64,000 bases of DNA from Azoarcus sp. DN11 (GTDB lineage Bacteria; Pseudomonadota; Gammaproteobacteria; Burkholderiales; Rhodocyclaceae), in assembly GCF_003628555.1 (NCBI RefSeq), contig NZ_CP021731.1, forward strand, positions 4,712,001-4,776,000, read 5' to 3'. Below are positions 1-64,000 of this stretch, piece after piece. The position numbers and the translations under genes were made by a program. The notes beneath the pieces are model-generated. The model searched no databases and was not told the DNA's origin. It worked only from the letters and a program-made list of their open reading frames with translations. Positions within the stretch are counted from its first letter, which is position 1. The number at the start of each line of letters is the position of its first letter.

Positions 1-1
1 G

Positions 2-298
2 AACCAGCGCTTGTCGGTACCCATCATGCGCTCCAAGCACGGTTTCGAGATCTGGAACGCGTACATGAAGACCTGGCACGAACTGAACATCGATCATGTT
101 CAGTTCAACGTCGTCAGCACCGACGAAATGCGCGCGGCGCAGCGCGAACCAGAGAAGCACAATGATCTCATCGTTCGCGTGTCCGGCTACAGCGCCCGGT
201 TCGTCGACCTTCCAACCTATGGGCAGAACACCATCATTGCCCGTCAGGAACAGGACTTCAGCGCGTCCGATCTCGAATTCCTAAACGTCGAAATCTGA
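2..298 (+). CDS. bssA: Benzylsuccinate synthase-type glycyl radical enzyme, alpha subunit, C-terminal end (partial)
   Basis: The last 98 residues of a glycyl radical enzyme of the fumarate-adding (benzyl/alkylsuccinate synthase) class; the 5' part lies outside the window. The conserved motif RVSGYSARF is present, and the radical-bearing glycine is the codon at 185-187. The large subunit adds the methyl carbon of toluene (or a related alkylbenzene) to fumarate in the cytoplasm. The neighbours bssB, bssE and bssF and the bbs operon downstream support this assignment over pyruvate formate-lyase. The substrate cannot be resolved from this fragment; p-cymene and 2-methylnaphthalene enzymes end similarly. 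Confidence 0.9.
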   Translation, partial: NQRLSVPIMRSKHGFEIWNAYMKTWHELNIDHVQFNVVSTDEMRAAQREPEKHNDLIVRVSGYSARFVDLPTYGQNTIIARQEQDFSASDLEFLNVEI

Positions 299-313
299 AA
301 AAAGCAGCCAAAC

Positions 314-339
314 GGAGGGGCAGCGTTCTGCGCCCCTCC
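314..339 (+). promoter_or_regulatory. Intercistronic hairpin between bssA and bssB
   Basis: A perfect 8-bp stem (GGAGGGGC at 314-321 pairing with GCCCCTCC at 332-339) around a 10-nt loop lies in the 76-nt gap between bssA and bssB. No T tract follows, so it is more likely an mRNA processing or stabilising element than a full terminator. It could protect the upstream message and set subunit ratios; that is inference. Confidence 0.55.
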
Positions 340-374
340 ACCCATAGTCAAACCAAATATATTGGAGCCATAAC

Positions 375-605
375 ATGGAAGCGGAAAAGAGCTTGCAAAA
401 CCAGCCGTATACCGAAGTCGGCACAGCGAAGCCCTGCCGGATCTGCAAGTGGCAAACCCCTGACCCCACCGATCCGCACCGTGGGCAGTGCACCGCCAAC
501 CGCCACGCCATGGGCGGAGTCTGGAAACGCTGGCTTAGGGACGTCGAGAACACGACCTGCTCCAGGCATGAGGAAGGCAAACTGAGCTTCCGCGACCACG
601 TCTGA
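375..605 (+). CDS. bssB: Benzylsuccinate synthase small iron-sulfur subunit
   Basis: A 76-residue protein placed directly after bssA, as in known bss operons (DCABEF order). It has four cysteines in a CxxC (CRIC) - C - C arrangement (QCTAN, TTCSR), fitting the high-potential [4Fe-4S]-type small subunits of benzylsuccinate synthase. A good ribosome site (TTGGAG) precedes the ATG. It would associate with the alpha subunit as a structural or redox subunit. Confidence 0.85.
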   Translation: MEAEKSLQNQPYTEVGTAKPCRICKWQTPDPTDPHRGQCTANRHAMGGVWKRWLRDVENTTCSRHEEGKLSFRDHV

Positions 606-652
606 ACACCGGACAGAAGTGGCTTACCTCCCGACCGCGTTGACGATAGATC

Positions 653-1513
653 ATGAAAACCTCTCCTAGCACAAATGGCTTGTTCATCCCGGAAGTGGAC
701 CCCTACTACTATGTAAGTACGGAAAACCAGAGCTTTCTCGATAAATTCGCCAAGATATCCAAAAAGCACCCCGTCAACGTCTTGGTGGTCGGCAAACAGG
801 GCTGCGGCAAGTCCTCTCTGGTGCGGCAATACGCCGCCGTCAACAGGCTGCCGCTGGCGACCTTTCAGATCGGCATCCTGTCCGAGCCGGGACAATTGTT
901 TGGTGAATACGCGCTGGAGAACGGGGAAACGCGCTACAAGCAGTTCCTCTTCCCTCAGGCCATCCAGACGCCCAACTGCGTCATCCATCTTGAGGAGATC
1001 AATCGCCCCGAACACCCGAAGGCGTTGAACATGCTGTTCTCCATCCTCTCCGATGATCGACAGGTATGGATGGACGAACTGGGCCTGCTGCAAGTGGCGC
1101 CCGGGGTCGTTTTCTTCGCGACGCTGAACGAGGGCGCCGAATTCGTCGGCACGGAGCTACTCGACCCGGCCCTGCGCGACCGCTTCTATGTCACGACCAT
1201 GGATTTTCTGCCGAACGAAGTCGAAATGGAGGTGCTGGAAAAGAAGACCGGCGTAACAAACGAGCAGGCCAGGGAAATCATCACGGTGGCGAACAGCATT
1301 CGCGCCAATGCCGACCTCGGCGTCGACGTTTCCACACGCAAGATTCTGATGCTCGGCGAGATGATCGCCGCCGGAGGTACGCTGCGCGAGGCCATCGTGA
1401 CGAGTCTCCAAACCGACAAGAAGACGCTCGAGTCGGTTTTGCTGTCGCTGCACGTCAATCTGGGGAAGGTGGAAAAGAGCAAGACCGAATACGTTCAGTA
1501 CATTGCCGCCTAA
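653..1513 (+). CDS. bssE: MoxR-type AAA+ ATPase, BssE
   Basis: 286 residues. Walker A GKQGCGKSS lies near residue 48 and a Walker B-like HLEEI near 117, followed by sensor regions typical of MoxR/CbbQ ATPases. BssE is known as a putative chaperone for assembly or activation of benzylsuccinate synthase. It is followed after 8 nt by a von Willebrand A protein; this MoxR plus VWA pairing (as in CbbQ/CbbO or NorQ/NorD) suggests the two form one ATP-driven remodelling complex acting on the glycyl radical enzyme. Confidence 0.85.
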   Translation: MKTSPSTNGLFIPEVDPYYYVSTENQSFLDKFAKISKKHPVNVLVVGKQGCGKSSLVRQYAAVNRLPLATFQIGILSEPGQLFGEYALENGETRYKQFLFPQAIQTPNCVIHLEEINRPEHPKALNMLFSILSDDRQVWMDELGLLQVAPGVVFFATLNEGAEFVGTELLDPALRDRFYVTTMDFLPNEVEMEVLEKKTGVTNEQAREIITVANSIRANADLGVDVSTRKILMLGEMIAAGGTLREAIVTSLQTDKKTLESVLLSLHVNLGKVEKSKTEYVQYIAA

Positions 1514-1521
1514 GGTTTTCC

Positions 1522-3264
1522 ATGGCCAAGAACAAGGACACCACACTTCGGCTGATGAACAGCGCGGGAGACGTCAAGCGCTTCGTCATCCCAGGTGAGG
1601 AAGGCTATTCGGACTTCTGGCGTCGCGACAAATCCCCGATCGAGTCCGTCGAGTTGGTGAAGCTATTGGTCGCGATTCGCAAACTGTCGACCTTCATCGG
1701 ACGCAACGTCGGCGAAATCGTCTGGTCGGGAATGGAACTCGACAATGCGCTCGCCCTCGATCCAACCCCGATCATGGGCACGTATCCGGTTCCGGCGGGA
1801 AAAACCGATCTGATGGTCGGCATCATGGTGCAAGAGGCGTACAAGCGTGTCGAGTGGTCAGAGCGTCTGCGCGAGATGCTCAGGCTGCGCGTCCAGCCCC
1901 CGACGCAGTACGAATACAAGTTCGACATGTTCTTCACCCTTTGCGAGTCCGTCTACGTCGACGGCCTGGCCAACAAGAGCGTGCTCGGTTACTACGCCGA
2001 GGTGGCGCGTGACTGGCGTATCGTCAAGACGCTGAAGAGCCTGATCAAGCCGCCCACCCTCTCCGAGATGTTGCACCTGTGGTGGCGCTTGGCGGCCCAT
2101 CGCGACCCGGAACTCTACAAGCAGGGTCACAGCGATCTCACCCTGGGTGGCCTGGTGATGCGGGGTAGCCTGGACCAGTATTACAGCAAGCCGATGCAGA
2201 CCATGAACAGCATCGTGCCCGCCCTGCGCCACGACTGCCCGGCGCTCTCGAGCGTCAGCGATCGGCGCGATTTCCGCCTTGATCTCTATGAAAAACTCTG
2301 GTGCGAAGTGCTCAAAAACATCCGCTTCTGGCCCGGGGATCGCAGCGATCGTTTCATGATCCCCGACATGGGCGATGATGAACTGGCCCAGGAAGAGGCG
2401 GAGCAAGCAGCAGTCAAGGCCACCATCGTCAATTACGCCAACCTGATCGAGGCGGCGCTGCCGCAGAAGAACCGCGATTTCACCGATCAGATCAAGGGCA
2501 ACGTCGCAAACTTCGAGAACGTCGCGCGTGTCGAGGGCAACGACATCGTGATGCTCGCGCGCAACCGCGTCGATCGCCACCTGCTGCACAAGCTGGAGCA
2601 AGTCGTGCGGAACGCCACCGACCGCCGAAACGTCTTCAACCGCGGCCTCAGTTCGGGGAAGATTCATAGTCGGCGGCTTTACCGCGCCCACACCACCGGC
2701 GCAGTGTTCCAACAAAAGAATCATGAGTTCGACATGCGCAAGAATGTCGTACTGCTGGTGGACGCGACGGGGTCGATGGCCGACCCGACGCAATGGGACC
2801 AGGCGGAAATGATCTACCAGACGCTGTTCACCGCGATTCTGGAATACACTAGCAACGCGCGACTATTCGCCTACAACGATGTCAAGAACGCGTGCCGCAT
2901 CACCGAGATCTATCGTGGTGGCCGCATGCTGACGGTGCTGCCGCACGGAAGGACTGCTTCCGGCGAAGCCATCATCGCCACGGCATTGAATACCCGCACG
3001 CCGGGGAAAAAAACGCTGCTGATCCACATCACCGACGGCGCCTCGAATTGGGGGTGTGGCGTGGCGGATGCCATCAAGTATTGCAAGGGCAACGGTATCA
3101 GCCTGCTCACGCTCGGCATCAGTTGCAGTCTGTCCGCAAAGCAATCGCTACGGGACGAATACGGCACTCTCGTGAAGTTCGTCGACAAGACCGAACAATT
3201 GCCGAAGTTGTTTGGCGAGTTGATCATCAGTGAAATGCGTGAATCGAGGACGCCACAGAAGTGA
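1522..3264 (+). CDS. bssF: VWA-domain protein, partner of BssE
   Basis: 580 residues, starting at the ATG at 1522. The C-terminal von Willebrand A domain carries a MIDAS-like DATGS motif (canonical DxSxS has Ser where Thr is seen here), followed by a conserved ITDGASNW segment. The N-terminal 400 residues resemble no domain I recognise. Position directly after the MoxR-type ATPase indicates a CbbO/NorD-like adaptor. The stop overlaps the next start (GTGA), implying translational coupling. The name bssF follows the usual operon order and is less certain than the domain call. Confidence 0.75.
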   Translation: MAKNKDTTLRLMNSAGDVKRFVIPGEEGYSDFWRRDKSPIESVELVKLLVAIRKLSTFIGRNVGEIVWSGMELDNALALDPTPIMGTYPVPAGKTDLMVGIMVQEAYKRVEWSERLREMLRLRVQPPTQYEYKFDMFFTLCESVYVDGLANKSVLGYYAEVARDWRIVKTLKSLIKPPTLSEMLHLWWRLAAHRDPELYKQGHSDLTLGGLVMRGSLDQYYSKPMQTMNSIVPALRHDCPALSSVSDRRDFRLDLYEKLWCEVLKNIRFWPGDRSDRFMIPDMGDDELAQEEAEQAAVKATIVNYANLIEAALPQKNRDFTDQIKGNVANFENVARVEGNDIVMLARNRVDRHLLHKLEQVVRNATDRRNVFNRGLSSGKIHSRRLYRAHTTGAVFQQKNHEFDMRKNVVLLVDATGSMADPTQWDQAEMIYQTLFTAILEYTSNARLFAYNDVKNACRITEIYRGGRMLTVLPHGRTASGEAIIATALNTRTPGKKTLLIHITDGASNWGCGVADAIKYCKGNGISLLTLGISCSLSAKQSLRDEYGTLVKFVDKTEQLPKLFGELIISEMRESRTPQK

Positions 3265-3833
3265 ACTCGTCCTTGCTCGACCACGTGCTGGAAGCCGAAT
3301 GGCAGATGTTCGTCCGCGTCAGGAGCGCGCGGCACGCCCCCTGTCAGAGCGCTCCAGACAACTTCAAGACGATCCGCTCCAGTCTGTTCGAGACGTGGAC
3401 GCAACCGATGCTCGCCTCCTATCTTGCCGATCTGGAACAGGCCGAGGCGGTCGGCCGCAACCTGCTTGCGGAAAAATACGCGCGCATGGACAACCTGATT
3501 CCACCACTGTCAAACAGCCCGTTGATCGACATCATCGTCACGATGGAAAGCAATTGGCAGGAAGAGTTGGGACGTCGCTATCCCGCCCTTTATCGGCGAT
3601 GTTGCCGCAGCATGGATGAAACCGGCGACGGCCGGAACTTCGGAATCTATCTGGGCTGCGAACTGGAAACCTACGGCGATCATACATTGCAGCTGTATTT
3701 CGAGAATATCGAGGCAGCCGTCGCCGCCAATCGCAATCTCGCGCTCGAGGCCCTGCGTCGACTGGTATGCAAGAACGGCTATCGCGACCTGGATCACGCC
3801 GAGAGCGTATTGAAATACGGAGAGACGGCATGA
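3261..3833 (+). CDS. DUF4125-like protein in the bss operon
   Basis: 190 residues from a GTG that overlaps the bssF stop. The pattern of an N-terminal EAEWQMF, CQSAP, LEQAEAVGRNLL, KYARM and a C-terminal CELETYGDHTL resembles the DUF4125 family as I remember it. Function is unknown. It lies where bssG is placed in other bss operons, but I do not assign the name. Four-base overlaps on both sides show that it is an integral operon member. Confidence 0.6.
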   Translation: MNSSLLDHVLEAEWQMFVRVRSARHAPCQSAPDNFKTIRSSLFETWTQPMLASYLADLEQAEAVGRNLLAEKYARMDNLIPPLSNSPLIDIIVTMESNWQEELGRRYPALYRRCCRSMDETGDGRNFGIYLGCELETYGDHTLQLYFENIEAAVAANRNLALEALRRLVCKNGYRDLDHAESVLKYGETA

Positions 3834-4111
3834 ACATCGACGTCAGGCTGAATCTGCTCGGCGTATTGGGCATCAAACAAAGCGAGCTTGCCATCGATAC
3901 ACCGGCGAATGCCACGGTCGCCACGTTGATCAGCTTGATCGACCAGCACAATCCCGGCTTCGCCGCGGCACTGACGAACGACAGCGGAGGCATCTCGCCC
4001 CAGTTCGTATTCTTCATCAATGGCCGAAACGCCGTACATCTGGATGGCATGAACACCAGACTCGACGCAGGCGATGTCGTCAACGTGATTCCGGCCATTG
4101 CCGGAGGCTGA
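3830..4111 (+). CDS. ThiS/MoaD-like beta-grasp small protein
   Basis: 93 residues starting at the ATGA overlap with the previous stop. The ending VNVIPAIAGG, with a C-terminal Gly-Gly, and the spacing of LDAGDVVNVIP are typical of ubiquitin-like sulfur carriers of the MoaD/ThiS family. Such proteins are adenylated and thiocarboxylated at the terminal glycine. No E1-like partner is next to it; a genomic MoeB/ThiF would have to serve. Its role in an alkylsuccinate synthase operon is unclear: cofactor supply for a linked tungsten/molybdenum enzyme or a modifier of the activation machinery are both possible. Confidence 0.7.
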   Translation: MNIDVRLNLLGVLGIKQSELAIDTPANATVATLISLIDQHNPGFAAALTNDSGGISPQFVFFINGRNAVHLDGMNTRLDAGDVVNVIPAIAGG

Positions 4112-4124
4112 AAGGGGGCGTCAC

Positions 4125-4649
4125 ATGATCGTCGACCGGCCGGAATCGCATTTCATCTTCGTCGTTCCTCTGGATCACGTCGAGTACCGTTACAACTACA
4201 TCAACCTGCGCGGCGAACCGCTGACCAACAAGCAATATCTGGAACATTGGGGAAAATGGCTTGTGTTCGGCCTGCGCGAGGAAGTCGAGGAACTGGCAAG
4301 GAAGCTGGACCCTTATGTCGAGGAAAAGAAGATTCCCGCGGTCAAATACGACCGCAAGCTGATCACTGAATTCCAGCTCAACCGCTGCGTCATGTGTGTC
4401 TATTGCCACGATGAAACCAAGGACGAGGTTTGGGAAATCCTGGCCGCGTTGGGCGTCATGGACAAGGCATGGATGTACGAACGGGAGACGCTGGAGAAAT
4501 GGCTGCCCGGCGGCGTCAATCTGGAAAAATGGATCCAGGGACGCGGGCTGGATCATGAACAAGCTGAACGCGTACGCGCCGATGCACGTGCGAAGTTCAA
4601 GAAAATGTTCGCCGACGAGAATGAAATTTTCACCGGCGTCTATCAGTAG
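4125..4649 (+). CDS. Conserved hypothetical protein with CxxCxxC motif
   Basis: 174 residues from an ATG preceded by an AAAGGGGG ribosome site. I do not recognise the family. It has a CVMCVYC (CxxCxxC) motif near residue 90 that could bind metal, and a charged helical C-terminus. It is only 13 nt after the MoaD-like gene and closes the bss-like operon, so co-function with it is likely. Confidence 0.6.
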   Translation: MIVDRPESHFIFVVPLDHVEYRYNYINLRGEPLTNKQYLEHWGKWLVFGLREEVEELARKLDPYVEEKKIPAVKYDRKLITEFQLNRCVMCVYCHDETKDEVWEILAALGVMDKAWMYERETLEKWLPGGVNLEKWIQGRGLDHEQAERVRADARAKFKKMFADENEIFTGVYQ

Positions 4650-4657
4650 TCGGAACC

Positions 4658-5257
4658 GTGTTCGGCCAAGCCATGCCCCTTCCCGCCCCCGGCCGCGAAA
4701 CCGAGTGGATCGCCGCACGCGCCGAAGCCTCGCGCTACGTGCTGTCCGAACACGTGATCCGCTCGCTGATGGCCGGATCCGTCAACGGGGCGCAGATCGA
4801 AGCGGCGCTACGCACCGGCCGCATCATCGAGGAGCACAGGCACGTTGAGCGAGTCCCGGCCTACCTGCTGTGCGCCGTCCACGACGGCAAAGCGGTGCAC
4901 GTGATCGCTGCACCACAGGCCGATGGCGGGCTTGTCGTCACGCACGCCTACGTCCCGGCGCCGCCCTTGTGGCGCACCGCCTTGCATCGCTCCGAGGGGA
5001 TAGCTGCAATGTCCGATCCGATCACGACCTGCTACTTCTGCGGCGGAGCCATCAAGCAGGTGACTGTCGGCAATTTCGACTACCGCCTGGAAGGACGCCT
5101 GTACGTCATCAAGAAGGTGCCCGCCGGACTGTGCCAGCAGTGCGGTGAAAAATACGTCGACGCCAAGGTCGGCCGACGGCTCGACGCACTGATCGCGCAG
5201 CAGGCCTTCACCGGCAGCGAGACCGTCGGCGTGATCGACTTCGCGGCTGCGCTGTGA
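4658..5257 (+). CDS. DUF4258 - YgiT/MqsA-type zinc finger protein
   Basis: 199 residues from a GTG (an in-frame ATG lies at 4673). The N-terminal ~95 residues resemble DUF4258 (RelE-like fold). The C-terminal ~80 residues are a YgiT-type zinc finger with paired CxxC motifs (CYFC and CQQC). These two modules are usually separate adjacent genes of toxin-antitoxin type; here they are in one frame. An internal ATG at 5009 with a GAGGGG ribosome site could also give the zinc-finger half alone. The stop overlaps the next gene. Confidence 0.65.
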   Translation: MFGQAMPLPAPGRETEWIAARAEASRYVLSEHVIRSLMAGSVNGAQIEAALRTGRIIEEHRHVERVPAYLLCAVHDGKAVHVIAAPQADGGLVVTHAYVPAPPLWRTALHRSEGIAAMSDPITTCYFCGGAIKQVTVGNFDYRLEGRLYVIKKVPAGLCQQCGEKYVDAKVGRRLDALIAQQAFTGSETVGVIDFAAAL

Positions 5258-6177
5258 ACGGCCTGACCCTCGCCGAGCGGTATTTCGAGCGTTACGGCGG
5301 CGACCTGCTCGATGGTGAATTCGCCGCCTGGCGCGAGCGCATCGCGGTCGGACTCGCTGGCGATGGCTCCGACTGCCTCGGGTTCGACGATGAGCAGTCG
5401 CGCGACCACGACTGGGGTCCGGGCTTCTGCCTGTGGCTCACCGACGCAGACCACGCCGCGATCGGCGCCGCGCTGCAGCGGGCCTACGAGCGGCTGCCGA
5501 AGTCGTTCGCCGGCTTCGGGCGCGCGGTGACCGAATGGGGCAGCGGACGGGTCGGGGTGCTCGAGACCGGCGCTTGGTACAAGCAATACGTCCGCCACCC
5601 CGACGGCCCGCAGACGCTTTTCGACTGGCTGCGCATTCCGGAAAAGGATCTGGCAGCCTGCACCGCCGGCCGCGTCTTCCACGACCCGCTCGACGACTTC
5701 TCGCGGCGCCGCCGCCGACTACTCTCGTTCTATCCCGACGATGTCAGGCTCGCCAAGATCGGTGCCCGCTGCATGTCGATCGGCCAGTCGGGGCAGTACA
5801 ACTTCGCCCGCGTGCTCGCACGTGGCGAGGTGTTCGCGGCGCGATACGCGGAGACGAAGTTCTGCAACGATCTGATGTCCCTCGTCTACCTGCTGAACCG
5901 CCGCTATGCACCGTATTACAAGTGGCTGCATCGCGGCCTGCTCGCTCTGCCGCGGCTGGGCCGCGTCGTCCATGCGCAGGTCAAGGCCCTGGTGTCTGCG
6001 GGCGATGCCGACGAGAAGCGGGCGCACATCGACGCGCTGTGCGCGGCAGCGATCGCCGAACTGCAGGCCGAAGGGCTGACCAGCTCAGACAGCCGCTTTC
6101 TCGTCGATCACGGTCCGCTGATCCACGAGCGCATCCACGACCCCGCTTTGCGGCGCCTGAGCGTGCTGGTCGGCTGA
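5254..6177 (+). CDS. DUF4037 domain protein
   Basis: 307 residues from a GTG overlapping the upstream stop (GTGA). The N-terminal SRDHDWGPGFCLWL signature and the general layout fit DUF4037, a family often grouped with nucleotidyltransferase-fold proteins. I see no clear catalytic GSxxxxDxD motif. Coupling to the DUF4258/YgiT gene suggests joint function. Role unknown. Confidence 0.6.
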   Translation: MNGLTLAERYFERYGGDLLDGEFAAWRERIAVGLAGDGSDCLGFDDEQSRDHDWGPGFCLWLTDADHAAIGAALQRAYERLPKSFAGFGRAVTEWGSGRVGVLETGAWYKQYVRHPDGPQTLFDWLRIPEKDLAACTAGRVFHDPLDDFSRRRRRLLSFYPDDVRLAKIGARCMSIGQSGQYNFARVLARGEVFAARYAETKFCNDLMSLVYLLNRRYAPYYKWLHRGLLALPRLGRVVHAQVKALVSAGDADEKRAHIDALCAAAIAELQAEGLTSSDSRFLVDHGPLIHERIHDPALRRLSVLVG

Positions 6178-6200
6178 GCGAGCGCCAACGGAGACCCTTC

Positions 6201-7145
6201 ATGACGAAACGCGTACTGGTGATCGGCGGCAGTTATTTTTCCGGCCGGGTATTCGTCGAGGAAGCGCTGAAGATGCCCGGCGCCGAGCTGCACGTCTTCA
6301 ACCGCGGCCATTTCCCGCTGCGCATGGAAGGCGTCACCGAGCATGTCGGCAACCGCGAGCACCCCGAGGAGGTCCGGGATGCGATCCCCGGTGGCGAATG
6401 GGACGCGGTTGTCGATTTCTGCGCCTACACGCCCGCTCACGTTGAAACGCTGCTCGGGAATCTGCGCGGTCGGGTTCGCCAGTTTCTGCTGATCAGCACG
6501 ACGACCGTCTACCGGAACCCAAGCGGCGGGCCGCTCGACGAGAACGCCCCCCTGCTCGACGGTCCGCAGCCGGAACTGGGCGAATACGCCGGTTACGGCT
6601 ATGAGAAATGCCTCGCCGAAGACGCGGCCCGGCGCGAATGCGAGCGACTGGGGATCGGCCTTACTGTGCTGAGGCCGGCGATCATCTATGGCTATTACAA
6701 CTACGCACCGCGCGAGACGTATTTTTTTGACCGCCTGCGTAACCGCGAACCCATCGTGATACCCGACCCCACGCGGTCGTCGTTCAATTTCATCTGGGTC
6801 GTGGATATGGCGCGCCTCCTGTGGCGCTGCATCGGAGAGCCCGGCGTGGTCGGGGAGACCTTCAATCTCGCCTCGGGCGAGGCGGTGACCTACTCGCGCA
6901 TCGTCGAGGCGCTCGGCGGGATCGTCGGCAAGCCGGTCGAAACCTTGCCGCTGCCGGTCGGGGAAATCACGCGCCGCAACATTCCGCTGCCCTTCCCGCT
7001 CGACGGGCCGCTTCTTTACAGCGGCGCGAAGATCGACCGTCTTTTCGGGTTCGAGCACACGCCCTTCCACGTCGGCCTGCGTGAGGCGCTGAAGTACTAC
7101 CTGATGACGAAACGACGCGAGGCCGCAGTTGGCGTGGCGCCATGA
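6201..7145 (+). CDS. NAD-dependent epimerase/dehydratase family protein
   Basis: 314 residues, atypical/extended SDR type, beginning at the ATG at 6201 with GGAGA upstream. It has an N-terminal nucleotide-binding glycine motif (GGSYFSG), a TTTVY segment and a YGYEK (YxxxK) catalytic pair near residues 133-137. Substrate unknown; similar proteins act on nucleotide sugars or isoflavone-like compounds. The stop overlaps the next start (ATGA). Confidence 0.75.
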   Translation: MTKRVLVIGGSYFSGRVFVEEALKMPGAELHVFNRGHFPLRMEGVTEHVGNREHPEEVRDAIPGGEWDAVVDFCAYTPAHVETLLGNLRGRVRQFLLISTTTVYRNPSGGPLDENAPLLDGPQPELGEYAGYGYEKCLAEDAARRECERLGIGLTVLRPAIIYGYYNYAPRETYFFDRLRNREPIVIPDPTRSSFNFIWVVDMARLLWRCIGEPGVVGETFNLASGEAVTYSRIVEALGGIVGKPVETLPLPVGEITRRNIPLPFPLDGPLLYSGAKIDRLFGFEHTPFHVGLREALKYYLMTKRREAAVGVAP

Positions 7146-8698
7146 ATGCCGACCTGATCCTTTGCAATCTCGTTGCCTTCACGCCCGGAGCGCCGACTCA
7201 CGGTGCGGACCTCGTCGCCATCCGCAATGGTCGTATCCTGCACGTGGGAAACCGCTCGGCGCGCGCGTCCCTCACAGGCCCGCACACGCAGGTCGTGGAC
7301 TGCCAGGGGGCAACCCTGATTCCGGGTTTCAACGACGCGCACTGCCACCCGGTCGCCTTTGCGATGACAACCCGCCATGTCGATTGCGGGCCGCCGCGCG
7401 TCGCGAGTATCGCCGATCTCGTCGACGCCCTGCGCGCCCGTGCGGTCGAGACGCGCCCCGGCAACTGGCTGCGCGCGGCGAACTGCGACCCCGCGACTCT
7501 TGCCGAGCGACGGCTGCCGAACCGCTGGGAGCTTGACCTCGCGTCGCCCGCCCATCCGGTGATCGTCGTCGAGCGCAGCGGGCAACATTGCGTGCTCAAC
7601 AGCCGCGCGCTCGCGCTATGCGGCATCGATGAGTCCGCGCGCTCGTCCGACGCCGGCGCAATTCACCGCGACTCCGCGAGCGGCCACGTCAACGGCATCG
7701 TATCCGGCAACCACGCCCAGGTCGCCGCCGCGCTGCCGCCGCTCGCGCCCGACGAGGTCGAGGCTGGATTGCGCGCTGCCGACCGCGTCTTCCTCGAATC
7801 GGGGATCACCTCCCTGCAGGACACGAGCTGGTCGAACACGCCTGCACATTGGCACGCGATGGCCGACTACAAGCGGCGCGGCCTTGTCACACCGCGCGTA
7901 TCCTTGTGCGTCGGCGCCGACAGCATCGAAGCGTTCGCCGAGCTGGGGTTGCGCACCGGAAGCCCCCATCGCGACTGCGCGCCGGAAGCGCTGCGCATCG
8001 GCGCGGCGAAGATCGCGCTCGACGAGAGCACGGGCGATCCGGATCCGCCGCAGGCGCTGCTCGACGCCACCGCGCTCGCGGCGCACTGTGCCGGGTTCCA
8101 GCTCGCATTCCACGTGCCGGACCTCGTGCTGCTCGACCGCTCGCTCAACACGCTCGCATGGTTGGACGAGGCCGGCCTCACACCGTCGCTGCGGCCGCGC
8201 TTCGAGCACTGCCCGGCCTGCCCGCGCGAATGGCTGGACCGCGTCGCCGCGAGCGGCGCGATCGTCGTCGCCCAGCCCGCGCTGCTGCCGCTGGCCGCGC
8301 CGGCGCTGCATGCCTCTCCGCCCGACCCGGCGCAGCCCCCGCTCTTCCCGTTCCGCTCCTTCCTGCGCCACGGCATCCCGCTCGCGTTCGGCTCCGATGC
8401 GCCGCTCGCGTCCTGTGCGCCGCTCGAAGGCCTGAAAGCCGCCGTCACACGGCGCGACGATGCAGGCCGCGCGGTTGCCGCCGAAGAAGCGATTGCGCTC
8501 GCCGAGGCGCTGCGTCTCTACACCCGGGGCGGCGCGTGCGCGAGCGGCGATGAGGACGCGACCGGGACGATCGCAGCCGGCCGGCGCGCCGACCTCGTGC
8601 TGATCGAAGGCGCAGGCGATTGGGCTGGAGCCGCCGACCTGGCGCGGGCTCGCGTCGCGATGACCCTGATCGGCGGACGGGTGGTGTGGGCGCGCTAG
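7142..8698 (+). CDS. Amidohydrolase family protein (YtcJ-like)
   Basis: 518 residues. It has an N-terminal beta-sandwich start, the metal-site motif GFNDAHCHP near residue 62, and a C-terminal FGSDAPLAS supplying the conserved aspartate. Length and layout match YtcJ/ExeB-like metal-dependent hydrolases. Substrate is unknown. It is translationally coupled to the epimerase and ends about 70 nt before the convergent sensor kinase gene. Confidence 0.75.
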   Translation: MNADLILCNLVAFTPGAPTHGADLVAIRNGRILHVGNRSARASLTGPHTQVVDCQGATLIPGFNDAHCHPVAFAMTTRHVDCGPPRVASIADLVDALRARAVETRPGNWLRAANCDPATLAERRLPNRWELDLASPAHPVIVVERSGQHCVLNSRALALCGIDESARSSDAGAIHRDSASGHVNGIVSGNHAQVAAALPPLAPDEVEAGLRAADRVFLESGITSLQDTSWSNTPAHWHAMADYKRRGLVTPRVSLCVGADSIEAFAELGLRTGSPHRDCAPEALRIGAAKIALDESTGDPDPPQALLDATALAAHCAGFQLAFHVPDLVLLDRSLNTLAWLDEAGLTPSLRPRFEHCPACPREWLDRVAASGAIVVAQPALLPLAAPALHASPPDPAQPPLFPFRSFLRHGIPLAFGSDAPLASCAPLEGLKAAVTRRDDAGRAVAAEEAIALAEALRLYTRGGACASGDEDATGTIAAGRRADLVLIEGAGDWAGAADLARARVAMTLIGGRVVWAR

Positions 8699-8766
8699 CG
8701 CCGCAAGCGCATCCGCTGCGCACGGGGCCATACGGGAACCGCGCCGGGCAGCGGCCGCTTACGGCG

Positions 8767-11700
8767 CTACTGCCCGTTCGCCCTGAGCGGCCACGGCGCC
8801 GCCTTGACCCATCCGTCAAAGTCGCCCACCGGCATCGGCGGGCCGACGTAATAGCCTTGCGCCTCGTCGCATCCGAGGGCGATCAGGCGTTCGAAGATTT
8901 CCCGGTTCTCGACGCCTTCGGCAATCACCCGGATACCCAGGCTGTGGCCGAGCTCTATCGTGGAATGCACGATCACTCCGGCATCGCGGTCTTGCAGCAT
9001 CGGAAGCACGAACGACTTGTCGATCTTGATCGCATCGATGGGCAGTTTCTGCACATACGCGAGCGACGACCAGCCGGTGCCGAAATCGTCGATGACGATG
9101 CGAAAGCCCCGGTCGCTCAGGCGACCGAGCGTCGTTTGGGCAGCATGCGGATCCACCATGATCGAGCTCTCCGTGATCTCGAGTTCGATCCAGCGCGCCT
9201 CCGCGCCCCAGGTGATCAGCGCGTTCTGCAGGTATTCGTTCAGGCGCGGATCGGCCAGATTGCGCGCCGACAGGTTGATCGCGATCGGCACGCGCAAACG
9301 CTTCTGCTGCCAGCGGTGGCAGGCCGCCAGAGCGGCGTCTGCGACCCAGCGCGTGAGCGGCGCGATGAGTCCCGTGCTCTCGATGAGCGGGACGAAACCA
9401 TCGGGAGAAATGAGGCCGTAGAACGGATGCTGCCAGCGCGTCAGGGCTTCGAGCGCGACGATTTCGCGGGTATTGAGATCGAGCTTGGGCTGGCAGTAGA
9501 GCACCAGTTCGCGCCTTGCGATCCCCGCGCGCAATTCCCCCATCAGCTGCAAGCGGCGCGGATTGTACGGATCCTGCTCGGCGCTGTAGAGCGAGTGGGA
9601 CTTTCCGTCCTGCTGCGCGCGGTAGAGCGCGACTTCCGCGTGGCGCATCAGGACTCCCGCTTCGTCGCCATGACCGGGAAAGATCGCGAGGCCGACGTTG
9701 GCGCCGATCTCAATGCCGAAATCGGCAAGCTCGAACGCTTCCTCGAAGCGGGCGACGAGGCGCTCGGCCAGTTCCGAGGCGGCCTGGGCGCCGAGACCGG
9801 GACAGAGCACGGCGAATTCGCGGTCGCCGCAATAGGCGAGCGCGTCGTCCGGGTGCAGTACGGACCGGATCCGCGGGCCGATATCCTGTAGCAGGCGGTC
9901 GCCGTGCGTCTGGCCCAGCGTGTAGGTGATCTCCTTGAAACGCTCCAGCGAAACGATCAGCAAGGCGAATGGCCGGCCGGCGGCACGCGCGGCGGCGACC
10001 GCCTGCTGCAGCATCTCCGTGAGCTGCGCGCGATTGGGCAGATCGGTGGTGGCGTCGAAGAACGCGAGGTGCCGGACCCTTTCCTCGGCGACCTTGCGAG
10101 CCTTGAGGCTGCGCTGCAGCGACCGCTTGTTCGAAATGAGCTGCCGGGCCAAGGCGACGAGGTCCACGTTCTGGGTCGCGAGCTCTTGCTGCAAGGCGTC
10201 GCGCGCCTGCTTCATCGTCACCAGGTTCCGCACGCGGGCGCGCAGCTCGTGCGGCGAGAACGGCTTGGTGACATAGTCCTGCACCGATTCGGCCAGCAGT
10301 TTCAAGCGCAGCTCGGCATCGGCGCTCGCCGAAAGCATCAGCACCGGCAGCTGGGCGAGCGCCGGGCGGGCGCGCAGTTCGCGCACCAGTTGATCGCCGT
10401 CGAGCGTCGGCATCACCAGATCCGTGACGACGAGGTCCGGCGGCTCGGCGAGCGCCAGCGCGAGGGCCGCCGCCCCATCGGCAGCCGGCGCGACGCGATA
10501 GTCGGCGCCGAGCACCTCGACGATGTATTGCCGCATGTCGGCATTGTCCTCGGCGACGATGACGAGCGGCAGGTCGTCCGCCGCGGGCCGATCGCGCTCA
10601 ACCGCCTTCACCGCGTCGAAGGGCTTCACGGCCCCGATGACCGCATCGATGTCCCGCAACTCGTCCGCCGCAGGTCCGGCTTCGCGCCCGGGCGCGACCG
10701 CCGATCGCCGCGGCAGTTGCACCTCGAACAGCGCACCGCCTTCGGGCGCGTCCGATACCGCCACCGTTCCCCCGTGCAGTTCGGCGAATTCCTTCACGAT
10801 CGCGAGGCCCAGTCCGGTTCCCCCGAATCCGCGCATTTCGCCGCCCCGCCCCTGTGCGAATCGATCGAAGATGACCGGGCGCATGTCCGGCGCCACGCCC
10901 GGCCCGCTATCGCTCACGCGGAGCAGCACGCGGTCTGCCCCCAGGGCTTCGAGCGCACATCGGACTCGCCCGCCGATCGGCGTGAATTTGAAGGCGTTGG
11001 ACAACAGGTTCAGCACGATGCGGGTCATCTTTTCGGAATCCGCTGCGGCGACAAGCGTAGCGGGCGTCGCCACTTCGTAAGCGACGGAACGCTGCGGCGC
11101 GAGTGCTTCGAAATGGGCCGCAACCGTGCGGACCAGATGTGCAAGATCGACCTGCAGACAGTTCGCCCGCAGCTGGCCGGCGTCGAGCTTTGCGAGGTCG
11201 AGCAACTCATTGACCTGCTTGAGCAGCATCGCCGCGTTGCGATGGATGACTCCGACGTCGCGGCGCTGCAAGTCGGTGAGATTGTCCCCGTGCGCCAACA
11301 TCGACTCGGCAGGCCCCATGATCAGCGCCAGCGGCGTGCGCAACTCGTGGCTCAGGTTGGCGAAGAAACCGTTCTTCAGCGCGTCGAGCTGACGCACTTT
11401 GTCAATGAGCTGCTGCAATTCCGCGTTCTTGTGCGCGAGCTCGATCTCTGCGTGCTTCTTCTCGGTGATGTTGCGGCCTTCCGGCAGCAGAAAGACGACC
11501 CGCCCCTGCTCGTCCCGCACCGGCTGCAGCGAGAAGTCGATGACGACCCGCTCCTTGCCCGCGGCGGCCCCGTACACTTCGAGATCGCATCGGACGAATT
11601 CGCCTGTCCGCGCCCGTCGCACGAGATCATGCGCGACCTCGCGCAACTCTTCCGACACGGCCCACCAGCGCGCTTCCCAGAAAGGCTTGCCCCGTATGTC

Positions 11701-11916
11701 ATCGAGCTGCACGCCGGCCCCGTCGAGCGCCCGCCGGGAGATATCGACGATCCGGCCTTCCGGGTCGAGCAGCCCCACGAACTCGAACATGCCGTCGAGG
11801 ATGATGCGTGCCAGTTTCTGCCGAAATGTCGCATCGTCGTCGGACTCGTTGAGGACCGAATCGCGAACGCGAACCGTTGACGCCTCGGAGAATAACTGAC
11901 GATCGAACGTCGACAT
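8767..11916 (-). CDS. Hybrid histidine kinase with receiver, degenerate GGDEF and EAL domains
   Basis: 1049 residues, no clear membrane segments. Order: PAS (~35-155); HisKA with SHELRTPL (phospho-His190); HATPase (N box NLLSNAFK, DSGPG, GGTGLGLA); receiver with Asp499 (VVTDLVMP); coiled coil; GGDEF-like domain whose signature is CGDRE and is therefore probably inactive; EAL domain with EALTRW, DDFGTG and KIDKSF, probably an active c-di-GMP phosphodiesterase. It would couple a sensed signal to c-di-GMP breakdown. It lies between the bss- and bbs-side genes, but nothing shows that it controls them; it has no DNA-binding output. Confidence 0.85.
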   Translation of the reverse strand: MSTFDRQLFSEASTVRVRDSVLNESDDDATFRQKLARIILDGMFEFVGLLDPEGRIVDISRRALDGAGVQLDDIRGKPFWEARWWAVSEELREVAHDLVRRARTGEFVRCDLEVYGAAAGKERVVIDFSLQPVRDEQGRVVFLLPEGRNITEKKHAEIELAHKNAELQQLIDKVRQLDALKNGFFANLSHELRTPLALIMGPAESMLAHGDNLTDLQRRDVGVIHRNAAMLLKQVNELLDLAKLDAGQLRANCLQVDLAHLVRTVAAHFEALAPQRSVAYEVATPATLVAAADSEKMTRIVLNLLSNAFKFTPIGGRVRCALEALGADRVLLRVSDSGPGVAPDMRPVIFDRFAQGRGGEMRGFGGTGLGLAIVKEFAELHGGTVAVSDAPEGGALFEVQLPRRSAVAPGREAGPAADELRDIDAVIGAVKPFDAVKAVERDRPAADDLPLVIVAEDNADMRQYIVEVLGADYRVAPAADGAAALALALAEPPDLVVTDLVMPTLDGDQLVRELRARPALAQLPVLMLSASADAELRLKLLAESVQDYVTKPFSPHELRARVRNLVTMKQARDALQQELATQNVDLVALARQLISNKRSLQRSLKARKVAEERVRHLAFFDATTDLPNRAQLTEMLQQAVAAARAAGRPFALLIVSLERFKEITYTLGQTHGDRLLQDIGPRIRSVLHPDDALAYCGDREFAVLCPGLGAQAASELAERLVARFEEAFELADFGIEIGANVGLAIFPGHGDEAGVLMRHAEVALYRAQQDGKSHSLYSAEQDPYNPRRLQLMGELRAGIARRELVLYCQPKLDLNTREIVALEALTRWQHPFYGLISPDGFVPLIESTGLIAPLTRWVADAALAACHRWQQKRLRVPIAINLSARNLADPRLNEYLQNALITWGAEARWIELEITESSIMVDPHAAQTTLGRLSDRGFRIVIDDFGTGWSSLAYVQKLPIDAIKIDKSFVLPMLQDRDAGVIVHSTIELGHSLGIRVIAEGVENREIFERLIALGCDEAQGYYVGPPMPVGDFDGWVKAAPWPLRANGQ

Positions 11917-12147
11917 GCGTTACCTTCTACGGCCGAACCCTGCCGCCGGCTGCCCGGGGTCACGTTACGAGGGGATCCGATACGCAGTTGCACTTCCCGG
12001 GCCACAATGTGCTGCGAGGCGCCGTTCCGAGGTAATGAACGAGGGCTGGTGGTCGGACGACCCATATCGTTTGTTCGACAATTGCTCGGCCGATTGATTC
12101 CGCGGTTCCGCATACTGCGCCTCGCGCGGCCAAGGGCACTCCCTGGC

Positions 12148-12777
12148 TCAGCCGGCGCTGCGCCGCGGATTAAGACTGTAGCGTGCGGTCAGGGACGCCT
12201 GGCCGAGGACATGCCCTTCGATCGTCCGCAGCACGTCCGGCCCGGTGAACCGCCCCTCCAGCGGACAACGATCGAAATCGACCGCGTAGAGCGTGAAGAC
12301 GTAGCGGTGCACGCGCTCGTCGTTCCACGGCGGGCACGGACCGTCGTAGCCGAAGTACAGCCCCGCCATGTGCTCGTCGCCGGCAAAGCCGCGCGTGAAG
12401 TCGTTGAGCCCGTGCCGTGCGCCGTGCCGCGCCGCGGGCCCCGGCTTTCCACGCGGCATGACGCCGTCGGAGAATTTCCCCTCGGCGACGCCGCGGTACG
12501 CGGCAGGCAGATCGACGAGCACCCAGTGGAAGAAGTCGACGCGCGGCATCGACTCGGGAATCACGATATCGTCGCGGTTGATCTGCTCGAAACGGCTCGG
12601 CACATCCGGATCGTGGCACAGCAGCACGAAGGAACGCGTGCCGGCCGGCGGCTCGTTCCACGTGAAGGCCGGGCTGCGGTTGGCGCCGAAGCGGAAACGG
12701 CGTTCGGCGTCCACCACCGCGAAGGCGTTGCGGTCCGGCAGGCGCCGGTTGTCGCCGAAACTGCTGGTCAGACGCAT
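12148..12777 (-). CDS. PEBP family (YbhB/YbcL, Raf kinase inhibitor-like) protein
   Basis: 209 residues from the ATG at 12777, chosen for its AGGAG ribosome site; an upstream in-frame start exists at 12825. Conserved segments NRSPAFTWNEPPAGTRSFVLLCHDPD and FHWVLVDLP, and a C-terminal RYVFTLYAVD, are diagnostic of the phosphatidylethanolamine-binding fold. It lies 62 nt after bbsH on the same strand and is probably the last gene of the bbs operon. Function in toluene metabolism is unknown. Confidence 0.75.
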   Translation of the reverse strand: MRLTSSFGDNRRLPDRNAFAVVDAERRFRFGANRSPAFTWNEPPAGTRSFVLLCHDPDVPSRFEQINRDDIVIPESMPRVDFFHWVLVDLPAAYRGVAEGKFSDGVMPRGKPGPAARHGARHGLNDFTRGFAGDEHMAGLYFGYDGPCPPWNDERVHRYVFTLYAVDFDRCPLEGRFTGPDVLRTIEGHVLGQASLTARYSLNPRRSAG

Positions 12778-12839
12778 GGTGTGTCTCCTGCACGCGAAGC
12801 GGCCCTCGCCCGGCCGCTCCGCCATTCAGGTGATGCCTG

Positions 12840-13610
12840 TCAGGCGCCGCGGAATTCGGGCGCGCGCCGTTCGCCGAAGGCCTTGAAACCTTCCTTGCGG
12901 TCCTCGGTATCGCGCAGCACGCCCCACAGCAGGTGCGAGTACAGGATCCCATGCTCGAGCGGCATATCCAGGCCCAGCACCGCGGCTTGCTTGGTCGCCT
13001 GCACGCTCAGCGGCGCCGCGCTGGCGATCTTCTCCGCGTACGTTCGCGCCAGGTCCGCGAGCGCCGACGGCTCGACCACGTCGCTGACAAGCCCGTAGCG
13101 CAGCGCCTCCTCCGCAGAGATCATCTCGCCCGTCAGCAGCATCTTCATCGCCACCGCCTGCGGGATCGCGCGCGGCAGCGCCTGCGTGCCGTTGAGGCCG
13201 GCGAGGCTCGCGACCTTCACTTCGGTCAGCCCGAACTTGGCATTCGACGAGGCGATCCGCATGTCGCACGCAAGCGCCATCTCGAGCCCGCCACCCACCG
13301 CGTAGCCGTTGATCGCGGCGATGATCGGCTTCCACATCTTCATGTGCGGCAGGATCGGCTGGCCCTCGCGCAGATAGGTCGCTGCCATGCACTCGGTGGG
13401 CGGCGGTGCCTTCTTCATGTCCGTGCCTGTGCAGAACGCCTTTTCGCCAGCACCGGACAACACGGCCACGCGGATGTCGGGGTCGGTACGCACGCGCGCC
13501 CAGATTTCGGCGAGATCGCAGGTCGATTCCGGGTCGAGCGAGTTCATCGCTTCCGGACGGTTCAGGGTGACGTAGGCGACGTGATTCTTTACTTCCAGCG
13601 TTACCGGCAT
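12840..13610 (-). CDS. bbsH: Phenylitaconyl-CoA hydratase (crotonase family)
   Basis: 256 residues. Crotonase fold with oxyanion segment GAGEKAFCTGTD, AINGYAVGGGLEMALACD, and a second glutamate in KFGLTEVKVA, so both acid/base glutamates are kept. In the bbs pathway it hydrates (E)-2-benzylidenesuccinyl-CoA (phenylitaconyl-CoA) to 2-(hydroxy(phenyl)methyl)succinyl-CoA. It is adjacent to the acyl-CoA dehydrogenase bbsG. Confidence 0.85.
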   Translation of the reverse strand: MPVTLEVKNHVAYVTLNRPEAMNSLDPESTCDLAEIWARVRTDPDIRVAVLSGAGEKAFCTGTDMKKAPPPTECMAATYLREGQPILPHMKMWKPIIAAINGYAVGGGLEMALACDMRIASSNAKFGLTEVKVASLAGLNGTQALPRAIPQAVAMKMLLTGEMISAEEALRYGLVSDVVEPSALADLARTYAEKIASAAPLSVQATKQAAVLGLDMPLEHGILYSHLLWGVLRDTEDRKEGFKAFGERRAPEFRGA

Positions 13611-13645
13611 TGCTGTTCTCCTCTCTTCCTTTACTCCGGCCCGCC

Positions 13646-14866
13646 TCAGGCGGCCATGAACGGACTGTAGGTGCGGCCGTCCGCGAGCAACTTCTTAGCG
13701 ATCGACATGCGATGAATTTCAGATGCGCCCTCGACGATCCGCCAGATCCGCACCATCCGCGAGACGTATTCGATGCCCAGCTCGCGCGACAATCCGAGGC
13801 CACCGTGCAACTGGATCGCGCGGTCGGCGACACGCGTGAGCATTTCGGTCGCGGCGATCTTCAGGGACGACGCCTCGATGCGCAGATCCTTGTGGCCCTG
13901 ATCCGACTTCCAGGCGGTGTAGTAGAGCTGCAGCCGGACCTGCTCGAGTTCGACGGTCGAATCGGCGATCCAGTTTTGCACCGTCTGACGCTCGGCGAGC
14001 GGCTCGCCGAAGGTCTTCCGCAGGTTCGCCTGCTCGATCATCATCTGGATCAGCCGCTCGGCCATGCCGGTGCAGTGCGCCGCGAGTTCGATCCGCCGCA
14101 CGCCGAAGCGGTTCTGCAGCGGAATGAAGGCATCGCCGACCTCGCCCAACACTGCGTCGTCGCCGACCCGCACGTTATCGAGATAGACGGTCCAGGTCGG
14201 CATCGCGCCGATCACCGGAATCTCGGCGCCGATGCGCAGTCCCGGCGTATCCTTGTCGAGGATGAAGGCAGTCAAGCGCCGCTTGGTCGCCGCCTCCCTG
14301 TCAGTCACCGCGATGCAGATGAAGAACAGATCGTCCTTGTCGCACTTGCTGATGAAGATCTTCGACCCGTTGATGACCCACTGCCCGTCAACGCGCACCG
14401 CCGTGGTTGTGAGGCCGCTGATGTCGGAGCCCGCGCCCGGTTCGGTCGCCATCATTGCGGATTCGATCTCCCCGCGGCAGTAGCGTCGCAGGTATTTCTC
14501 ACGCTGCGCCGGCGTGCCGCACTCGTCGAGGTAATAGAGGTTAGGGGCATCGGGCGGCAGCGTGAAGCCGTGATGCGAGAAACCGATCAACGACTTCGAC
14601 ATTTCCTCGACAACGAGGGTCTTGGCGAACATGCCGAGCCCCTGTCCACCAAGTTTCTCGTCGACCTCGATGCCCCAGAAGCCCATCTCCCTGGTCATGT
14701 TCATCAGCCGAGCATGATCGGCGGCCGGCAGCAGCGTGTACCCGTCGGTCCACATCCGCATCTCCCGCTCCAGCAAGACCTTTTCCAGCGGCATCAGCTC
14801 GTTGGCGGTGAACCGCCGGGCCACCTCCTTGAGCATCATCTGTTCTTCGGATAAGGAAAAATCCAT
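13646..14866 (-). CDS. bbsG: (R)-benzylsuccinyl-CoA dehydrogenase
   Basis: 406 residues, a full-length acyl-CoA dehydrogenase. Conserved ATEPGAGSD (FAD/substrate loop), [14 protein letters not shown] with the catalytic base Glu at about residue 379, and [10 protein letters not shown] are present. It oxidises benzylsuccinyl-CoA to phenylitaconyl-CoA and passes electrons to ETF. Order bbsF - small protein - bbsG - bbsH matches bbs operons. Confidence 0.88.
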
Positions 14867-14918
14867 TTTTTCGTCTCTTGTCCTGTAGTTATCGGGGCCG
14901 ATCCGTCGAACTGCTTCT

Positions 14919-15203
14919 TCATTCGGCGTCGGAGCGCATCAAAGACTCGAACATGTCCGCGATCGACGTGCTGCCGTTGTTGCGGCATTTCTCGGCAGCG
15001 GCCTTGACGCCGTCCTCGAAAACAGCCATCAGCGCCTCGCGGATCATCGCCGAGTCGTGACAGCCGCCGACCATGAGGCAGGCCGCATAGGGGTGGTATT
15101 CGCCCATGGCCACCGTCATGCCGCACTCGGGGCACTCGTGATGCGAGATACCGGCTGGCGCGGAATTGCCGACGCTGGCTTGTCGCAGTTGTTGCTTGTA
15201 CAT
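14919..15203 (-). CDS. Small cysteine-rich protein in the bbs operon
   Basis: 94 residues with a strong AGGAGG ribosome site. It contains CPECGMTV followed by two further cysteines (AACLM, GGCHDS), a likely zinc site, then a helical C-terminus. No family recognised. It sits between bbsF and bbsG, where related operons carry an extra small gene (bbsJ in some nomenclature, from memory). A structural or regulatory subunit is possible. Confidence 0.65.
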   Translation of the reverse strand: MYKQQLRQASVGNSAPAGISHHECPECGMTVAMGEYHPYAACLMVGGCHDSAMIREALMAVFEDGVKAAAEKCRNNGSTSIADMFESLMRSDAE

Positions 15204-15282
15204 GATTCGTCCTCCTCCTGGCTCGATCCGCGTCCGTCACGCGACTGCCTCGACGGTCGCCCGCATCACTGGTCGTCAACAG

Positions 15283-16512
15283 TCACACCAACACCTCCTG
15301 ACTGACCAGATTCTCGATTTCGTCCTGCGAATAGCCGAGCATCTCGCCGAGCACATCGCGGGTGTGCTGCCCGATCGCCGGCGCAGCGGTCTTCATTTCC
15401 AGCGGGGTACGCGAGAACACGATCGGTGCGCGGTTGTAGAGCGTGACGCCGACCTCGGGGTGATCGAGATAAGCCCAGAAGCCGCGGCGTCGCATATGCT
15501 CATCCTCGATCGCCTCGCGGGCATCCCGCACCTCGCCTGCCGGGATCCCCACCTTCAGCAGCGCCTCCATCAACCAATCGCCGTACTGCTGCGCAGTCCA
15601 GCATTCGATGCGCTCGTTCAGCTCGACCTCATACCGGCGTCGCATTGCGGCAGTCGCGAAACGCTCCTCCTCGGCCCACGGCGGATTGCCCATCACGCGC
15701 CGCAGCGCCGCCCACTGAAGATCGTCGAAGACCGCGATCGCGATCCATTTGCGGTAGCCCAGGGTCGTATAGATACCGTGCGGGACTGCTTCCGGATCGC
15801 CGTAGCCGAGCGGCCCGAGCGCCTCGCCGTTGGCGGCGAAGGCCATTGGCGCGCTCGGCGTCATGCAGATCGCCGATTCGAGCTGCGACAGGCTGACGGT
15901 CTGGCCGCGCCCGCTGACCTCCCGCTCAAGCAGCGCCCCCATGATCCCAAACAAGGTATGTTTCGGTACCATCACGTGATCCGTATAGTTCGTGCCGGTG
16001 CCGAAGGGCAACTCGCCGGGGAAGCCGGCACGCGCCGTCAGCCCGCACAGCGCGTTGAGGTTCACGCCGTAGCCCATGTAGCGGCTGTGCGGGCCATCGG
16101 TGCCCTGCATGCTCATCGTCACGTAGATCGCGCGCGGATTGATCTTCTGCACGTCCTCCCAGCCGAGCTTCCATTTCTCCATCTGGCCGACGCGGAAGTT
16201 ATTGATGACGATGTCGCTCTTCGCGATCAGCCGGACCGCCACCTCGCGCGCAAGCGGGTTGTTCATGTCGAGCGCGATGTCCCGCTTGTTCGCGTTGCGC
16301 GCGGCGAAGTAGCCGCTGCGGTCGAGGCCGGTGCCGATGCCGTCCTTGAACGGCTCGCCACGGCGCAGTATGTCGGGACGCTTGACGCTTTCGATTTTGA
16401 TAACGTCCGCGCCGCATTGCGCCAGCACGCTCGTGGCGATCGGCCCAGCGCCGACCCACGAAAAATCGCACACGACAATGCCCTCCAGGGCACCCTCAAC
16501 GCTGTTCAACAT
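15283..16512 (-). CDS. bbsF: Succinyl-CoA:(R)-benzylsuccinate CoA-transferase, subunit BbsF
   Basis: 409 residues from the ATG at 16512, which has a GGGGGCGG ribosome site and overlaps bbsE by 17 nt; an upstream ATG at 16539 is an alternative. Family III CoA-transferase (CaiB/BaiF type). The catalytic aspartate is expected in the segment [10 protein letters not shown] (about Asp178), and it is present here, so this is the catalytic subunit. With BbsE it activates benzylsuccinate using succinyl-CoA. Confidence 0.85.
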
Positions 16513-17728
16513 ATACCGCCCCCGTTCGCACGAGTTCATCGATCTCGAGTCCCGAATAGCCGCATTCGGTTAGTATTTCCCGCGTGTGCTCACCGATGCG
16601 CGGGGCATTGCGTCCGAGTTGCCATTGCAACTCGCCGAACTCGTACGGCGCGCCCGGGTAGGTAATGTCCGCACCGAGCGTTTCGTTGAACTGAGTCTTC
16701 CAGAATTTCCGGTGCAAGAGCTGGGGGTTCGCGAGCAGATCCCGGCCGTTACTGACTGGCGTCACCGAGACGCTGAAGCGCTGCCCCATTTCATACAGGT
16801 AGGCCTTGCTGCGGGTTCTGGTATAGCGCTCGAAGACGCGGCAGAAGGTCGCGTAGCCCTCGGTCGAGCACCGGTACGCGAAATCGATCCACTTGTCGTC
16901 GTCGAGAAGCTTCCATTCCTCGACCCCTTCGGCCTCGAGCCAGCGCACGAAGGGCGTCCACATGCCCTTGTTGCGCCCCATGATGGCGACCAGCATGATG
17001 TAGCCGTCGACGCACGGATGCAGTGTCCCGCAGCCCGCCTCGCGCCCGCGTCCGCGCCGGATTTTGCCCTCGAGGTCCCAGAACTGCGCCGCATTCTCGA
17101 GCGCCGTCGCCTCGGCCTCGATGCAGGCCACGTCGACCACCTGGCCCCGCCCGGTACGCTGCGCGCTGAACAGCGCGATCGCACTACCGACGGCCGCATA
17201 CGCCTCGGCCATCCGGTACGCCTGGTTGTCCGGCGCGCGCACCGGCTTGTCGCCATCTACGCCCGCGAGATAGAGAAAGCCGCTCAGCGCAGAACACGTC
17301 AGATCCGAACCGGGATAAGCCGCCAGCGGCCCGGTGCGCCCGAACGGAGTGACCGAGGTCTGCACCAGACTGGCGTTGTCGCGACTCAGCACATCGTAGG
17401 ACAGGCCGAGCCCGTCCAGATAACCCGAGCGGCAGCTCTCAACGAGCAGGTCGGCGCTGCCGCATAGCCGGCGGAACACCGCACGCCCCTCCTCATTCTC
17501 GAGGTCCACCGCGAGGCCGCGCTTGCCCGCGTTGTAATAGAGGTACGGTAGACTCGCCTGCACACCGGGTTCATTGCGGAAATAGGGGCCGACGCGGCGC
17601 ATCGGATCGCCCGCGGGCGACTCCACGTGGATCACGTCAGCACCCAGCCCGGCGAACATCTTGGCCGCGTACGGCCCGAGTTCGCCGGTCAAGTCCAGCA
17701 CCCTGAATCGCGAAAAGTCCTGTCCCAT
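16496..17728 (-). CDS. bbsE: Succinyl-CoA:(R)-benzylsuccinate CoA-transferase, subunit BbsE
   Basis: 410 residues from the ATG at 17728, chosen for its AGGAG site over an upstream GTG. Family III CoA-transferase paralogue of BbsF. At the place of the catalytic aspartate the sequence reads [10 protein letters not shown], with no Asp at the expected tenth position, suggesting a non-catalytic partner in a heteromeric enzyme. Confidence 0.85.
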
Positions 17729-17770
17729 CTCACATTTCTCCTGCCCGTCGAGGGTCGCGCGCACCCGCCG

Positions 17771-18517
17771 TCAGCCTGCGAACAGGCTTCGTCCGCCGCA
17801 CACGTAGAGCACCTGGCCGGTGACGAAACCCGTCTCGTCGTCGGCGAGGAAGAGCAGCGTGTTGGCGATGTCGTCGGGATCGCCCAGCTTTCCGGTCGGC
17901 TGCCGCGACAACAGGAACTGCCGATCCTTCTCCGGCAGTTCCTCCCACATCGGCGTGTGGATCAGCCCCGGAGCAACGCAATTGACGGTGATCCCGGCGC
18001 GGCCGAGCTCGATCGCAAGCGTACGCGTCATGCCGACGACGCCGGCCTTCGCCGACGAATACGGAGTCTGCCCCGCGCCGCCGAGCCATGCGCGGGAGGC
18101 GATGTTGACGATGCGCCCGTGCTTGTTCTCGACCATGTGGCCGTGCACCGCCTGCGAGCACAGGAAGGTGCCCTTCAGATTGACATTGAGCGTGACATCC
18201 CAGTCCGCCTCGCTAAGCTTGCGCAGCGCGCCGGCCCGCTCCATGCCCGCGTTATTCACGAGGATGTCGATGCGGCCGAAGGCATTCACCGTCTGCTGCA
18301 CCATCGCGTCGACCGCCGCCTTGTCGCTAATGTCGGCGACGGCGCCGAGCGCGCGATGTCCCTTTCGGCTGAACTCATCGACCGTCGCGTGCACCTTCTC
18401 CGCGTTGATGTCGTTGATAACGACGGCCGCACCCTGCTCGGCGAAGCGCAATGCCGTCTGCCTACCCATGCCGCTCGCCGACCCTGTGATCAGCGCGACC
18501 CTGTTGCGAATTCCCAT
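17771..18517 (-). CDS. bbsD: 2-(hydroxy(phenyl)methyl)succinyl-CoA dehydrogenase, active SDR subunit
   Basis: 248 residues from the ATG at 18517; a TTG at 18535 overlapping the bbsC stop is an alternative. Classical short-chain dehydrogenase: TGSASGMG cofactor motif near residue 11, NNAG, and an intact Ser141 / Tyr153 / Lys157 catalytic set. It oxidises the benzylic alcohol to benzoylsuccinyl-CoA with NAD+. Works as a complex with BbsC. Confidence 0.88.
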   Translation of the reverse strand: MGIRNRVALITGSASGMGRQTALRFAEQGAAVVINDINAEKVHATVDEFSRKGHRALGAVADISDKAAVDAMVQQTVNAFGRIDILVNNAGMERAGALRKLSEADWDVTLNVNLKGTFLCSQAVHGHMVENKHGRIVNIASRAWLGGAGQTPYSSAKAGVVGMTRTLAIELGRAGITVNCVAPGLIHTPMWEELPEKDRQFLLSRQPTGKLGDPDDIANTLLFLADDETGFVTGQVLYVCGGRSLFAG

Positions 18518-18531
18518 TGCCGCCCCCGTGA

Positions 18532-19284
18532 TCAAATCGACATCGAAAAGTACGCGCTCTTTCCGCCACAGACGAAAAGCGTCTGCCCGGTCACGTACTT
18601 CGAACTATCGCTCGCAAGAAAGCCGACTGCGTTGGCAACGTCAGAGGGCCTGCCCAAGCGCTTCACGGGAATGCCGGCGGCGAGCTTTTCCCGCTCCGCC
18701 ACAGGCGTCGCGTCGGTGTCGAGATCGCCCATGACGACCGTGCTCACCGTAACGCCGTCTCGCGCCGATTCGAGCGCGAGCGCCCGTGTGAGCCCGAACA
18801 GACCCGCACGCGCAGCGGCGACGTTGGCGCTCGCCGCGAGGCCGAGATAACGAATATCGCTGATATTGACCACGCGCCCGAAGCCACACTTGCGCATCAG
18901 CGGAACGACTTCGCGCAGGTAGTGGAACGGGCCCGCGATGCCGGCGCCGAGCGCCGCGCCGACGTCCGCATCGGAAATGTCCTGCAGCGCCTTGGCGGTC
19001 AGTACGCTTTCGTTCTGCACCAAGATGTCGATCCGCCCGTAGCGCGCCATCACCTGCGCGACCGCATCGCGGATCGAACCGGGCTCGACTGCGCCCGTCA
19101 CCACCGCGATCACCGCCACCCCCTTCTCGGCCAGCCGCGATGCGAGAGCGTCGAGCCGGCCGGCGTCCGCGCCCACGAGCGCGAGTTGCACACCCGGCGC
19201 GGCGAGCCGCAGCGCAACCGCCTCGCCCACCGCATCGTCGGCATTGACGATCAGAGCCACCCTTTCTTTGCCTTTCGATTCCAT
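18532..19284 (-). CDS. bbsC: SDR-fold non-catalytic partner of BbsD
   Basis: 250 residues from the ATG at 19284. SDR fold, but the glycine motif is degenerate (NADDAVG) and the YxxxK pair is replaced (Val at ~155, Arg at ~159). It is therefore a pseudoenzyme, in line with reports that the Thauera BbsCD alcohol dehydrogenase has an inactive BbsC subunit. Starts 13 nt after bbsB. Confidence 0.87.
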   Translation of the reverse strand: MESKGKERVALIVNADDAVGEAVALRLAAPGVQLALVGADAGRLDALASRLAEKGVAVIAVVTGAVEPGSIRDAVAQVMARYGRIDILVQNESVLTAKALQDISDADVGAALGAGIAGPFHYLREVVPLMRKCGFGRVVNISDIRYLGLAASANVAAARAGLFGLTRALALESARDGVTVSTVVMGDLDTDATPVAEREKLAAGIPVKRLGRPSDVANAVGFLASDSSKYVTGQTLFVCGGKSAYFSMSI

Positions 19285-19297
19285 CGCCGTCTCCCAG

Positions 19298-20467
19298 TTA
19301 CCAGCCGCGCACCAGCATGTGCATCGTGCAAGCCGCGTGTTCCGTGCCAGACAGCCCGCCACCCGTAACGTGCGTCATCGCCACACGCGGCACCGGATCG
19401 ACCTGATAGCCGGGACACTGGTTGCGCATCTGCTTGACGCTCGCGGCGATCTGGGCGGCCCCCGAAGCGCCGATCGGGTGACCATACGAGAGCATGCCGC
19501 CACGCGGACTGACGACACACTTGCCCCCGTGCGTCGTGTTGCCGTCGCGCAGGAACTTCAGCCCTTCGCCCTTCGGACACAGGCCGAGGCATTCGTAGTA
19601 CAGCAGCTCGGCAATCGTGAAAGCGTCGTGCAGTTCGACGATATTCACATCCTCAGGACCGATGCCCGACTCTTCATAGAGCTGCGCTGCGGTTTCCTCG
19701 GTGATGTCGTCGCCCGTTATGTCGCGCGGCCGGTTGTGGTAAGGCCCCGACCGCACGACCGAGCCCGCCACCAGAATCGGCTTGTCGATGCCCAACTTCT
19801 TCACCATCTCTTCCGAGCACACGACGACCGCCCCGGCGCCATCGGCGATGCCACAGCATTGCTGCAGCGTCAGCGGAGACGCGACGACGCGCGAATTGAC
19901 GACCTCCTCGACCGAAATCTCACCCTTGAACCACGCATACGGATTGTTGGTCGCGTGGCGGCGGTTCTTCACGGTGATCATCGCCAGATCCTCGGCCGTG
20001 GCCCCGGTCTCGTACATGTAACGCTGCGCGCGCATCGCGTACTTGCCGGTCATGACCGCGCCGTGCACCGTTTCGATATCCGACATGGCCGTTGCAAAGG
20101 CAGTGCCTTGCGCCATGTGCAGCGTGTGATTCTCGCAGCCGATGCCGATCGCGACGTCGGCAAGCCCCATCGCCACGTCCCGCACCGCCAGATGCACTGC
20201 CATACCCCCTGCGGAGCATGCGCTTTCGACTGTCATGATTGGAAGATGTCCGCACATGCCCAGATCCTTGAGCACGGTTTGACCGATCACCATTCCGTTG
20301 GTGCCATTGCCGACGTAGGCGCTCTGCACCACCGTCGGACGGTCGATATTCGACGCCTTCAGCGCCTCGAATGCCGCGGCACGGCCCAGCACATCGAAAT
20401 CGACCTCGTGCCGCCCGAATTTCGTTTCGCCGACCCCGGCGATATAGACCTTGCGCTGCAGTTTCAT
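19298..20467 (-). CDS. bbsB: Benzoylsuccinyl-CoA thiolase, catalytic subunit
   Basis: 389 residues, thiolase/SCP-2 type. Nucleophilic Cys84 in [17 protein letters not shown], and the C-terminal GHPIGASG motif are present. Cleaves benzoylsuccinyl-CoA into benzoyl-CoA and succinyl-CoA, the last step before the benzoyl-CoA pathway. Paired with BbsA encoded 20 nt upstream. Confidence 0.88.
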
Positions 20468-20487
20468 TTTCTTTCACCCACCGAGAT

Positions 20488-20922
20488 TTATGCCTTGCGG
20501 AACTTGTAGCTGATCAGCGGAACGCCGTCGCGGTTGTCGCGAACGGGCCCCACGGTCAGTTCGACCTCCTCGTCGCAGCGGAAGCTGCCGGGCTCGCCTT
20601 CCAGCTGCGCGAAAATCCGCAGGTTCTCGGGCAGATCGATGTAGCCGAACGAATATGGCGTTTTCATTCCCGCCTGACCAATGAAATTGTCGCTGAAGCT
20701 GTAGAGCTTCCCGCGTCGGCTTAGCGGCACGACATCGAACTCCTCGCCCCAGCAACTCGGGCACGGACTCAGCTTGGGGAAATCCAGCTGGCCGCACCCC
20801 TTGCAGCGATACCCCTTGAGATACGGCGCGCCGCCGTCCGCGGGCACCTCGAGCAGGTCCGGATGAAAGAATGTGATATCCGGCTTCTTCTCCGGTTTCT
20901 TGTTCGGCTTTTGATCTGACAT
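20488..20922 (-). CDS. bbsA: Zinc-ribbon/OB-fold thiolase subunit BbsA
   Basis: 144 residues, DUF35/ChsH2-like. N-terminal zinc ribbon CKGCGQ ... CPSCWG with two CxxC pairs, then an OB-fold (FAQLEGEPG, VELTVGPV). Such subunits bind the CoA substrate next to a thiolase; BbsA is known as an integrated Zn-finger subunit of the BbsAB thiolase. First gene of the operon, preceded by the shared promoter block. Confidence 0.87.
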   Translation of the reverse strand: MSDQKPNKKPEKKPDITFFHPDLLEVPADGGAPYLKGYRCKGCGQLDFPKLSPCPSCWGEEFDVVPLSRRGKLYSFSDNFIGQAGMKTPYSFGYIDLPENLRIFAQLEGEPGSFRCDEEVELTVGPVRDNRDGVPLISYKFRKA

Positions 20923-20963
20923 GACGCCTCCGCAGCATTTGTTTCATTTTCAACGTAGATCCA

Positions 20964-21010
20964 ATTAAACGCGCCTGGTTGCGGCGCAACAATTGGTGCG
21001 GACACCTAAC
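20964..21010 (-). promoter_or_regulatory. Promoter and putative operator of the bbs operon
   Basis: On the minus strand: inverted repeat GGTG-N4-CACC (20995-21006), a -35-like TTGTTG (20987-20992), a 17-nt spacer and a -10-like TTTAAT (20964-20969). The 24 bases 20987-21010 are identical to 28167-28190 ahead of the transport operon, with the same spacing to a -10. The centre of the repeat would lie near -43, a usual place for an activator; a repressor is also possible. The regulator is not in the window. Confidence 0.6.
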
Positions 21011-21117
21011 TGTTAAGGGTACCCCCCACCCGCACGCGCCAAGGCGGAAATTCACGTCGAGCGGCGGTGTCGACAATCTGGCCGCACAGGCGCGGATACC
21101 CTGCCAATTTCGGCTGT

Positions 21118-21141
21118 AAAAAAAACGCGCCGAAAGGCGCG
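21118..21141 (-). terminator. Rho-independent terminator of the transport operon
   Basis: On the minus strand, stem CGCGCC/GGCGCG (21126-21131 with 21136-21141) with a 4-nt loop is followed by eight T (21118-21125). It lies 45 nt after the DUF1329 stop and isolates that operon from bbs. Confidence 0.85.
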
Positions 21142-21186
21142 CAAAGTTCCCACGGGAGGAGAGGAACCCCGAGAAAAATCTTCTAC

Positions 21187-22500
21187 TCAGTTTCCGCCAC
21201 GCATGTTCTGGACGTTAAACAGGCTGACCGGGACCATCTGAGCGTCCAGTTGCGCCTTGAGCTGTCCGGTCGTGCAGTGCTTCGCCTGGATATCGATCAT
21301 GGTGAACGCATCGAACGGAGTTATGCCGCTGCCCTTGTTCTTGGCCAGGTGGAAGTCGGGATGCGTCCATCCGACAACATACGTCTTCCACAAATCACCC
21401 TTGCGGTCATGCACAAGCGACATGCTAATTACCGAGGTTTGCGCGTCCATGTAAAGCACCCGTCTGCTCACCGGATGATTGGTGTCGATCGGAGACGATT
21501 CGAGGATGTGCACCTTGCGCAACTGCCACGTGACGCTGGGGAAGCACCCGCCCTTTCCGCCGAAGGCGACGTACTTGTAGCCGTCCGGCTCTTTGTATTC
21601 ATCGGACAGCTTCATGTCGTTATGGTTGTAAAAAGGCATCAGTATGTTCGCCGTGCCCTGGTACTTCCAGTTCATGTCCGAAATACGGCCGTTATAGCCC
21701 TCGAAGTCCTCGATCATGATGTCTGAGCCGAGAAAGGCGTCCGTAGTCTGTCCGGTCGACAACCGGCGCACGCGGCGCTGGAAACCGAGATAGAGATAAG
21801 CGTCGTCCAGCTTCGTGTCGTCCTCGTAGCGCTGGATCAGCAGCTGTGTGTTCTTGACATCCTGCGGTTCATATACTTTCACGTAGGTCGCGCGATACAG
21901 TTTCGACGGGTTCGGCGTAATTTCCGGCACCGGAGCCTGGCTTACTCGATGCGTATACTTTAAGAAATGAAAACCGAACAGGATATTGCGCTCGACCTTG
22001 CCGCTGTCCATGTTAATGTACTTCCAGTAAAACGGCGAGATCGCCAGGCCGTCGTACGCGTTCATGCCATAGCGGTTGTTCCACGCAAGCTTCTCGCCGG
22101 CCCGCGGGTCCTTTGCATCGGGTTCTTCAGGGAAAGGACGCCCTGCGACATAGCCGACCAGCTCACCCGGTTTTGCACCGAGCTTCACCTTGCCGGCGTT
22201 CACCTTGGTCGCGTCGACATAGCTCTTATTGGTGTCGAACGAGGTCGTTGCTCCGACAGTGATCTCGACCGCCCCTTCCCGAATGTACCGCTGCATTCCC
22301 GGGTCGAGGACCCCCTCGAAATTCGCGACGTTCCCCTGGTTGATCACCGTTCCGGGCGCAACACCGGGAGCCGTCGGCAGGGCATGCATGTACGGGAAGA
22401 AGGATTTCTCGATATCCGCTTCGGTCGCCGCGTGCGGCGTTCCCGCCGCACAGGCCAGCGCCACTACGATCACCCCATGCCCTGCAATATGTCTGGTCAT
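21187..22500 (-). CDS. DUF1329 family protein
   Basis: 437 residues from the ATG at 22500 with AGGAGA upstream. A signal peptide is visible (GVIVVALACAAGTPHAA). DUF1329 proteins are periplasmic or outer-membrane-associated beta-rich proteins that regularly occur with DUF1302 proteins and an RND permease in clusters for steroids, alkanes and aromatics. Last gene of this operon. A role in moving a hydrophobic substrate across the envelope is inferred from context. Confidence 0.8.
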   Translation of the reverse strand: MTRHIAGHGVIVVALACAAGTPHAATEADIEKSFFPYMHALPTAPGVAPGTVINQGNVANFEGVLDPGMQRYIREGAVEITVGATTSFDTNKSYVDATKVNAGKVKLGAKPGELVGYVAGRPFPEEPDAKDPRAGEKLAWNNRYGMNAYDGLAISPFYWKYINMDSGKVERNILFGFHFLKYTHRVSQAPVPEITPNPSKLYRATYVKVYEPQDVKNTQLLIQRYEDDTKLDDAYLYLGFQRRVRRLSTGQTTDAFLGSDIMIEDFEGYNGRISDMNWKYQGTANILMPFYNHNDMKLSDEYKEPDGYKYVAFGGKGGCFPSVTWQLRKVHILESSPIDTNHPVSRRVLYMDAQTSVISMSLVHDRKGDLWKTYVVGWTHPDFHLAKNKGSGITPFDAFTMIDIQAKHCTTGQLKAQLDAQMVPVSLFNVQNMRGGN

Positions 22501-22527
22501 TTCCACTGTCTCCTCTTAAATGGTGCG

Positions 22528-24573
22528 TCAGAACTTGTAGCGAACCATCACGTAGATATCGTCTTCCGCAACCGCTGTTCCGATCGGTCCGGCGCGGAAG
22601 CGTGCGGTCGGCTCGAAACCAGGCAAGCCCGCCGATCCCGGGACAAACGGCTGGCCCGCGGCCGTATAGGTCGTGAAGGGCGGATAGGGGTTGAACGAAC
22701 GGGCGTCGTCGAACTTGTAGTGGCTACTCCCGTTCGTATATTTAAAGTTGGCACCGAGGGTGACCTTGAAGTCGTCGGTGACGCTCCACTCGATCTGAGG
22801 CGCGACGGTGAGTGCCTTGGCACGGAAGTCGCGTGCCACCATCACCTGCGGGCTGACCCGATCCCCGGCGAGGAATCCCTTGATCAGCAGCGTGCCGATG
22901 AAGTTGTCTTCCCAATCGACGATGCCCACCGTACCAAGCGGGCCATCATGTCGTTCGTGATCGATTATGTGCTGCCAGAACAACTGCGCAGAAATCTGCG
23001 TTGCCCGCGTCGTGCTGATGAACGGAATGAAGGTCGGCCGGTCGACTCCGATAACGGTGCGCAGCACCCTGTTCTTCGAGTACAACTCGCGCCGCGCGGT
23101 GTTCACGAACTCCTCGCCATGCGTCAGCGCGCCTTCCATACGAATGGCTGCATTCGCATCGGGAATCTGGAAATCCAGCGAACCGCCAACGAGGTTCACC
23201 CGCGGGTAATGGATGTCGAACGCGATCAGGTGGCTCACCGGAACACCGGCCGCCGGAGGGGTCGTATTGCCCGTCCCGCCGGTGAAGGGGTTCACGGCGC
23301 CAGCGCTGAACGCATGCAGGCTTGGAAGTTGCGAACGGTAGGTCAGCGCATTCAGGGAAAACGCGAGGCCGCCCTGCGTGATCCCCTCGTACTTGACGCC
23401 CAGTTGCGTGTTCGAGAGCGACCACGCGGGCAGATGCACTTTGCGGACGCCGATCTGATGCGGCCCGAAATCCGTCGCAGCCCAGGCGCCGGCAGTCCCC
23501 GCCGGAACGGGACTGAAGTTCGCAACGGTTCCCCCGTTGTCCCACAGGTTCGCGAAGCCGCGGAAGAAACAAGCCGCGTCGAGCATCACGTTCGGAGTGC
23601 CGCACTGTCCGAGGTTGTTCGGCCGGAATTTGTCGAAATTCCACACTACCTGCACGTTGCGGTCCTGCATCGACTCGCTCGCGCCCATACGGTACTCGGC
23701 CTGCGCGATCCACATCGGGATGCGGATATCCTGCAACTCATCGTAAATATTGTTGCGCGAGTAGTCGACCGGATTGATGACATCGAGCACGCGGAACAGA
23801 TCGGTGCGCCCCCACACCACCTGCTGCCGACCGAGCTTCAGGAAAAGCTCAGTGCCATCGGCGAGCGGAAATGTCTTCTTCGCATAAAATTCGCGCAGGA
23901 AATCGAGCCGATCGTTGAACTCCGGCGTCTCGAGTTCCCGCAGATTCAGATCCCCGTAGCCGCCGAAGTCGCGGCAGCCTCGCGAATCGCGGTCGCACGG
24001 CCGGACTGGGACGCCGAAGACCGCGCCCCGCTCGGGCCTGTGCCAACGGTCGCCCAGCACGCGCATGCCATCGTTCGGATTCGCCGCCAGATCGAAGCCC
24101 AAAGCGTTAGTCGGCGGCAAGCCGATCGCTGTGCCGATCGGGTTGTTGATCCCGCCGCCGTGCGGCACCTGCGTCAGGTTGAGAGGCGTGCCGGCGGTCG
24201 TCGGCACAGGCGGCAACAACGGTGCCGCTGTGTTCTCGAGCGTGATCGCGCCACCTGCGTTGCGCCCGTACTCATCCTTGTTCAACTGATACACGCCATC
24301 CCAGCTACCGCGCAGGATGCCGCGAAAAGCCCAGCCGTCTCCCATCTGCCTGTCGGCTTCGACCTGCAGGGTGTTGCGGAACTTCGCGAGCCCCGCCCGA
24401 CTCCGCCGCGCGGTGTGGTTTTCGTAATACACGTCGGCGACCCATGGCGTTGTGCTGCTAGCCAGATCCGGAAGATTTTCATCCGCTGCCTGCACCGCCC
24501 CACCCACTGTCAGCGACAGTGCGGCGGCGAGAACGCTCAATTTCGGGCGCGAAATATCCCTTGCTGTCTTCAT
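22528..24573 (-). CDS. DUF1302 family outer-membrane protein
   Basis: 681 residues with a signal peptide (LSVLAAALSLTVGGAVQA) and a C-terminal VMVRYKF ending in Phe, typical of a beta-barrel. DUF1302 proteins accompany DUF1329 proteins. Strong GGGGAGG ribosome site. Probably an outer-membrane channel for the hydrocarbon or its products. Confidence 0.8.
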   Translation of the reverse strand: MKTARDISRPKLSVLAAALSLTVGGAVQAADENLPDLASSTTPWVADVYYENHTARRSRAGLAKFRNTLQVEADRQMGDGWAFRGILRGSWDGVYQLNKDEYGRNAGGAITLENTAAPLLPPVPTTAGTPLNLTQVPHGGGINNPIGTAIGLPPTNALGFDLAANPNDGMRVLGDRWHRPERGAVFGVPVRPCDRDSRGCRDFGGYGDLNLRELETPEFNDRLDFLREFYAKKTFPLADGTELFLKLGRQQVVWGRTDLFRVLDVINPVDYSRNNIYDELQDIRIPMWIAQAEYRMGASESMQDRNVQVVWNFDKFRPNNLGQCGTPNVMLDAACFFRGFANLWDNGGTVANFSPVPAGTAGAWAATDFGPHQIGVRKVHLPAWSLSNTQLGVKYEGITQGGLAFSLNALTYRSQLPSLHAFSAGAVNPFTGGTGNTTPPAAGVPVSHLIAFDIHYPRVNLVGGSLDFQIPDANAAIRMEGALTHGEEFVNTARRELYSKNRVLRTVIGVDRPTFIPFISTTRATQISAQLFWQHIIDHERHDGPLGTVGIVDWEDNFIGTLLIKGFLAGDRVSPQVMVARDFRAKALTVAPQIEWSVTDDFKVTLGANFKYTNGSSHYKFDDARSFNPYPPFTTYTAAGQPFVPGSAGLPGFEPTARFRAGPIGTAVAEDDIYVMVRYKF

Positions 24574-24640
24574 ACCGCTTGTCCTCCCCTGAAAGACCGG
24601 ATTCGAGTTGGGTTCGAGTCTTGCACCGGATCGGGCGCCG

Positions 24641-27064
24641 TTACGCCGGTTGTGCGATCAATGTGCAGTCCGCTTTCCACCCCCGCTCGCGGACCTGGAG
24701 AACCTGGTCCTCGTCGAGATAGACTGCCGTGATGAAGCGCGGCTTGAAGATCATGACCCACGCCGGCACGAGCAACGTAGCGGCCGCCACGTTGAAAACC
24801 AGCATCAGGCACAGCAGAAGAGCGGCGTCGGATTGGAAGCGCAGATCCGACAGCACGATCCACATGACGACGCCGGCAATCAGCGTCATTGCCGTGAAGG
24901 AGACCGCGAAACCGGTCGTCGCGATCGCCTTCATCACCGCCTGCGCGAGATCCTGCAGAGCCGCCATTTCCTCGCGGATCCGGTTCATGATGTAGATTGC
25001 GTAATCGATGCCGACGCCAATACCAACCGCGATAACCGGTACGGTATTCACGTTCATGCCGATATGCATCACGCTCATGTACGCATAGGTCAGCACCGTG
25101 GCGAAGGTCATCGGCAACACCATCAGCCATCCCGCGTGCAGCGATGCGTAGAAGGCCCAGACGAAGGCGAACGAGAGCGTCAGCACCAGCGGCACAATGA
25201 GGAAGTTATCGTGCCTGACTGCGTCGTTGATCGCCGCGTTGACCCCGATCGCCCCCCCGGCGAGCTCGATGCTCAGTCCTGGGGCGGCATTCCCCGGCGC
25301 GCTGATGGCCGCCTCGGCCAGCGCTATCGCACGCTCGATCGTCTGCCCCTGGAGATCCTTGTAGTAAAACACCACGTTGGCGAGGTTCTCGTCGGAATTG
25401 GTGTACTCGTTCAACGCGCCCGGGATCGGGCTTGCTGCCATGAAAGTAAACATCAGGCCCCCGATCTCGTTCGCGTCGGACGGAATCTGGTTCCAGCGCG
25501 GATCGGTGTTGTGGATGAGGCCATTGACAGAGCGGATCAGCCCCGGCAGCGCCTTCGTACCACCGACGTTCGGATCGTGCAGCATCGTGTTCTGGAACGA
25601 TTCGATCGCGCGCAGCACCTCGGGATTCTTCAGCCCCCCCTTTTCGGCCGTGCGCGCCACGACGTAGAGCTCTTCCGAACCCGGAAAGCGCTCATTGATC
25701 GCACGCGACGACGCGTTGTAATCGTGCTCGGGGTAGAGCAGCGGGCTTCCCGGCTCGGCCTCGCCAATCTGCACACCGAGGCTCAGCCACGATCCGATCG
25801 CAACAAGCACCGCTGCGCTGACGAGCACCGCTATCGATCCGCCACGCGAGCCGACCACACCGAAGAGTCCGACAATCACTTTGCGCAGGACGCTCTCACG
25901 CGCTTCTGCGACGCGCGGCGGCGGCAGCACGTGCAGCAGCAGCGGCACGACGAGGAGCACCGTGAATATCACCGAGAAGCCCCAGAAGCCCGCGTAATAA
26001 CCCATCTTCGTGTTGATCGGCGCGGCACCGAGCGTCAGCACGAGTATGCCGACAGTATCGACGATGATCGCCAGCGATCCCGGCCTGAACAGATCGTCGA
26101 ACGCATCGCGCGCAGCTCGCCGCGAATCGCCCGTCCGGCCAAGCTCAAAGTAGTAGCGTTCGACCAGTTGGATGCTGTGCGACATCGCGCGAGCGGCAAT
26201 GAGGAACGGAATCACCAAGTTCAGCGGATCGAGATTCCAGCCCATCAGCGAGACGAAACCGAGGCCCCAGATCGACGACAATGTCACCCCCAGCAGCGGC
26301 AACATCACACCGTACAGACGCCGGAAATAGATCACCAGCAGCGCCACCATCAGCGCAAGCGTGTACAGGAAGATCTGAATGATCTGAGACAGGTACGTGT
26401 AAACCCAGCCGATCAGCACCGGACTGCCGGTTGCATAGATCCTCACCCCGTCCGCGGCCTCGCTCGCCCGCACCGCCTGAAGCTCGGCAAAAGTCTTGCC
26501 GTAGTCGATATTGTCGGCCTCGTTCAACTGCGCCTTGATCAGCGCGGACTTGAGATCCGGCGATACCATCAGGCCATAGACGCGCGGATTGGCCATGACG
26601 TCCGTCCTGAGCGTCGCGAGTTCCTCGCCGGTCAGTTTCGGCTGCGCCGGATCGTAGTAGAGCCGCGAGATCATCTCACCGCTCTCGGTCAACCAGATCT
26701 TGCGCACCGTGCGATGCGCGAGGCTCGACACCTGGTTGTGATTGACGCCTGGCAGGTTGTCGACCGCCTGTGTGAGCCGATGCAGGCGCGACAACGTCTC
26801 ATTGGTGAAGATGTCCCCGTCCTCGACCTCGAGCGCGACGACGATCTGGCTCGCACCGCCGAAGCTGCCGCGAATCTCGTTGTGCAGCTTGATGTAGGGG
26901 TGGCTTTGCGGCAGCAGGTCTTCGAACGCCGAGTAGATCTGCAGTCCGGGAACCTTGAGCGCAAAAAAGACCGTCACCAGGAAGATTGCTGCGAGGATCG
27001 CACGCGGAAACCTGAAGACGATAGTCTCCAATTCATGGACTGCATGGGTAATACGATGACGCAT
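24641..27064 (-). CDS. RND/MMPL-superfamily transporter
   Basis: 807 residues from the ATG at 27064. One N-terminal membrane helix, a large periplasmic loop, a block of five helices, then a second loop and block ending near residue 780: the 12-helix duplicated topology of MMPL/HpnN-like permeases. No separate membrane-fusion protein is encoded; the DUF1302/DUF1329 pair may take that place. Import versus export of aromatic hydrocarbon cannot be decided. Confidence 0.82.
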   Translation of the reverse strand: MRHRITHAVHELETIVFRFPRAILAAIFLVTVFFALKVPGLQIYSAFEDLLPQSHPYIKLHNEIRGSFGGASQIVVALEVEDGDIFTNETLSRLHRLTQAVDNLPGVNHNQVSSLAHRTVRKIWLTESGEMISRLYYDPAQPKLTGEELATLRTDVMANPRVYGLMVSPDLKSALIKAQLNEADNIDYGKTFAELQAVRASEAADGVRIYATGSPVLIGWVYTYLSQIIQIFLYTLALMVALLVIYFRRLYGVMLPLLGVTLSSIWGLGFVSLMGWNLDPLNLVIPFLIAARAMSHSIQLVERYYFELGRTGDSRRAARDAFDDLFRPGSLAIIVDTVGILVLTLGAAPINTKMGYYAGFWGFSVIFTVLLVVPLLLHVLPPPRVAEARESVLRKVIVGLFGVVGSRGGSIAVLVSAAVLVAIGSWLSLGVQIGEAEPGSPLLYPEHDYNASSRAINERFPGSEELYVVARTAEKGGLKNPEVLRAIESFQNTMLHDPNVGGTKALPGLIRSVNGLIHNTDPRWNQIPSDANEIGGLMFTFMAASPIPGALNEYTNSDENLANVVFYYKDLQGQTIERAIALAEAAISAPGNAAPGLSIELAGGAIGVNAAINDAVRHDNFLIVPLVLTLSFAFVWAFYASLHAGWLMVLPMTFATVLTYAYMSVMHIGMNVNTVPVIAVGIGVGIDYAIYIMNRIREEMAALQDLAQAVMKAIATTGFAVSFTAMTLIAGVVMWIVLSDLRFQSDAALLLCLMLVFNVAAATLLVPAWVMIFKPRFITAVYLDEDQVLQVRERGWKADCTLIAQPA

Positions 27065-27077
27065 CACGTAACCTCGC

Positions 27078-28058
27078 TCAGTTGTTCGCCGTAGCCTTGT
27101 GGTCGCCGACGAGCGTCGTCACCTCCACGCCCCCTGCCCCACCCGCGAGAAGAACCCGCCCTTCGCCGAGCTGCATCGCGGCGCGCAAATACGTCGTCCT
27201 GCGCGCATCGGCGACCTTCCACTGATCGCCGCTCAGCCGGAACACGAGACCGTTGATCCCTACGCCCACCGGCGCGCCACCACCGTCCAGCGACAAACCG
27301 TATATCGGCGCACCCGCCTCATTGACCTGCTTGATCCAGCTCTGTCCGCCGTCGGTGGTCTGCATGACCACCCCGGCGAGCCCCGCCACCCAACCTCGCT
27401 GACGGTCAACGAACACAGCCGCATACGGATAGAACTCGTCACTGATCTTCGGCAGTGCCTCCCATGTCGCGCCGCCATCGACGGTGCGGTAAACCGCACC
27501 GAATTCACCGGTAACGAAACCTTCGCGCTCGTCGAGGAACTGAACGCTGGCGAGCATTGCGTCGTCGCCGACAACGGTCATATTCCAGTTCGCGCCCTGG
27601 TCGACACTCGATGCAATCGTGCTCCCGCTGCCGACGACCCAAAGGCGGTTCGTCGCGTCGCAGGTGATCGCGAGCGGGTTGACGGGTTCGTCGATCGCGC
27701 GAGCCAGCCATTCACCACCGGCCGCGTCGGCGGCCCACACGCGATGAAAGAAATCCAGCGCAGCAAAGCTCCCGTCCGGACAGGCTGTCACACCAATGAA
27801 CGAGCTACTCGAATCCAGTTGTTGTCGCGTCCAACTCACGCCACGATCATTGGACGTCAGCACAACGCCGTTGGCGCCGACCACGATGGTCGTCTTCCCG
27901 TTGTCCGCAACCGCCTGAAAGGCATCGGACCGCTTGATTACGGCAGAGCTGGCGGCGCTGATGTTCGACGTACCTGCCGATACACCGCATCCCGCAAGCA
28001 TCATGCAAAGCGATACCTCGAGAATCGTGGGGTACCATGGCTTCGCCTCGATATTCAT
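27078..28058 (-). CDS. YCF48/BNR-repeat lipoprotein
   Basis: 326 residues. A lipoprotein signal ends at LAGCG (lipidated Cys24). The rest consists of beta-propeller repeats with DRGVSWTR, DQGANWNM, DGGATWEA and DGGQSWIK motifs, as in YCF48/BNR proteins. First gene of the transport operon with an AGGAG site. Such genes commonly precede MMPL-DUF1302-DUF1329 clusters; possibly an assembly factor. Confidence 0.8.
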   Translation of the reverse strand: MNIEAKPWYPTILEVSLCMMLAGCGVSAGTSNISAASSAVIKRSDAFQAVADNGKTTIVVGANGVVLTSNDRGVSWTRQQLDSSSSFIGVTACPDGSFAALDFFHRVWAADAAGGEWLARAIDEPVNPLAITCDATNRLWVVGSGSTIASSVDQGANWNMTVVGDDAMLASVQFLDEREGFVTGEFGAVYRTVDGGATWEALPKISDEFYPYAAVFVDRQRGWVAGLAGVVMQTTDGGQSWIKQVNEAGAPIYGLSLDGGGAPVGVGINGLVFRLSGDQWKVADARRTTYLRAAMQLGEGRVLLAGGAGGVEVTTLVGDHKATANN

Positions 28059-28143
28059 AAGTTTGTCTCCTCCGTTCGGGTGTCGTCGGCGCGCCTAACG
28101 CGGCCCCTACTCTTGCAACGCGAAACCATCCCCCGACGGTCGG

Positions 28144-28190
28144 AATGTAGGCCTCGGATATCGCGCCAACAATTGGTGCGGACACCTAAC
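28144..28190 (-). promoter_or_regulatory. Promoter and putative operator of the transport operon
   Basis: Minus strand: GGTG-N4-CACC repeat (28175-28186), TTGTTG (28167-28172), a 17-nt spacer, and a -10-like TACATT (28144-28149). The layout is superimposable on the bbs promoter, with 24 identical bases, so the same regulator should act on both. The IS element begins about 20 bp upstream. Confidence 0.6.
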
Positions 28191-28210
28191 GAATAGAGAG
28201 TTGTTCCTAG

Positions 28211-29755
28211 CAGCCTGTCGGACTTCAAGCTCGCGGGCACCGCGGCCGAGGGATTGATTTCACATTGTGAGAGACGATGGGCATTTCAGGCTCCAATCGG
28301 CGGTTTTTGTTCGAAATCACAATGCCCCTGTCCTTTTTTCTCACTGCGGACGCAATACGGCCATGCGCTTGAAGTTCCACGCCAGGCACACCAGGGTCCA
28401 TTCGTTGCACACGTTGTCCAAGCCCCGCAGCAGAAACTGGCGGAAGCCCATCACTGACTTGATGATGCCGAACACCGGCTCTACCGTCTGTTTCCTGAGC
28501 GCGTAGGCCGCGCGGCCCGCGCGGGTCTTGAGGGCGTGCTTCATCTGTTCGACGTGGCTGGCTGAGCGCTCGAGCGGCGCGGGTTCGTCGAAGCGGCTGC
28601 GCCAATCGGGATGGTGCTCATCACGCCCCACGGCGATCAGCGGTTCGACCCCGGCGTCCTGGCAGCACTGGACGTTGCGTTCGCTGAAGAAACCGGTGTC
28701 GGCCAGCAGTTGTTCGGGCCGATTGAGCCCTTCGGGCAAGGCGCCGATGCGCGTCAGCATCGGTTCGACCTGCTCCTTGTCGTTGCCCGCCTGGGTGACG
28801 TGGGGGACCATCACCAGCATCGATTCGGTATCGACCACCGCCTGGGCGTTGTAGCACTGCTCGAAGCCGCCGCCGGCCACTTTCATGATGCGCGAGTCCT
28901 CGTCGGTGAGATTGATCTGGTCCTCGGCGCCCGGACCCGCCTGGGGCGGCTTGGGGGGCTTGCCACCGGGCTTCTTGCCCGTGGCCGCCTGCTTGGCTTG
29001 GCGTTTGGCCATCTTGGCCTCGTACTCGGCCTGCTCGTGCGCGAAGCGTTCGGCGGCGCGCGCCTCGATCTTGGCCTTGGCGGCGGCGATGGCGGCCAGC
29101 CGCGCTTCGCGACGCGCAATTTCCGCCGGCAGATCCACGCCTTCGGGCACGCTGCTTTGATCGGCCGCTTCGGCCAGCTTGAGCATTTCCTGCACTTCGG
29201 CCTTGAGCTGGGCTTCGATCTTTTCGGCGTGTCCGTAGGAGAGCGCGCTGTGCCGACTGGCGTGGGCGTGGATCTTGGAGCCGTCCAGACTCACCGTGCC
29301 AAAGCGCGAGAGCCGATTCTCACGCGCCACTTGCAGTACCTGCACGAAGATATCGGCGAACTGCTCGCCGAAGCGGCGCCGGAAGCTCGCCAAGGTGTCA
29401 TGGTCCGGGTGCTGGTCGCAGGCGATGAAGCGGAAGGCCAGCGAATCGTAGGTGGCCCGCTCGATCTTGCGGCTCGAGTGCGTCCCCGTCGCGTAGCCGT
29501 AGATCAGCAGCGACAGCAGCAGCGCCGGATGGTAGGCGTCGCTTCCACGGCCGGCGTAGGCTCGCTCCAGTTCCGACAGGTCCAGCCCGTCGACCACATC
29601 GACCACGTAGCGCGCCAGGTGCGATTCGGGTAGCCAGTCCTGCACCGACGGCGGCAGCAGGTAGTCCGTTTGGCGGTCGATCGGGCGGAAGCGGCTCACG
29701 CAGTCAGGCTCCAAGGGTGACACGGCATTTTACCGGGCGATAGTCCGACAGGCTG
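28211..29755 (-). mobile_element. IS1182-type insertion sequence with 14-bp inverted repeats
   Basis: Terminal repeats CAGCCTGTCGGACT at 28211-28224 and its exact complement at 29742-29755 bound a 1545-bp element with one transposase gene. The flanks 28207-28210 and 29756-29759 are both CTAG, a 4-bp target duplication. Joining the flanks restores an imperfect palindrome centred on CTAG (GTTC-CTAG-GGAAC), a typical hairpin target. The insertion left the downstream promoter intact. Confidence 0.88.
28341..29723 (-). CDS. IS1182 family transposase
   Basis: 460 residues from a GTG (a second GTG at 29699 gives SRFRPID). Conserved N-terminal DUF772-type region, DGSKIHAHASRH, and C-terminal KQTVEPVFGIIKSVMGFRQFLLRG, which carries the catalytic Glu of the DDE set. 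A Lys/Ala-rich coiled region lies in the middle. It looks intact and functional. Confidence 0.88.
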   Translation of the reverse strand: MSPLEPDCVSRFRPIDRQTDYLLPPSVQDWLPESHLARYVVDVVDGLDLSELERAYAGRGSDAYHPALLLSLLIYGYATGTHSSRKIERATYDSLAFRFIACDQHPDHDTLASFRRRFGEQFADIFVQVLQVARENRLSRFGTVSLDGSKIHAHASRHSALSYGHAEKIEAQLKAEVQEMLKLAEAADQSSVPEGVDLPAEIARREARLAAIAAAKAKIEARAAERFAHEQAEYEAKMAKRQAKQAATGKKPGGKPPKPPQAGPGAEDQINLTDEDSRIMKVAGGGFEQCYNAQAVVDTESMLVMVPHVTQAGNDKEQVEPMLTRIGALPEGLNRPEQLLADTGFFSERNVQCCQDAGVEPLIAVGRDEHHPDWRSRFDEPAPLERSASHVEQMKHALKTRAGRAAYALRKQTVEPVFGIIKSVMGFRQFLLRGLDNVCNEWTLVCLAWNFKRMAVLRPQ

Positions 29756-29912
29756 CTAGGGAACCTCTTATATGGACGCCTCCCAGAGTGACAAGTGATT
29801 CTTGCGCCTGGCAGTCAAGGTAAGGATGCAGTCTTATATCCGGCCTGTCTGTGCAAGCTGTAAGCCTGCTGGCCCTGATGGAATCCGCTGACGGGGGCCT
29901 CATCTGATTCCC

Positions 29913-30558
29913 TCATTGCGCATACCCGTGGTGCGCCAGTTTCTCGATGTTGTGCACCAGACAGTAAAGCTTCCATTGCCCGTCGACGCGGGAGCGCCCG
30001 CGCAGCGTGAACCGGTGCAGGCGCTTGTTGTTTCTCAGCGCGCTTGACGGCTGCTTCCATTTTGCCCGCCTCGCGTTCGAAGTCCGTGCGGGTGCCGCTC
30101 TACGTCTTGCTCGCATTCGCGGGGAACTTCACCCCGTCGATGGCGAAGAGCTCCCGCCCGATGAGCCCTTGGCGATCGCAGATCATCAGTACTTGGGTGA
30201 AGACCCTGGCGACCTCGTCGCCCAGCTCGGCGATGAAGGCGGCGATGGTCGTGAAATGCGGGGCGCTGTCTCCCGACACCGCCATGAAGAGCACGTTGTG
30301 GCGGCAGGCCGCGGCGATCGCGCGCGAGCTCACCAACCCGCGCGAGTAGCCGAGCAGAACGATCTTGAGAAGCACCGCGGGGGAGAAGGCCGGGGCGCCG
30401 GCGGCGTCGTTGCGGTAGCGTGCCGCCAGCCCCGCCAGATCGAGCTCGTGATCCACCAGATGACACAGCGCGTGCTCGAAGCTGCCCGGAATGACTTGCC
30501 GGTCGAAGTCCACCGGGATCATCTTCAGCCCGTAGTCGGGTGTCTTGAAGCGGGGCAT
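29913..30558 (-). pseudogene. Decayed IS1182/DUF772-type transposase
   Basis: The N-terminal 150 codons (from MPRFKTPDYG to the DGVKFPANAS segment, 30558-30100) are followed in another frame by only the extreme C-terminus (NKRLHRFTLRGR ... KLYCLVHNIEKL, to 29913). The central domain with most of the catalytic region is deleted. Unrelated in sequence to the intact IS next to it. Confidence 0.8.
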
Positions 30559-30849
30559 CGGTCAGCTCCGGGAGAGGATGAGCAATTATCCCAGAGGCAT
30601 CATGTACCGCGCGGCGGGAGTGGGTTTTTCTACAGCCTCAACGCACGACTACATGCGCCACGGCACACGTGTCGGCGCGCATCCAAAATTACCCCCGTGC
30701 GCGTTAAATTTTACCCAGGGGCTTTAGCCACGCGTCATTGTACGAACTGCTTTTCAGTGAAGCCCAACGGACCGGTTTTTTTTGTTCCGCTGATCGGTCT
30801 GTCAGCGTGCGCGGAGGGAACCCGCGCAGGGCGTAGCGATCGGCGGTGG
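30559..30849 (-). other. Gene-free junction between IS remnant and AbrB-like gene
   Basis: 291 nt without a convincing gene. It holds the outer end of the decayed IS (a GTGGGTTTTTCTACAGCC stretch near 30620) and direct AAATT(A)CCC-type repeats near 30685-30720 that recall IS21-family ends. It marks the junction between the catabolic region and the conjugative element. Confidence 0.4.
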
Positions 30850-31068
30850 TCATGGTGTTTTGGTCCTGTTCTTGGTGCGCTTTGCGCTGAGGGAAGCCTC
30901 AGCCGCTTCGTCTGATGGCGTGCGCTCGATAATGATGGCCTTGGTAGTGGCGTCGAAGTACAAATCCACTGAATCGCCCTCCTGGATGCCGGCATTGCGC
31001 AGCAACGCTTCGGTGAGGGCAATCCTTCCCATTTTCTGTACTTTTTTCGTACGGAAATGAATCTTCAT
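30850..31068 (-). CDS. AbrB/MazE-type DNA-binding protein
   Basis: 72 residues. The N-terminal half matches the swapped-hairpin AbrB fold (KMGRIALTEALLRNAGIQEGDSVDLYFD). The C-terminus is basic (KRTKNRTKTP). No toxin partner follows on either strand, so it is an orphan antitoxin or a small regulator. Confidence 0.7.
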   Translation of the reverse strand: MKIHFRTKKVQKMGRIALTEALLRNAGIQEGDSVDLYFDATTKAIIIERTPSDEAAEASLSAKRTKNRTKTP

Positions 31069-31163
31069 GAAGTACCCACCTGAGCGGAAGCTAGTCTTGA
31101 ATCTGGGTGATATTAGCCCAAGGATGCCCTCCGCCGATACAAGGCATGAGTACTATATATGAT

Positions 31164-31913
31164 CTATAGGTACTTCTTGAACGTTGCCGCCGCGATGCAC
31201 ACGGCCACGCTGAGCAGCGCAGCGCTGGGCAGCAAGATCGGCAGCGGATTCACGCTCACCGGCAGAGCGAGGTAGACCACCCACGGCAGCACGGCCAGCG
31301 GCATCAGCGCAGCCTTCGCTCGGTGATAGACAAAGCCGGATTCCCGCCCAGCACCGAACTTGCGGATGTCGCGCCGCACCAGCCCTTCGACCAGGCCGAC
31401 GAAAGCCGCGAGCAAGAGCAGCGGCAGCGTCAGCACAAGGACCAGCAGCCGGAGGATGAAGGTCAGCGTGGTGAAGGCGGCAGCGATCAAGTAGCCCTCG
31501 GTCCAGACGTAGGCCCGGCTGAGGTAGTAGCGGAAGTCGCGGCCGCTGCTCCGGCTAGGAGCACTGGCCTGGGCCGAGGCGTCGCGTATCCAATCGAGCA
31601 ATCCGCTCTTCACGAACAGCCAGTCGTAGCCCTGCTCGACCAGCCGGTGCGCGGTGCGCCCCGGCTCATCCACCAGCGCGCTGCGCGTGAAATGCGTGGA
31701 GAGCTGATCCAACTCGTAGTGCAGCATGCCCTGTGCGTGGCGCCAGCCCTGATCGGGCCAGAAGAAGTGCATGCCGACGCACTCGATCAGGATGCACAGC
31801 AGCAGCGCGCCGCACAGCACGCCGAAGAAGCGGAACGGCAGCGTGACCAGGCCGGCGATCAGCCCCTGCTGTCGTTGCTGCTGGCGCTGTGCCGCGACGG
31901 CCGGATCGCTCAT
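31164..31913 (-). CDS. ICE membrane protein, TIGR03747 (PFL_4697) family
   Basis: 249 residues with four or five predicted membrane helices (FFGVLCGALLLCILIECV; LIAAAFTTLTFILRLLVLVLTL; C-terminal pair). Follows TraD with an ATGA overlap as in PFGI-1/ICEclc elements. It is the last transfer gene here; the genes that normally follow are missing. Confidence 0.85.
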   Translation of the reverse strand: MSDPAVAAQRQQQRQQGLIAGLVTLPFRFFGVLCGALLLCILIECVGMHFFWPDQGWRHAQGMLHYELDQLSTHFTRSALVDEPGRTAHRLVEQGYDWLFVKSGLLDWIRDASAQASAPSRSSGRDFRYYLSRAYVWTEGYLIAAAFTTLTFILRLLVLVLTLPLLLLAAFVGLVEGLVRRDIRKFGAGRESGFVYHRAKAALMPLAVLPWVVYLALPVSVNPLPILLPSAALLSVAVCIAAATFKKYL

Positions 31914-34066
31914 GCTTCGGCCTCTTCAGCGGCGGCCATCTGCCTGAAGTCGTCCAGCAGGTCATCTGGCAGCGCCTTGTCCTGCGGGCCTGAGATGCCC
32001 TGGCTTTCCCACCAGTCGCCGGCCTCGACGTAATGCTGCCGCATGTAGCCGGCCAGCTCCTGCAGATCCTTTGGCATTACCTCGTCGGGGTCGGGCGCCG
32101 GCAGCGGCATGCGGACTTTCCAGAGGTTTCCGCCCTCGATCAGCGCGAAGCACTGCCCCTTGGGCAGGCCCACCACATGCGCTGGCTCGATCAGCGGCAC
32201 GCTGTTGCTGCTGATTCGGTCCTGCGTGTTGGACGTGAACGCGGTATTGCCGTGCGGATCGGAGCTGTCGGTGGCGCCGCTCATCAGTGCCGTAGCGTAC
32301 ACCTCGACCTTGGGCAGTTGTCGCGTCAGCAGCTCGGCGGTGGCGGTCTCGCGCACACGCAGCATGAACAGGTTGTTGAAGTTGCCAACCACCTGGCCGG
32401 CCTTGGCGCGGTTGCCGATGCGCGCCTCGATGTCGCTCAAGGTCTGCGTGTAAGCCGTCACCTGCACGCCGGCACCGCCGCCCTTGTTGACCATCGGAAT
32501 GAACTCGTCGCCCATGAGTTCATTGAATTCGTCGGCATGGACGTTGATCGGAATCTTGGCGCTCACTGCGGCGCCGGGCAGCCCATCGTCGATGCCGAAC
32601 TTGTAGATGTGGCCGGCGACCGAGACCAGATCGCTGAACATCGAGTTGCCCACCGCCGCCGCGACTTCGGCGTCGGACAGCGCATCCAGTCCCACGTAAA
32701 CCACCGCGCGCTTGCGGATGATCTGCATCCAGTCGAAGATCGGCCGCGGGTCTTCGAGATCCGAGTAGTTCGGGGCGAGCAGTTGCGCGATCTTGCCGGT
32801 GGTGAGCTTCTCCAGCAGCGGCAGCAGGCTCGCGACGATCTTGTCGAAGTAGGTGCGGTCATAGCGCACCGCGCTGCGCAGGCCATCGAGCACGGGGTCG
32901 TAGATGCGCACTTGGGAGAGGTACTGCTCCAGTGCCACGACGCGCTTCTCGCGGCCGATCATGTTGCGCGGAATGTTCTTGTCGTTCAACCGCGCTTCGA
33001 GCTGGACGATGACCTCCCAGGCCTTCGGTTCGTTCTTCTCGAAGTAGTGCTGGGCGTACTCGATGAATAGCGCATCGATGTTGATGACGTGACGCTGGAT
33101 CAGCAGGTAGTCGGGGCGCTGCCCCAGTTCCACCAAGGCACGCGCGATGATGTTGACGAAGCGCCAGGCAAACTCGCGGAACGCGGCGCTGTTGCCCTCG
33201 CCCGAGAGCTGGCCCGCGATACGGGTGGCGACCTCGGAGATGCGGCCGAAGCGCCCCACGGCGTTGTAGCGCGCCGAGATGTCCGGCCAGCCCAGATGGA
33301 AGACGTAGAACTCGCCCTCGCGTCCGGCACGCCTGGCCTCCACGTACATGCGCTTGAGCAGGTCGGCGTCGCCCTTGGGGTCGAAGACAATCACGACCTC
33401 GTGCTGGCCATTGACCTTGCGCCGGATGTCCTGGGTAATGAACAGCTCGGCCAGGCGAGTCTTGCCCACCCTCGTGGTGCCCAGCACCAGCGAATGCCCG
33501 ACCCGTTCGCCCAGCGGCAAGGTGACGTCGACCTCGTGCGGCTCGATGCCGTGCAGGCGTGGCAGTCCGCCAACAGGCGGCAGGGGCCGTGTCGGATTGA
33601 GCGGGCTGTCCCAGGCCAATGTCTTCGCCAGCTTCGAGATCGGGAACGGCGCGAACTCCAGCCGTTCCTCGATTCGCCGCGCCGCCCGATAGATTGCCGT
33701 CGGCTCCACGTAGCGGCGGAACTCCGGCCGGTAGGTTTGCATGAGTCGGTGCGTATGGCGCTGATCCCACCGAAAACCCCGGCCGATGAACAACCGCTGT
33801 TGGCTCACCGGAACGTCGCGGCTGGTCATCACGTAGCGCGGCAGGCGGCGGATGTTGCGCCGATAGCGCAAGATGGCCCAGGCATCGCGCAGGCGGATCA
33901 CGCCGAAGGTGAGGAACGCCAGCGCGCTACCGAGGCCCAGCAAGGGGCTCAACGCGAGCGACCACGGCGCCACCAGGCACAAAAGCGCGGCGCCGGCACA
34001 AACCGCGACGGTGTACAGCTCCACCGCTGGCCGCAGCAACACCTCGACGGTCTGGGACTGAGCCAT
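31910..34066 (-). CDS. traD: Conjugative coupling protein TraD (PFGI-1/SXT type)
   Basis: 718 residues. Two N-terminal membrane helices, Walker A GTTRVGKT near residue 197, FDPKGD, and a Walker B-like INVHADEFNE near 500. It couples the relaxosome to the type IV secretion channel. The stop overlaps the TIGR03747 start. Confidence 0.9.
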   Translation of the reverse strand: MAQSQTVEVLLRPAVELYTVAVCAGAALLCLVAPWSLALSPLLGLGSALAFLTFGVIRLRDAWAILRYRRNIRRLPRYVMTSRDVPVSQQRLFIGRGFRWDQRHTHRLMQTYRPEFRRYVEPTAIYRAARRIEERLEFAPFPISKLAKTLAWDSPLNPTRPLPPVGGLPRLHGIEPHEVDVTLPLGERVGHSLVLGTTRVGKTRLAELFITQDIRRKVNGQHEVVIVFDPKGDADLLKRMYVEARRAGREGEFYVFHLGWPDISARYNAVGRFGRISEVATRIAGQLSGEGNSAAFREFAWRFVNIIARALVELGQRPDYLLIQRHVINIDALFIEYAQHYFEKNEPKAWEVIVQLEARLNDKNIPRNMIGREKRVVALEQYLSQVRIYDPVLDGLRSAVRYDRTYFDKIVASLLPLLEKLTTGKIAQLLAPNYSDLEDPRPIFDWMQIIRKRAVVYVGLDALSDAEVAAAVGNSMFSDLVSVAGHIYKFGIDDGLPGAAVSAKIPINVHADEFNELMGDEFIPMVNKGGGAGVQVTAYTQTLSDIEARIGNRAKAGQVVGNFNNLFMLRVRETATAELLTRQLPKVEVYATALMSGATDSSDPHGNTAFTSNTQDRISSNSVPLIEPAHVVGLPKGQCFALIEGGNLWKVRMPLPAPDPDEVMPKDLQELAGYMRQHYVEAGDWWESQGISGPQDKALPDDLLDDFRQMAAAEEAEA

Positions 34067-34090
34067 GGCGGGCGCTTCACCTTAGCCACT

Positions 34091-34627
34091 TCAGGGTTCG
34101 ATGCCGGTGGAGGTGATCAGCACCGGGTAGTGACGGATGCCCAGCCGCTGGGCCAAGTCGTCGCCCGAGGCTGGCGACAGCGTAAGGCCCGGCGCGAGGC
34201 GGCGCAGCGCGGCCAGTGCCTCGGGCGAGGTCACATTGACTACCTGCCCCACCGCGCCCAGTTCCTGCAGCGCCGTCCGCCGCTGCTTGAGCCAAGTGCG
34301 CGAGCGGTCGTCGTCGCCGACCAGGAACAGCGGCGTCAGGCCCGGAGCGCGGACGACGCGGCGCGGTTCATCGCCCGGCGACAGCCGTGCCGAGCGCACC
34401 GGCAGCATGGCGGCCTCGACTTCGGCCGGGCTGCCGATGCGGGGTGCCGGCAGCGGCGCGGACGACTCGTCCGGGCCCGCATCCTGCGGATTCAATGCTT
34501 GGTAGTACGGCAGCGCAGAAGCGCCGCCGCGGTCCTCGACGACGATCAGCCGTTCGGTAGTCGATTGCGCCGTGGCGGTGGCAGCAGTGAACAGCCCCAG
34601 GGCAGTGGTGACGAGCATGCGGTTCAT
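34091..34627 (-). CDS. ICE protein, TIGR03765 (PFL_4695) family
   Basis: 178 residues with a signal peptide (TTALGLFTAATATAQS). Conserved segments ERLIVVEDRGG, PLFLVGDDDRS and LGIRHYPVLITSTGIEP. Function unknown, part of the conserved block upstream of traD; the start overlaps the transglycosylase stop. Confidence 0.85.
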   Translation of the reverse strand: MNRMLVTTALGLFTAATATAQSTTERLIVVEDRGGASALPYYQALNPQDAGPDESSAPLPAPRIGSPAEVEAAMLPVRSARLSPGDEPRRVVRAPGLTPLFLVGDDDRSRTWLKQRRTALQELGAVGQVVNVTSPEALAALRRLAPGLTLSPASGDDLAQRLGIRHYPVLITSTGIEP

Positions 34628-35211
34628 GGCGTGGTCGCTTTGGTGGTGAAAAGAGTCGTGCCCGGCCCCAGCACGCGGACGAGGTGCTGGTGGACGTTGC
34701 GGCGGTAGCGGGCGGCCGGTGCGCCGCCGGCAGGACGGTGGTAGCGCCCGATGGCTGCCAGCCAGTCCTCGCCCTCGACGTACTGCTCCTTGAGGATTTC
34801 AGCGGCGATCGCGAGATTCCGGTATGGGTCGAGCAGCTCGCAGGGATGGCTGTAGCGGTGCGCCTGGTAGCCGAGATTGACCTGCCCGAGGCCGGCGTCG
34901 ATCCGGCTGGCCGGGGTGTGGGCGAGCGCCCTGCGCAGGCCGGCGCAGGTCTGGGCCCGCGTGGCGTAGCGCTCGGGCCTGCCGGCGACATTGAGCGTCC
35001 ACGGCCAGGGAATCAGGCGGCCGCGCAGCCGGGTGCCGCTCTCCTGCAAGGCCACCGCGTACAGCACTGGCGACGGCACGCCCGCTTGCTGCGCGGCGAT
35101 CTGGTAGGCCGGCGGTGGCACTTCCTGCGCGGAAGCAGCCGATGCCCAGACGCAGGCGCCGAGCAAGAGCGCGGCGCGCAACGCGGATGGCCGGCTTACT
35201 GCCGCTGCCAT
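34624..35211 (-). CDS. Conjugation lytic transglycosylase
   Basis: 195 residues from the ATG at 35211. Signal peptide (ALLLGACVWASAASAQ), SLT-domain glutamate in YAVALQESGT, then GLGQVNLGY and DPYRNLAIAAEIL. It opens peptidoglycan for pilus or secretion channel assembly. Overlaps the preceding gene's end by 16 nt. Confidence 0.87.
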   Translation of the reverse strand: MAAAVSRPSALRAALLLGACVWASAASAQEVPPPAYQIAAQQAGVPSPVLYAVALQESGTRLRGRLIPWPWTLNVAGRPERYATRAQTCAGLRRALAHTPASRIDAGLGQVNLGYQAHRYSHPCELLDPYRNLAIAAEILKEQYVEGEDWLAAIGRYHRPAGGAPAARYRRNVHQHLVRVLGPGTTLFTTKATTP

Positions 35212-35921
35212 TGGCCGTTCACCTCGCGCACCACGGCCGGCAACTCGCCGGGCATGCCGAGGGACAGCCAGCGCCCGGCATCGTGGTTGAGCGTGATCGT
35301 GCGTGCGCGCACCCGGGCCGGGTCGATGCCGGCCAGGGTCGCCCACTGGCGAATGCGCGCATCGTCCTGGCGGCTGCCGACCATGTAGATATCGAAGGCC
35401 GTGCCCGCCGCCTGCAACTGGCGCACGCGCTGGTCGCACGGCGCGCAGTCGGCCTTGACGAAGACGGCCAGGCGGCCCGAGCCCTTGTTCCCGGCGCTGG
35501 GCACCTGTGCGCCCTGCAGGTTGACGCGCAACTGGCCCGGATAGAGTCGCTTCCAGGCCGCGTCGTAGGCCCGCTGGTAGGCCAGCGTCTTGTTCACGCG
35601 CCGCGACTCGGCCTGCACCTGCAGCTCCGCGTAGCGGTTGCGCTCCTCGTCGCTGCGCGCCTCGATGCCCAGGGCCGTGAGCGGGTCGAGGTTGGGGGAA
35701 TAGACGCCGAGTGGTCCCTGCATCAGCTCCCGGTAGCGCGCCCAGTCTTCGGCACTCAGCCCCCAGTCGCGGCCCAACAGCTCGTCACTATGGACGGTCA
35801 CCACCGGCCGCTCGCGGCCGGGGACGGTGTCCGACGTGGCGGTGTGCTGGGCAACCGCGACCGGGGTCGAGCCAGTGAGAAGCGCGACGGTCAAGAGGGT
35901 GACGGTCCCGTACTGCTTCAC
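35196..35921 (-). CDS. ICE protein, TIGR03759 (PFL_4693) family
   Basis: 241 residues from a GTG with AGGAGG upstream. Signal peptide, LSAEDWARYRELMQGPLG, and a C-terminal thioredoxin-like region with a CAPC motif (CxxC) that may act on disulfides of periplasmic transfer proteins. Standard member of the PilL - TraD gene block. Confidence 0.85.
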   Translation of the reverse strand: MKQYGTVTLLTVALLTGSTPVAVAQHTATSDTVPGRERPVVTVHSDELLGRDWGLSAEDWARYRELMQGPLGVYSPNLDPLTALGIEARSDEERNRYAELQVQAESRRVNKTLAYQRAYDAAWKRLYPGQLRVNLQGAQVPSAGNKGSGRLAVFVKADCAPCDQRVRQLQAAGTAFDIYMVGSRQDDARIRQWATLAGIDPARVRARTITLNHDAGRWLSLGMPGELPAVVREVNGQWQRQ

Positions 35922-35930
35922 TTGCCCCTC

Positions 35931-36590
35931 CTATCGCTCGGGTACGGTCAGGCGGCGGACCTCGTCGCCGTGTCGGAAGACGGCGATGCCGTGCTCGATC
36001 ACTTCGAGCTGCCAGCCGGCCTCGGTTTCACCAGCTCGCAGCAGACGGGCCGGTGCGAGCGCAGCCGCATCAGCAGGCAGGATCGACAGGAAGCGTTCGC
36101 CCGCACGCAACTCGACGCCGATCACCCGGAACGCGGGCTCAATGGGCCGGGGCTTTGCCGGCGCGAATACGGGGGGACGGGAAGCGGCCATCGGTGCCGA
36201 CCGGACGGTGGCAAGGCGTACTTCCACCCGTTCGATGCGGGTCTGCAAGGACTGCAGATCGGTGGTTGGCAGATCGTCGAGTGCCTGTTCGAGCGCTGCT
36301 AGCCGTTGATCCAGCACCAGGCGCTCGGATTCGTAACGTACCAAGGGCAGTGCAGCCGGCCCTTTGCGGTGCTGCTCGAGTTCCCGGGCGAGTTCGGCCA
36401 GTCGCGCTTCCAATACGGCGATCTGCATGCCAGGCACGCGGTCTTCGGCCTCTTCGGCCTCTTCGGTCAGTGTCGACAGGACGACGTGGTCGATCACGAC
36501 TGCGACGCTGATGAGTAGCAGCCAGGTGGCCGCGGCCACGTGCAGCAGGGTGGTGCGACGCGACCGTTCGGTGTACGGTATCCTTGTCAT
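35931..36590 (-). CDS. ICE membrane-anchored coiled-coil protein
   Basis: 219 residues. One membrane helix near the N-terminus (AAATWLLLISVAVVIDHVVL), an acidic stretch, a long coiled coil (~50-120), and a C-terminal beta domain. No enzymatic motif seen. Overlaps pilL by 4 nt. Confidence 0.65.
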   Translation of the reverse strand: MTRIPYTERSRRTTLLHVAAATWLLLISVAVVIDHVVLSTLTEEAEEAEDRVPGMQIAVLEARLAELARELEQHRKGPAALPLVRYESERLVLDQRLAALEQALDDLPTTDLQSLQTRIERVEVRLATVRSAPMAASRPPVFAPAKPRPIEPAFRVIGVELRAGERFLSILPADAAALAPARLLRAGETEAGWQLEVIEHGIAVFRHGDEVRRLTVPER

Positions 36591-37162
36591 GGCTGCGCCT
36601 CCTCGCTAAGCGGGAATGTCTCGGCCGGGGTGTCGGCATCTCCAGCGGGAGAAGGTAGTGGCCTGACCGGCTCGGCAGGCATTGCGACCGGCGTGAAACA
36701 CACCACGCGCGCAGCCTCGTCGGCGTGCAGGTTCCAGGCCGGACCGGTGAGGGTCAGCAGGGCATCGCGCAACACCATCGGCCCGAGCCGGTAGTGCGCC
36801 GCCGGCAGCGGAAGGGCATCGATGGCATCGGTTTCGGGGCCGCTGCAGAGTTGGAAGCCCGAGCGTTGCAGCACGTGGCGCAGCGCGTCGCCGACCGTCG
36901 CGTGCAGGGTGTCGGGCAGGGTCACGTCGATCACCTGCAGCAGCAGATCCCGCTGGGCCTCCGTCGGCTTGAGTTCGACCAGGGTGTAGCGGCCGTAGCG
37001 GACCACTGGGATGTATTGCGGCGGTGAGCTTGCAGGTTCGACTGCCCGGGATGAAGCGGCTGGCGGGGAAGACGGCGCGGTCGTCGCGCAGCCGGCCACC
37101 AGGGAGGCGGTCAGCGCCAGGCAACCGCAGGCTGTCCGGCAATACGGGCGGGCTGATGGCAT
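36587..37162 (-). CDS. PilL-type conjugation lipoprotein (TIGR03748)
   Basis: 191 residues, lipoprotein signal ending LVAGC. Conserved YIPVVRYGRYTLVEL and TVGDALRHVLQRSGFQLC match the PilL N-terminal domain of PFGI-1 elements. First gene of the transfer block in this direction; its start is covered by a strong hairpin. Confidence 0.85.
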   Translation of the reverse strand: MPSARPYCRTACGCLALTASLVAGCATTAPSSPPAASSRAVEPASSPPQYIPVVRYGRYTLVELKPTEAQRDLLLQVIDVTLPDTLHATVGDALRHVLQRSGFQLCSGPETDAIDALPLPAAHYRLGPMVLRDALLTLTGPAWNLHADEAARVVCFTPVAMPAEPVRPLPSPAGDADTPAETFPLSEEAQP

Positions 37163-37164
37163 GG

Positions 37165-37191
37165 ATCGGCTCTCTGCGATGTGGAGCCGAT
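37165..37191 (-). promoter_or_regulatory. Hairpin over the pilL translation start
   Basis: A perfect 8-bp stem (ATCGGCTC 37165-37172 with GAGCCGAT 37184-37191) with an 11-nt loop begins 2 nt upstream of the pilL ATG. The purine-rich GCAGAGAG that would serve as ribosome site is inside the loop and stem, so folding should limit pilL translation. Confidence 0.5.
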
Positions 37192-37508
37192 ACCATCGCC
37201 ATCCTGGGATGCTGCATCAGCAAACAATGGGAATCGCCGCCTTGCCGATTCCTGGGGGAACGGTCTGCCCGCTGGTCAATAAAGCGTCACAGCGTCCAGA
37301 TGCCTGAACGCCGGGTGGTGATCGAGTTATCGAGAGGGTTATCCACAGTTTTTGTGGAAAACCGAAGGGCCACGTTCGGGTACGCGTGCGCTCGGGGCGT
37401 TTTGGGGATACCTGAGGGGGATACCTGAGCTTTCTTGCTCCGCACACTCGGGCAGTCGCAATGTACCGCGTCGTCGGCCCGTTGCGCTACCGATGCCGGC
37501 AGTCCCGT
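37192..37508. other. Gene-free region with DnaA box and tandem 13-bp repeats
   Basis: About 320 nt between pilL and the IHF-like gene. It holds a perfect DnaA box TTATCCACA (37339-37347) with a reversed near-match (TGTGGAAAA, 37353-37361), and two exact head-to-tail copies of GGGGATACCTGAG (37404-37416 and 37417-37429). This resembles an origin or transfer-origin region. No gene seen. Confidence 0.5.
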
Positions 37509-37823
37509 TCAGGCGGCTTTCTTGCGGACGGCTGCCGGCACGGGGGCAACATCCACTCGGTCCCGCAACTCCTTGCCCGACTTGAAATGCGGCACGTATT
37601 TCCCGGGGACATGCACCGTCTCGCCGGACTTCGGGTTGCGGCCTACGCGTGGCGGCCGGTAGTTCAGCGAAAAGCTGCCGAAGCCGCGAATCTCGATTCG
37701 GCCGCCATGGGTGAGCGCATCGGTCATGGCGCCGAAGATCACCTTCACCGCCTCTTCCGCATCCCGTGCGACAAACTGCGGGAAGCGCTGTGCGAGACGG
37801 TCGATGAGTTCTGATTTCGTCAT
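37509..37823 (-). CDS. IHF-beta/HU-like DNA-binding protein
   Basis: 104 residues. Begins [11 protein letters not shown], with [26 protein letters not shown] and the arm proline region [17 protein letters not shown], diagnostic of IhfB. The tail AAVRKKAA is element-type. An ICE-borne copy beside a putative origin may help shape relaxosome or replication DNA. Confidence 0.88.
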
Positions 37824-37988
37824 CCGCCGATTATATCAATCGAAACAGCAACTTCACGCTCGAGCAAAATACCGTGCTTGGGACCGACCCCGGAACACGT
37901 GGGGGCGATTGGCCATGGCTCCATCTTTACGATGGGGCACGGGAGAAAAATACGGCGACCCACTGGGCCGCCGGCACGTGTCAGAAAA

Positions 37989-40262
37989 TCACGCCGCAAC
38001 CAGTTGCCTGGCGAGCGCGACTTCGACGGAGTCACCGTCCTGGTTGAGGACATCCAAGCCCGACTCGGGCACGTCGCCCGAGGTGCTTTGCGAGACCATG
38101 ATCTTCTTGGCCATCAGCCCCAGGCAGGTCATCTGCGAGGAGTTGGCGTAGCCGAGGTAGATCACGCGCACCGGCTGCTTCTGGCCGATGCGCCATGAGC
38201 GCCGCGCGGCCTGCTGCAGCGAATACACGTTGTAGCCCGACTGCATGAACACGATGGTCGGGAACTCCAACAGGTCCAGGCCGGTTTTGACCAGCTCGGG
38301 ATTGGTGATGAGCACGTCGATGCCGCGGTCCAACTGCTCGGCGATCCAGTCCTCGCGGCGGGAGGCATCCACGCTTGCGCGCAGCACCGCCACCTTGAAA
38401 CCTTCCTGCTCCAGCAGCACCTTCAGGCGCGACGTGGTATCGCGTGTGCCCGTGTAGACGGAATAGACGAGGGTCTTGCGACCCGCTGCCTTCTCCTGCT
38501 TGCAGATCTCGATCAGCTCGCGCTCCTTGGGCATCACCTCCAGCTCGTTGAACTGAGCCGGGACGAAGGCCAGGGTGTGGCGCGTGCGCGGATGCACCAC
38601 GGTTTCCGACCGGAAGCAGCAATCCGGCCAGGCCAGCAGCACGTTGAGGACCACGCCGAGCAGTGTCGTGTCGCGTTTGGCCAGGGCCTGCTTCAGCTCC
38701 TGGGTCAGGCGACCCGCCAGATCGCGGTAGGCTGCGGCCTGCGCCGTATCCATCGCGACTTCGCGGAACTCCTCGTCGTAGGGCGGCAACACGTTGCCAC
38801 CGATGTCCTTGAGCTTGAGGAAGACGGTGAACGGCAGGACGCAACGCAGCACGCCCTTCGGACCGAAGCCCGGCGCCTTGACCGTGCGCACCGATACCTT
38901 GGTGCCCTTGGCCGTCTTGTGCGCCGTACCCGTGCTCTCGGAATAGATGTCCTTGAGGACACCGTGATCGCGCATAAATGCCATCGCAGCCGAGGTCATG
39001 CTGCCGCTCTTCGTCGGCCGGTAGCCGTCTTCGATTATCCGCCCCGGCAGGGCTCGGAACAGCAGGTGGAACAGGTCGTCGCCGTAGCCGCCCATCAGCG
39101 TGCCGGTGAGTAGCAAGGTCTTGCGCGACTTTGCCGCGAGCACGCCCATGGCCTGGCCCTGGGCGCTTCCGCCGTTCTTGTACTCGTGCGCCTCGTCGGC
39201 GATGAGCAGGTCGAACGTGCCTTGCGGCAGGTAGCGTTTGATGTACTCGGACGGCTGGTAGCCGCCCTCGCCGAAGCCAAACTCCATGTTCGCCATCGCG
39301 CGCTCCATGCGGTGCGCCTGACGATCCGAGAAGACCAGCTCACCCCGGTCGTCCATCAGGTTGATGAACTCGTGGATGTTGTCGCCCAGCATCGAGGCCA
39401 GGAAGGCGTCACCGAACTTCTGCATCAGCTTCTGCGCGGTGACTTCCCCAATGGTCGGGATGCGCTTCAGGGCCTTGAGCACGGCGGAGGACTGGTCACC
39501 GGCGGACAGGCTCCTCGGGCGGATCAGCGTCCACAGCGGTGCGGCGCAGTGGCTGCACTTCCTGCGGTACTCCTCGGCTTCCAGCTCGACCGGGTTGACC
39601 GGCTCGCCGTCGAGGTCGGTGATGACATGGCCGCAGTCCGGGCACGCCGCCACGTCGCCGTGGCGGGTGCGATGCCGGGTGAAGACGGGTTTCCAGTGGA
39701 ACCCCATCCGCATCCGCACGCGGCCCAGGACGAAAAACTCCTGACCCCATGCCGGCACACCCAACTGCTCGCGCAGCTTGATGAGCTTGAGCAGGGTGTC
39801 CGGGCCGTTGAGCACCCAGACCTTGGCACCGGCCACCGTCTCCTGGATTTCGCGCCGCCACTTGTAGACCAGGTGGGGTGGCGAGAGCACCAGGGTACGG
39901 CGGTAGCCTTCGGCGTTGAGCACAGCAGCCGTGGCGATGCCGACGGTCGTCTTGCCGCATCCCATCTCGCCGTTGACGATCGCGGCACGTTCGCCGCGGT
40001 CGACCAACAGTTCGGAAACCGCATGGACCACGTCGGCCTGCGCCTGGAACAGCTTGCGCTTGAGGCTTGCGAGAACGATCTGCCGATGCGCCCGTGGCTG
40101 GCCGGTGTAGACCGGCGGATTGGCGCGGTTGAGGGAATCCAGCAGTTCGTCGCCGAACTCGGAAACGAAGTCCTGCAGGCTCAGCGTGAGGGGAGAAGCC
40201 GCTGCTTCGAGCAGGTCGCCCTGTGCAGCGGTTTCGGGAACGGTTTCAAGATCGACGGACAT
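37989..40262 (-). CDS. SNF2-type DEAD/DEAH helicase of the ICE
   Basis: 757 residues from the ATG at 40262. Walker A EMGCGKTT, DEAH box (IADEAHEYKN), a zinc-finger-like insertion (CPDCGHVI ... CSHCAAPLW), and a C-terminal helicase motif QAARRSWRIGQKQPVR typical of SNF2 translocases. Conserved in PFGI-1 elements. Its DNA-related role (replication, repair or transcription) is not established. Confidence 0.82.
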   Translation of the reverse strand: MSVDLETVPETAAQGDLLEAAASPLTLSLQDFVSEFGDELLDSLNRANPPVYTGQPRAHRQIVLASLKRKLFQAQADVVHAVSELLVDRGERAAIVNGEMGCGKTTVGIATAAVLNAEGYRRTLVLSPPHLVYKWRREIQETVAGAKVWVLNGPDTLLKLIKLREQLGVPAWGQEFFVLGRVRMRMGFHWKPVFTRHRTRHGDVAACPDCGHVITDLDGEPVNPVELEAEEYRRKCSHCAAPLWTLIRPRSLSAGDQSSAVLKALKRIPTIGEVTAQKLMQKFGDAFLASMLGDNIHEFINLMDDRGELVFSDRQAHRMERAMANMEFGFGEGGYQPSEYIKRYLPQGTFDLLIADEAHEYKNGGSAQGQAMGVLAAKSRKTLLLTGTLMGGYGDDLFHLLFRALPGRIIEDGYRPTKSGSMTSAAMAFMRDHGVLKDIYSESTGTAHKTAKGTKVSVRTVKAPGFGPKGVLRCVLPFTVFLKLKDIGGNVLPPYDEEFREVAMDTAQAAAYRDLAGRLTQELKQALAKRDTTLLGVVLNVLLAWPDCCFRSETVVHPRTRHTLAFVPAQFNELEVMPKERELIEICKQEKAAGRKTLVYSVYTGTRDTTSRLKVLLEQEGFKVAVLRASVDASRREDWIAEQLDRGIDVLITNPELVKTGLDLLEFPTIVFMQSGYNVYSLQQAARRSWRIGQKQPVRVIYLGYANSSQMTCLGLMAKKIMVSQSTSGDVPESGLDVLNQDGDSVEVALARQLVAA

Positions 40263-40301
40263 GGTGATGCTCCAAGGTGAAGGGGCAGGCACCTCCCCCA
40301 C

Positions 40302-40319
40302 GGGGCGATGACATGCCCC
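40302..40319 (-). promoter_or_regulatory. Leader hairpin before the helicase gene
   Basis: GGGGC/GCCCC stem (40302-40306 with 40315-40319), 8-nt loop, 40 nt upstream of the helicase ATG, with the recurrent CTTTCTTCCCACC-type block on its 5' side on the minus strand. Member of the leader family seen before many genes here. Confidence 0.5.
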
Positions 40320-40360
40320 AGGGTGGGAAGAAAGGAACGGCGCAAGGCCGTCGAGGTGGA

Positions 40361-40666
40361 TCAGTACTCGCTGGGCAACAGCAGCGTGGTGACGCTGCGA
40401 TCCCATTCGGTGATGATCCAGAGCTTCAGGTCGGGCGTGACCTGGTAGGACGAGAACAGACGATCGTCGCCGGACTTCAGGGCGGCGTCGTTCAGCCGCC
40501 GATCGTCGTCGCTCAGGTCGCCCCAGTCGCCATGAAGATGGCGGCGCAGGTACGGCACGGGGTTGAGCCGGCCCTGCCGGACCAGTTCATCGACGCCGAT
40601 GGTCATGACAACCTGACCGGGCGAGAAACGTGTTTGTGACGTGAGGTTGAGGACTGCGAGTGCCAT
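40361..40666 (-). CDS. ICE hypothetical protein
   Basis: 101 residues from the ATG at 40666 (AAGGAG upstream). Segments ALAVLNLTSQTRFSPGQVVMT, YLRRHLHGDWGDLSDDDRRLND and LKLWIITEWDRSVTTLLLPSEY are typical of a small plasmid/ICE family of unknown function. No catalytic motif. Confidence 0.7.
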   Translation of the reverse strand: MALAVLNLTSQTRFSPGQVVMTIGVDELVRQGRLNPVPYLRRHLHGDWGDLSDDDRRLNDAALKSGDDRLFSSYQVTPDLKLWIITEWDRSVTTLLLPSEY

Positions 40667-40690
40667 GGTGGTATCTCCTTCTGGAAGAAG

Positions 40691-40722
40691 GGGCCACGAC
40701 ACCCCATCGGGGCGACATGAGC
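40691..40722 (-). promoter_or_regulatory. Leader hairpin before the 101-residue protein
   Basis: CCCC-ATC-GGGG core inside a GGGGC ... GCCC outer pairing, 25-55 nt upstream of the ATG at 40666, followed on its 5' side by the TTTCATCCACCC block. Same leader family. Confidence 0.45.
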
Positions 40723-40767
40723 CCGGTGGGTGGATGAAAGCGACGGCGAACCGTCAGGGAACAACGA

Positions 40768-41877
40768 TCAGCGGATGGTCAGCACCTCGCCCCGCGTCGG
40801 GGAGCCTGGCGTCATGTCCCAGGCGCGGATGACCGGCACGAACTTGTCGGTGAGGATGCGCGTCTCGGCCACGGAGCCGTCGTCGCGTTCGGTGTATTCC
40901 GTCTGGAGAGTTTTCTCCTTGTGGGTATCACCTTTGACGACGAGCACCCGCCCGGTTCTGGACCTCACCACGCCGGAGATCGCGCCCGCGGCCAAGGCCA
41001 GGGCGAGATGCCAGTGTGACAAAGCCCGCGCCGGTGGCCGCAGCGATTGCTGTGCGGCACCCAGGTGCGTATCGAGCGCCGGCCAGAGTCCTTGCAGCCG
41101 GTCGACTTCGTCGGCGAACTGCTCGGGTTCCATCGTCACGCGATAGAAGTGCTCCGGTTCGGCCGGGCTGGCGGGGAGCATGTAGGGCAGGAACGGCCAT
41201 TCCCGCGGCAGCTCCTCGGCTTCGACGTCGCCCTGCCCGATCTGCAGCAGCAGGCCGCGCACGGCTTTGACCGAATCCGATGCCTGGTCGCGCTGGCGAA
41301 CCCGGCGGCCGAAGACCACCACCTGCTTGAACTGCGTCTCCACCGCACGGTAGATGCGCAGGTCGGCGAAGTGGCGCATCAGCCATCCGACCAGCTCGGC
41401 GTCGAGCACGTAGGACGGCACGATGAAGATCAGCACGCCGCCGTACTGCAGCAGCGGCAGCGCGCGCTGGTAGAACAGTTTCTCCAGCCTGGCGCGGCCC
41501 TGGCCCTGGTAGCCGATGTTGCCGTTGGCGTCCTTACTCAGGTCGCCATAGGGCGGGTTCAGCCACAGCAGGCCAAAGGTCTGGCGTGAGATCAGCGTGT
41601 CCATTAGGTCGCCGTGGATACAGCGATCGACGAGTCCGCGTGCGTGGGCCGCACGCCCGGCGTCGTACTCGACGGCGAAGGCCTTGACCTGCTCGCGCCC
41701 GAGGGCGTGCGCGGCTTCGGCGATCGCCACGCCTTCGCCGGCGCAGGGATCGAGGATGCACATCGGGCCGTCGGCGGGAGCCAGTGCGGCGAGCGCTCTT
41801 TCGAGTGTGGGTTCATCGGTGGGGAAGTACCCGTTCTTCACGAAATTGCGGGCGAGCCGCGGGAACATGAGTGCCAT
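40768..41877 (-). CDS. DUF6094-type protein with N6-methyltransferase motifs
   Basis: 369 residues from the ATG at 41877. CILDPCAGEGVAIAEAA (SAM-binding motif I) and LLWLNPPYGDL (NPPY catalytic motif) show an adenine-N6 methyltransferase fold. Standard ICE gene; may modify element DNA to escape restriction. No cognate nuclease is present. Confidence 0.78.
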   Translation of the reverse strand: MALMFPRLARNFVKNGYFPTDEPTLERALAALAPADGPMCILDPCAGEGVAIAEAAHALGREQVKAFAVEYDAGRAAHARGLVDRCIHGDLMDTLISRQTFGLLWLNPPYGDLSKDANGNIGYQGQGRARLEKLFYQRALPLLQYGGVLIFIVPSYVLDAELVGWLMRHFADLRIYRAVETQFKQVVVFGRRVRQRDQASDSVKAVRGLLLQIGQGDVEAEELPREWPFLPYMLPASPAEPEHFYRVTMEPEQFADEVDRLQGLWPALDTHLGAAQQSLRPPARALSHWHLALALAAGAISGVVRSRTGRVLVVKGDTHKEKTLQTEYTERDDGSVAETRILTDKFVPVIRAWDMTPGSPTRGEVLTIR

Positions 41878-41909
41878 GGGAATCTCCTTGGCATGTCGAT
41901 GAAGGGAAG

Positions 41910-41933
41910 CGGACATGCGCGTGGGCATGTCCG
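41910..41933 (-). promoter_or_regulatory. Leader hairpin before the methyltransferase-like gene
   Basis: Perfect 9-bp stem CGGACATGC / GCATGTCCG (41910-41918 with 41925-41933), 6-nt loop, about 33 nt before the ATG at 41877. Position equals that of the other leaders though the stem sequence differs. Confidence 0.5.
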
Positions 41934-41944
41934 GTGCGAAGACC

Positions 41945-42601
41945 TCAGGCCACCGCTTCGAGCGATAGGTCAGAGGTGATCGGGTACCCGGAGTCCTCTG
42001 TGGTGAGCACGTTGCTACGGATCAGCCCGCCCAGCGCCAGGGTCAGCGCCGGTACGTCAATGGCGAGGCGATGGCCTTCCAGTGGCCCGAGGGCGAGCGG
42101 AAGGCGGGTCAGCATCGACCGCGCCTGCAGCAACTCCAGCACGATGTCGCGCCAGTGATCGAGCAGCGGCAGCGGGCAGGTATCCCGCACCAACGACCAC
42201 AGCCGGTCGAGCCGGTGTGCGGACTCGCGCGGCAGAAGCGCCAGCGCGCTGGCGTTGGCCTTGTCAGGCCTCACGGCGCGATGGTCGAACAGCCACACGT
42301 TCGTCAGCGCACCGAACAGCGTACGGCGGTAAGCGCGGGTGATGCGCTTCTCCAGGTTGTCGACGTTGCCGACGAAGACCGGAAGCGCGCCGCCCTGCTC
42401 GGTGACGACGTGGAACTGGTCCAGCCCCTGCTCGTCGCGCCCGAGGGTCAAGCGAGCCAGGAACTCCTGGACGGCGGTGTCGCGCGCCCAGACGGACAGG
42501 AAGACTAGGTTGCCGTGTTCGTCACCCACGCAGCCGTCGGCCATGAGGTCGGGGCATTCGTCGATGCGATACAGCGTCTTGGAAGAATGGGTGGCAGGCA
42601 T
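41945..42601 (-). CDS. ICE hypothetical protein
   Basis: 218 residues. I do not recognise the family. C-terminal region is helical (LALGPLEGHRLAIDVPALTLALGGLIRS). First gene of the unit whose leader carries a 12-bp hairpin and copy A of the three-hairpin RNA motif. Confidence 0.65.
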   Translation of the reverse strand: MPATHSSKTLYRIDECPDLMADGCVGDEHGNLVFLSVWARDTAVQEFLARLTLGRDEQGLDQFHVVTEQGGALPVFVGNVDNLEKRITRAYRRTLFGALTNVWLFDHRAVRPDKANASALALLPRESAHRLDRLWSLVRDTCPLPLLDHWRDIVLELLQARSMLTRLPLALGPLEGHRLAIDVPALTLALGGLIRSNVLTTEDSGYPITSDLSLEAVA

Positions 42602-42635
42602 GGTGTTGTCCTCGAAGAGATCGGAGACAGCACGG

Positions 42636-42662
42636 CCCTTGGGGCAGTCGCTGCCCCAAGGG
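42636..42662 (-). promoter_or_regulatory. 12-bp leader hairpin
   Basis: Perfect 12-bp stem (CCCTTGGGGCAG 42636-42647 with CTGCCCCAAGGG 42651-42662) and a 3-nt loop, 35-60 nt upstream of the ATG at 42601. No T tract. Lies between three-hairpin motif copy A and the ribosome site. Confidence 0.65.
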
Positions 42663-42706
42663 GTGGAAGAAAGCGCCGGGAACGGCTTGGCGAAGAAGAA
42701 CGACCT

Positions 42707-42772
42707 GCGCGTCGCAACGCGTCGTAACCTTGAAGGTCTTGGCTACCTCGGCATGTTGTCGGCATCGCCGAC
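42707..42772 (-). ncRNA. Three-hairpin leader RNA motif, copy A
   Basis: Three adjacent inverted repeats: 42707-42722 (GCGCG/CGCGT), 42724-42746 (GTAACC/GGCTAC) and 42758-42772 (GTCGGC/GCCGAC). Same order and spacing as copies B and C. In hairpin 2 the one non-Watson-Crick pair is A-C on the plus strand, hence U-G on the minus strand, which fits an RNA transcribed with the minus-strand genes. Confidence 0.6.
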
Positions 42773-42800
42773 GGACATAGCAGTAGAGTGCTTCAGGTGA

Positions 42801-43266
42801 CCGACGGGCGGGCGCAAAAAACCGTTGTGCTGCACACCCCTGTTTGCCCGAGTAGTTCCTACTGTGGGGGGACCTGCCGACTAATCCTAACTCCAGACTG
42901 TGGGGTTCGAGATGCGACGAGTATGAAGGGATAAAAGCAGAGTCCGACCACTATGCGGACGTTTCGAGTCTGAGCTGCTTCCAGACATTTGGGAGTACCG
43001 GTTCTCCTTATTTGCGTAGCTCAGCAGGGCCAGAGTCCTCGCTAGCTAGACACCGCACCGCCTCCAAAGCAGCAGAGAAGATTGGTCAGCGCCGAGACTC
43101 TCAGAGCGTTATCGGAATGGGACCGTCGTAGCCAGCACTTACAACATTCTGGTTCGAGTTGGCGACCGCCGGGGACACTTGGACAAGGGTCAGCGTCCAC
43201 GCATTTCGGACCTCGGGTTCGTGCTCGCCCTCCCGGCCCGCGGATCCGCGCCCCCCTCATCGTCAC
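42801..43266. other. Gene-free left border of the cargo operon
   Basis: 466 nt with lower GC than the flanks and no credible gene, tRNA or ubiquitin-like ORF. It separates the patatin gene's stop from the ICE leader at 42.7 kb and probably contains the cargo insertion boundary. Confidence 0.5.
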
Positions 43267-44436
43267 TCAAAGTTCGGGCGCATAGGTATCCACAAGGCAG
43301 CGAGTCAGCTGCTCGCCCCGCTTGCTGAGCTTTTCGATGTTCCCCTTCGACATTGGGTTGAAATTCGTCGGGTAGTCGATAACCTGATCACGACTGACCA
43401 GGTCGGCAGGCCGGACCGGCAGCGCGCTATCCCGCTGGCCGAGATACGGCATGAGAAACCCCTGAATCTCCCCGCTGGCCGCCATCCGGTGGAGGAGACT
43501 CTGTGTCAGCGTCTGCGTCCGCCGGTGGATAGTGATGACCGTCGCCAGCATCCGCGACATCCAGAATGTCGGCCGCCTCGCCCCAGACGGCATCCCCTGG
43601 CCGGCATCACACGCAATGATGAAGTCCACCGGGAACACATTGGTACTGAACTCGCTTGAGCGCCCAGGTAGCATGCAGGACACACCAAGATTGTCGTAAA
43701 CACCCCCGTCCGTGACGATGACGCGATGCTTCGTTTCGACACCGTTCTTGGTGAATGTCAGGTAGTGATCGAGCGCGGGCAGGAATGCAGGGAATGCCGC
43801 GGAAGCGGCAACCGCGGTGGCGACGTGCGGGGTATCGGTCAGCCTGCCGAACCGCCAACATCCGCTCTCAACGGAGCCATAGCGGAATGCCGTCTCGGTA
43901 CGGAGCTCGGCCGCATTGATGACAACCGAGAGCTCTCGGCGCCCGACAGCATCCATGCGCCGGTCGCCGAAGTAGCAACGAACGAGGTGGCGCTCGAAAG
44001 CCGTCGTGAAGCTCGCAAACCGTGGGGCAAAGTCGAGGATCTGCTCGGCGATCGTTACTAGCCACTTAGGCCGTAGCTTTACGAGGCTCAGCAACCATCC
44101 CGTGAGCTGGAGAGTCCGCGCCAGAACGGCAGCCGGGCCGGCGAGGATCGTGGCGACCACAATCTTAGGCAGTTCGAACGACAAGAGCGTCTCGCGGGCA
44201 ATTCCCCACACCATGCCGCGCGAGAGCGCCGCCTCGACTCGACGCGCAAAAGCTTCGAATGGTTCATCGCTGTAGGCATAGAGCGCCGCGATGACACTGC
44301 CGCCCGAGACCCCCGAAAGCACAGCGACCTTGTCGAGAATTCCGCGGTCGTGAAGCGCACGCAGGCAACCCAGGTGAAAGGCGATGGCCCGAGATCCGCC
44401 ACCCGAGAGGGCCAAGCCGATTCTCGAGGAGCTCAT
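43267..44436 (-). CDS. Patatin-like phospholipase, probable effector
   Basis: 389 residues from the ATG overlapping the upstream stop (ATGA). Oxyanion motif GGGSR (residues 12-16), nucleophile elbow GVSGG with Ser44, and DGG motif with Asp243 form the Ser-Asp dyad. A hydrophobic stretch around residues 92-120 could touch membrane. Patatin phospholipases (such as CapV) are membrane-degrading effectors of abortive-infection systems; that role here is inferred from its partners. Confidence 0.85.
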   Translation of the reverse strand: MSSSRIGLALSGGGSRAIAFHLGCLRALHDRGILDKVAVLSGVSGGSVIAALYAYSDEPFEAFARRVEAALSRGMVWGIARETLLSFELPKIVVATILAGPAAVLARTLQLTGWLLSLVKLRPKWLVTIAEQILDFAPRFASFTTAFERHLVRCYFGDRRMDAVGRRELSVVINAAELRTETAFRYGSVESGCWRFGRLTDTPHVATAVAASAAFPAFLPALDHYLTFTKNGVETKHRVIVTDGGVYDNLGVSCMLPGRSSEFSTNVFPVDFIIACDAGQGMPSGARRPTFWMSRMLATVITIHRRTQTLTQSLLHRMAASGEIQGFLMPYLGQRDSALPVRPADLVSRDQVIDYPTNFNPMSKGNIEKLSKRGEQLTRCLVDTYAPEL

Positions 44437-46718
44437 TGTTGCCCTCCATCCTCTTCCTCGTGCCGCGCAATGAAGACGAATTCGTTGCGCCGGTAGAGGT
44501 AGTAGTTTTCTTCGCGCCTCGTTGCGGCGTACCCTACGATGAGCATGACCACCTGGCGCGGCGGAAACTCCTGGAAGTGGAGCAGCTCCAGCATCGCATT
44601 GAGGTCGTCTTGGCTCGGCCGGCCGCGACTGATGGGGTGCGTATGCCAGATGCCGATGAAGCGGCTCGACTTCCCACTCGCCACCGATTTGAACGCGTTC
44701 AGTTCCTTCGTGCCGGCAGTCCCGCACAGAAACTGCATTTCAGTCGCGGTACTATCCGGCGGCGGCCCGCTGACACTATCGACCCAGATTACCTGATGAG
44801 CGTCGTCAACTTCACCGAAGATGAGGCCGCCAGTTTCGACCCTGTCGGAACGCGTGCGTGCGATGCGCCTCAATTCTGACGCCATATCGAGCGCGGCAAC
44901 ATCCGAGCGCAGCACAGCGTAGCCGTGCCTCTGCTCGCTATGACGAGCGTAGCCCTTGAACGTGTAGCTCAGGCGCCGCTTACTATCGTCCGCCCGCAAC
45001 CACGATGCGGCGACGAGGTCCAGACTTGCCGCATCGGGCGCAAGGCTTTCGATGCGAGACAGACCGATGTTCAAGAGGCCCGCTGCGTGGTGGTCAATGT
45101 CGGCCGCCGAGCCGATGAACGTCGGCGCCGAGCAGCCTGGCTCCGGCTGAAACACCGTTACCGTCTCGCGCTCTGGCCAGAACGCCTTCGCCAGTGAATG
45201 GCCAGCATCCTTTGCTAACGCCTCTAATTTGGCCTGTCGCGCAATGTGATGCGGACCCCCACGGTACTGAGGCATCTTCACCAGCACCGATCCGTTTTCG
45301 GCCGCAGCACTGACCGACATCGACAGCATTGGAATCGGAAGGCTCTGTGCCTTCAATTCCTCTTCGATGCGATGGGTTGCGCTCGCTGACGCCGTGGCGT
45401 CTATGACCAAGTCCCATTCCTTGAAGTCGAAACGGGACAGCGCCTGATTGGCGAGGTTACCCTTGCCCACAGTGACCAAGCATTCAAGGCCAATGGCCTG
45501 CAAATGCGCTTGCAGCGCGGTGGCCTTTTCCGAGCCGATGTCGCTGTCCGCATAGCGCTGCCTGACGAGGATTCCAGGCTTCACTATGCCGTAGTCGACG
45601 AGATGCAGTTTGGCGGCGCCAGAGCGCAGAACCATCTCGGCCACCGCCGACCCCAGTGCTCCGCAACCGAGGAGCAGGACCCGTTTCTCAGAGAGGGCAG
45701 CGAGCAGCGTTCCGCCGTCTCGCCGGTTGACGATCTCAGGCCGGTCTTCGAGGACGTCGCACCACCTGACGCCTGCCTTAACCATCCACTTGACGAGCTC
45801 GTCTCGCGCGGCTTCGTCTTCCCCCTTGCTCCGCACCATGGCGCGGAGCGTCTTCAGCGTGTCCGGACCAATTTCCCAAACGGTCAGGTGCGGCTTAAGC
45901 GGCTCGCCGGCCGCCTTGCGCCGCATCGGAGCGCCAAGGACGAAATATGCGGGCTCCTCCTCTGAGCCGACCAGGGAGAAGAGTCTCAGGAGGGAGTACA
46001 GCAAGCCGAACGACAGCCCCGCGTTCTCGACGAGTTCGATGAGATCGTTGACCTTCGTCGGAAATTCGGTCGCGAGCGGCTTGTCGAATAGGATGGCGGC
46101 AGCGATCGGATGTCCAGGGTCGGTATCGCCCCAATCATCTAGCTTGGTCCACCCGACGAGGTCGAAGCGGTCACCCCTGACTTTGCGCAAGTCCGCACGC
46201 CCGATCCAAATCCCGTCGTCCGCCATTCCGGCAGGTGTATCAGCTCTGACGACGAACGTGGTCGAGGACGTGGTGTAGGCGACGGGCGGATGCAGAGGCG
46301 CATCATCAGGGTCCAGCTCGCCCTTTCCCGCCGCGCGCATCCACTGCTCTACCCGGTCAAAGAAGCCGAACATGCCATCGGACGGCTCGTACTCCGTCTC
46401 GCCCGATTGATAGAGGCAGATCGAACTGCCCCACTGAACGTGCGGCGTTCCGATGAACCGCGTGTGCTTGAAATAGATGTCGGGTTTCTTGAATGGGAAG
46501 TCCGGATGAACGTGCAGGCTTATTCGCTCACGGTCTCGAAATGCGAGACCGTTTCTGGTTCGGTAGTCCTTCGTTTCGAGCGATAGGTGGACCCAGACGT
46601 AGCCCTCCGATTTCGACTCGGCCGCTAATTCAAGAACCTCCAGAGCACCGTTCGAGTTGTCGGCGATATCGGCGAGTTGAAGAAGGGCGAGCTGCTGACC
46701 TCGACTCAGTTCGGGCAT
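44433..46718 (-). CDS. E2-E1-JAB ubiquitin-like conjugation/deconjugation fusion protein
   Basis: 761 residues. N-terminal E2-like (UBC) domain with HPDFPFKKPD and candidate catalytic Cys101 in GSSICLYQ. Central ThiF/E1 domain with ATP loop GCGALGSA (~351-358) and candidate E1 cysteine Cys529 in PEPGCSAPTF. C-terminal JAB/JAMM metalloprotease with Glu628, HTHP (His692/His694), Ser702 and Asp705. All three active sites look intact. Equivalent to Cap2 plus Cap3 of type II CBASS in one chain. It can be expected to attach a target protein's C-terminus to a substrate and to trim or reverse this. Overlaps both neighbours. Confidence 0.88.
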   Translation of the reverse strand: MPELSRGQQLALLQLADIADNSNGALEVLELAAESKSEGYVWVHLSLETKDYRTRNGLAFRDRERISLHVHPDFPFKKPDIYFKHTRFIGTPHVQWGSSICLYQSGETEYEPSDGMFGFFDRVEQWMRAAGKGELDPDDAPLHPPVAYTTSSTTFVVRADTPAGMADDGIWIGRADLRKVRGDRFDLVGWTKLDDWGDTDPGHPIAAAILFDKPLATEFPTKVNDLIELVENAGLSFGLLYSLLRLFSLVGSEEEPAYFVLGAPMRRKAAGEPLKPHLTVWEIGPDTLKTLRAMVRSKGEDEAARDELVKWMVKAGVRWCDVLEDRPEIVNRRDGGTLLAALSEKRVLLLGCGALGSAVAEMVLRSGAAKLHLVDYGIVKPGILVRQRYADSDIGSEKATALQAHLQAIGLECLVTVGKGNLANQALSRFDFKEWDLVIDATASASATHRIEEELKAQSLPIPMLSMSVSAAAENGSVLVKMPQYRGGPHHIARQAKLEALAKDAGHSLAKAFWPERETVTVFQPEPGCSAPTFIGSAADIDHHAAGLLNIGLSRIESLAPDAASLDLVAASWLRADDSKRRLSYTFKGYARHSEQRHGYAVLRSDVAALDMASELRRIARTRSDRVETGGLIFGEVDDAHQVIWVDSVSGPPPDSTATEMQFLCGTAGTKELNAFKSVASGKSSRFIGIWHTHPISRGRPSQDDLNAMLELLHFQEFPPRQVVMLIVGYAATRREENYYLYRRNEFVFIARHEEEDGGQQ

Positions 46719-47872
46719 CCAAAACCTACCTTGGTCGAAGGCGTCGCGTCGCTTCCGCGGGCCGCGCTGACCGCCGCCGACAAGGCGCTCGTTCCCTTTT
46801 CCTGGCTCTTCGTCTCAGCGTAGTCGATGTCTGAACCGTCCACGGTGAACTTGAGCGGTTCCGCATGCCCGCCATCGTCGTGCGTGCAGACGAACCCGCC
46901 GGCCGCGAGCTCCTGATAACGGGCCTTCGCTTTGGCATGAGGCGGGTTGTCCCCGTCCTTGTTCGACGCGGGAATGCAATTCGCGCTGGCCACGACGTAA
47001 CCCGCGCTGACCTGATATGCCCCTAGGTCGTCGAGGATGTCCTGTTTAAGGAGCTCCTTGCCGTCCTCGTCCTGGTACATCACGGACTTGCTGCAATGGT
47101 GAGGCGCGAGCAGCACCTGCCACCGCAGATTCTCCTCCTTCCCGTGCTCCTTGGTGACATCCAAGATCTTCCGGATGACGGGGTATTTGTGGTCGCCGAA
47201 GAGCAGCACCCCTCCCACTGAAGGGTCATCTCCGAGCACGACCTGCATAGCCAAGCTCGTGTCGTTCCGGTCCCCAACATCCTCGTCCGAGCCTTGCTTG
47301 AAGGGGCCGTGGATGAACGCGCGGAATTCGCCGGTCAGGTCTTCGCCATCGAGCGATTCCACGACGTCGCCAGGCACGCTAAAGAACTCGGACGGAAATC
47401 CCTGGTAGTGTTCTTCATCGAGCAGATCGTCCCAGCCGACGAGACGCACCCGGTTTCCAGCGCCAGGGTCGCCACCCGCCTCAACCGTGGCGGTTACGCG
47501 CCGGTGCGCTTCGTCGCGGAACGCCTTCGCATCGTCGCCGAGGCTGTCGGGGTCGTCGTCGTGTTCACGGAAGATGCGCGGGGAAAACCACAGCTCGCCG
47601 ACCGTCACCCGCTCCAGCAGTTCTTCGAAGCCTTGAATGTGGTCCTTGTCAGGATGCGTGATGGCGAACGCCGAGAGGTAGGGCTTTCCATCCACCTTCG
47701 GCAGATGTTCCTCAAGGTAGTCGATGACCGGAGCGCAGTCCGTCTCCTCGTCTTCCGACTTCTGACTGTGTCGGAGGTCAACCTGGAACACGACCTCGTT
47801 CGGACGCACCACGAACGTCGTGCTGTCACCCGTGCCGACCGGCCAAAAATATACGCACTTCTCGTCGAACAT
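46706..47872 (-). CDS. Metallo-beta-lactamase-fold hydrolase (ComEC/Rec2-like)
   Basis: 388 residues from the ATG at 47872, preceded by a G-rich site; an upstream TTG at 47893 is possible. MBL metal motif THPDKDH (His73, Asp75, Asp77, His78), GVLLFGDH and LLAPHHCSKS supply further metal ligands. The C-terminus is low-complexity (Ser/Ala/Thr) and ends VGFGCPN, overlapping the E2-E1-JAB gene by 13 nt. It opens the three-gene operon. Substrate (nucleic acid, nucleotide or other) unknown. Confidence 0.82.
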   Translation of the reverse strand: MFDEKCVYFWPVGTGDSTTFVVRPNEVVFQVDLRHSQKSEDEETDCAPVIDYLEEHLPKVDGKPYLSAFAITHPDKDHIQGFEELLERVTVGELWFSPRIFREHDDDPDSLGDDAKAFRDEAHRRVTATVEAGGDPGAGNRVRLVGWDDLLDEEHYQGFPSEFFSVPGDVVESLDGEDLTGEFRAFIHGPFKQGSDEDVGDRNDTSLAMQVVLGDDPSVGGVLLFGDHKYPVIRKILDVTKEHGKEENLRWQVLLAPHHCSKSVMYQDEDGKELLKQDILDDLGAYQVSAGYVVASANCIPASNKDGDNPPHAKAKARYQELAAGGFVCTHDDGGHAEPLKFTVDGSDIDYAETKSQEKGTSALSAAVSAARGSDATPSTKVGFGCPN

Positions 47873-48067
47873 CTCGTCCCCCCCATGTTCCAACGTAAGG
47901 CTACCTTATATGCCCTAAGTGCAAATATCATAACAAAACCAATGCGTGCAGGATGAACACTACGGCAACGGCCGTCACGGGTCGTCTTGAATTCTGATCT
48001 CACCTTGTAGGTCAGCACACATGGAAGAGAGCGGGCCACACCCATCAGGGCATGGTCCGCTTGAAGA

Positions 48068-48895
48068 TCAGGCTTTCAATTGACGCAAGCCTTCCGCGAG
48101 CAGCCAGAGCGCCCGGTTGAGCCGGACGTTCTGGTCGATGCCCTGGACAGGCCGGGTGCGCTGCTGGCGCCCATTGGCGCTGCGGCCAGTCAGGCCGCCT
48201 TTGACGAGGTTCTCCTGGACCCGGTTGAACGTCGACCACAGGTCCGCATGGTTGTCGTCGAAGCGACGGGGACGCAGGATCTGGCTTTCCGTGATCGGCA
48301 GGGTCTTGCCAGGTTCGTCGTACTTGAGGACCAGGGCCGATCTCGCGAAGACCTCGGCCTCGCCATCGTCGAGCGTGATGGCACGCATGGCGTCGCGCGA
48401 GTCCTGCATCTGCTCGAAGCCATGCAGTACCTCGTAGGCGCCCTCGATCACATCGTCGGTGACGTTGCCCTTGTGAGGCACACGGACGTCGGCGAACGTG
48501 TCGCCGCACACCAGGCCGTTCTGGCAGACGAAGCGGAACATTCCGGCCAGCATCTGGTAGCTGCTGGTGCCATCGTGCGAGTTGAGCAGGATGATCTCGT
48601 TCGCCTCGGTGCCGTTGATCTGGCTCGCATGGCGAAGGCGCAGCATGTGCTTGGTATAGTCGCGGTGGTCCTCCTGGCGCACGCGAGTCTGGCACACCAT
48701 GAAAGGCTGGAAGCCTTCCTTGCGCAGTTCAGCCAGCACAGCCGCCGTGGAGATGTAGCTGTACCGCTCGGAGCGGCTTTCGTGCGGGGTGTCCGCGAAG
48801 ATGGAGGGCGCGACGGTGCGAATCTGGTCATCCGACAGTGGCTGATTCGACCGCAGCACCGGGGAACAACAAGCGAAACGGGATGCGAGTTGCAT
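48068..48895 (-). CDS. DUF932 family ICE protein
   Basis: 275 residues from the ATG at 48895. Conserved RFVCQNGLVCGD and ALWLLAEGLRQLK segments of DUF932 (YfjQ/phage-plasmid) proteins. Unknown function, common in ICEs and plasmids. After its stop the cargo operon follows. Confidence 0.82.
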   Translation of the reverse strand: MQLASRFACCSPVLRSNQPLSDDQIRTVAPSIFADTPHESRSERYSYISTAAVLAELRKEGFQPFMVCQTRVRQEDHRDYTKHMLRLRHASQINGTEANEIILLNSHDGTSSYQMLAGMFRFVCQNGLVCGDTFADVRVPHKGNVTDDVIEGAYEVLHGFEQMQDSRDAMRAITLDDGEAEVFARSALVLKYDEPGKTLPITESQILRPRRFDDNHADLWSTFNRVQENLVKGGLTGRSANGRQQRTRPVQGIDQNVRLNRALWLLAEGLRQLKA

Positions 48896-48932
48896 GACGA
48901 TCTCCTTGAATAAGAGACCGGGGCCCCGCCCA

Positions 48933-48949
48933 CCGGGGAGGAACCCCGG
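48933..48949 (-). promoter_or_regulatory. Leader hairpin before the DUF932 gene
   Basis: CCGGGG/CCCCGG (48933-48938 with 48944-48949), 5-nt loop, 38 nt before the start, with GTTCCACCAACC on its 5' side in minus-strand reading. Same leader family. Confidence 0.55.
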
Positions 48950-48984
48950 CGGTTGGTGGAACGCCGCTGACGCGGCGGTGGGAA

Positions 48985-49590
48985 TCAGGCCTTGACGAGA
49001 TGCCAGTCCTGGGACAACGGAGCGAACGCGTAGCCCAACACACCGAGACGGTCGCACTGCTGACGCAGGATGCGGCGATCGACGGTGGCGTCGAGTTTGA
49101 CTACATCGCCCAGCGGCCAGAGCGAGCCGAACAGTGCAGCATCGTCGGCCGAAACCTCGGATGCCGCTGCGGCCGGCTCGCTGCCGAACGGCGTGGTGTC
49201 GACCAGGGGGTCGCGCGAGGAACGCGACTTCGACTTGGCAGTGGCCTTCATCGAGTCCGGTGCGGGCGCCTGCGTTTCCTCGTCGATCGGATCGACCTCC
49301 TGCGGACTCAGCCGGCGGGCTTCGTCGCGGCTCAAGGCGTCGATGTTGGACAACGTCATCCCGCCCAGGAGGGCGCGAATTTCAATGACCATGCGGCCGT
49401 TGGCGCTGTACGTAGAGGGGCGAATCTCAGCGATGACGAAATCGCCCTCGTACTTGCCTTCGGTGTACTGGTCGAGCTCGGCGTTCTTCACGACGAACTC
49501 GCCGATGGAGGTCGCGAGGCGGCCGACGTTGAAATCGCCGTTGCGACCGTGGATAGTCTTGATGGCCAGTTGGCCGGGGATGGTGATCAT
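48985..49590 (-). CDS. DUF3275 family ICE protein
   Basis: 201 residues from the ATG at 49590. N-terminal beta-rich domain (MITIPGQLAIKTIHGRNGDF; GKYEGDFVIAEIRPS) matches DUF3275, then a variable linker and a helical C-terminus. Typical of PFGI-1 elements. Function unknown. Confidence 0.82.
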   Translation of the reverse strand: MITIPGQLAIKTIHGRNGDFNVGRLATSIGEFVVKNAELDQYTEGKYEGDFVIAEIRPSTYSANGRMVIEIRALLGGMTLSNIDALSRDEARRLSPQEVDPIDEETQAPAPDSMKATAKSKSRSSRDPLVDTTPFGSEPAAAASEVSADDAALFGSLWPLGDVVKLDATVDRRILRQQCDRLGVLGYAFAPLSQDWHLVKA

Positions 49591-49622
49591 GAAGGTCTCC
49601 TGCTGACGATGAGAAGACAAGA

Positions 49623-49635
49623 CCCCGGTAAGGGG
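49623..49635 (-). promoter_or_regulatory. Leader hairpin before the DUF3275 gene
   Basis: Short CCCC-N5-GGGG hairpin (49623-49635), extended by an outer AAG/CTT pairing, 33 nt upstream of the ATG at 49590. Confidence 0.4.
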
Positions 49636-49644
49636 CCTTGTGGA

Positions 49645-50199
49645 TCAGAACGACTCGGCAACGGCCAATGCAGAAGCATCGGCAGAGTCGTCGTCAGCAG
49701 CATCCGCGGCCGGCTTGGAAGGCTCCGCTGCTGGGGCTTGCTGTGCGGCGGGCACGTCGGTCGTCACAGGGACTTCCGGAGTGCACTCGTCGGTCTCGGT
49801 CGGCTTGGACTCGGCCTTGTAGGCGAGCTTGCCGTCGACTTTGATCCAACTGACGAACAGCAGGCGGGCCTTGAGGCTCACCCCCTGCTCGCCGGCACGC
49901 TTCCCCTTGGAGTAGGTGAAGGTGTCGGTCCACAGGTCGCCCAGACGGAAGCCGATCATCACCTTCTTCTCGGCGTCGACCGCCTGGATGCAGCGGCGCA
50001 CCAGGTGCTGCGCTTCCGAACCCGATACGCGCGTGTCGAAACGCACGTACGAGACGTCATCGCTGGGACCGTTCAGGGCCGCGATGTCGCAGGCCAGGAA
50101 CGCATCGCCTTTCTTGGGCTTCACTTCGCGGATGCGATTCAGATACCCGAGGCCGGTGATGTGCAGATCGAAGTAGGACTTTTCGGTGGAAGTGGTCAT
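49645..50199 (-). CDS. DUF3577 (STY4534-type) ICE protein
   Basis: 184 residues from the ATG at 50199. Begins MTTSTEKSYFDLHITGLGYLNRIREV, the hallmark of STY4534/DUF3577 proteins, a single-strand-binding-like family found with ICE replication genes. C-terminal third is Ala/Asp-rich and disordered. It is the first gene after three-hairpin copy B. Confidence 0.85.
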   Translation of the reverse strand: MTTSTEKSYFDLHITGLGYLNRIREVKPKKGDAFLACDIAALNGPSDDVSYVRFDTRVSGSEAQHLVRRCIQAVDAEKKVMIGFRLGDLWTDTFTYSKGKRAGEQGVSLKARLLFVSWIKVDGKLAYKAESKPTETDECTPEVPVTTDVPAAQQAPAAEPSKPAADAADDDSADASALAVAESF

Positions 50200-50245
50200 G
50201 GCGGATCTCCTGAAGGACAAAGAGGCGGAGACACACCCGACCCAG

Positions 50246-50270
50246 GCGGGGAAGGTGTGGAAACCCCCGC
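50246..50270 (-). promoter_or_regulatory. Leader hairpin before the DUF3577 gene
   Basis: GCGGGG/CCCCGC stem (50246-50251 with 50265-50270), 13-nt loop, about 47 nt upstream of the start, with GTTCCATCAACCC on its 5' side in minus-strand reading. Confidence 0.5.
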
Positions 50271-50356
50271 GTGGGTTGATGGAACAGCTTGGTGGCATCA
50301 CCATCGGAAACCGATGGGCGTTCGCGCGTGGATGCCGGTGCGAACTGGGATGATCA

Positions 50357-50425
50357 GCGCGGTCGGAACCGCGCCGTAGCCCTGAGGATCGTGGCTACCT
50401 GGGCATGTTGCTGACGGGAGTCAGC
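50357..50425 (-). ncRNA. Three-hairpin leader RNA motif, copy B
   Basis: Hairpin 1: GCGCGGT/ACCGCGC (50357-50363 with 50368-50374). Hairpin 2: GTAGCC/GGCTAC (50376-50381 with 50393-50398). Hairpin 3: GCTGAC/GTCAGC (50410-50415 with 50420-50425). All perfect. The 11-nt linker between 2 and 3 reads AACATGCCCAG on the minus strand and the 11-nt loop of hairpin 2 reads ACGATCCTCAG. Confidence 0.65.
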
Positions 50426-50430
50426 GAAAC

Positions 50431-50750
50431 ATGGTGAGAAGCGTGGCACCAACACGGCATCTACGCGAGCGGATATCGCGATTCGTCAATGTCCGCATTG
50501 GTGGAACTTCCGTCATCAAGCGTCCATGACACGGAGGATGGCGACATGTTTTTTCTGGGCTGGACTCGGCTCGAAGCGGTCGTTCCTGTTGCTTCGGGCT
50601 GAAAGGCTGCCGACGATTTATTCGAGCCATCCCACCCCGAAAGGCGCGCAATCGCAATTGCGGTCCGGCGTACAATCGGACGTGACAGCGAGCGGCACGG
50701 TCGCCGCGACGCGTCGTTATCCTCTTTGCCCCCGGAGAATTCACGTCGTC
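50431..50750 (+). other. Divergent intergenic region upstream of the H-NS-like gene
   Basis: 320 nt between motif copy B and the H-NS-family start. It must contain the promoter of the H-NS gene and possibly the minus-strand promoter for the DUF3577 unit. No gene or clear promoter consensus seen; a CCCCGGAGA ribosome site precedes the ATG at 50751. Confidence 0.4.
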
Positions 50751-51209
50751 ATGGATCTCAGCCAGTACACACTCCCTCAGCTTCAGCAGCTCCGCACGAA
50801 GATCGCCAAGGAAATCGACAAGCGCCAAACGTCGACTAAGAGCGACTTGCTGAAACGCCTCACGAAGATGGCAAAGGAACACGGCCTTTCCCTGACCGAC
50901 GTCGTCAGCAGCGCCGCGCCGGCAGAGTCAAAGGCCAAGAGCGTCACCGCGAAAGCGCCAATTGCCCCCAAGGAGCCGCTGCCGGCGAAGTACCGGCACC
51001 CGAACAATAAGGATTTGGCATGGTCGGGCCGTGGCCGTCGGCCGCAGTGGGTGGACGCATGGTTAGCGCAGGGTGGCTCGCTGGATGGGTTGGAAATCGC
51101 TGCGCAGAAGATGGGGAAGAGGAAGGCCCGTGCCGCGGCGCCAGCGGCCGAAGCGAAGGCAGCCAAATTCGAGCAGCAAGCTGAGGCACCGGCCGCCGCT
51201 ACCGAATGA
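50751..51209 (+). CDS. H-NS family nucleoid protein
   Basis: 152 residues. N-terminal coiled coil (MDLSQYTLPQLQQLRTKIAK), linker, then the DNA-binding motif YRHPNNKDLAWSGRGRRPQWVDAWL, including the RGRRP-type hook. A Lys/Ala tail follows. It is the only clear gene on the plus strand in the ICE and may silence AT-rich foreign DNA or element promoters. Confidence 0.9.
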   Translation: MDLSQYTLPQLQQLRTKIAKEIDKRQTSTKSDLLKRLTKMAKEHGLSLTDVVSSAAPAESKAKSVTAKAPIAPKEPLPAKYRHPNNKDLAWSGRGRRPQWVDAWLAQGGSLDGLEIAAQKMGKRKARAAAPAAEAKAAKFEQQAEAPAAATE

Positions 51210-51256
51210 CAGCTTCGTCACTCAGGGCGCGCTCATTCAACCTCTGGCGATGAAAC

Positions 51257-51273
51257 GCCCCCGGAGCGGGGGC
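51257..51273. terminator. Hairpin between convergent H-NS and DUF3085 genes
   Basis: Perfect GCCCCCG-GAG-CGGGGGC hairpin (7 bp, 3-nt loop), 48 nt after the H-NS stop and 17 nt after the DUF3085 stop on the other strand. A strong stem but with hardly any T tract in either direction; probable bidirectional terminator. Confidence 0.55.
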
Positions 51274-51289
51274 TGGGAATGTGGGACCG

Positions 51290-51655
51290 TCAGTTGCCGT
51301 TCGGCGTTGAGGCCACGGCCTGCAGCGACAGGTGTGTCGGGGTGGCGGACACGTCGAGGTCGTTCGCGTTGTGCAGGATGAGCGCAAAGACACCGTCGTG
51401 CGGATCGAAGAACTCGCCGAAATCGTCGCCGCCAAACTCGGCGCGCGCCAGTTCCCACCAGTCATCGAACGCATTGACATCCGGATTGCAGCCGACAGCG
51501 TAGGCGATGAGCTTCTGGCACCCATCGGGCCTGCGCTCGCCACGCTCGGCGAGGAAATACACGCCCTGATCCTTGACCAGAACGACGCGACATTGGTTGA
51601 CCACCGCTTCGAGGAGCACGGGCCGCAGCTCGGTACCTTTGAATCGAACAGACAT
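51290..51655 (-). CDS. DUF3085 family protein
   Basis: 121 residues from the ATG at 51655. MSVRFKGTELRPVLLEAV, KDQGVYFLAERGERRPDG and DDWWELARAEFGGDDFGEFF match the small DUF3085 proteins of ICEs and plasmids. Unknown function. Structured RNAs upstream of DUF3085 genes have been described, as I recall; the leader here has a GC hairpin. Confidence 0.75.
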   Translation of the reverse strand: MSVRFKGTELRPVLLEAVVNQCRVVLVKDQGVYFLAERGERRPDGCQKLIAYAVGCNPDVNAFDDWWELARAEFGGDDFGEFFDPHDGVFALILHNANDLDVSATPTHLSLQAVASTPNGN

Positions 51656-51682
51656 GGATGGGACCTCCGGGGAAAGGAATGA

Positions 51683-51712
51683 AGGGCCCCCCGTCGAGAG
51701 GGCGGGAGGCCG
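51683..51712 (-). promoter_or_regulatory. Leader hairpin before the DUF3085 gene
   Basis: GGGCCCCCC pairs imperfectly with GGGCGGGAGGCC across a 7-nt loop, about 30-55 nt upstream of the ATG at 51655 and directly after the preceding gene's stop. Possible member of the leader family or of the DUF3085 RNA class. Confidence 0.45.
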
Positions 51713-51720
51713 TATGGCGG

Positions 51721-52513
51721 TCAGTGCTGAACGGACTTGTGGCCGGACAGGCATTGCACGCGGATGCGCCGCCAGTTCCCGTCGTCGATCAACCGTTCCA
51801 GGGTCTCGCCGAGAGCATCGAAGAACACCTCATCGACCCGTTCGACGAGCTCGCCGTCGCGGTGCAGTTCCAGCGCGTACAGATCGAGCCCGCGCTCGTA
51901 CAGCACGGTGACGCGTCCCTGGAACTTCGCCGTGGCCACCGTGAAGCCAATGGCCGGCGGCGTCGCGATGATGTCCTCGGGCAGCGGGTCGACCCAGGTG
52001 AAGTCCCGCGCGCCGGCATCCACCAGCAGGTGGGTGATGCGCCGGAAGCCGTCGGGAGCGGGAAACTGCTCCATCTGCTGGATCAGCTAGCTCGGGGCAA
52101 CGGGGCTCGGGGATAGGCAGCTTCGCCGGCGCGGAACCGAGCACGAGCGTCTTCACCGTGTAGGGCTGGCCGTCGGCGGTGAACTCGATGCGTTCCGCGG
52201 GCGTATCCGCGCGCTGCCCGTCGAAGCGGCGTCGGGCGTAGGGTTCGACGTGCACCTTGGTGCCTTCGTCAGGCACCTCGGTCACGAGCGCCCGGTCGAG
52301 CACCGCGAACTCGCCCCGCCCCGTCTTGACGATGACGGCCTCATCGGTGGTGGCGATGACCTTGCCCTCGAACGGCTTGGGATCGATGTGGAAGCCCAGT
52401 GTCGAAACCTTGGGCTGGCCGTCGAAGATGTTGAACTTGAAGGTGCGCACGTTGGAAGGTACGTGGCCGCGAACGAGCAACGGCATTTGTGCGCAGATGG
52501 ATTGGGTGTCCAT
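51721..52513 (-). pseudogene. ICE hypothetical gene with a frameshift
   Basis: Starts at the ATG at 52513 (MDTQSICAQMPLLVRGHV) and runs in one frame to about 52090 (IPEPRCPELA). It continues in another frame (LIQQMEQFPAPDGFRRITHLLVDAGARDF) to the stop at 51721. Both halves look coding, with KPFEGKVIATTDEAVIVKTGRGEFAVLDR in the first. A single-base change near 52085-52095 separates them: a genuine mutation or a sequence error. Function unknown. Confidence 0.7.
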
Positions 52514-52535
52514 GGGAGACTTCCTTGTGGCAACC

Positions 52536-52570
52536 AAGGGACTCCCGCCCGCAAGGGAGGTATGTCCCTT
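52536..52570 (-). promoter_or_regulatory. Leader hairpin before the frameshifted gene
   Basis: AAGGGAC/GTCCCTT outer stem (52536-52542 with 52564-52570) with an inner CTCCC/GGGAG, 22 nt upstream of the ATG at 52513. Confidence 0.5.
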
Positions 52571-52634
52571 GAGGGTAAGGCGGATAGACGCGGCATGCGT
52601 CCGACGGAAGAGACGACCAGGGCGGTGAACGGGC

Positions 52635-53027
52635 TCACCAACCGCTGTAGTTCAGCACCAGATCGGCAATGATTTGGCGGCGCTCCAGATCGAGACCTCC
52701 CAGATCGGAAAGCCCCTCGAATCCGCAACGCTTGAGCATCGCGCCACCCTCGCGGGCGTTGTAGAAGCTCACCATTGCGGACAGGAACATGCGCTGGCCG
52801 CCGCTGAGGACGTCAAGGGCGTCGTTGAGCATCAGCACCTTGGGGCGCAGATCCCACTTGCTTGTGGCGCGCTGCAGGCCTTCGGGCGTGCCGTCGCCGA
52901 ACCATTCGGCACCGGCAATTTCCGCACCGCGTTTCCATGCTTCGAAAAATGCCTGCGGTGCCTCGGCGAAATGCCGTTCTTCCGCGGCGATCTGATCAAG
53001 TACGTCTTGGGGCAAAGACCGGTTCAT
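52635..53027 (-). CDS. ICE hypothetical protein
   Basis: 130 residues. Helical, with KWDLRPKVLMLNDALDVLSGGQRMFLSAMVSFYNAREG and LERRQIIADLVLNYSGW. Small unknown family common in PFGI-1 elements. The start is 24 nt after the preceding small gene's end. Confidence 0.7.
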   Translation of the reverse strand: MNRSLPQDVLDQIAAEERHFAEAPQAFFEAWKRGAEIAGAEWFGDGTPEGLQRATSKWDLRPKVLMLNDALDVLSGGQRMFLSAMVSFYNAREGGAMLKRCGFEGLSDLGGLDLERRQIIADLVLNYSGW

Positions 53028-53051
53028 GAAATGGCTCCTGGTGAGTGGAAG

Positions 53052-53302
53052 TCAGGGGTGGAGGCGTTGCTGCCAGCGGCCTGTTGCCAGGGCGTGCTCG
53101 GCGGCGTACTGCGAGCGGAAGTACTCGACGGACTCTCGGGACACCGGGCCGTCTTCGTCGGCGGTGCCGATGTAGTGGCCGGCGGCGCTGTGGCGCACCT
53201 GCAGAGGCAGGCGCTTGCCCGTGTGGCCAGGGCCAGATAGCCAATGGCTTCGGCACGGGCCTGTGCAGCAATCAGTGGCGTCGATGTGAATGCAAGAGAC
53301 AT
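53052..53302 (-). pseudogene. Small ICE protein gene with a frameshift
   Basis: N-terminal part MSLAFTSTPLIAAQARAEAI from the ATG at 53302 and C-terminal part (LQVRHSAAGHYIGTADEDG and EHALATGRWQQRL) are in different frames, with the shift near 53220-53230. Joined, they make an ~82-residue protein of a type common in these elements. One extra base explains it; sequence error is possible. Confidence 0.65.
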
Positions 53303-53344
53303 GGGGCTCTCCTGGTTGAAAGACCGGGAGCCCTACCCCCAAGA

Positions 53345-53363
53345 CGGGAGCGGATACCTCCCG
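53345..53363 (-). promoter_or_regulatory. Leader hairpin before the small frameshifted gene
   Basis: CGGGAG/CTCCCG (53345-53350 with 53358-53363), 7-nt loop, extended outward by CCCC/GGGG, about 43 nt upstream of the ATG, with TTCTTCCTTCAACCCC on its 5' side in minus-strand reading. Confidence 0.55.
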
Positions 53364-53441
53364 AGGGGTTGAAGGAAGAAGCATCGGCGTCGGGAATAAG
53401 CTCATCCGCGGTGGGCGATGCGAAGCGGACTGGTTCGATCC

Positions 53442-53508
53442 ACGCGGCGAATCGCGTTGCAGCCTTGAAGATCGGAGCTGCCAGGGTATGGTGCTGACGA
53501 CCGTCAGC
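53442..53508 (-). ncRNA. Three-hairpin leader RNA motif, copy C
   Basis: Hairpin 1 ACGCG/CGCGT (53442-53446 with 53453-53457). Hairpin 2 GCAGC/GCTGC (53459-53463 with 53477-53481) plus one pair that is G-U on the minus strand. Hairpin 3 GCTGAC/GTCAGC (53493-53498 with 53503-53508). Linker 11 nt (ACCATACCCTG, minus), loop 11 nt (CCGATCTTCAA, minus). The T-A to C-G change in hairpin 2 relative to copy B is compensatory. Confidence 0.65.
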
Positions 53509-53522
53509 AGCGCATGACCGCA

Positions 53523-54092
53523 GGATGGACGCGACGCATCGCTGGCGTCTTTGGGGAATGCGCATTGCACAAGGGCCGCTTTGAGGCAGCGCGACACCGA
53601 TCAGGATCAAATAAAGACCAACAGGCCGAAGGCCCTTGAGCCTTCAGCCGGAGAAGAGAGAAACCACCTGTGGGCTGTGGCAGTCCCGGCCGTCGTCAAA
53701 GCCGCTCGCTGCGTCAGCAATCGCACCCGACCCGTGTCGTGGCTGGGGTCGACATCCTTCGGCACACATCCGCGCACAAAGGGAGCCCGTTGTTCCACCG
53801 GCGGGCACCGGCACCGAATACCGTCGACCCGAGGGGTCTCCTGACGGCTCGCCACAGCACAGGTCAGCCAGACGTCAGGAGACCGCTCGTCATCGACGGA
53901 AGCATCTCGATCAACGGAGTCGCGGCAGACGCGATTCGCAGAGGAACCGCCTTCTCGTCTCGCTGACCCGTCGCGGGGCAGAGAGACGCGCACACCGTTG
54001 CAGAAGGAGGCGTGTGCTGGGGAATCCCGCGGGGTGCGGGAAGTCGGCCCCGCCGTTCGGAACGGTCGGCGTGGCGAGGGGATTCGTCGGCG
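53523..54092. other. Gene-free region downstream of topB
   Basis: 570 nt between topB and motif copy C. Open frames here have no recognisable protein character. A short GGCC-TTC-GGCC hairpin near 53623-53635 followed by a T-rich stretch (minus strand) may be a weak terminator for the topB unit. Otherwise nothing seen. Confidence 0.4.
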
Positions 54093-56108
54093 TCAGGATG
54101 CCTTGCGGGAAGCCCGCTGCTTGCGCGGCGCTTCGCGCTTGCCAGTCGAAGTGTCGACCGGCAGCGTTCCCTTGCAGTCCGGGTAGCGGTTGCACGACCA
54201 GAAGGCACCGCTCTTGCCCGTGCGCTGGCGCATCTGCGCGCCGCACTGGGGGCAGGACGGAGATGGTGGCAGCTTGATGGCGAGCGTCACACCGCGGTAC
54301 TGCTGCACGAGCTGGGCCATCCAGGCGGATTGCTTGGCGATGAAGGTATCCAGCGTCATCTGGCCGGCCTCGATCATGTCCAACGCCTGCTCCCAGACCG
54401 CCGTCGTGCCCGGATCGGCAATGGCGGCCGGCACGGTGTCGATCAAAGTGAAGGCGGCATCCGAGGCACGGATGGCACGGCCCTTCTTCAGCAGATAGTC
54501 GCGCCCAAGCAGGCCGCTGATGATGTTGGCGCGCGTGGCTTCGGTGCCGATGCCTGTCGTGTCCTTGAGCTTCTGCTTCTGGCGCGGGTCGGTGACGAGC
54601 CTGGCGACGCCCTTCATGGCCTTGACCAGTTCGCCCTGCGTGTAGGGCTTGGGCGGCAAGGTCTTCAGCGCCTTCAGATCGACATGGCCGACCTGGCAGG
54701 ACAATCCTGCTTGCAGTGCCGGTAGCACCTGGCTGCGCTGGGCGTCGTCGCCATCCGCATCGCCTTCCTCCTGCGCCGACAGTACCTGGCGCCACCCGGC
54801 CACAGCGATCTGCTTGCCCACGGCATGCAGCGACTGCCCGCCGCACGCGAACTGCGCCACCGTCCGGTCGAACTCGTGGTGGGGCAGGAACTGCGCCAGG
54901 TAATGCGCGCGGATCAGTCGGTAGACGGCCAGTTCCTTGTCGTTCATCGCCGAGAGGTTGGCCGGTTCCAGCGTCGGGATGATGCCGTGGTGCGCCGTGA
55001 CCTTGCTGTCGTTCCAGGCGCGCGAGCGCTGAGCCGGGTCCAGGCGGTCGATCAAGGGGCGCAGGCCGGGATCGGTCTTGACCAGGCTGTCGAGAACGGT
55101 CGGCACCTCGGCCAGCATGCTCTCGGGCAGGTAGCCGGAATCCGAGCGTGGATAGGTCGTCGCCTTGTGCGTCTCGTACAGCGCCTGGGCGATGTCCAGG
55201 GTTTCCTGCACTTCCAGGCCCAACTGCTTGGAACACACCTCCTGCAGCGTGCCCAGGTCGAACGGCAGCGGCGGACCTTCGCGCACGCGCTCCGTCTCGA
55301 CCGACACCACCTGGGCGCTGCCGGCGGCGCGCATGCGGTCTGCGGCCTGCTGGGCGACCGGCTGTTGCAAGCAACGGCCAGCATTGTCCATACACCCCTG
55401 CGACGGCGTCCAACTTGCGATGAAGGATTGGCCGGCATGGGACAGCGTGATGTCGATCGCCCAGAACGGCACCGAGACGAAGCTCGCAATCTCGCGGTCG
55501 CGATCCACCACCAGCTTCAGTGTTGGCGTCTGCACCCGGCCCACCGACAGCACACCGGTGTAGCCAGCCTGCCGTCCCAGCAGGGTGAACAGCCGGCTCA
55601 GGTTCATGCCGATCAGCCAGTCGGCACGCGAACGGGCCAGGGCCGAGTAGTACAGCGGCAGCGTCTCGGCCGACGGCTTCAGCGCGCCCAGTGCCTTGCG
55701 GATCGACGCATCGTTGAGCGCTGACAGCCACAGCCGCTGGATCGGCCCGCGGTAGCCGCACAACTCGATGATCTCGCGGGCAATCATCTCGCCTTCGCGG
55801 TCGGCGTCGGTGGCGATCACCAGCTCGCTGGCTTGACCGACGAGCTGCGTGACGATCTTGAACTGCGTGGCGGTCGCAGCCTTGGGCTCGACACGCCAGC
55901 GCTCGGGAAGGATGGGCAGTTGCTCGAGAGTCCAGCGCTTGTAGCGCTCGTCATAGCCCTCGGGCGGAACCGCTTCGACCAGATGACCGATGCACCAGGT
56001 CACCACGACACCCGCGCCGCTGTAGCAGCCGGAACCACGCTGGCCAGCCCCCAGCACACGGGCGATGTCCTTGCCTTGCGAAGGCTTCTCGCACAGGAAC
56101 ACGCGCAT
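54093..56108 (-). CDS. topB: DNA topoisomerase III
   Basis: 671 residues. Toprim motif ATDADREGEM, DNA-gate segment SVGRVQTPTL, catalytic tyrosine in TTYPRSDSGY, and a C-terminal C4 zinc finger CPQCGAQM ... CNRYPDC. Type IA topoisomerase carried by PFGI-1 elements and IncP-like plasmids, serving replication or transfer intermediates. The tail is basic. Confidence 0.93.
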   Translation of the reverse strand: MRVFLCEKPSQGKDIARVLGAGQRGSGCYSGAGVVVTWCIGHLVEAVPPEGYDERYKRWTLEQLPILPERWRVEPKAATATQFKIVTQLVGQASELVIATDADREGEMIAREIIELCGYRGPIQRLWLSALNDASIRKALGALKPSAETLPLYYSALARSRADWLIGMNLSRLFTLLGRQAGYTGVLSVGRVQTPTLKLVVDRDREIASFVSVPFWAIDITLSHAGQSFIASWTPSQGCMDNAGRCLQQPVAQQAADRMRAAGSAQVVSVETERVREGPPLPFDLGTLQEVCSKQLGLEVQETLDIAQALYETHKATTYPRSDSGYLPESMLAEVPTVLDSLVKTDPGLRPLIDRLDPAQRSRAWNDSKVTAHHGIIPTLEPANLSAMNDKELAVYRLIRAHYLAQFLPHHEFDRTVAQFACGGQSLHAVGKQIAVAGWRQVLSAQEEGDADGDDAQRSQVLPALQAGLSCQVGHVDLKALKTLPPKPYTQGELVKAMKGVARLVTDPRQKQKLKDTTGIGTEATRANIISGLLGRDYLLKKGRAIRASDAAFTLIDTVPAAIADPGTTAVWEQALDMIEAGQMTLDTFIAKQSAWMAQLVQQYRGVTLAIKLPPSPSCPQCGAQMRQRTGKSGAFWSCNRYPDCKGTLPVDTSTGKREAPRKQRASRKAS

Positions 56109-56321
56109 GCTGAAGCCTCCTCGGGAATGTGCGGTTCATCAGATGGACGACAGCATGGCTGGGCCAGGTGAGACCGGCCGCAAGGAAGCCGGACGGCATG
56201 GACACCGATTTGTGATCGGCTGGGGAATCGCTGCCGCGGCCGTATGCACGGATCGCGGCGGTATGAGAGGCGGGAGATTGGTGTCGGGAGGGCGACTGGA
56301 ACTCGGTGGACCGCAGTGGAA

Positions 56322-56338
56322 CTATCCCCAGGGGATAG
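56322..56338. repeat. Palindromic repeat copy 1
   Basis: CTATCCCC-A-GGGGATAG, perfect 8-bp arms with a single central base, between topB and ssb. Same core as 58210-58224 and 59295-59315. Confidence 0.7.
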
Positions 56339-56393
56339 CCCGCTGGTGCATGGCGGGCGTCTGACGGTTGCTACAGCCGCCCGCGATGATCGG

Positions 56394-56777
56394 CTACTGG
56401 CCCCCGGCCGGTTTGGCGCCGAGCATCACCGTCTCGATGCGATACGGCAGGATGCCGACGCGCCGGGCTTCGATCTTGAAGGTGACGCGCTCGTTCTCGT
56501 CGGCGTCCTCCCATTCGTCGCGCACGGTACGGCCTTCGACCAGAACGCGCATGCCTTTCTGGTACAGCGACTGCCAGTGCTCGGCATCGCGGTGCCACAG
56601 CTCCACCGGCGCCCAGAAGCCGCCGCGGTCCTCGTACTCGCCATCCCTCTTCGGGATCGGATTGTCGAAATAGACGTTCAGCCGCAGCAGCCTGCGCGGT
56701 TCGTCATTGCCGTTGGGGAATTCGCGGTAGTCCGGCGCAGAACCGATGTTGCCCTCGCCGACGAAGTGCGTGCTCAT
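56394..56777 (-). CDS. ssb: Single-stranded DNA-binding protein
   Basis: 127 residues from the ATG at 56777. OB-fold pattern GNIGSAPDYREF, LRLNVYFDN, FWAPVELWHRDAEHW, QKGMRVLVEGR. Element-type SSB lacking the acidic DDDIPF tail. Coupled to the DUF3158 gene by an ATGA overlap. Confidence 0.88.
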   Translation of the reverse strand: MSTHFVGEGNIGSAPDYREFPNGNDEPRRLLRLNVYFDNPIPKRDGEYEDRGGFWAPVELWHRDAEHWQSLYQKGMRVLVEGRTVRDEWEDADENERVTFKIEARRVGILPYRIETVMLGAKPAGGQ

Positions 56778-57322
56778 GGTGACTCCTTGGGGGTGGAGGG
56801 AATGGATGCGACATGCCCATGGGCACGCCGCAGATACGTCGCCTCGGCCCGCGCCATCCTGCTGGCGCATTCCAGGGCGTGGCGGGCGATGCTGTGGGTC
56901 AGGCTGATCTGCATGTTCAGCGCGATGCGCTGCAGTTCGATCGCATACAGGTCGTCGATCAGCGAAGCCGATGTCGCGGGGCGCGCAAGCAGCGCCTCCC
57001 ACAAGGCCACGCCCATGGCCGAGCGGTCGAGGTTGCGCCAGCGCAGGAAGGTCGTCCCTGCGCCAGTCGCCTGCTGGGCCAGGTGCACATCGAGCACGCT
57101 GAAAGGATAGGCCCGCGCCTGCGGTAGCACCTGCCGTTGTGCCAGGGCGATCAACTCGTCGCGCAGCGCCATGCACTGGCTGGCCCAAGTCTCCAGACTC
57201 CCCTTACCTTTAAAAGGCTGTAAAAGGCCTTTTAGGTAGCCGGCGTGTTCCAGCCGCTGGAAGTCCGCCTGTCCCAGCGGAATGAAGCGCGCCGGACGGC
57301 CGGAAGAAGAAGGTGCCGTCAT
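56774..57322 (-). CDS. DUF3158 family ICE protein
   Basis: 182 residues. FIPLGQADFQRLEHAGYLKGLLQPFKGKGSLE and FLRWRNLDRSAMGVALWE are typical of DUF3158. Overlaps both neighbours by 4 nt in the order TIGR03761 - DUF3158 - ssb. Function unknown, part of the ICE replication block. Confidence 0.82.
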   Translation of the reverse strand: MTAPSSSGRPARFIPLGQADFQRLEHAGYLKGLLQPFKGKGSLETWASQCMALRDELIALAQRQVLPQARAYPFSVLDVHLAQQATGAGTTFLRWRNLDRSAMGVALWEALLARPATSASLIDDLYAIELQRIALNMQISLTHSIARHALECASRMARAEATYLRRAHGHVASIPSTPKESP

Positions 57323-58086
57323 GCCTTGGCGTCCTCGTCTTGCGCCGTGGTGTCGGCTGCGCCATCGGTGAGGCCTGGCTCCGATGCGTCAGCGGACGGT
57401 ACCTCGGGCCGGTTTCCCCGTCGCGCGATGGGTGGCGCAAAGCGCGAACGGCGCGTGCCTTCGAGCACGTCCTGCGGCAACTCGCCAAACTTCTCCTGTG
57501 CCGCCCGCGCCGCGGCGCTCTTCGCCGCGAAGTCGTCGCGCGTCGTGCCGGAGTAACGGTACTGCTGTGCCAGGGCGAACAAGCTGCGCAGTGCATGCGC
57601 ACCGTCGTTGAGCCAGCGCTCCAGCGTGCTGCGGTCGATCAGCGCGGTGTGGTGCGCCAGGATCAGCTTGCGCGCCAGATCGTCGTAGTCGGCCAACAGG
57701 TATACCGCCATGAAACCGAGCTGCGCATTCACAAACAGCGGCAGCTTGACCGGCTGCACGTTCATGTTCTCACCCAGGGACAGCGCTGGCGGCACGTCGG
57801 ACAGGGCTTGCTCCACCTGTTCGCGCAAGGTCTGCAAGCGGGTCTTCGTATCGGCCAGCTTGTCCTCGATGCGCAGCATCCACCAGTCCGAGTAGGGATC
57901 GTCCTGCTCGGCGCCGCGCTTCATCTTGTTCATCACGCTGAGGTAGCCGTTGAGGCCGATGATGCCGGGGCGCCCCTCGGTCGGTGCGCGACCGTGCCAA
58001 ATACGAGAGGCATGATGCGTATGCATCGTCAGCGACATCGCGCTGCGCAGCGATCCGAGATTCAGTTGCAGGGGTTCGTTGGCCAT
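57319..58086 (-). CDS. ICE protein, TIGR03761 (PFL_4669) family
   Basis: 255 residues. SLTMHTHHASRIWHGRAP, IIGLNGYLSVMNKMKRGAEQDDPYSDWWMLRIE and ALFALAQQYRYSG-type segments match this family. Replication-block protein of unknown function. Upstream gap carries palindrome copy 2. Confidence 0.85.
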   Translation of the reverse strand: MANEPLQLNLGSLRSAMSLTMHTHHASRIWHGRAPTEGRPGIIGLNGYLSVMNKMKRGAEQDDPYSDWWMLRIEDKLADTKTRLQTLREQVEQALSDVPPALSLGENMNVQPVKLPLFVNAQLGFMAVYLLADYDDLARKLILAHHTALIDRSTLERWLNDGAHALRSLFALAQQYRYSGTTRDDFAAKSAAARAAQEKFGELPQDVLEGTRRSRFAPPIARRGNRPEVPSADASEPGLTDGAADTTAQDEDAKA

Positions 58087-58209
58087 GGAGACGACTCGCG
58101 GGGAATGAATGTGTCGCCAGCATCGGCATCAGGCGGAAGGCTGTCAGTCATCAAACCGCCGCCGGTGTCCGCCCGGTTTGCCTGATGCGGAAGGCCGCCT
58201 GTGCCGGCT

Positions 58210-58224
58210 ATCCCCTGGGGATAA
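58210..58224. repeat. Palindromic repeat copy 2
   Basis: TATCCCC-T-GGGGATA, preceded by GCCTGTGCCGGC, which is also present before copy 3. Located between the TIGR03761 and LOTUS-domain genes. Confidence 0.7.
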
Positions 58225-58286
58225 CGCGGAAGGCAAAGCAAGGCATGAGCTGCTGGCACAGCGTCATGCAATGTCGTCGCGTAAGG

Positions 58287-59219
58287 CTATGTCTCTCGTG
58301 CCCTGAACCAAGCGGCACGCCGACCATCCACATCGCGGTAGCGAAGCTCGAACAGGCGGGACTCATGCACCACCTGGCGCCAACTGCTGCATCCATATTT
58401 GGCGGGCAGTTGCTCGGGATGCCGTTCGGAAATCCACCGTCCGGCCGCGGCGACGGGCGTCCATCCCTCGACGGCCAGTTCCCCGGCCGCCTCGCGCAAT
58501 GCGCGAACGATGCCGGCCGCCGGCCAATCCACCGTTCCGTCCGGTGCAATGCCGTTGACCACCAGGTCGTGAAACACATCCGACTGGACGAACTCCGCCG
58601 CCAGGCTGCGCGCCTGATCCATGTGTTCGGCCCAACCACGCAGTTGCTCGAAATGCTGATCGATGCGGGTGTAGGCGGTGGTCAGCGCATCGTGCGCGGT
58701 GTGGCACCCCTTGATTGTCCAGAGGTCGTGCTGGTCGATGAAGTGGTGTACCAGGGCATTGCGCAGCGACACCAGATCCTTGAGGTCGGCCTGCGTCCTG
58801 ACGTAGTCCTCCGCAGACAGGCTCAGTTGCACCCGCGTGCGAAATGAAATCACGTCGGCGGACAGGTCCGGGCCCTTCTCGCTGACGTCACCGCCCTCCG
58901 TGACGACATACGATCCGAACAATTGACCTACCAGCGTACCCAAGGTCTTGGTCGCCGTGTCCTCGATGCGCTCCGCACGAATGGCCTCCAGTGAATGCGC
59001 AGGCCCCGAAATGTCATGATGGGCCACGATGGCCTTCATCAGGCGTTCGTATTGCTGAAGGCGCAACACGCAGCGGCCCAGCAGGCGCTGAACTTCTCGC
59101 TGCTGTGCCTGAAGTTCGTCATCGCTCGCGGGGCGGTGGGCTCCGGGGTGCAGCAATCCTGAGTCCAGACCATGCGGGTCGGAAGCCGTCGAAGGTATTG
59201 CTTCAGAGATCAGGTTCAT
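58287..59219 (-). CDS. OST-HTH/LOTUS-domain protein
   Basis: 310 residues from the ATG at 59219 (another possible start at 59255). N-terminal helical domain (RLLGRCVLRLQQYERLMKAI; LVSLRNALVHHFIDQHDL) and a C-terminal winged-helix LOTUS-like module (DWPAAGIVRALREAAGEL ... CSSWRQVVHESRLFELRYRDVDGR). LOTUS domains bind RNA or G-quadruplexes and often join nucleases. No nuclease domain is seen. It is flanked by palindrome copies 2 and 3. Confidence 0.7.
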   Translation of the reverse strand: MNLISEAIPSTASDPHGLDSGLLHPGAHRPASDDELQAQQREVQRLLGRCVLRLQQYERLMKAIVAHHDISGPAHSLEAIRAERIEDTATKTLGTLVGQLFGSYVVTEGGDVSEKGPDLSADVISFRTRVQLSLSAEDYVRTQADLKDLVSLRNALVHHFIDQHDLWTIKGCHTAHDALTTAYTRIDQHFEQLRGWAEHMDQARSLAAEFVQSDVFHDLVVNGIAPDGTVDWPAAGIVRALREAAGELAVEGWTPVAAAGRWISERHPEQLPAKYGCSSWRQVVHESRLFELRYRDVDGRRAAWFRARET

Positions 59220-59294
59220 TTGTGCCATCAGGCAGCAGTTTCGCCCATGGGACAACAGGGAGCAATCAAGAACGGAAGGAAGGCAGCCTGTGCC

Positions 59295-59315
59295 GGCTAT
59301 CCCCCGGGGATAGCC
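59295..59315. repeat. Palindromic repeat copy 3
   Basis: GGCTATCCCC-C-GGGGATAGCC, perfect 10-bp arms, preceded by GCCTGTGCC as in copy 2. Lies at the end of the STY4528-type gene. Confidence 0.75.
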
Positions 59316-59322
59316 CAGTCGA

Positions 59323-60525
59323 TCAGGGATCGCGCATCATCGACCGCAACTGCGCCAGGTAAGCGCGCGCCATCTCACGGTCGGGGCCATTGGACGCAGC
59401 AGGTGACGACGGCGCAGGAGCCGTGGCTCGAGGCGGTGGCGGCACTGGGCTGCCTTCGCCCGCCCAGGCCTTGAACTCCCCGCGAATCGCCTTCTGGATG
59501 ATGCCGAATAGGTAGCCAGCCGGATTGCGCACCGTGCCGCCGCGGCAGCGCGCCGCCCACTCGTCGAGCACCGCCTGCCGCTGGGCTTCGTCCACCTGCT
59601 GCAGAGCGATCAATGCACCTGCCTGCTGCTCGTCCTTCAAATTCAGGAAGCGCTCAGGCAGGCGCAGGTTCTGCAAGGCCTTCGCGCGCGGTATTGTACA
59701 TACTTCATTTATACGATCCTTACGTACGGTACGGTCTTCCTTCGGATTCCGAAGAGAGCCGTCCGGCGCGGGTTTTGGTCCTGCTCCGGATTCCGAAGAC
59801 GGGTGTTCTGCATTCCGAAGCAAGCCCTCCCTGCCTCCTTCGGAATCGTGATCGGTGCCATCCTGTGGATAAGTCTCTGGCATCCAGCCATGCCGGACCA
59901 TGCGCTGCGCGAGCACCTGCAGGCGTGTCGGCAGCATGCGACCGCTGAGCAACGGGTCTTCGGCGATTTCCTTCAGCGTGTGTATGCCGACGATCTGCAC
60001 CGCCTTGGCGGCATGGGTGAGGGCCTGGCTCACCAGACCCAAGTAGTCGGGGTCGAGTTGCATCGCCTCGAAAGGCGTCAGCGGTTCGTCGTGCAGAACA
60101 TAGAGGTTGCCCAGGATGCGGCCGGTCTTCGGATCGCGCCGTCGCCGCACCAGACTCAACCAGCGCGTCAGCCGCAGCAGCGTCAGGGCACGCGCGACGG
60201 TTTCGTGCGATGCCAGCGCCGCGCACGGCATCGACGCCAGGTAGGGCCGCAGCTGGTCGTAGGTCGGGAACGCGGTCACGCCGTCGTCGTTGAGCTGCAG
60301 GCGGAACACCTGCCAAGCGTTGCGCTCCAGCGGCGTCAGGCGCCGGTCGAGAAACAGCGCCCGCGGCACGCTCTCGTGGCGGTTGCCGCTGTAGAGGAAT
60401 CCATCGGCGGCGGGCGCCGAGGCTTGGCTTGATCGTGGGTCCGGTGCCAGCTCGCGCAGCGCATCGTCGAACAACGCCGACAGCACCAAGGGACCATCGC
60501 GCCGTGGCGCGCCGCCCGTGGCCAT
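59323..60525 (-). CDS. STY4528-type ICE replication protein
   Basis: 400 residues. Winged-helix-like N-terminal half (RRLTPLERNAWQVFRLQLNDDGVTAFPTYDQLRPYL ... LTLLRLTRWLSLVRRRR) and a variable middle with repeated LRN(A/P) segments encoded by ATTCCGAAG repeats, then AGYLFGIIQKAIRGEF. Related proteins are called pathogenicity-island replication proteins. Starts 3 nt after the DUF2857 stop. Confidence 0.8.
   Translation of the reverse strand: MATGGAPRRDGPLVLSALFDDALRELAPDPRSSQASAPAADGFLYSGNRHESVPRALFLDRRLTPLERNAWQVFRLQLNDDGVTAFPTYDQLRPYLASMPCAALASHETVARALTLLRLTRWLSLVRRRRDPKTGRILGNLYVLHDEPLTPFEAMQLDPDYLGLVSQALTHAAKAVQIVGIHTLKEIAEDPLLSGRMLPTRLQVLAQRMVRHGWMPETYPQDGTDHDSEGGREGLLRNAEHPSSESGAGPKPAPDGSLRNPKEDRTVRKDRINEVCTIPRAKALQNLRLPERFLNLKDEQQAGALIALQQVDEAQRQAVLDEWAARCRGGTVRNPAGYLFGIIQKAIRGEFKAWAGEGSPVPPPPRATAPAPSSPAASNGPDREMARAYLAQLRSMMRDP
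59740..59846. repeat. Cluster of ATTCCGAAG repeats inside the replication gene
   Basis: ATTCCGAAG occurs at 59746-59754, 59790-59798 and 59812-59820, and inverted at 59838-59846. The first copy is part of a near-palindrome CTTCGGATTCCGAAG (59740-59754). The spacing of 44, 22 and 26 nt is close to multiples of two helical turns. Iteron-like; possible origin within the rep gene. Confidence 0.55.
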
Positions 60526-60528
60526 GGA

Positions 60529-61089
60529 CTACACGACTCCCTGGTCGATCCAGTTCCGAATCGCCGCCCAGATCACCGACATCGGCAGCATCAGGGTTTC
60601 GGCGAGGTCCATGGTCAGCGCCAGCATCGCCACGTCGTCGTCCAGCGCGATGTGACGCTCGGTGATACCGGCCTTCCAGTGCTCCCACAAGGCAGCGTCC
60701 TGCACCTCGTCCAGCACCGGATGCCGCCCCTTGCGCTTGGGCAACCCGAGGATGTCGCGCCGTAGGGCGACTTCCTGATGCGTGAGGCCGTAGAAGCGGC
60801 TCACCATCTCCGTGCTCGCACCCAGGCGCAGCATGCGATCCACCGTGGCGATTTCCTGCTCCACGTCATGCACCTGGTTCAGCAGCCGTTTCAGCACCTC
60901 GCGGTTGACCGAGACCGAGCACCACGACACCGTGGCGTTGACCAGCACGCTGACCAGCGCCGGATGCTTGAGCGCATCCAGTTCCTCGTCGCCAAAGCCC
61001 ATCGCCTTGCAGCGACGCAGTTGGCCGTTGCGCAGATCGTGCAGCGCCTGGGCGATGACGGCCTGGTTGAGCGGATGGGGTGACGACAT
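60529..61089 (-). CDS. DUF2857 domain protein (BisD-like position)
   Basis: 186 residues. LRRCKAMGFGDEELDALKHP, MVSRFYGLTHQEVALRRDILGLPKRKGRHP match DUF2857. In ICEclc a protein at this place after parB is part of the activator that starts transfer competence. That function is inferred from gene order. Confidence 0.8.
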   Translation of the reverse strand: MSSPHPLNQAVIAQALHDLRNGQLRRCKAMGFGDEELDALKHPALVSVLVNATVSWCSVSVNREVLKRLLNQVHDVEQEIATVDRMLRLGASTEMVSRFYGLTHQEVALRRDILGLPKRKGRHPVLDEVQDAALWEHWKAGITERHIALDDDVAMLALTMDLAETLMLPMSVIWAAIRNWIDQGVV

Positions 61090-61104
61090 GGTGGCCTCCC
61101 ACGC

Positions 61105-62802
61105 TCAGGGTTTGTGGCTCGGGGCGACGGATGCCACACCGGTCTCCAGGTCCAGCAGGCGACGCGCCAGGCGCAGCAGCCGGAACAGCTTCACCAGGCC
61201 GGCGTCGCTCAGGCGCATGGACGTTCCGCCGCCGCGCAGCAGCGGCGCCAGGTCGTTGGCCAATCGCTCACGATCCAGGCCCGGCGCAGGTACCCGCGCC
61301 GCGCTCAGCGCATGCAGCAGCGTCAGCACGGCACGAGCGAAGGCCGGAAAGTCCTTTGTCTGGCAAATGGCAGTAGTCGCACAGATAAAGCCGATGCCGC
61401 TCTCACTGGGCTCGATGTGCTCGGCGACCGCAGCCTCCTCGGCGATCTCGCGAGCGAACTGTGCGATATGCACCCGGAGCCGGTCCGGCCCATCCAGTCC
61501 GGGCTCGATGTACCAGACATCTGAAATCGGGTAGAGCCCGCCGACCTGTACAGGAATCGCACGCAAGGCATCGGTCTCGAAATCGGGCAGCTTGTCGCCC
61601 ATCTGATCCGCCACCAGGCGCTGAATGGATTGCAGGCGTTCAGTGGTCAGCGCCGGAGACACGATGTGTCCCTGCAGACGCTCCGCATCGCGATCGGCCG
61701 GTTCTGGTGCGGCGCCTACTCCCTCACCTTGCTCATTGCCAAGCGCGAGCGCCGTAGCAGTCTGTGTCGGGGGAAGCTCGGCAACGGGTCCAGCCGGTGC
61801 GCCAGCCTGCTGAGCAGGTGTCGCCGCCGGAGGTGGCGATGCAGGCCTCGGCGTCGCGGGCACGATGGGTGCCGCCGGGCTCACAGGCGCCGGCTCGCGG
61901 GTCAAGGCCCGATGGCGGATTTCGCTGTCGTCGATCTCCAGGCTCAGCGTGTCATAGTCCGCTTCCAGGAAGTCGGCCATCTGACCCACCAGTTCGTCCT
62001 GCACCCGCTGGAACGAGAAGTCATCCGGCTGCGAGTCGAACTGCGACAGCACATCCTGGAACAGCGTGGCGAAGTCCACGGCGAGGTGACGGCCCAGCGC
62101 TCTCCGTTCCCAGGTGCGCTCGCACGCCTTGCGCAGCACCGCGAGCCGTTCCACCTGATGCCGGCCCAGCCCGCCGTACAGCACTGTCGGAATCGCCGGC
62201 AGCAGGTAGCGCACCGAATCCTGCATGCGACTGATGTGGGACTGCTGCACCGGATAGCCATCGCCCGTCAGGCGCCGCGCCAGCTCGGACTGAGTCAGCG
62301 TGCTGCCGGTTTCCTGTTCGTAGAACTCGCGCGCCTTCTCCACCCCCAGGGCGCGCTCGATGAATGTCAGGCCGCCGCGCAGCTCGTTTTCGGCGAGGTG
62401 GCCCGTCAAGGCGACGATTTCGCCCCGTTCTGGCCAGGGGCGGAACAGGCAGGAAATGCGGAAGAACCGTTCCTGCTTGGTCTCGGTCCACAGCTCGCGA
62501 AGAATGGCCAGTCGCGTATTGCCGCCATTGCGAATGATGAAGTGTTCTTCGCCGGGCCTGCGTGTGATCGCCGGTGAAGCATCCAGCCCGCGCTCACGGA
62601 TGGACGCCTTGATTTCCTCGTACGCCGGATTGCGCTTGACGCGAGGGTCGTGGTCATAGGGGCGCAACTGGTCCAGCGTTACGATCATCGGCGTATCGGC
62701 GATGGGGTCGCTCAAGACCGTTACCGTCGGACCGCTCCGCTCGAAGCCGGAGGCCATCAGCTTGGCGGCCATGTCCTGCGGGGTCAGATCAGCCAAGGCC
62801 AT
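61105..62802 (-). CDS. parB: ParB family protein (PFGI-1 class)
   Basis: 565 residues from the ATG at 62802. ParB/Srx N-domain (TLDQLRPYDHDPRVKRNPAYEEI; RNGGNTRLAIL), helix-turn-helix (LTQSELARRLTGDGYPVQQSHISRM), a Pro/Ala-rich linker (~330-390), and a C-terminal domain. Twice the length of chromosomal ParB, as usual in this ICE class. Overlaps the small gene upstream by 14 nt. Confidence 0.88.
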   Translation of the reverse strand: MALADLTPQDMAAKLMASGFERSGPTVTVLSDPIADTPMIVTLDQLRPYDHDPRVKRNPAYEEIKASIRERGLDASPAITRRPGEEHFIIRNGGNTRLAILRELWTETKQERFFRISCLFRPWPERGEIVALTGHLAENELRGGLTFIERALGVEKAREFYEQETGSTLTQSELARRLTGDGYPVQQSHISRMQDSVRYLLPAIPTVLYGGLGRHQVERLAVLRKACERTWERRALGRHLAVDFATLFQDVLSQFDSQPDDFSFQRVQDELVGQMADFLEADYDTLSLEIDDSEIRHRALTREPAPVSPAAPIVPATPRPASPPPAATPAQQAGAPAGPVAELPPTQTATALALGNEQGEGVGAAPEPADRDAERLQGHIVSPALTTERLQSIQRLVADQMGDKLPDFETDALRAIPVQVGGLYPISDVWYIEPGLDGPDRLRVHIAQFAREIAEEAAVAEHIEPSESGIGFICATTAICQTKDFPAFARAVLTLLHALSAARVPAPGLDRERLANDLAPLLRGGGTSMRLSDAGLVKLFRLLRLARRLLDLETGVASVAPSHKP

Positions 62803-63046
62803 TCTCCTGGGCCGGTATCCGGCTGATGGCTGCCTCCCGATCGGCACGACGAAGCTGCGCGCGAGCATTGAGCCCGGCACGATGGTCGCTCGCCGTCGAA
62901 CTGGTGTAGATCGATGCGCGACCTGGCTTGGTGAACTTCAAGTGGCCGCCTGGCGTGCGCACCACATGCCAACCTTCACCCAGGGCAAAGTCGATCAGCG
63001 CCCGCAGCCGCTTGTGGCCGCGCGCCAGGTCATGCGCGTTCGCCAT
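62789..63046 (-). CDS. Small HicA-like / Shi-position protein
   Basis: 85 residues. GWHVVRTPGGHLKFTKPGRASIYTSSTASDHR resembles the HicA double-strand-RNA-binding fold with its conserved GGxH histidine. No HicB follows. Position between parA and parB equals that of shi in ICEclc. Overlaps both neighbours. Confidence 0.65.
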   Translation of the reverse strand: MANAHDLARGHKRLRALIDFALGEGWHVVRTPGGHLKFTKPGRASIYTSSTASDHRAGLNARAQLRRADREAAISRIPAQENGLG

Positions 63047-63908
63047 CGCCCTCGCTCCTTGTCACGCCTCTCGCATCGGATCGGCCGGTCACCTGCGCAA
63101 AGCGTTCCCGCCACTGCGGAAACAGCTCGCCGGAAAGGGCGCGCATCGTCGTCAGCGCCGAAGGCGCGACACGACCGGCGGGCTGGCGGTGCTCGACCTG
63201 ATGCACCGGCAGGCCTCGTGTCGCCGCACGCGGATAGGCTTCAATGGCTGGTACGTCGGTGTCCAGCACCTGCACGCCTGCCTGTCCTTGGAACATCTGC
63301 CGCAGCGTCTGCTGAATCAGCCGGGCATTCGACGAGACCGGGTGTACCCGGTTGATGAGCAGGTGCAGCGGTGGAGGCTCGATGCCGAGGAGCCGGTACG
63401 GCCCGATGTCCTCGATCAGTTGCAGCGTGCCGCGCCGCAACTCACGTGCCGCCAGAATCTCCGGCGTCACCGGCGACAGCGCCATGTTCGAGGCCAACAC
63501 CGCCATTTCCAGCAGCACGCTGCGAGCGCCCTGTGTGTCGATCAGCACCAGGTCATAGAACGGCGCCAGCGCGGGTAGCAGGTGTCGGAGCCGCAGGCGC
63601 CCGTCCGGCGCATGCAGCAGCAGCGTGTTCAGTTCTCCGCGATCGTCGTTCGACAGCACCAGGTCCAGTCCGGCAATCGCAGTGCGCGACACCAGTTGAT
63701 CGATGCGACGCTCGTTGAACGCCAGCAACTCGTAGATGCCGGCGGGCGCACGCGCGCTCAGCGCGAAGTAACTCGACAGCGTAGGTTGCACGTCCAGATC
63801 GAGCAGCAGTACGCGCAGCCCTGCGTCGGCGACAAAGGCGCCCAGGTTTGCTGCCGTTGTCGTCTTGCCCACGCCGCCTTTGGTCGAAATGATCGAGATG
63901 ACCAGCAT
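63030..63908 (-). CDS. parA: ParA/Soj family ATPase
   Basis: 292 residues. Deviant Walker A KGGVGKTTTAANLG near residue 10, DLDVQPTLSS, and DLVLIDTQGA. Partitioning or maintenance ATPase of the ICE. Overlaps the next small gene by 17 nt. Confidence 0.92.
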   Translation of the reverse strand: MLVISIISTKGGVGKTTTAANLGAFVADAGLRVLLLDLDVQPTLSSYFALSARAPAGIYELLAFNERRIDQLVSRTAIAGLDLVLSNDDRGELNTLLLHAPDGRLRLRHLLPALAPFYDLVLIDTQGARSVLLEMAVLASNMALSPVTPEILAARELRRGTLQLIEDIGPYRLLGIEPPPLHLLINRVHPVSSNARLIQQTLRQMFQGQAGVQVLDTDVPAIEAYPRAATRGLPVHQVEHRQPAGRVAPSALTTMRALSGELFPQWRERFAQVTGRSDARGVTRSEGDGERA

Positions 63909-63949
63909 CGTCAGGCTCCTCGTCGCGTTGTCGGAGTACGGAACGAGGA

Positions 63950-64000
63950 TCAGATGCGCTCACTGCGGCGCTCGGCGATCCACTGCTCGATCTCGAGCGA
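63950..64000 (-). CDS. AlpA-type regulator, C-terminal end (partial)
   Basis: Only the last 16 codons are in the window: IEQWIAERRSERI before a TGA. This ending and its place ahead of parA fit the AlpA-like excisionase/regulator that opens this gene block in ICEclc-type elements. Confidence 0.55.
   Translation of the reverse strand, partial: SLEIEQWIAERRSERI

Follow-up and report, generated by a model that had tools for sequence, protein, structure and literature searches.

Three overlapping genes in a 64,000-nucleotide stretch of the Azoarcus sp. DN11 genome (hereafter the window) encode a metallo-beta-lactamase (MBL)-fold protein, a protein that unites E2, E1 and JAB modules, and a patatin-like phospholipase. 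An earlier note on this DNA had read them as a candidate defence operon reminiscent of type II CBASS, in which the MBL protein is conjugated or regulated by the E2-E1-JAB enzyme and licenses the phospholipase. We asked whether these genes form a new system, what the MBL protein does beside a conjugating enzyme, and how the phospholipase relates to the pair.

Layout and genomic setting of the operon

The operon lies on the minus strand between positions 47872 and 43267. Its first gene (46706..47872) encodes the MBL-fold hydrolase of 388 aa, its second (44433..46718) the E2-E1-JAB triple-module protein of 761 aa, and its third (43267..44436) the patatin-like phospholipase of 389 aa. The first two genes overlap by 13 nt and the last two by 4 nt; re-reading of the open reading frames (ORFs) confirmed the coordinates, strand and overlaps given previously.

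In the window, the operon forms a cassette of roughly 5 kb inside a mobile element. Its limits (42953..47984) are those of an 89% match to a locus from a Rhodocyclales MAG (L023), the remainder of which (14 kb in all) had no match to the window beyond these positions. Two other genomes of the same genus share the 18 kb around the cassette with full identity, and the surroundings encode TraG/D-type and topoisomerase proteins together with DUF6094, DUF932, DUF3275 and DUF3577 proteins, these last being typical of conjugative elements. The earlier note had proposed that the operon is cargo of a conjugative element; no integrase or relaxase family was matched among the 16 window ORFs scanned outside the operon. 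Relatives of the operon have restriction-modification, AbiE, RloB and WYL-regulator genes as neighbours. In Klebsiella and E. coli plasmids (L081, L082), copies without patatin lie between a WYL regulator and umuD.

The gene pair belongs to a named family

The MBL protein scored 281.9 bits against NCBIfam model NF058524 ('6A-MBL_enzyme'; cut-off 220), and the E2-E1-JAB protein 379.4 bits against NF058523 ('6A-MBL_cap2_3'; cut-off 320). As the 6A-MBL definition has it, the two genes are adjacent on one strand. The pair is the known system that NCBIfam names 'anti-phage 6A-MBL', and not a new one. That such operons had been noted in earlier comparative genomics is borne out by row 6a in Table 1 of Iyer et al. 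2006, in which the triple-module E2-E1-JAB gene almost always stands beside a metallo-beta-lactamase gene, usually as two genes (PMC1779556); the same adjacent, co-occurring pair is found here, and we infer that the name 6A-MBL derives from that row. The putative anti-phage role is that of NCBI's naming.

The patatin is what the window adds to the system as described in the 2006 article, in the text of which the word 'patatin' is absent (PMC1779556). The 6A-MBL models did not match the window patatin, nor five patatins, four transmembrane (TM) proteins and one second MBL protein of relatives. A third named component was sought under the next model number, a guess, and rejected: NF058525 is a Thoeris protein. 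Literature searches, largely of journals outside subscription, found no publication naming 6A-MBL or its patatin. The window system is therefore a patatin-bearing branch of a known family, to which the evidence below on a C-terminal tail and on an effector slot is the addition.

The hydrolase and the conjugating enzyme have intact active sites

The MBL protein (P0001) matched no Pfam family and no PDB sequence. An AlphaFold2 model built from nine sequences (pLDDT 76, pTM 0.82) was folded over residues 1-353 except for a few loops, and its closest solved fold was the MBL domain of ComEC/Rec2 (PDB 9ic4), from which the window protein differs as a stand-alone protein with a C-terminal tail. In a 46-row alignment, His73, Asp75, Asp77 and His78 were kept in 45/45 rows holding the column, and Asp227, His258 and His259 in 46/46. 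We take these invariant motifs (HxDxDH, a second Asp, HH) to be the metal ligands of ComEC-like MBL hydrolases; the motifs of the ComEC/Rec2 site are of the same kind. The window protein has a ComEC-like fold and a complete metal site.

The second protein comprises, on the minus strand, an E2 domain (residues 38-163, 46230..46607; Pfam Prok-E2_A, 7.9e-26), a ThiF-type E1 adenylation domain (residues 339-481, 45276..45704; ThiF, 1.4e-19) and a JAB peptidase domain (residues 613-730, 44529..44882; Prok-JAB, 2.2e-9). Its predicted structure was poor (pLDDT 58); residues 225-444 aligned with the Cap2 structure 7to3 (3.2e-10). Across 49 aligned rows, near copies included, gapped rows uncounted and a locus with a split gene (L024) left out, conservation was 48/48 for Cys101 of the E2 domain, 46/46 for Cys529 beyond the ThiF domain, and 45/45, 45/45, 43/44 and 44/44 for Glu628, His692, His694 and Asp705 of the JAB domain. 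The catalytic roles are those assigned in these families. All of the sites that had been called intact (Cys101, Cys529, His692) are present and conserved across relatives.

The pair is sparsely distributed and travels together

The E2-E1-JAB protein exceeded its cut-off in 7/150 relatives and in 5/399, 7/369 and 6/398 genomes of the order, class and phylum samples, with the window genome, which holds two copies of the system, counted in each. In the phylum sample, the seven genomes with an E2-E1-JAB match at E 1e-50 or better (six over cut-off) were the same seven in which the MBL exceeded its cut-off (329 genomes); one genome (G258) had a partial MBL match and no E2-E1-JAB match. Using tblastn, the MBL matched 247 plasmid records, of which 124 were from Klebsiella and 139 were typed conjugative. 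An E2-E1-JAB relative lay next to the MBL in 20/20 plasmid loci fetched, which were hand-picked for diversity from the 247 matching records, among the matches listed, and four of which (H38, H39, H55, H70) already bore ThiF or Mov34 annotation when picked. In L087 the record ends within this relative, and in L083 JAB is a separate gene. Because the two genes stand side by side on plasmids of five phyla (Pseudomonadota, Actinomycetota, Bacteroidota, Cyanobacteriota and Deinococcota), their pairing exceeds chance. Among genomic loci found with the E2-E1-JAB model, the MBL gene was adjacent in 19/22 (broken in L030), and L047, L049 and L050 were without it. Of the three genes whose co-occurrence the earlier note had put forward as a check, the first two recur together; the patatin is exchangeable.

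The MBL and E2-E1-JAB trees agreed only in part (r 0.67, 22/43 splits). The loci left out of both were L024, L057, L058, L070, L083, L087, L098 and L111, and the three without MBL; L052, L086, L106, L073 and L046 were additionally left out of a 41-row MBL tree used below. The MBL protein (P0001) had no match among phage genomes, nor had MBL alignments A1 and A4 among viral contigs.

Several loci appear damaged or rearranged. The second copy in the window genome (L030, C1:3272000-3291000, locus 6921-10254) looks degraded, its MBL spread over two overlapping reading frames and its E2-E1-JAB match limited to positions 3-631 of 665. In L047, a shortened E2-E1-JAB gene begins with a remnant of about 27 MBL residues (6210-6287), which points to a deletion between the two genes. 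The E2-E1-JAB genes of L049 (7284-9770) and L050 (7170-9539), with no MBL neighbour, have nearby a large protein with 13 hydrophobic segments. In L070 (3153-10198), opposite-strand ORFs split the E2-E1-JAB gene, which MBL and patatin flank, into two parts, a pattern suggestive of an insertion.

No constant CD-NTase partner and no ubiquitin-like gene found in the operon

As the earlier note had stated, the operon contains no CD-NTase, and elsewhere none is constantly associated with it. PF18144, the single CD-NTase model run, matched in 5/21 system genomes, in one only below cut-off, and was absent from 16/21; the genomes of L049 and L050 (G496, G517) stand outside these 21. The single match in the window genome, at C1:2.03 Mb, is outside the window (4.71-4.78 Mb), and the two genomes sharing the identical 18 kb had none. 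The reported lack of a ubiquitin-like gene also stands, the three genes overlapping one another and the flanking genes belonging to the mobile element; a 74-aa ORF after the patatin (43042-43266) matched no Pfam family and has no open frame in L023. A hidden CD-NTase or ubiquitin-like partner was considered and found unsupported. Three exceptions count against its rejection: a below-cut-off PF18144 match in G880, some 4 kb away from its MBL, and a 227-aa nucleotidyltransferase upstream in L067 and L074 (NTP_transf_2, Polbeta below cut-off).

The MBL protein ends in a conserved glycine tail

Outside the folded core the MBL sequences are dissimilar, the one kept feature being a glycine at or near the C-terminus. 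In the window protein, a disordered tail (residues 354-388, 46709..46813, minus strand; pLDDT < 50 in the AlphaFold2 model) contains the motif VGFG (residues 382-385, 46718..46729, minus strand) followed by the extension CPN. Gly385, the predicted conjugation residue, was kept in at least 90% of rows of a 39-sequence alignment. Proteins of the window clade end in VGFG (once IGFG, once VGYG) and then CPN, CSS, SGFQ, R, AE, AA or D, and those of other clades mostly in RAG (e.g. PRAG), HG or YG and then 0 to 6 further residues; the motif classes RAG, HG and FG were defined after the tails were seen.

Glycine occurred within the last seven residues in 45/46 MBL rows, near copies included and the broken MBL of L030 excluded. 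Twenty-one of the 46 end in glycine, 24/44 tails carry an extension past it, and the one exception, from an Aeromonas locus with a separate JAB gene, ends in alanine. At 50% identity the feature was present in 15/16 MBL clusters versus 143/348 clusters of neighbouring ORFs, which are mechanical ORFs, some surely not genes (p 2.4e-5, for the plain glycine-in-last-seven count only, its seven-residue span having been fixed after the tails were seen). The glycine tail was also predicted beforehand for viral contigs, and 9/9 distinct ones fitted (L091, L092, L098, L106-L111). Of these, L106 nearly duplicates L028, the MBL of L092 is a distant one, and L111 ends in alanine after GGGGY. Second MBL-type proteins, used as a control, went against prediction: 4/12 end in glycine and 5/12 have it within the last seven residues, about the background rate. 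The 12 include two copies of a third, and the four that end in glycine resemble each other. In L025, L044, L046, L048 and L071 the pair is joined by such a second MBL-like protein and by a multi-TM protein; the second MBL in L025, L044, L046 and L071 ends in glycine and may be a further substrate. The NCBI MBL model stops short of the glycine tail in 6/6 MBL proteins scanned.

The start codon of the E2-E1-JAB gene overlaps the Gly385 codon, and the tail might have been an artefact of this overlap. We rejected this explanation because all four glycine codons are in use and the distance of the glycine from the stop varies between 0 and 6 residues across loci.

As a positional control, the proteins upstream of E1-E2 with a separate JAB in L096, L097 and L099, presumably CD-NTases by position only, end in GFA, GFA and RLG. 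In the published account of type II CBASS, a Gly/Ala at the C-terminus of the CD-NTase is conserved solely in systems that have Cap2 and Cap3, and this C-terminus is the point through which Cap2 conjugates the CD-NTase (PMC10097602). A C-terminal Gly/Ala is likewise found on the MBL protein, at or up to six residues before its end, but about half of the MBL tails extend past the glycine. For such extensions BilABCD offers the parallel, as described for BilA: the JAB peptidase trims a C-terminal extension, exposing the glycine before E1/E2 transfer (PMC11354881). The same order of events is predicted for the window MBL, although no ubiquitin-like domain gene was found in its operon. The close parallel to CBASS tails suggests that the MBL protein is probably the conjugated substrate of the E2-E1 modules, with JAB as its processing enzyme, trimming the extension as for BilA. 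The MBL protein occupies the sensor position, as proposed: in CBASS this place belongs to the CD-NTase, and the MBL protein carries a C-terminal tail of the conjugation type.

Patatin occupies an exchangeable slot for a predicted effector

The third protein matched Pfam Patatin (PF01734, 2.9e-20) and, among PDB sequences, patatin-type proteins (P0003; PlpD, 1.3e-5); against PADLOC effector models there was no strong match (best 0.019). It contains GGGSR, GVSGGS with Ser44, and DGG with Asp243, fitting what we take to be the patatin-like phospholipase signature, a GXSXG serine and a DG[GA] aspartate. Both residues were invariant in four aligned rows, and the complete Ser-Asp dyad that had been claimed is there.

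Patatin relatives were found in 19/50 loci. Their placement varies: after E2-E1-JAB, before MBL (L051), on the opposite strand (L072) or, in a genome, fused to E2-E1-JAB in one ORF (L053, 7469-11005). A viral contig has a second such fusion (L091, 587-4618), where the serine motif reads AVSGG in place of GVSGG. On a Rhizobium plasmid, pRLa11, the patatin relative is split into two overlapping ORFs (L054, 10198-11386).

Many non-patatin loci instead have, downstream or upstream, a small protein with several hydrophobic segments. Two or more such segments were present in 29/30 listed slot proteins, 10 of which, mostly upstream and divergent, had been picked for their membrane-like look, versus 8/218 control ORFs, again mechanical and some surely not genes. 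The other 20 slot proteins are encoded by the first or second gene after E2-E1-JAB; in L025, L044, L048, L065 and L071 an additional MBL-type gene intervenes. By blastp, the TM proteins formed seven groups, three of them single proteins, and one more single (four singles). Searches of these third genes against Pfam and PADLOC, covering 10 and 9 TM proteins (the second set having a WYL regulator as its tenth member), gave weak matches, none over a Pfam cut-off and the best in PADLOC at 0.0023. No effector was recognised in L030, L049, L050, L058, L078, L087 and L109, a set that includes degraded loci and loci truncated where the record stops.

On the 41-row MBL tree, the effector label changes six times, and well supported branches require five or more of these changes. 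The window clade, seven rows all with patatin, is set apart by a branch with 100/100 support. This exchange of labels and the hydrophobic character of the slot proteins make it very likely that the third gene encodes an effector directed at the membrane and open to exchange, either a patatin or a small multi-TM protein, as in CBASS. The patatin, previously singled out as the third partner, does recur among distant relatives, and two loci have it as a fusion, but it would be one of several exchangeable effectors and is not obligatory.

Discussion

The operon shares with type II CBASS an E2-E1 with both catalytic cysteines (Cap2-like), a JAB module, a C-terminal Gly/Ala on the partner enzyme and a phospholipase effector (CapV). 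It differs in having an MBL hydrolase instead of a CD-NTase and its E2-E1 and JAB in one protein. From these sequence comparisons, we think it probable that this is an anti-phage operon of the 6A-MBL type whose mode of action resembles that of type II CBASS, a ComEC-like metallo-hydrolase replacing the CD-NTase. JAB would trim the MBL tail after Gly385, and would also remove conjugated MBL. E1 would adenylate Gly385 and pass the MBL protein via Cys529 to Cys101 of E2, which would join it to a target amine. The glycine-tail signature and the invariant catalytic residues both argue for this route, and we hold a conjugation step through Gly385 to be likely, with good confidence. Conjugation would then prime or place the MBL phosphodiesterase, whose activity on infection may change a nucleotide or nucleic-acid signal; this is the weakest step, and the proposed nature of the signal is rather doubtful. 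The patatin would act as the effector, degrading membrane phospholipid and aborting infection, a role suggested by its intact dyad and by exchange of the slot with multi-pass membrane proteins. Whether the active metallo-nuclease-type MBL is itself the ubiquitin-like modifier, conjugated possibly to a membrane lipid or to the effector and so arming an exchangeable membrane-killing effector, is in our judgement evenly balanced.

Other readings were weighed against this one. The MBL protein might stand guard, destroying a signal or toxin substrate and so silencing the patatin or TM protein, while E2-E1-JAB tunes its level or location and phage interference frees the effector. A nuclease or phosphodiesterase type of fold, and effectors whose unrestrained action would probably harm the cell, agree with this arrangement; it is nevertheless unlikely, as on its own it does not explain the invariant conjugation machinery and glycine tail.

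Alternatively, as with Atg8, the MBL protein could be joined to the effector or to a membrane lipid, and conjugation would itself be the trigger, bringing the hydrolase to the membrane or turning on the phospholipase there. The two patatin fusions to the conjugating enzyme (L053, L091) and the membrane-directed nature of the recognised effectors count for this model, as does a lipid target raised for CBASS cGAS (PMC10097602). Set against them, no acceptor site was identified and the fusions may reflect co-expression alone, and we consider it improbable.

In a Bil-like role, E2-E1 would attach the MBL protein as a bulky modifier to proteins of the virion and so disturb its assembly; JAB would do no more than mature the precursor, and the patatin would serve as a reserve toxin. 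Such a role would account for the conserved glycine, followed by short extensions that vary as they do in processed modifiers, and for nearly invariant JAB residues. A mere tag, however, has no need of an invariant metal site, and some effector lies beside most loci examined and is exchanged; we regard this role as quite improbable. Least probable is a modification system that serves housekeeping or transfer in mobile elements and has no part in defence, for although the mobile-element location and the 139 conjugative records among 247 would suit it, the sparse spread (5/399, 7/369 and 6/398 genomes), the exchange of effectors, the AbiE, restriction-modification and RloB neighbours and the anti-phage name given by NCBI all speak against it.

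Our preferred reading, that of a CBASS-like operon with a conjugated hydrolase, turns an operon type left uncharacterised in 2006 into a concrete hypothesis, namely that a second class of immune enzyme, unlike CD-NTases, is conjugated via its C-terminus by a ubiquitin-type enzyme. Gly385 and the extension CPN provide handles for point mutants, and the exchangeable effector slot provides matched systems for swaps. Were the hydrolase itself the modifier, as in the evenly balanced reading above, CBASS would be one case of a general rule, by which E2-E1-JAB machines conjugate any sensor enzyme with a C-terminal glycine tail.
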